A DNA stretch of 12,337 bases from the NCBI GenBank assembly GCA_915069725.1, contig CAJZFF010000014.1, positions 1 to 12,337 on the forward strand, given 5' to 3'. The notes under the pieces are model-generated. The model searched no databases. It was not told the origin of the DNA and saw only the letters and a list, made by a program, of their open reading frames with translations. Source of the stretch: an uncultured Actinomyces sp. (GTDB lineage Bacteria; Actinomycetota; Actinomycetes; Actinomycetales; Actinomycetaceae). Positions 1 to 12,337 of the stretch are shown here, in pieces. Every line of letters starts with the position of its first letter. Within the stretch, counting starts at the first letter, position 1. Position numbers and translations under genes: made by a program.

Positions 1-1172
1 GGGAGCCTGCCCGCCGAGAGGTCCATGGTCATGTGGTAGAGGCGCTCATGAAACCAGCGAACCTTCTCCCGCGTACCCATCGTGTTGACCGGCAGTCTGC
101 CGGAGGAGTCGATCTTGTGGCACAGGGTGAGGAGCGCCTGGAGGTCCTCCAGGGCCGGCCCCTGCTCGTTGTACCAGGCCTGCTCCCAGCCACGGTCCTG
201 GTTGAGGAAGGTTGCGGTGTTGGCGACGACGTCGTCGAGCGTGTCCAGCGCGGCCGATCGTCTTCGCAAGTCGGTCGCCCTGCGGAGCATGGAGAGACCG
301 AACCACTGGGTGCCTCGGGGGCTGCCGAAGTCCTGCCATGACCGGGTCAGGTTCTCGTACTCGTCGCGGAACCAGCGGTAGCGGGCCATGACCTGCGCCC
401 CGTGGGGCTCCTCAGTGGGGATTCGCTGGGCGTGCCGTTCAGTGGCTCGGTAGTCATGGGCGACCTGCGTGTAGTGGCGCAGCGCCTCACCGGCCCGACG
501 GCGGGCCATGAGTCCTCGCCACAGGTAGACACCGATACCGGCGGCACCGATCCCGGCGACCGGGAAGGACACCTGCAGGAGGAAGGCTCTCAGGTCGCTG
601 CGAGGCTTACCGACGTACTTCGTGGACTTCTTCCCCATGGAGACCAGACCCCCGTCCCAGTCCTTCTCCCGGAACTGGGACTTAGCGGCTTCCTGGATGT
701 CGTCCTCCTGGCTGCTCATCACCTTGACGTCCTCACCGAAGTAGCAGCCCACCTTGCGCGAGTCGGGGGCGACCGCCAGGATCACCAGGCCGTCACTCCA
801 GTACTTGGGGTTCGACGTCGAGACCCACGGAACATCAGTGTCGCTCGCATGCGAACGGGCATACTCCAGCACAGCGTCGTCGAGGTTGGAGACGTCCTCA
901 CCCGGCACCGTCAGGACGGCCAGGTGAACCTGCTTGCGGAACTCCAGATTCTTGAGCTTGTCGCTCAGCGCTGTGCTGTCAAGCACGCCGGCCTCGTCCT
1001 GGACCTCGACCGTGGGCCGGTAGGTGGCCACCGCCTCCTTCTTCGATGGCCAGAGCCATACGATCAGCGGCGAGAGGACCAGGGTCAGGCCCAGGACCAT
1101 GATGGCGGTGAAGGCCACCACTGAACGGGTTCCGCCCGAGCGTGTGGCGGGGTTCTGCCCCAGCTGCTCCAT
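1..1172 (-). CDS. Array copy F: TPM-like two-helix membrane protein (C-terminus beyond window)
   Basis: 390 codons are visible and the 3' end lies off the left edge. The ATG at 1172 follows a GGAAG/GTGGGG purine tract, and its N-terminus aligns with the paralogs. Seen: helix 1 at about residues 17-41, then an outside domain opening PTVEVQDEAGVL (53-64). Helix 2 is at about 196-218, followed by the basic MARRR stop-transfer. The cytoplasmic part carries HGAQVMARYRWFRDEYE (257-273) and QWF (289-291). The outside domain has the TPM-type order: a D-A-G opening, a VLTVPG strand, DGLVILAVAP (127-136) and RKVGCYFGED with one cysteine (C143). TPM-family proteins are membrane-anchored outside domains, some with proposed phosphatase or protein-repair roles; the activity here is unknown. 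It is the last array gene seen and is closest in sequence to copy E. I recall DUF5129 as the likely label but have not searched. Confidence 0.85.
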   Translation of the reverse strand, partial: MEQLGQNPATRSGGTRSVVAFTAIMVLGLTLVLSPLIVWLWPSKKEAVATYRPTVEVQDEAGVLDSTALSDKLKNLEFRKQVHLAVLTVPGEDVSNLDDAVLEYARSHASDTDVPWVSTSNPKYWSDGLVILAVAPDSRKVGCYFGEDVKVMSSQEDDIQEAAKSQFREKDWDGGLVSMGKKSTKYVGKPRSDLRAFLLQVSFPVAGIGAAGIGVYLWRGLMARRRAGEALRHYTQVAHDYRATERHAQRIPTEEPHGAQVMARYRWFRDEYENLTRSWQDFGSPRGTQWFGLSMLRRATDLRRRSAALDTLDDVVANTATFLNQDRGWEQAWYNEQGPALEDLQALLTLCHKIDSSGRLPVNTMGTREKVRWFHERLYHMTMDLSAGRL

Positions 1173-1213
1173 CCGAGCCCCACTTCCCTACTGACTGGAT
1201 GTTTTCAGTGCCG

Positions 1214-1219
1214 ATCCTA
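1214..1219 (-). promoter_or_regulatory. Possible -10 element for copy F
   Basis: The minus strand reads TAGGAT here, matching the TAnnnT pattern of actinobacterial -10 elements, 42 bases before the F start codon. No convincing -35 hexamer is visible, because the upstream bases form a GC hairpin. The same TAGGAT word occurs upstream of copy E. Weak evidence on its own. Confidence 0.25.
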
Positions 1220-1222
1220 GCG

Positions 1223-1238
1223 GGGGCCGGGCGGCCCC
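1223..1238 (-). terminator. GC-rich hairpin between E and F
   Basis: A perfect 6-bp inverted repeat (GGGGCC / GGCCCC) with a 4-base loop lies 45 bases after the stop of copy E. There is no T-tract on either strand, so it is not a classical intrinsic terminator. It could pause or partly terminate transcription between E and F, or be chance in GC-rich DNA. Confidence 0.3.
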
Positions 1239-1282
1239 GGAGGCGGGCAGAGACAGCACTGACAGGACCCGCCCGCACCGGC

Positions 1283-2713
1283 TCAGAAGCTTGAGGAGGA
1301 ACCGGACCCGGAGAAGCCGCCGCCACCGCTGTAGCCGCCGGAGAAGCTGCTTCCCGAGAAGCTGGACCCGGAGCCGGAGCTGCTCGACGGCGTGTAGGAG
1401 GAGGCCGAGCTGTATCCCACCACCAGGTCCGAGACCGGGGTGAAAGAGCTGAAGGACCCGCCCGCGCCGACGCCCGAGCTGGACGAACCGGACGAGCCGA
1501 CGGCAGAGATGGCCGGAGACGAGGGGTTGAGGCGGATCGTCGAGTGCGGGTTGTAGCTGCCGTGTCCCCCGCCCAGGTACCAGTAGCCGGCGTAGGCGGC
1601 GTCCGTGGACGAGACCGAGTCGTCGTAGCGACGACGGCGCTCGTCGGCGTAGCTGGAGGTGTCGGCGTCAATGGCCTCGCGTGCGAGCCGGGAGGCCTTC
1701 GTCTTCGTCTCACTGGCGATCTCGTCGAGCTCGTCCAGCGCGGCCGAGGGCTGGAGCGAACCGTCCTCCAACCCGGAGGTCATATCGTCCAAGCGCTGCT
1801 TACGGGAGCGGACCCACTCCCGCTCCTCCTTGGCGCGCTCGGCGATCGAACCGTTCTCGGCGGCGTCGGAGCTGTCGACCTGGTGGCACAGTCTCCGCAA
1901 CGACTGCAGGTCCTCCAGGACCGGCCCCTGCTCGTTGCTCCAGACGCGGTCCCAGCCGGGCGACAGGCTCAGGAAGGTGGCGGTGTTGGCGATGACGTCG
2001 TCGAGGGAGTCCAGGAGCTCGGAACGCTTCTCCAGCTCGGTGGCCCGTCTCAGCACCGACATGCCGAACCACTGGGTGCGGTAGGGGTTGCCGAAGTCCT
2101 GCCAGGAGCGGGTGACCTTCTCATACTCCTCACGGAACCACCGGTAGCGGGCCATGACCTGGGCACCATGCGGCTCATCCTCGGGGATCGTGCCGGCCAG
2201 GAGCTCGCTGGTCTCGTAGTCGTGGGTGACCTGCGAGTAGTGGCGCAGCGCCTCGCGCGCCCGGCGTCGCGCCGCGAAACCGCGCCACAGGTACCACGAG
2301 AGCCAGACGAGGCCCACGAGCGCCGAGATTCCGGGCAGGATGTAGGTCGTGCCCACGTCGCCACCGCCGGGCCGACCGATGACGTCAGCGGTCTTGGCCG
2401 CCATGGAGAGAGTGCCCCCGCACCAGTCAGCCCGGCGGTACTGTTCCTTGGCGGCGTTCTGGATGGCGGCCTGCTGCTCCAGGGGGACCGCGACGTCCTC
2501 ACCGAAGTAGCAGCCGACCTTGCGCGCCTCCGGGGCGACCGCCAGGATCACCAGGCCGTCGCTCCAGTAGTTGGGGTTCGACGTCGAGATCCACGGGACG
2601 TCAGTGTCGCTCGCGTGCGAACGGGCGTACTCCAGCACCGAGTCATTGAGGTTGGTAACGTCCCAGCCCGGAACCGTGAGCACGGCGACGTGGAGGTCCT
2701 GACGGAATCGCAT
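1283..2713 (-). CDS. Array copy E, 3' part: TPM-like membrane protein missing its first helix
   Basis: This 476-aa frame begins MRFRQDLHVAVL, which in the paralogs lies inside the outside domain. It is therefore the continuation of a gene interrupted by the TAG at 2717-2719. Seen: the rest of the TPM-like domain with DGLVILAVAP (52-61) and RKVGCYFGED (64-73), an extra Cys in DWCGG, helix 2 at about 121-143, and cytoplasmic HGAQVMARYRWF (182-193). PSAALDELDEIA (322-333) follows, then ERRRRY (358-363), and a Ser/Gly-rich tail from about 405 ends FSGSGSSSSF. If translated from the ATG at 2713, it would lack the N-terminal export helix, so the TPM part would probably stay inside or the topology would change. 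An AAGGAG lies 9 bases before that ATG, so re-initiation is possible. Alternatives are a young pseudogene, amber readthrough or a base error. Confidence 0.75.
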   Translation of the reverse strand: MRFRQDLHVAVLTVPGWDVTNLNDSVLEYARSHASDTDVPWISTSNPNYWSDGLVILAVAPEARKVGCYFGEDVAVPLEQQAAIQNAAKEQYRRADWCGGTLSMAAKTADVIGRPGGGDVGTTYILPGISALVGLVWLSWYLWRGFAARRRAREALRHYSQVTHDYETSELLAGTIPEDEPHGAQVMARYRWFREEYEKVTRSWQDFGNPYRTQWFGMSVLRRATELEKRSELLDSLDDVIANTATFLSLSPGWDRVWSNEQGPVLEDLQSLRRLCHQVDSSDAAENGSIAERAKEEREWVRSRKQRLDDMTSGLEDGSLQPSAALDELDEIASETKTKASRLAREAIDADTSSYADERRRRYDDSVSSTDAAYAGYWYLGGGHGSYNPHSTIRLNPSSPAISAVGSSGSSSSGVGAGGSFSSFTPVSDLVVGYSSASSYTPSSSSGSGSSFSGSSFSGGYSGGGGFSGSGSSSSF

Positions 2714-2728
2714 CTCCTAGATCTCCTT
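2711..2728 (-). promoter_or_regulatory. In-frame amber codon with adjacent Shine-Dalgarno and ATG in copy E
   Basis: The minus strand reads AAGGAG (2728-2723), then TAG (2719-2717), GAG, and ATG (2713-2711), all in one frame. The spacing from AAGGAG to ATG is 9 bases, which suits ribosome binding. The four intact paralogs have Lys or Arg at the position of the TAG, so one AAG-to-TAG change explains it. Whether re-initiation happens is inference. Confidence 0.5.
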
Positions 2729-2926
2729 GGCCAGCGGCTCGGTCCGGAGTATTCCGGCCTCGTCGTGGACCTCCACGGTGGGGCGATGGCTCCCGCCGAA
2801 GGGCCAGATCACCATGATCGGCAGTACGGCGATGAGGGCAAGGCTCACCGCGATATTGGCGATGAAGGCCGTCACTGACCGGACTCCGCCTAAACCGCCT
2901 CTACAAGACTGTTTCATGTGATTCAT
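2717..2926 (-). CDS. Array copy E, 5' part: 69-aa N-terminal helix fragment
   Basis: This frame encodes the N-terminus of copy E: a short basic leader, a membrane helix at about residues 17-41, WPFGG, then PTVEVHDEAGIL (49-60), ending at the amber codon after LAKEI. The ATG at 2926 is chosen because GGAAAG lies 5 bases upstream and the length before the helix matches the paralogs; the frame is open back to 2989 without a better ribosome site. Alone the product would be a membrane stub with about 28 residues outside. Together with 1283-2713 it gives about 547 codons, the size of copies B-D (536-547 aa), so this is one gene split by a single nonsense codon. Confidence 0.65.
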   Translation of the reverse strand: MNHMKQSCRGGLGGVRSVTAFIANIAVSLALIAVLPIMVIWPFGGSHRPTVEVHDEAGILRTEPLAKEI

Positions 2927-3004
2927 CCACACTTTCCTTTCTTTCTGCGGAAGTAGGGTGTTGAAGGCCTCGATATCCTGGCGGGCCACCGAGGTAGAAG
3001 ACTG

Positions 3005-3010
3005 ATCCTA
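3005..3010 (-). promoter_or_regulatory. Possible -10 element for copy E
   Basis: The minus strand reads TAGGAT in the 94-bp gap between the D stop and the E start, 79 bases upstream of the ATG at 2926. The same word precedes copy F. No good -35 is visible, since that position falls in the last codons of D. Low support. Confidence 0.2.
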
Positions 3011-3020
3011 TCGAGCCGAT

Positions 3021-4664
3021 TCAGAAGCTGGACGACGATCCAGTCCCGGAGAAGCCGCCTCCGTCATAGCCACCGCTGCTGGACGAACCACTTGATCCGG
3101 AGCCGGCACTGATATCCGAAGGAATTGCGGCCGAGTAACCGACGATGAGACTGGATACCGGCGTATGACATATAGGTCCTCCTGAGCTCGAGAACTGATG
3201 CCGTACGACACCGTCGGTCACATCACCAGCACCGCCATCAACTCCCATTAATACGGCCACGTCAGGAGTTCCGGGATTAACGCGAATCGTTGTCCTGGGA
3301 TCATACTCTCCCTTGCTACCAGCGATCTCCCACTTACCTTCATAACGAGACATAGTATTTGCTGGCGGCTCTGACTTCATCTTCTCGTATCGACGCCGGC
3401 GCCTTGAAGAACCCCTAGACCCATCACTCTCAACTATCCTGGCCATCAAGCTGTCCACTCGGACGCGCACACCATCAGAAATTTTGTCTAACTCGCTGAG
3501 CGCCTGCGACGGAGTAACGCTCCCCTCTCTGAGACACGCAGGTAGTCTTCTCAAATGCTGCAGGCAGAGAACCGCCCACTCTCGCTCCTCATCTCCGTCC
3601 ACAGCCACCTTCGACCTCTGAACCTCCCGGCACAGATGCACGAGGGCCTGAATGTCCTCCATGACCGGACCGCACTCGTTATCCCACACAGCAGGCCAGT
3701 CCGATGCCCTTGAGAACAAGATCGCGGCGTGTGAGACGATGGTCTCAAACAACTGCAAAGCATCCGACCGTTCCTTCAGGTCATTGACACTGCGTCGAGT
3801 CGCTCCGACGTACCACTGGAAACCATAAGGTTCGGGCAGCTCATTCCACATCCGGCTGACCTCTGTGTACTCACTGTCGAACCATCGACACCGAGACAGA
3901 ATCAGAGCGCCATGAGTATTATCATCGGGAACGAGTGCAGCGCGTGAGATCGTTTCTTCGTAACCATACACCACCCGGGAGAAGGTCCTACGGGCAATCA
4001 TGTACTTCTTACTGGTATTGGGCCCGCTCCACACATACCAAATGAGCCAAACAGTCGCAACGCCTCCGACACCAAGCAACGTCAGCAAGAAGACAGTCCT
4101 TTGCGAGGTGTTGCCGTTCGCAATAAGATCAGCACTTCGCTCCGCCATCGACTTGACACCGCCATTCCAATCCTTGGCACGGAAGTGATCTTTTGCTGAA
4201 TCCTGAATATCGGCCTGCGACTCTTGCGAAATTTTGAGATCCTCACCAACATAGCACCCCACTTTGCGGCCATCCGGAGCAACAGCAAGGATCAGCAAAC
4301 CGTCGCGCCAGTAGTTCGGATTGTCCTTAGATATCCACGGACTGCCAGCCATCTGAGTCTCCGCGTACTTGAGGACCTCCGCATTAAGGTTCACCACATT
4401 CTGTCCAGGAACTGTGAGAACGGCAAGATAGGTCTTCTTTCTGAAGCGTACTTCCTTCAGATCCGCCTCAAGATCATCAACGTCAAGAGCATTCGCTTCA
4501 TCATGAATCTCAACAACTGGCTCGTAACGTGGCGCATGTTTTTGAGAGTACCAGTTGTCCACAACGAACGGAGAGGCCACGAGAATCGACGCCACACCGA
4601 CGTGAATAAAAAATGACAGAACTGCCCGAAATCCACCGAGACCAACTCCCGCCGCATTCCGCAT
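3021..4664 (-). CDS. Array copy D: TPM-like two-helix membrane protein, low GC
   Basis: 547 aa from the ATG at 4664, chosen over the upstream ATG at 4709 because TAGGA sits 5 bases before it and MRNAAGVGLGGFRAV matches paralog N-termini. Seen: helix 1 (13-36), outside domain with PVVEIHDEANAL (49-60), VLTVPG (82-87), WISKDNPNYW (110-119) and RKVGCYVGED (133-142, sole outside Cys 137). Helix 2 is at 191-212. The cytoplasmic part has HGALILSRCRWF (251-262), a five-Arg RRRRRY stretch, TTIRVNP, and a Ser/Gly tail ending FSGTGSSSSF. It is the most divergent full-length copy: HGAQVMARYRWF has become HGALILSRCRWF, and QWF has become QWY. The base composition is near 50% GC in sampled lines. The function is unknown; it is probably a membrane protein with one outside and one inside domain. 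Confidence 0.85.
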   Translation of the reverse strand: MRNAAGVGLGGFRAVLSFFIHVGVASILVASPFVVDNWYSQKHAPRYEPVVEIHDEANALDVDDLEADLKEVRFRKKTYLAVLTVPGQNVVNLNAEVLKYAETQMAGSPWISKDNPNYWRDGLLILAVAPDGRKVGCYVGEDLKISQESQADIQDSAKDHFRAKDWNGGVKSMAERSADLIANGNTSQRTVFLLTLLGVGGVATVWLIWYVWSGPNTSKKYMIARRTFSRVVYGYEETISRAALVPDDNTHGALILSRCRWFDSEYTEVSRMWNELPEPYGFQWYVGATRRSVNDLKERSDALQLFETIVSHAAILFSRASDWPAVWDNECGPVMEDIQALVHLCREVQRSKVAVDGDEEREWAVLCLQHLRRLPACLREGSVTPSQALSELDKISDGVRVRVDSLMARIVESDGSRGSSRRRRRYEKMKSEPPANTMSRYEGKWEIAGSKGEYDPRTTIRVNPGTPDVAVLMGVDGGAGDVTDGVVRHQFSSSGGPICHTPVSSLIVGYSAAIPSDISAGSGSSGSSSSGGYDGGGFSGTGSSSSF

Positions 4665-4761
4665 CGCTATCCTACTTTCGTCAAGTCGCACTATCGACGG
4701 ACAGCACAACGAAGACCGTCACTATCAAGTGAAAATAGATGAATAACCGGCTCCCCTTCAC

Positions 4762-6372
4762 TCAGAAACTCGACGAAGAACCTGCTCCGGAAAAGCCGCT
4801 ACCAGAACCGTAACCGGTAACGCTCGAACCACTTCCACTGGAGAAGATGCTTTCCCCTCCTGCACTACTATTCAGACTCTCAACGTACCTGGACGACGAG
4901 ACGTAGTCCGACAACAGATGCGCCACAGATCTCATGGCGTCAAACGGAGTTTCGTCATCTGATCCAATAACGCTCGCTCCCGGAGAGTCTGCATTCACAC
5001 AGATCGTGGAGGTGGCATCGTAGTACCGAGAAGTATTGTCGAGAGCCCACAAGCCACCGTAGGCTTTTCCTGACCTCGAACGTTGACGGTCATTGAAGTA
5101 CCGGAGTCGAGACGCAGCCCGTCGAGCCGTCTTTGCCTTCAGAGCATCCCTGGCCAGGCTACGAGCCTCCGCCTTGCAGGCGTTGGACATAATCGTCAGC
5201 TCATCAAGCGCAGCCGACGGGGAGCATGTACCGCTTTCCATTTCAGACGTTACCTGGTTGACACGTAGGCGCCACCAGCGGATCCAGTCGCGAGTCTGAG
5301 ACGTATCCACCGTCATGCGACGAGAGGAGTCTATTTTTGCGCACATCCGCTCAAGCGACTGCAGGTCTTCCATCAGCGGCCCGATCTCGTTATCCCAGAC
5401 ATCCTCCCATCCCGGCGACATCGTCAAGAAACATGATCCGTTGGAAACCGCTTTCTCGAGGGATTCGAGATCGCGGGACCGAGTCCTCAAGGAAAGCGTC
5501 TGCTTGGCCATACCCGCCTGGAACCACTGCGCTCCCGCAGGAGAGCCGAAGTCGTTCCAAGCACGAGTGACATCTTCGTACTCATCACAGAACCAGCGAT
5601 ATCTGGTCAGAATCTGAGCGCCATGTTCCTCGTCATCAGGAATCGTTGACGCACGCAGCTCCGTCGCATCGTAGTCGTGGGTAGCATTCGAATAGCTACG
5701 TAACGCCTCCTTCCCAAAGCGGCGAGCCGTGAGACCACGTCGTATATAGTAGAATAACCACACCGCTCCACATACTGACAGCGCACCTGGAATGACGATC
5801 TTCGTCAGCAAGCCGCCAGGGGGCCTCCCAATCTGGTCGGAGGACGTCTTCGCCATGGCGATCATCCCTCCGTACCAGTCGGCTTCGGAAAACCTATCTC
5901 CACCAGCAGCGTTGATCATGTCCTGCTGCGCCAGTGACACTTTAATGTCGTCTCCGAAGTAGCATCCCACTTTTCTAGAGTCAGGAGCCACCGCCAGGAT
6001 CAGAATTCCATCGGCCCAGTGGTTAGGGTTTGATTGGGATATCCATTTCGATGCACCATCACCGTGATGACGGACATATGCCAGAACCTCCTCATTGAGG
6101 GACGCCTCATTCACTTTAGGAACAGTGAGCACAACAACATGCACTTCTCGCCGGAACTCCATACCCTTAATTTCCGCGATCAATGGAGCCGGCTGAAAGA
6201 GATGAGCATCGTCGCGAACCTCTACTGTTGGATGATATTCTCCCCCGAACGGCCAGAGCCACATGACCGGAAGCGACGAGATCAGTACCAGACACAACAT
6301 AATATTGGACACGAATGCAGTCACTGCCCTCAGCCCTCCAGCACGGATCAGTATCGATGATTGCAATGTCAT
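4762..6372 (-). CDS. Array copy C: TPM-like two-helix membrane protein, low GC
   Basis: 536 aa from the second of two adjacent ATGs (6375 and 6372). AGAGGA is 4 bases before the second and only 1 before the first, so 6372 is preferred; the difference is one residue. Seen (counting from 6375): helix 1 (15-41) ending in WPFGG, outside domain with PTVEVRDDA (49-57), VLTVPK, WISQSNPNHW (111-120) and RKVGCYFGDD (134-143). Helix 2 is at about 193-211. The cytoplasmic part has HGAQILTRYRWF (251-262), GAQWF, a PSAALDELTIM segment and a Ser/Gly tail ending FSGAGSSSSF. The basic RRRRY of other copies is reduced to ASRLRYF. It starts 38 bases after the stop of copy B with no clear promoter between, so B and C are likely cotranscribed. 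The function is not known. Confidence 0.87.
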   Translation of the reverse strand: MTLQSSILIRAGGLRAVTAFVSNIMLCLVLISSLPVMWLWPFGGEYHPTVEVRDDAHLFQPAPLIAEIKGMEFRREVHVVVLTVPKVNEASLNEEVLAYVRHHGDGASKWISQSNPNHWADGILILAVAPDSRKVGCYFGDDIKVSLAQQDMINAAGGDRFSEADWYGGMIAMAKTSSDQIGRPPGGLLTKIVIPGALSVCGAVWLFYYIRRGLTARRFGKEALRSYSNATHDYDATELRASTIPDDEEHGAQILTRYRWFCDEYEDVTRAWNDFGSPAGAQWFQAGMAKQTLSLRTRSRDLESLEKAVSNGSCFLTMSPGWEDVWDNEIGPLMEDLQSLERMCAKIDSSRRMTVDTSQTRDWIRWWRLRVNQVTSEMESGTCSPSAALDELTIMSNACKAEARSLARDALKAKTARRAASRLRYFNDRQRSRSGKAYGGLWALDNTSRYYDATSTICVNADSPGASVIGSDDETPFDAMRSVAHLLSDYVSSSRYVESLNSSAGGESIFSSGSGSSVTGYGSGSGFSGAGSSSSF

Positions 6373-6410
6373 CATGTCCTCTCACTGAGAATGGAAACTT
6401 TTAACATGAC

Positions 6411-8033
6411 TCAGAAGCTGGATGATGAACCGGATCCTGAGAAGTCACCCCCGCCGTAGTCTGCGGAGGAGCTGATTCCCGAGTACCCCGACGATCCATC
6501 TCCACCCGAATAGGAGGACGACCCCGAGGTCGTCGGCGCATAGGATGCGGCGGATTCGTACCCCACCACCAGATCGGATACCGAGGTGAAGGAGCCGAGC
6601 CATCCCGCCCCTTCCCAGCCCGACGAGGAAGTATCGCCACCGAGCGGCGAGCCGGAGAACTGGTAGGTATTCGAGCTGTGGTTACTCCCACCGTCGTCGC
6701 TGGAGAATAACCATTGCCCCGCGCGCATAACATCATGTTCTGAATCTAGTGACGCGAAGTAACGACGGCGACGTTCTTCGGCGTACTTGGACGTATCGGC
6801 GTTCACTGCGCGACGCATGAGATCCAAGGCCTTCTCCCGAACTGATTGCGCCACCCTCTCCAGCTCGTCAAGAGCATCGGAAGGACGTGTCCTGCCGCTC
6901 GCCAACGCTATTTCTATATCGCCGAGGCGCGAGCGCTGCTCCTTGATCCACTTCCGCTCCTTCTTCACACCTAGAGGCACGTCCCGAGATGCGGAGATCG
7001 TATCGCAGAGCGATCTCAACGCCTGCAGGTCCTCCTGCACCCGCCCTTGCTCATTCTCCCATGCCTTCTCCCAGGTCGATGACATGTTGAGGATGGATGC
7101 TGTGTTTGAGATCGTCGCCCCAAGCGACTCCAACATGACAGCGCGCTTCTTCATTTTGGACACACGCTTCAGCATTCTCCAGGCGAACCACTGTGGACCG
7201 CGAGGACGCCCGAGTGCTTGCAGGTCTCTGGTGATGCTCGCATACTCCTGGCGGTACCATCGGTACCACATCCTCACTCGCGCCCCATACGGTTCATTCT
7301 CAGGGATGGTGCGCATATTCAGCTCGACATCCTCGTCGCCGAGGGAGACTCGAGAGTAGCTCTCCGTCAATTCCTTCCCAACGGCTCTTGCACGCAGGCC
7401 ACGACGCAGGTACTTCCGGAGCGCCCATATTCCGATCACGCTTGCCGGAGCCGGGATGATGAAGGTGGTGAGCCAGCTCCCTTCAGCGGGGCGCCCTAAC
7501 AGGTCAGCCGTCTTCTTCGCCATTGCCAGAATTCCATCATCCCACTTATGGTCATTGAATGCCTTTTTCGCAGCACTTTGGATCGACGCTTGCTGGCTCA
7601 AAGGCAGGCGCACATCCTTCCCGAAGTAGCACCCCACCTTCCTGGAATCGGGTGCGACTGCAAGGATAACAACACCATCACTCCAGTAGTTGGAGTTGGA
7701 TGAGGAGATCCACGGCCTTGGAGAATTCTGATGAGCGCGAGCATACTTGAGCACCTCACCATTGAGGTTGTCAATCATGTATCCGGGCACCGAGACGACC
7801 ACGACGTGAACATCTTGACGAAAGCCCACATCCCTTATACTGTCCGCCACTGATTCGTCTGAAAGAATACTAGCCCTGTCATCGATCTCCACCGTTGGGT
7901 GATGCGTTCTTCCGAAGGGCCAGAACCACATGACGGGAAGTGACAGGATGAGCGCCGTAAGCACTGACACACTGACAATAAAACTCAGGTATGAGGACGT
8001 CGCCCTCAGAATCCGAAAAACTACCCTCAACAC
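6411..8033 (-). CDS. Array copy B: TPM-like two-helix membrane protein, low GC
   Basis: 540 aa from the GTG at 8033, chosen over the GTG at 8039 because AGAGG lies 5 bases upstream of the former but abuts the latter. Seen (counting from 8039): helix 1 (18-40) ending in WPFG, outside domain with PTVEIDDRASIL (48-59), VVSVPG, WISSSNSNYW (110-119) and RKVGCYFGKD (133-142). Helix 2 is at about 189-206, followed by RRGLRAR. In the cytoplasmic part the usual motif is altered to YGARVRMWYRWY (251-262), and QWF (283-285), SDALDELERVA and ERRRRY are present. The Ser/Gly/Tyr-rich tail ends FSGSGSSSSF. The stop of a possible 54-codon ORF lies 2 bases before this start, suggesting translational coupling if that ORF is real. 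Enzymatic activity is not assignable. Confidence 0.86.
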   Translation of the reverse strand: MLRVVFRILRATSSYLSFIVSVSVLTALILSLPVMWFWPFGRTHHPTVEIDDRASILSDESVADSIRDVGFRQDVHVVVVSVPGYMIDNLNGEVLKYARAHQNSPRPWISSSNSNYWSDGVVILAVAPDSRKVGCYFGKDVRLPLSQQASIQSAAKKAFNDHKWDDGILAMAKKTADLLGRPAEGSWLTTFIIPAPASVIGIWALRKYLRRGLRARAVGKELTESYSRVSLGDEDVELNMRTIPENEPYGARVRMWYRWYRQEYASITRDLQALGRPRGPQWFAWRMLKRVSKMKKRAVMLESLGATISNTASILNMSSTWEKAWENEQGRVQEDLQALRSLCDTISASRDVPLGVKKERKWIKEQRSRLGDIEIALASGRTRPSDALDELERVAQSVREKALDLMRRAVNADTSKYAEERRRRYFASLDSEHDVMRAGQWLFSSDDGGSNHSSNTYQFSGSPLGGDTSSSGWEGAGWLGSFTSVSDLVVGYESAASYAPTTSGSSSYSGGDGSSGYSGISSSADYGGGDFSGSGSSSSF

Positions 8034-8035
8034 AA

Positions 8036-8200
8036 TCACCTCTTGTCAAGACGACGATAACGCCAAGGCGATCCCGCACCTTGGAACACCCGTCGAATCG
8101 CATCAAAGGCAGTGACACACATCGACATCATTTCGTCGAAAGAATGGCGCGCACCCCCATTCCAACTATTAAATTGGTCATTCACTTCTACTGTATTCAT
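8036..8200 (-). CDS. Possible 54-aa small protein upstream of copy B
   Basis: An open frame starts at the ATG at 8200 (MNTVEVNDQF) and ends LDKR, with its TGA 2 bases before the GTG of copy B. The ribosome site of B (AGAGG) lies in its last codons, a layout typical of coupled genes. The product is soluble-looking, has one Cys and a basic C-terminus, and resembles nothing I know. Against it: no clear Shine-Dalgarno sequence, low third-position GC (though B-D share that), and an alternative reading as B's promoter and leader. Only homologs would settle it. Confidence 0.3.
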   Translation of the reverse strand: MNTVEVNDQFNSWNGGARHSFDEMMSMCVTAFDAIRRVFQGAGSPWRYRRLDKR

Positions 8201-8225
8201 GTTTGTGTTTGCTTCAGGGATTCTT
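8160..8225 (-). promoter_or_regulatory. AT-rich stretch, possible promoter for B-C
   Basis: The 227-bp gap between A and B contains the most AT-rich patch of the window. On the minus strand TACAGT (8195-8190) fits a -10 element, with CTGAAG about 17 bases upstream as a weak -35. This would give a leader of about 150 bases for B and conflicts with the small ORF, whose ATG lies just upstream of the hexamer. Confidence 0.25.
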
Positions 8226-8260
8226 GGGACTGGGATCTGGAAGGGCTGGAGTACCGGGTA

Positions 8261-9274
8261 TCAGTATCCCGGAAAACTTCCATCCCCGAGGAAGCTTCGG
8301 GTCACCGGATGCCGTCGGGGACTCACATGGCTCACCTGGCTCACATGACTCACAGCGTCATCATCGGCCCACTGCCCGTCCCCGGCTCCGCCGGCGATTC
8401 CCACAGTATCCGGCCACCCATCGATGCCTCGCCGGCCTTGCACCTCGGCTCCAGGAAGACCAAGGGAGGGTTCCGCGCCGGCCGCGCTGAGCGACAGGCC
8501 GCGCCCCGCCCGGCGAGCATCGGCCACGATCCAGGCAAGCTCGTCAAGCGCCGCCGAGGGCTGCAGCAAGCCGGCCGACAGTTCCGCGGTCATGTCGCTG
8601 AGGCGCTGGTGGTGGGCCCGCACCAGCTCGCGCACCTCCACCGTGCCGCCGGGAGTCAGCGCACGGGAGTCGAACCACTGGCACTGGCCCAGGAGCAGGT
8701 CGAGCTCGTGAAGAACCGGCTGCTGCTCCTCGCGCCAGAGCCTCTCCCAGTTGGAGGACAGGCTCAGGAACGCGGCGTTGCTGGCGATGATGTCGTCGGT
8801 CGAGTCCAGTGCGGCCGAGCGCTGCTTGATCTCACAGACCCGCTGGAACACTCCCGGTTCGAACCACTGGGCACCCCGGGGGCTGCCGAGGTCCCGCCAG
8901 GAACGGGTCAGGCTCTCGTACTCGTCTCGGAACCAGCGGTAGTGGGCCATGACGCGGGCGCCGCGGGTCTCGCCTTCAGGGATGAGACGGGCATGGAGCT
9001 CGGTGGCCTCGTAGCCGTCGGTGACCTGCGCGTAGTGCCGCAGCGCCTGCTTGAACATGCGCCGGGCGGACAGACCGCGCCACAGGTAGTAGGTGACCCC
9101 GCCGGCACCCAGCAGGGCCGGCAGGAGCGTGAAGGCGGCGACCGAGGGCGCCCACACCACGACGGCCACCGGTGAGAGCACAGCCGCCAGGCCCGCAGTC
9201 ATGATGGCGCAGAAGGACAGCAGCGAGCGGATTCCTCCGAGGCGGACGGCGAGAGGAAGGCGCGTGGGCGGCAT
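8261..9274 (-). CDS. Array copy A: short paralog lacking the outside TPM-like domain
   Basis: 337 aa from the ATG at 9274, chosen because GAGAGGA lies 5 bases upstream and LGGIRSLLSF (12-21) aligns with paralog N-termini; the frame is open to 9478 without such a site. Seen: helix 1 (about 17-42) is followed almost directly by helix 2 (about 45-66, ending YYLWRGLSARR). Then comes the cytoplasmic domain with LRHYAQVTDGYEATEL (78-93), RGARVMAHYRWFRDEYE (104-120), GSPRGAQWF (130-138), LDSTDDIIASNAAFLSLS and PSAALDELAW (239-248). The region between the helices (about 150 residues in paralogs) is gone, and the RRRRY segment and SSSSF end are replaced by an unrelated tail containing a VSHVSQVSHVS repeat. 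It is GC-rich like E and F. It is probably membrane-bound with only the inside domain, either a specialised or a degraded member. Confidence 0.82.
   Translation of the reverse strand: MPPTRLPLAVRLGGIRSLLSFCAIMTAGLAAVLSPVAVVVWAPSVAAFTLLPALLGAGGVTYYLWRGLSARRMFKQALRHYAQVTDGYEATELHARLIPEGETRGARVMAHYRWFRDEYESLTRSWRDLGSPRGAQWFEPGVFQRVCEIKQRSAALDSTDDIIASNAAFLSLSSNWERLWREEQQPVLHELDLLLGQCQWFDSRALTPGGTVEVRELVRAHHQRLSDMTAELSAGLLQPSAALDELAWIVADARRAGRGLSLSAAGAEPSLGLPGAEVQGRRGIDGWPDTVGIAGGAGDGQWADDDAVSHVSQVSHVSPRRHPVTRSFLGDGSFPGY
8321..8356. repeat. Four imperfect 9-bp tandem repeats in the 3' end of copy A
   Basis: Four units read on the plus strand as ACTCACATG, GCTCACCTG, GCTCACATG and ACTCACAGC. On the minus strand they encode the VSHVSQVSHVS part of the unusual tail of copy A. 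Being a multiple of three, unit gain or loss would not shift the frame. This looks like simple replication slippage. Confidence 0.7.
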
Positions 9275-9596
9275 CGTCTTCCTCTCATGAAACCTCGACG
9301 CGGAGTCCTGGTCGGCTGGTGGCTCTGCGGTCACCAGCCGTGCCTCATCCTTATCCGCGGTCACGCCGTCTGCCATGGGGAGAGCAACACGGGGCGCCCT
9401 CGACGAGAGGACACCCCGCGGATGTGGAACCGAGCAAGAGCCTAGTGAACGGGCCGCCCCACCGGCAGGGTCAGACACCCCGTACCGGTGGGGCGGCGCC
9501 CCATCGGATGCAGCCGCCCCGGCTCACACCCATACCATCGGCGCCGGTTGCGCGAGTGCCGGCGTGGCTTCGGGGACGGCTCTCGATCGGACCGGT
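9275..9596. other. Gene-free spacer between copy A and ridA
   Basis: 322 bases without a supported gene. It holds the long hairpin at 9453-9497 and, nearer copy A, presumably its promoter, for which I see no convincing -35/-10 pair. The frame of copy A stays open up to 9478, but no ribosome site supports a longer protein. Confidence 0.5.
9453..9497 (-). terminator. Long hairpin downstream of ridA
   Basis: A perfect 13-bp inverted repeat (GCCGCCCCACCGG at 9453-9465, its complement at 9485-9497) encloses a smaller GGGT/ACCC stem with a 5-base loop. It lies about 100 bases after the ridA stop and about 180 bases before copy A, so a role in ending ridA transcription is likely. There is no T-run, as is common for hairpins in GC-rich actinobacteria. 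Confidence 0.5.
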
Positions 9597-9995
9597 TCAG
9601 GACCGGGCGGCGATGGCCTCGATCTCGACACCGGCCCCCAGCGGCAGGGCGGCCACCCCGAAGGCGGCCCGGGCCGGGAGGGTCTCACCGGTGAAGTAGC
9701 GGGCGTAGACCTCGTTGACGGCGGCGAAGTCGGCGATGTCGGCGAGCAGGACCGTGGTCTTGACGACGTCGTCGTACCCGAGGCCGGCCTCGGCCAGGAT
9801 GGCGCCCACGTTCTTGAGGACCTGCTCGGCCTGGGCCTGGATGTCTCCCTCGACGAGCGCGCCGGTGGCCGGGTCGAGCGGCACCTGCCCGGAGACGAAG
9901 ACGAGTGAGCCGGCCTCCTGACCGGTGGAGACGCCCTGGGAGTAGGGGCCGACGGCAGCGGGGGCGTTGGTCGTGACGATACGGCTGACGGTCAT
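9597..9995 (-). CDS. ridA: RidA family enamine/imine deaminase
   Basis: 132 aa, the usual length of the Rid (YjgF/YER057c/UK114) family. RidA hydrolyses reactive enamine/imine intermediates such as 2-aminoacrylate, made by pyridoxal-phosphate enzymes like threonine/serine dehydratase, releasing the keto acid and ammonia; it is a cytosolic trimer. Seen: GPYSQ (16-20), VSGQVPLDP (34-42), the conserved substrate-binding Arg in LPARAAFGV (Arg109), and the closing VEIEAIA with the family's conserved Glu (about 124). These key positions are those of active RidA members. The ATG at 9995 is preceded by GAGG 5 bases upstream, and N-terminal alignment rules out the longer frame to 10103. It is transcribed divergently from pgm, with a large hairpin after its stop. 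Nothing suggests a link with the membrane-protein array. Confidence 0.93.
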
Positions 9996-10428
9996 GGGTT
10001 CCTCGTTCCTGCTGGACGCTGGGGTTCGGCCGCGTCCCCGGTGGGCGGAGCGGCGGCCCGGGTGACAGCGCAGTGGCGCCGACGCCCGGGCCAGACTACC
10101 CATGCCCCTCGCTTCGCCCGCTTCCTAGACTCGGGGTGGTCGACCGCATCCGGGTCGGCGCACCCGCTTCGCTCCCATCAAAGGACTGCCGTGAAGCTGC
10201 CCGCCGGCCGGCGGCACGGGCAGCGGGCATGTCCCTGACTGGCCGCGCCCGCCCCACCGCCCGGGACCTACGGCACTTCCACGACGGTCCTCGCGGCGAG
10301 CCCTCCCACAACGCCGTCGTCGTCGGGCATGGAGCCCCGCCGATCACCGCGTCCCGGCCTCGGAACGGCCAGTGTTTCGCACAGCGAAACGGGCTGATGC
10401 GGCCAGTGGCACGTGACACACTGTGCCC
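9996..10428. other. Divergent spacer between ridA and pgm
   Basis: 433 bases with no supported gene. It must carry promoters for both neighbours. On the minus strand TAGTCT (10098-10093) could be a -10 for ridA; on the plus strand TAGACT (10126-10131) is another -10-like word. The notable structures are a perfect palindrome with flanking direct repeats (10366-10408) and a 15-codon ORF with a good ribosome site (10191-10238). Longer frames across it lack family features. Confidence 0.5.
10366..10408. promoter_or_regulatory. Palindrome between direct repeats upstream of pgm (possible operator)
   Basis: GTTTCGC (10374-10380) and GCGAAAC (10384-10390) form a perfect 7-bp inverted repeat around ACA. 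It sits between two copies of CGGCCAGTG (10366-10374 and 10400-10408), whose starts are 34 bases apart, about three helical turns. The block ends 20 bases before the pgm ATG, where a regulator could block transcription. The regulator is unknown. Confidence 0.4.
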
Positions 10429-12111
10429 ATGCACGCACGCGCAGGACAGCCAGCACAGCCCGAAGACCTCATCGACGTCGACGAGGTCGTCTCCGCCTAC
10501 TACGACCTCGTCCCCGACCCCGCCGTCCCGGCTCAGAAGGTCGTCTTCGGTACCTCCGGGCACCGCGGCTCCTCTCTGGACACGGCCTTCAATGAGGCCC
10601 ACATCGTGGCCACGACTGCCGCCATCGTGGAGTACCGCCGCTCCCAGGGCACCGACGGCACCCTCTACCTGGGCCGCGACACGCACGCCCTGTCCGAACC
10701 CGCCTGGCGCACCGCCGTCGAGGTGCTCGCCGGGGCCGGGGTGACCACCGCCGTCGACGCCCGAGGCGCCTACACGCCCACCCCAGCCGTCTCGCACTCC
10801 ATCCTCCTGGCCAACGGCGCCGGGACCGAGGCGGGGGTGCGCACGAGCGGCCCCGGCCTGGCCGACGGCATTGTGGTGACCCCCTCCCACAACCCGCCGC
10901 GCGACGGCGGCTTCAAGTACAACCCGCCCACCGGCGGCCCGGCCGGCTCGGAGGCCACCACGTGGATCGCCAACCGCGCCAACGAGCTGCTCGCCTCCGG
11001 GTGGCAGGACGTCCCGCGGGTCCCGGTCGCTGAGGCCCTCGACGGCCCCCACATCATCAAGCACGACTACCTGGAGACCTACGTCACCGACCTGGAGAGC
11101 GTCATCGACCTCGAGGCGATCCGCAAGGCCGGCGTGCGCATCGGGGCCGACCCGCTGGGCGGCGCCTCGGTGGACTACTGGGGCGCGATCGGTGAGCGCT
11201 ACGGCCTGGAGCTCACGGTGGTCAACCCCGAGGTGGACCCGGCCTGGCACTTCATGACCCTGGACTGGGACGGCAAGATCCGCATGGACTGCTCCTCCCC
11301 CAACGCCATGGCCTCGCTGCGCTCCACGATGACGCCCGACGCCGAGGGCAGGACCCCCTACGACGTCGCCACCGGGAACGACGCCGACTCCGACCGCCAC
11401 GGCATCGTCACCCCCGACGGCGGGCTCATGAACCCCAACCACTTCCTGGCCGTGGCCATCGAGTACCTCTTCACCCACCGCCCCGGCTGGCCCGAGGGCT
11501 GCGCGGTGGGCAAGACGCTGGTCTCCTCCAGCCTCATCGACCGGGTGGCCGCCGCCATCGGCCGCACCCTCATCGAGGTGCCGGTGGGATTCAAGCACTT
11601 CGTGCCCGGGCTGCTCGACGGCTCGATCGGTTTCGGGGGCGAGGAGAGCGCGGGAGCCTCCTTCCTGCGCAAGGACGGCACCGTGTGGACCACGGACAAG
11701 GACGGCATCATCCTGGCCCTCCTGGCCAGCGAGATCATCGCCGTCACCGGCAAGTCCCCCTCACAGCTGCATGAGGAGCAGGTGGAGCGCTTCGGCGCCA
11801 GCGCCTACGCGCGCATCGACGCCGCCGCCTCCAAGGAGGAGAAGGCCAAGCTCGCCGCCCTGGCCGCCGAGGACGTGACCGCCACCGAGCTGGCCGGCGA
11901 GGAGATCACCGCCCGGCTGGTCGACGCACCCGGCAACGGGGCCCCCATCGGCGGGCTCAAGGTCACCACCGAGGACGCCTGGTTCGCCGCGCGCCCCTCG
12001 GGCACGGAGGACGTCTACAAGATCTACGCCGAGTCCTTCCAGGGTGCCGACCACCTGACCCAGGTCCAGGAGGAGGCCAAGAAGGTAGTCTCCGCGGCCC
12101 TGAGCGGCTGA
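10429..12111 (+). CDS. pgm: Phosphoglucomutase, alpha-D-glucose-phosphate specific
   Basis: 560 aa, close to the usual size (E. coli Pgm 546 aa). It interconverts glucose 1-phosphate and glucose 6-phosphate in the cytosol, linking glycogen and cell-wall sugar nucleotides with glycolysis. All four active-site elements of the alpha-phosphohexomutase family are visible. These are the phosphoserine loop [11 protein letters not shown] (Ser at about 153), the metal loop [10 protein letters not shown] (about 317-326), the sugar-binding GEESAG (about 404-409) and the phosphate-binding RPSGTED (about 522-528). FGTSGHRG (40-47) near the N-terminus is also typical. The ATG at 10429 fits the actinobacterial N-terminus MxxRAGQPA; a GTG at 10423 would add two residues. 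No Shine-Dalgarno precedes either, so translation may be leaderless. The codon use is strongly GC-rich, and the gene appears intact and native. Confidence 0.96.
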
Positions 12112-12181
12112 CGCCAGGGCTGACACAGGCGCGCGGAGACGCTGGCGAATGCTCGACGTCGGGCGACCGACTGGTGAAAAT

Positions 12182-12337
12182 ATGGGTATGGGCACCACCG
12201 ATTCCCCGGTTCTCCACATTCGCACGGCTCGGACGGCCCGGGCGGAGCAGGCTCAGGACGCAGCCATGGCCGCCGCCCTGGAGGCCATCTGCTTCCCACC
12301 CGAGTATGCGGCCAGTCCAGCCACGATCGCCGAGCGG
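12182..12337 (+). CDS. Probable GNAT-family N-acetyltransferase (N-terminal 52 codons)
   Basis: An open frame runs to the right edge. After a short leader the sequence VLHIRTART...ALEAICFPPEYAAS matches the start of many GNAT acyltransferases: the first strand with IR, then a helix with the alternation ALEAxCFPPxxAAS. GNAT enzymes transfer acetyl groups from acetyl-CoA to amines. The acetyl-CoA-binding motif would lie beyond the window, so the call rests on the N-terminus alone. The start is the ATG at 12182 or 12188; neither has a Shine-Dalgarno, and the AT-rich GAAAAT just before suggests a -10 with leaderless translation from 12188. It follows pgm by 70 bases in the same direction. Confidence 0.6.
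   Translation, partial: MGMGTTDSPVLHIRTARTARAEQAQDAAMAAALEAICFPPEYAASPATIAER

What the first reader, a model, noticed from the sequence alone, without database searches (positions are those of the whole stretch)
1..9274. Six-member head-to-tail array of TPM-like membrane protein paralogs
A to F share the helix 1 context, helix 2 with a basic RGLxARR-like follow-up, and the cytoplasmic core; five of six share the outside domain. Six adjacent copies in one orientation suggest selection for dosage or diversity, as in surface-interaction or toxin/immunity families. The outside domain resembling TPM is inference from motif order and the Ser/Gly C-terminus typical of YgcG-type proteins.
Basis: partly seen in the sequence, partly recalled or inferred. 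Interest (0 to 1): 0.7.

Follow-up and report, generated by a model that had tools for sequence, protein, structure and literature searches.

The report
Shuffled array of TPM membrane proteins
An Actinomyces chromosome carries a row of six related membrane proteins of an uncharacterised family; the row is real, its outside domain has the TPM fold, and related genomes hold different subsets of the same genes in the same order, so the locus seems to be reshuffled between strains for reasons that remain untested.

Summary

The paralogs are old, each in its own 100%-supported group, so dosage is not the reason. In 12 related genomes the locus keeps F at its ridA end and holds different subsets of modules in one order, F-E-D-C-B-A-XYZ. 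Between the window and one six-copy relative, dS is 0.04 for C, 0.67-0.70 for D and E, 0.60 for F, against 0.17 for flanking pgm and ridA: mosaic exchange. C, D and E are GC-poor. dN/dS of whole genes is 0.13-0.51 and the outside domain is not hypervariable. TPM-less paralogs arose more than once.

Most likely these are membrane scaffold or assembly factors whose repertoire is swapped among oral Actinomyces; function is inferred, not shown. No toxin or defence link was found in what was scanned.

The parts
3..1172 (-). copy A: DUF5129 with TPM domain, cut at its C-terminal end by the window edge
   Evidence: PF17173 209 bits, PF04536 37.3 bits; 98% nt to L040, 93% to L034
1283..2926 (-). copy B: DUF5129 with TPM domain, interrupted by one in-frame TAG stop at 2717-2719 (pieces 2720-2926 and 1283-2713)
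   Evidence: intact orthologs in relatives
3021..4664 (-). copy C: DUF5129 with TPM domain, GC 0.54
   Evidence: PF17173 167 bits, PF04536 33.1 bits; 99% aa to L034, dS 0.037
4762..6375 (-). copy D: DUF5129 with TPM domain, GC 0.55; the copy that was modelled
   Evidence: AlphaFold2 mean pLDDT 84.0, pTM 0.63; TPM fold
6411..8039 (-). copy E: DUF5129 with TPM domain, GC 0.57
   Evidence: 95% aa to L033 and 72% to L034
8261..9274 (-). copy F: TPM-less DUF5129 core, first gene of the array, own tail FLGDGSFPGY
   Evidence: PF17173 profile positions 147-337 only; orthologs are the family gene nearest ridA in 12 relatives
2943..8462 (.). about 5.5 kb GC-poor E-D-C block, absent from 10 of the 12 related loci that have F
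   Evidence: F alignments end at window 8463-8495 and B alignments at 2934-2956 in L035, L038, L039, L040 and L053; the F end also breaks at 8473 in L034, which has the block, so that edge partly reflects F's own divergent 3' end
9597..9986 (-). ridA (Rid family), conserved flank; the start is my choice within the ORF 9597-10103
   Evidence: PF01042, TIGR00004
10423..12111 (+). pgm phosphoglucomutase, conserved flank
   Evidence: TIGR01132 868 bits

Best explanation
The locus is a recombining tandem array of DUF5129 membrane scaffold proteins. Shown or predicted: a full copy has an N-terminal membrane helix, a TPM domain, a second helix (weakly hydrophobic in E), a long helical core and a Ser/Gly-rich tail that ends in a conserved GSSSxF. 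F keeps only the membrane anchor and the core, with its own tail. Genomes hold different subsets of the modules in one order, and single modules have been exchanged between species. Inferred: TPM lies outside and the core inside; the core is the oligomerising part; TPM helps assemble or stabilise an envelope protein complex, as TPM proteins are thought to do elsewhere; F is a constant TPM-less partner at the head of an operon; the GC-poor C, D and E and the XYZ genes are imported variants for other clients or conditions. The most likely force is selection for a varied repertoire acting through loss and homologous replacement of whole genes.
For: Family and TPM. Tail: GSSSxF ends 48 of 87 family rows, the other 39 being TPM-less, XYZ, short, cut or broken genes, and 120 of 120 listed homologs, which are the best-scoring of 384; it recurs in other genera. 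Module order and copy number. Mosaic dS with flanking controls; patchy content on a pgm tree, each module needing 2-3 changes. Each of the 12 fetched loci that holds any ortholog of A-E or XYZ also has F as the family gene nearest ridA. In another genus TPM-less genes flank a full-length gene in 6 of 9 fetched loci; TPM state changes at least 4 times on the core tree. TPM as assembly helper: passages of PMC11237479 and PMC12419801 and of PMC8267372, where the TPM protein CcoZ is important for cbb3 oxidase activity and is found in one gel band with it.
Against: No client, interaction, topology or expression was shown. Four genomes have only a TPM-less copy (L036, L064, L065, L066), so a full-length partner is not always needed; three of nine loci in the other genus have only full-length copies (L112-L114). 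Broken copies (B here and in L041, D in L033) show that single copies are dispensable. The core has no convincing PDB match, so oligomerisation is a guess. TPM scores are low in E and D, under the cut-off in the one Z gene scanned and absent in the one X and one Y gene scanned.
Confidence: 0.42

Rival explanations
1. Neutral birth-and-death: tandem homology and recombination make copies come and go, and copy number has no selected meaning; only B and F matter.
For: Broken copies: B here, B in L041, D in L033. One Pfam match suffices in 25 of 49 genus genomes and 6 have none. Local conversion between A and B.
Against: C, D and E are intact in the window and L034 and under purifying selection (dN/dS 0.13-0.25 in five pairs). 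GC-poor C reached two species recently (dS 0.037).
Confidence: 0.22
2. Immunity array: the paralogs protect against contact-dependent or secreted membrane toxins of neighbours, like the tandem tsaI/DUF443 membrane immunity genes of S. aureus.
For: Tandem, diverged, variable-number membrane paralogs with decayed members; TsaI arrays look alike in layout (PMC9484751, abstract and section 17). TPM fused to a toxin domain is reported in PMC12419801 (passage).
Against: No toxin family among ten flank ORFs scanned, though six had no match at all; proteins of about 540 aa with a folded outside domain; no PADLOC match in 9 proteins; no hypervariable face found.
Confidence: 0.1
3. Surface-recognition locus: variants set the susceptibility to phage, bacteriocin or Saccharibacteria epibionts.
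For: Gene-content diversity and between-species exchange. In PMC7784981 (passages and abstract seen) 'TPM domain' is enriched in TM7x-resistant and nonpermissive Actinomyces: 10/10 and 3/3 against 4/10 permissive, q 0.037.
Against: That enrichment follows clades and names a domain, not this locus. TPM is not more variable than the core among 120 homologs, and whole-gene dN/dS is 0.13-0.51.
Confidence: 0.12
4. It is the Actinomyces counterpart of the mycobacterial bcc:aa3 supercomplex TPM subunit (Msmeg_4692) and serves the terminal oxidase.
For: Solved-structure matches include 8ovc, 6adq, 8hcr and 6hwh supercomplex chains.
Against: 29 of 43 genus genomes with DUF5129 have no COX1-family match; the COX1 matches found sit in frames of 789-912 aa, which I take (recall) for nitric oxide reductases. 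The matched mycobacterial chains are 142-145 residues and cannot hold the long core.
Confidence: 0.04

Closest known systems
Pfam DUF5129 (PF17173), e.g. C. glutamicum cg3192
   Same: All six copies score 2.8 to 7.7 times the family cut-off. One paper of the held library names the family: a transposon hit between glfT2 and cg3192 in a cell-envelope screen, the authors leaning to glfT2 (PMC7775120, passages).
   Different: The modular array, the TPM-less head gene and the mosaic exchange are not in the passages seen.
TPM proteins (TLP18.3, Psb32, BA41/BA42, cg2496, Msmeg_4692, CcoZ)
   Different: Here TPM is followed by a second helix, a core of about 200 residues and a conserved tail; phosphatase or ATPase activity was not tested.
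Tandem immunity arrays esaG, tsaI, tipC (PMC9484751, abstract and section 17)
   Same: Strings of diverged paralogs; for esaG and tipC recombination between paralogs, as in one patch of A and B here.
   Different: No toxin seen next to the array; large two-sided membrane proteins; the main signal is exchange of whole genes between genomes with the order kept.

Membership tests
DUF5129 (PF17173) | Pfam gathering score 27.3 bits | tested here: met
   209, 206 (B C-terminal piece), 167, 193, 191, 76 bits
TPM_phosphatase (PF04536) | Pfam gathering score 22.1 bits in each copy | tested here: inconclusive
   met in A 37.3, C 33.1, D 28.1, E 25.9; not in F, nor in B's two pieces, which part the domain
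TPM_phosphatase (PF04536) | TPM fold | tested here: met
TPM_phosphatase (PF04536) | phosphatase or nucleotidase activity | not testable with these tools
   disputed in the passages read
YgcG-type TPM protein | Ser/Gly-rich C-terminal tail after the membrane helix (recalled) | tested here: inconclusive
   S+G 52-67% of the last 60 residues in B, C, D, E, 28% in F, A's end not in the window, but a helical core of about 200 residues lies between helix 2 and the tail
bcc:aa3 supercomplex TPM subunit | co-occurrence with a haem-copper oxidase | tested here: not met
   no COX1 match in 29 of 43 DUF5129-bearing genus genomes
Secreted-toxin immunity array | toxin gene at the array | tested here: inconclusive
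   ridA and pgm on one side; DUF5926 or ORFs without a match on the other side in relatives; the window ends inside A
Anti-phage defence protein | match to a PADLOC model | tested here: not met
   0 of 9 proteins at E 0.01; the library is of 2023

The most novel reading that the evidence does not exclude
The interval beside ridA in the A. oris group is an exchange site at which oral Actinomyces trade whole two-sided membrane scaffold genes. Each strain's set, a constant TPM-less partner F plus a variable choice of TPM-bearing partners, determines which envelope complexes, neighbours or epibionts it can deal with. This would be a combinatorial membrane-protein repertoire unlike known antigen or immunity arrays, in which recurrent loss of the outside domain makes new partner subunits.
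Probability: 0.15. Interest if true: 0.7.

Novelty: new variant of a known kind. Interest (0 to 1): 0.45.

Why it matters
TPM proteins are widespread and their function is disputed, and DUF5129 has none assigned. Here nature offers related strains that differ in which paralogs they carry, with a constant TPM-less companion, so function could be read from gene removals in a tractable oral bacterium. If the repertoire sets interaction with neighbours or Saccharibacteria, it would explain part of the strain-to-strain differences in the dental biofilm.

Tried and rejected
Recent duplication for dosage: rejected. C, D and E lie 1.2-1.8 changes per column from the nearest other group, while their orthologs are 0.012-0.38 away; A and B, closer, are still only 60% identical.

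Hypervariable outside domain: not seen. Against this, TPM of A between the window and L039 has dN/dS 0.82 (dS 0.04) and TPM of B between L040 and L035 0.58 (dS 0.07); both rest on very few synonymous changes. One TPM stretch of B (residues 61-75) is among the more variable.

Phage origin: the only phage record with a match, MT835538.1, carries frames that I read as bacterial household genes (cysteine synthase, tryptophanyl-tRNA synthetase, LacI type and others)'s translations, without a family search; I take it for a mislabelled bacterial contig. Two plasmid records match, 28-30% identical Arthrobacter genes. Only D was used as query there.

Core fold: Foldseek gave no PDB match at E under 0.001 for D or F; the rows for the core are de novo bundles and mixed helical proteins. 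In the viral library the two best rows, at E 0.005 and 0.016, are phage proteins named COG1512; the rest are at E 0.48 or worse.

Promoters and terminators: no more than shuffles give. NCBIfam has no match for A, B's long piece, C, D, E or F. General TPM tails in the order: frames were picked badly for most of the 30 loci, so no count is given; L076 and L078 end in Ser/Gly tails with a final F. A search for papers holding PF04536 gave none.

Full report
What is there. The window holds ridA (about 9597-9986, minus) and pgm (10423-12111, plus), and from 9274 down to the first base six minus-strand genes F, E, D, C, B, A. All match Pfam DUF5129; A, C, D and E also match TPM_phosphatase above its cut-off. 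Helix 1 passes a hydropathy limit in all six, helix 2 in A, B, C and D only. B carries an in-frame TAG at 2717-2719, and its 3' piece could restart only without helix 1; intact B copies exist in relatives. A is cut by the window edge.

Tail. GSSSxF is the C-terminus of 48 of 87 family rows. The 39 others are 13 F-type genes ((F/Y)(L/F)GDG(T/S)FPG in 12 of 13), 15 X, Y and Z genes, 4 TPM-less singletons, two short 218-221 aa genes, and five that are cut or whose frame is broken (win_A, L069, L051, both L041 pieces of B). All 120 listed homologs end this way, but these are the best-scoring, B-like ones out of 384 found. The same ending occurs in other genera and in MT835538.1.

Distribution. DUF5129 matches occur in 43 of 49 genus genomes: none in 6, one match in 25, two in 11, three or more in 7 (these are Pfam matches, so a broken gene can count twice, as B does in G012). 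In a drawn sample of the phylum 4 of 246 match, and only G001 is over the cut-off; in a sample of the family 23 of 151, 22 over the cut-off. I fetched the locus of 40 of the 43 genus genomes: 33 of 40 have ridA and/or pgm in the fetched stretch. In each genome with several matches they lie within one locus.

Module map. Window: F E D C B(stop) A(cut). L034: F E D C B A. L033: F E d X Y Z, d being a D fragment. L039 and L040: F B A X Y Z. L053: F B X Y Z. L054: F X Y Z. L035, L038, L043, L055, L056: F B. L041: F and a broken B. The order is the same throughout. F is the family gene nearest ridA in all 12 relatives; in L040 a 2.6 kb gap with another ORF lies between. A DUF5926 gene follows the array in L034 and L043: its cluster occurs in 9 of 23 loci, of which L031 and L034 are one; two members were identified by Pfam. 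The E-D-C block is absent in 10 of the 12: F alignments break at window 8463-8495 and B alignments at 2934-2956 in L035, L038, L039, L040 and L053. But F also breaks at 8473 in L034, which has the block, so that edge partly reflects F's own divergent 3' end. GC3 is 0.57, 0.59 and 0.67 in C, D and E, against 0.87, 0.91 and 0.80 in A, B and F; the flank is at GC 0.71-0.73.

Age and exchange. In an 87-row tree A, C, D, E and F each form a 100%-supported group with their orthologs, and B a 12-row 100% group; C, D and E lie 1.2-1.8 changes per column from the nearest other group (quick method, long branches, deep order uncertain). Between the window and L034, dS is A 0.153, B (long piece) 0.207, C 0.037, D 0.666, E 0.698, F 0.599, with pgm 0.166 and ridA 0.168 as controls. 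The two lie on opposite sides of a 100/100 branch in a pgm tree of 13 rows, and the modules need 2 or 3 changes each there (single gene, 6 of 10 forks open, D counted as present in L033 and B in L041, XYZ unknown for the window). So C was exchanged recently, while D, E and F are divergent alleles. Within the window, A and B share a stretch (about 723-857 and 2489-2623) at dS 0.16-0.21, against 0.32-1.37 in the other windows: local gene conversion.

Selection. Whole-gene dN/dS in 23 pairs ran from 0.13 to 0.51, highest in an F pair; of 17 pairs split by domain, TPM dN is above core dN in 9, below in 6 and equal in 2. Among 120 B-type homologs the most variable stretches are the N-terminus and helix 2, with one TPM helix (residues 61-75) next, and the least variable include the TPM heart and the tail; averaged over the printed bins TPM and core are alike. 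This speaks against an antigenic outside domain.

TPM-less paralogs. F is in all 12 fetched loci that hold any A-E ortholog or XYZ gene. In another genus 9 loci were fetched: 6 show TPM-less, full-length, TPM-less (in L110 the full-length gene is split), and 3 have one or two full-length genes only. A 106-row core tree, from which I dropped six short or broken rows, needs at least four changes of TPM state, with weak deep branches; X, Y and Z genes were counted as TPM-bearing. Four genomes have a TPM-less copy alone (L036, L064-L066), which argues against an obligatory pair.

Function. TPM proteins are discussed as assembly helpers of membrane complexes in PMC11237479 and PMC12419801 (passages), and CcoZ of C. 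jejuni is important for oxidase activity and is found in a gel band with it (PMC8267372, passages). A terminal-oxidase role is unlikely here because 29 of 43 DUF5129 genomes lack a COX1-family match. PMC7784981 lists 'TPM domain' as enriched in TM7x-resistant and nonpermissive Actinomyces (passages), a lead confounded by clade. PMC7775120 gives an ambiguous envelope hit for a DUF5129 gene (passages). I commit to a scaffold or assembly role with a strain-variable repertoire at 0.42, and keep neutral turnover as the main rival.

Literature. The word DUF5129 occurs in 1 paper of the held library; a search for Actinomyces oris, tandem, membrane protein and DUF5129 (three of four terms) gave 8 papers, of which the 5 listed do not hold DUF5129. 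I know of no description of this array, but subscription journals are mostly not held.

Noticed in passing
window about 723-857 and 2489-2623: A and B share a patch at dS 0.16-0.21 against 0.32-1.37 in the other windows: local gene conversion inside TPM.
   Followed up: partly
L103 (MT835538.1) 4857-6437: A record labelled Bacteriophage sp. looks like an actinobacterial chromosome piece and holds a 526 aa DUF5129 gene that ends GFSGAGSSSRF.
   Followed up: partly
L033 10258-10671; L041 6593-8402; L051; L069: Decayed or frame-broken family members in relatives; some may be assembly errors.
   Followed up: no
L040 14295-16700; L034 2791-4884: An ORF of 700-800 aa of one cluster lies between F and ridA in L040 and between ridA and pgm in L034; the L034 one has no Pfam match. 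A second variable spot, or an antisense frame.
   Followed up: no
genus genomes: COX1-family matches in frames of 789-912 aa occur in 16 of 49 genomes, including all six with four or more DUF5129 matches; probably clade-linked.
   Followed up: no
L045 7450-8106 and L050 7383-8048: Short genes (218-221 aa) that resemble only the end of the DUF5129 core follow the full copy on the same strand.
   Followed up: no
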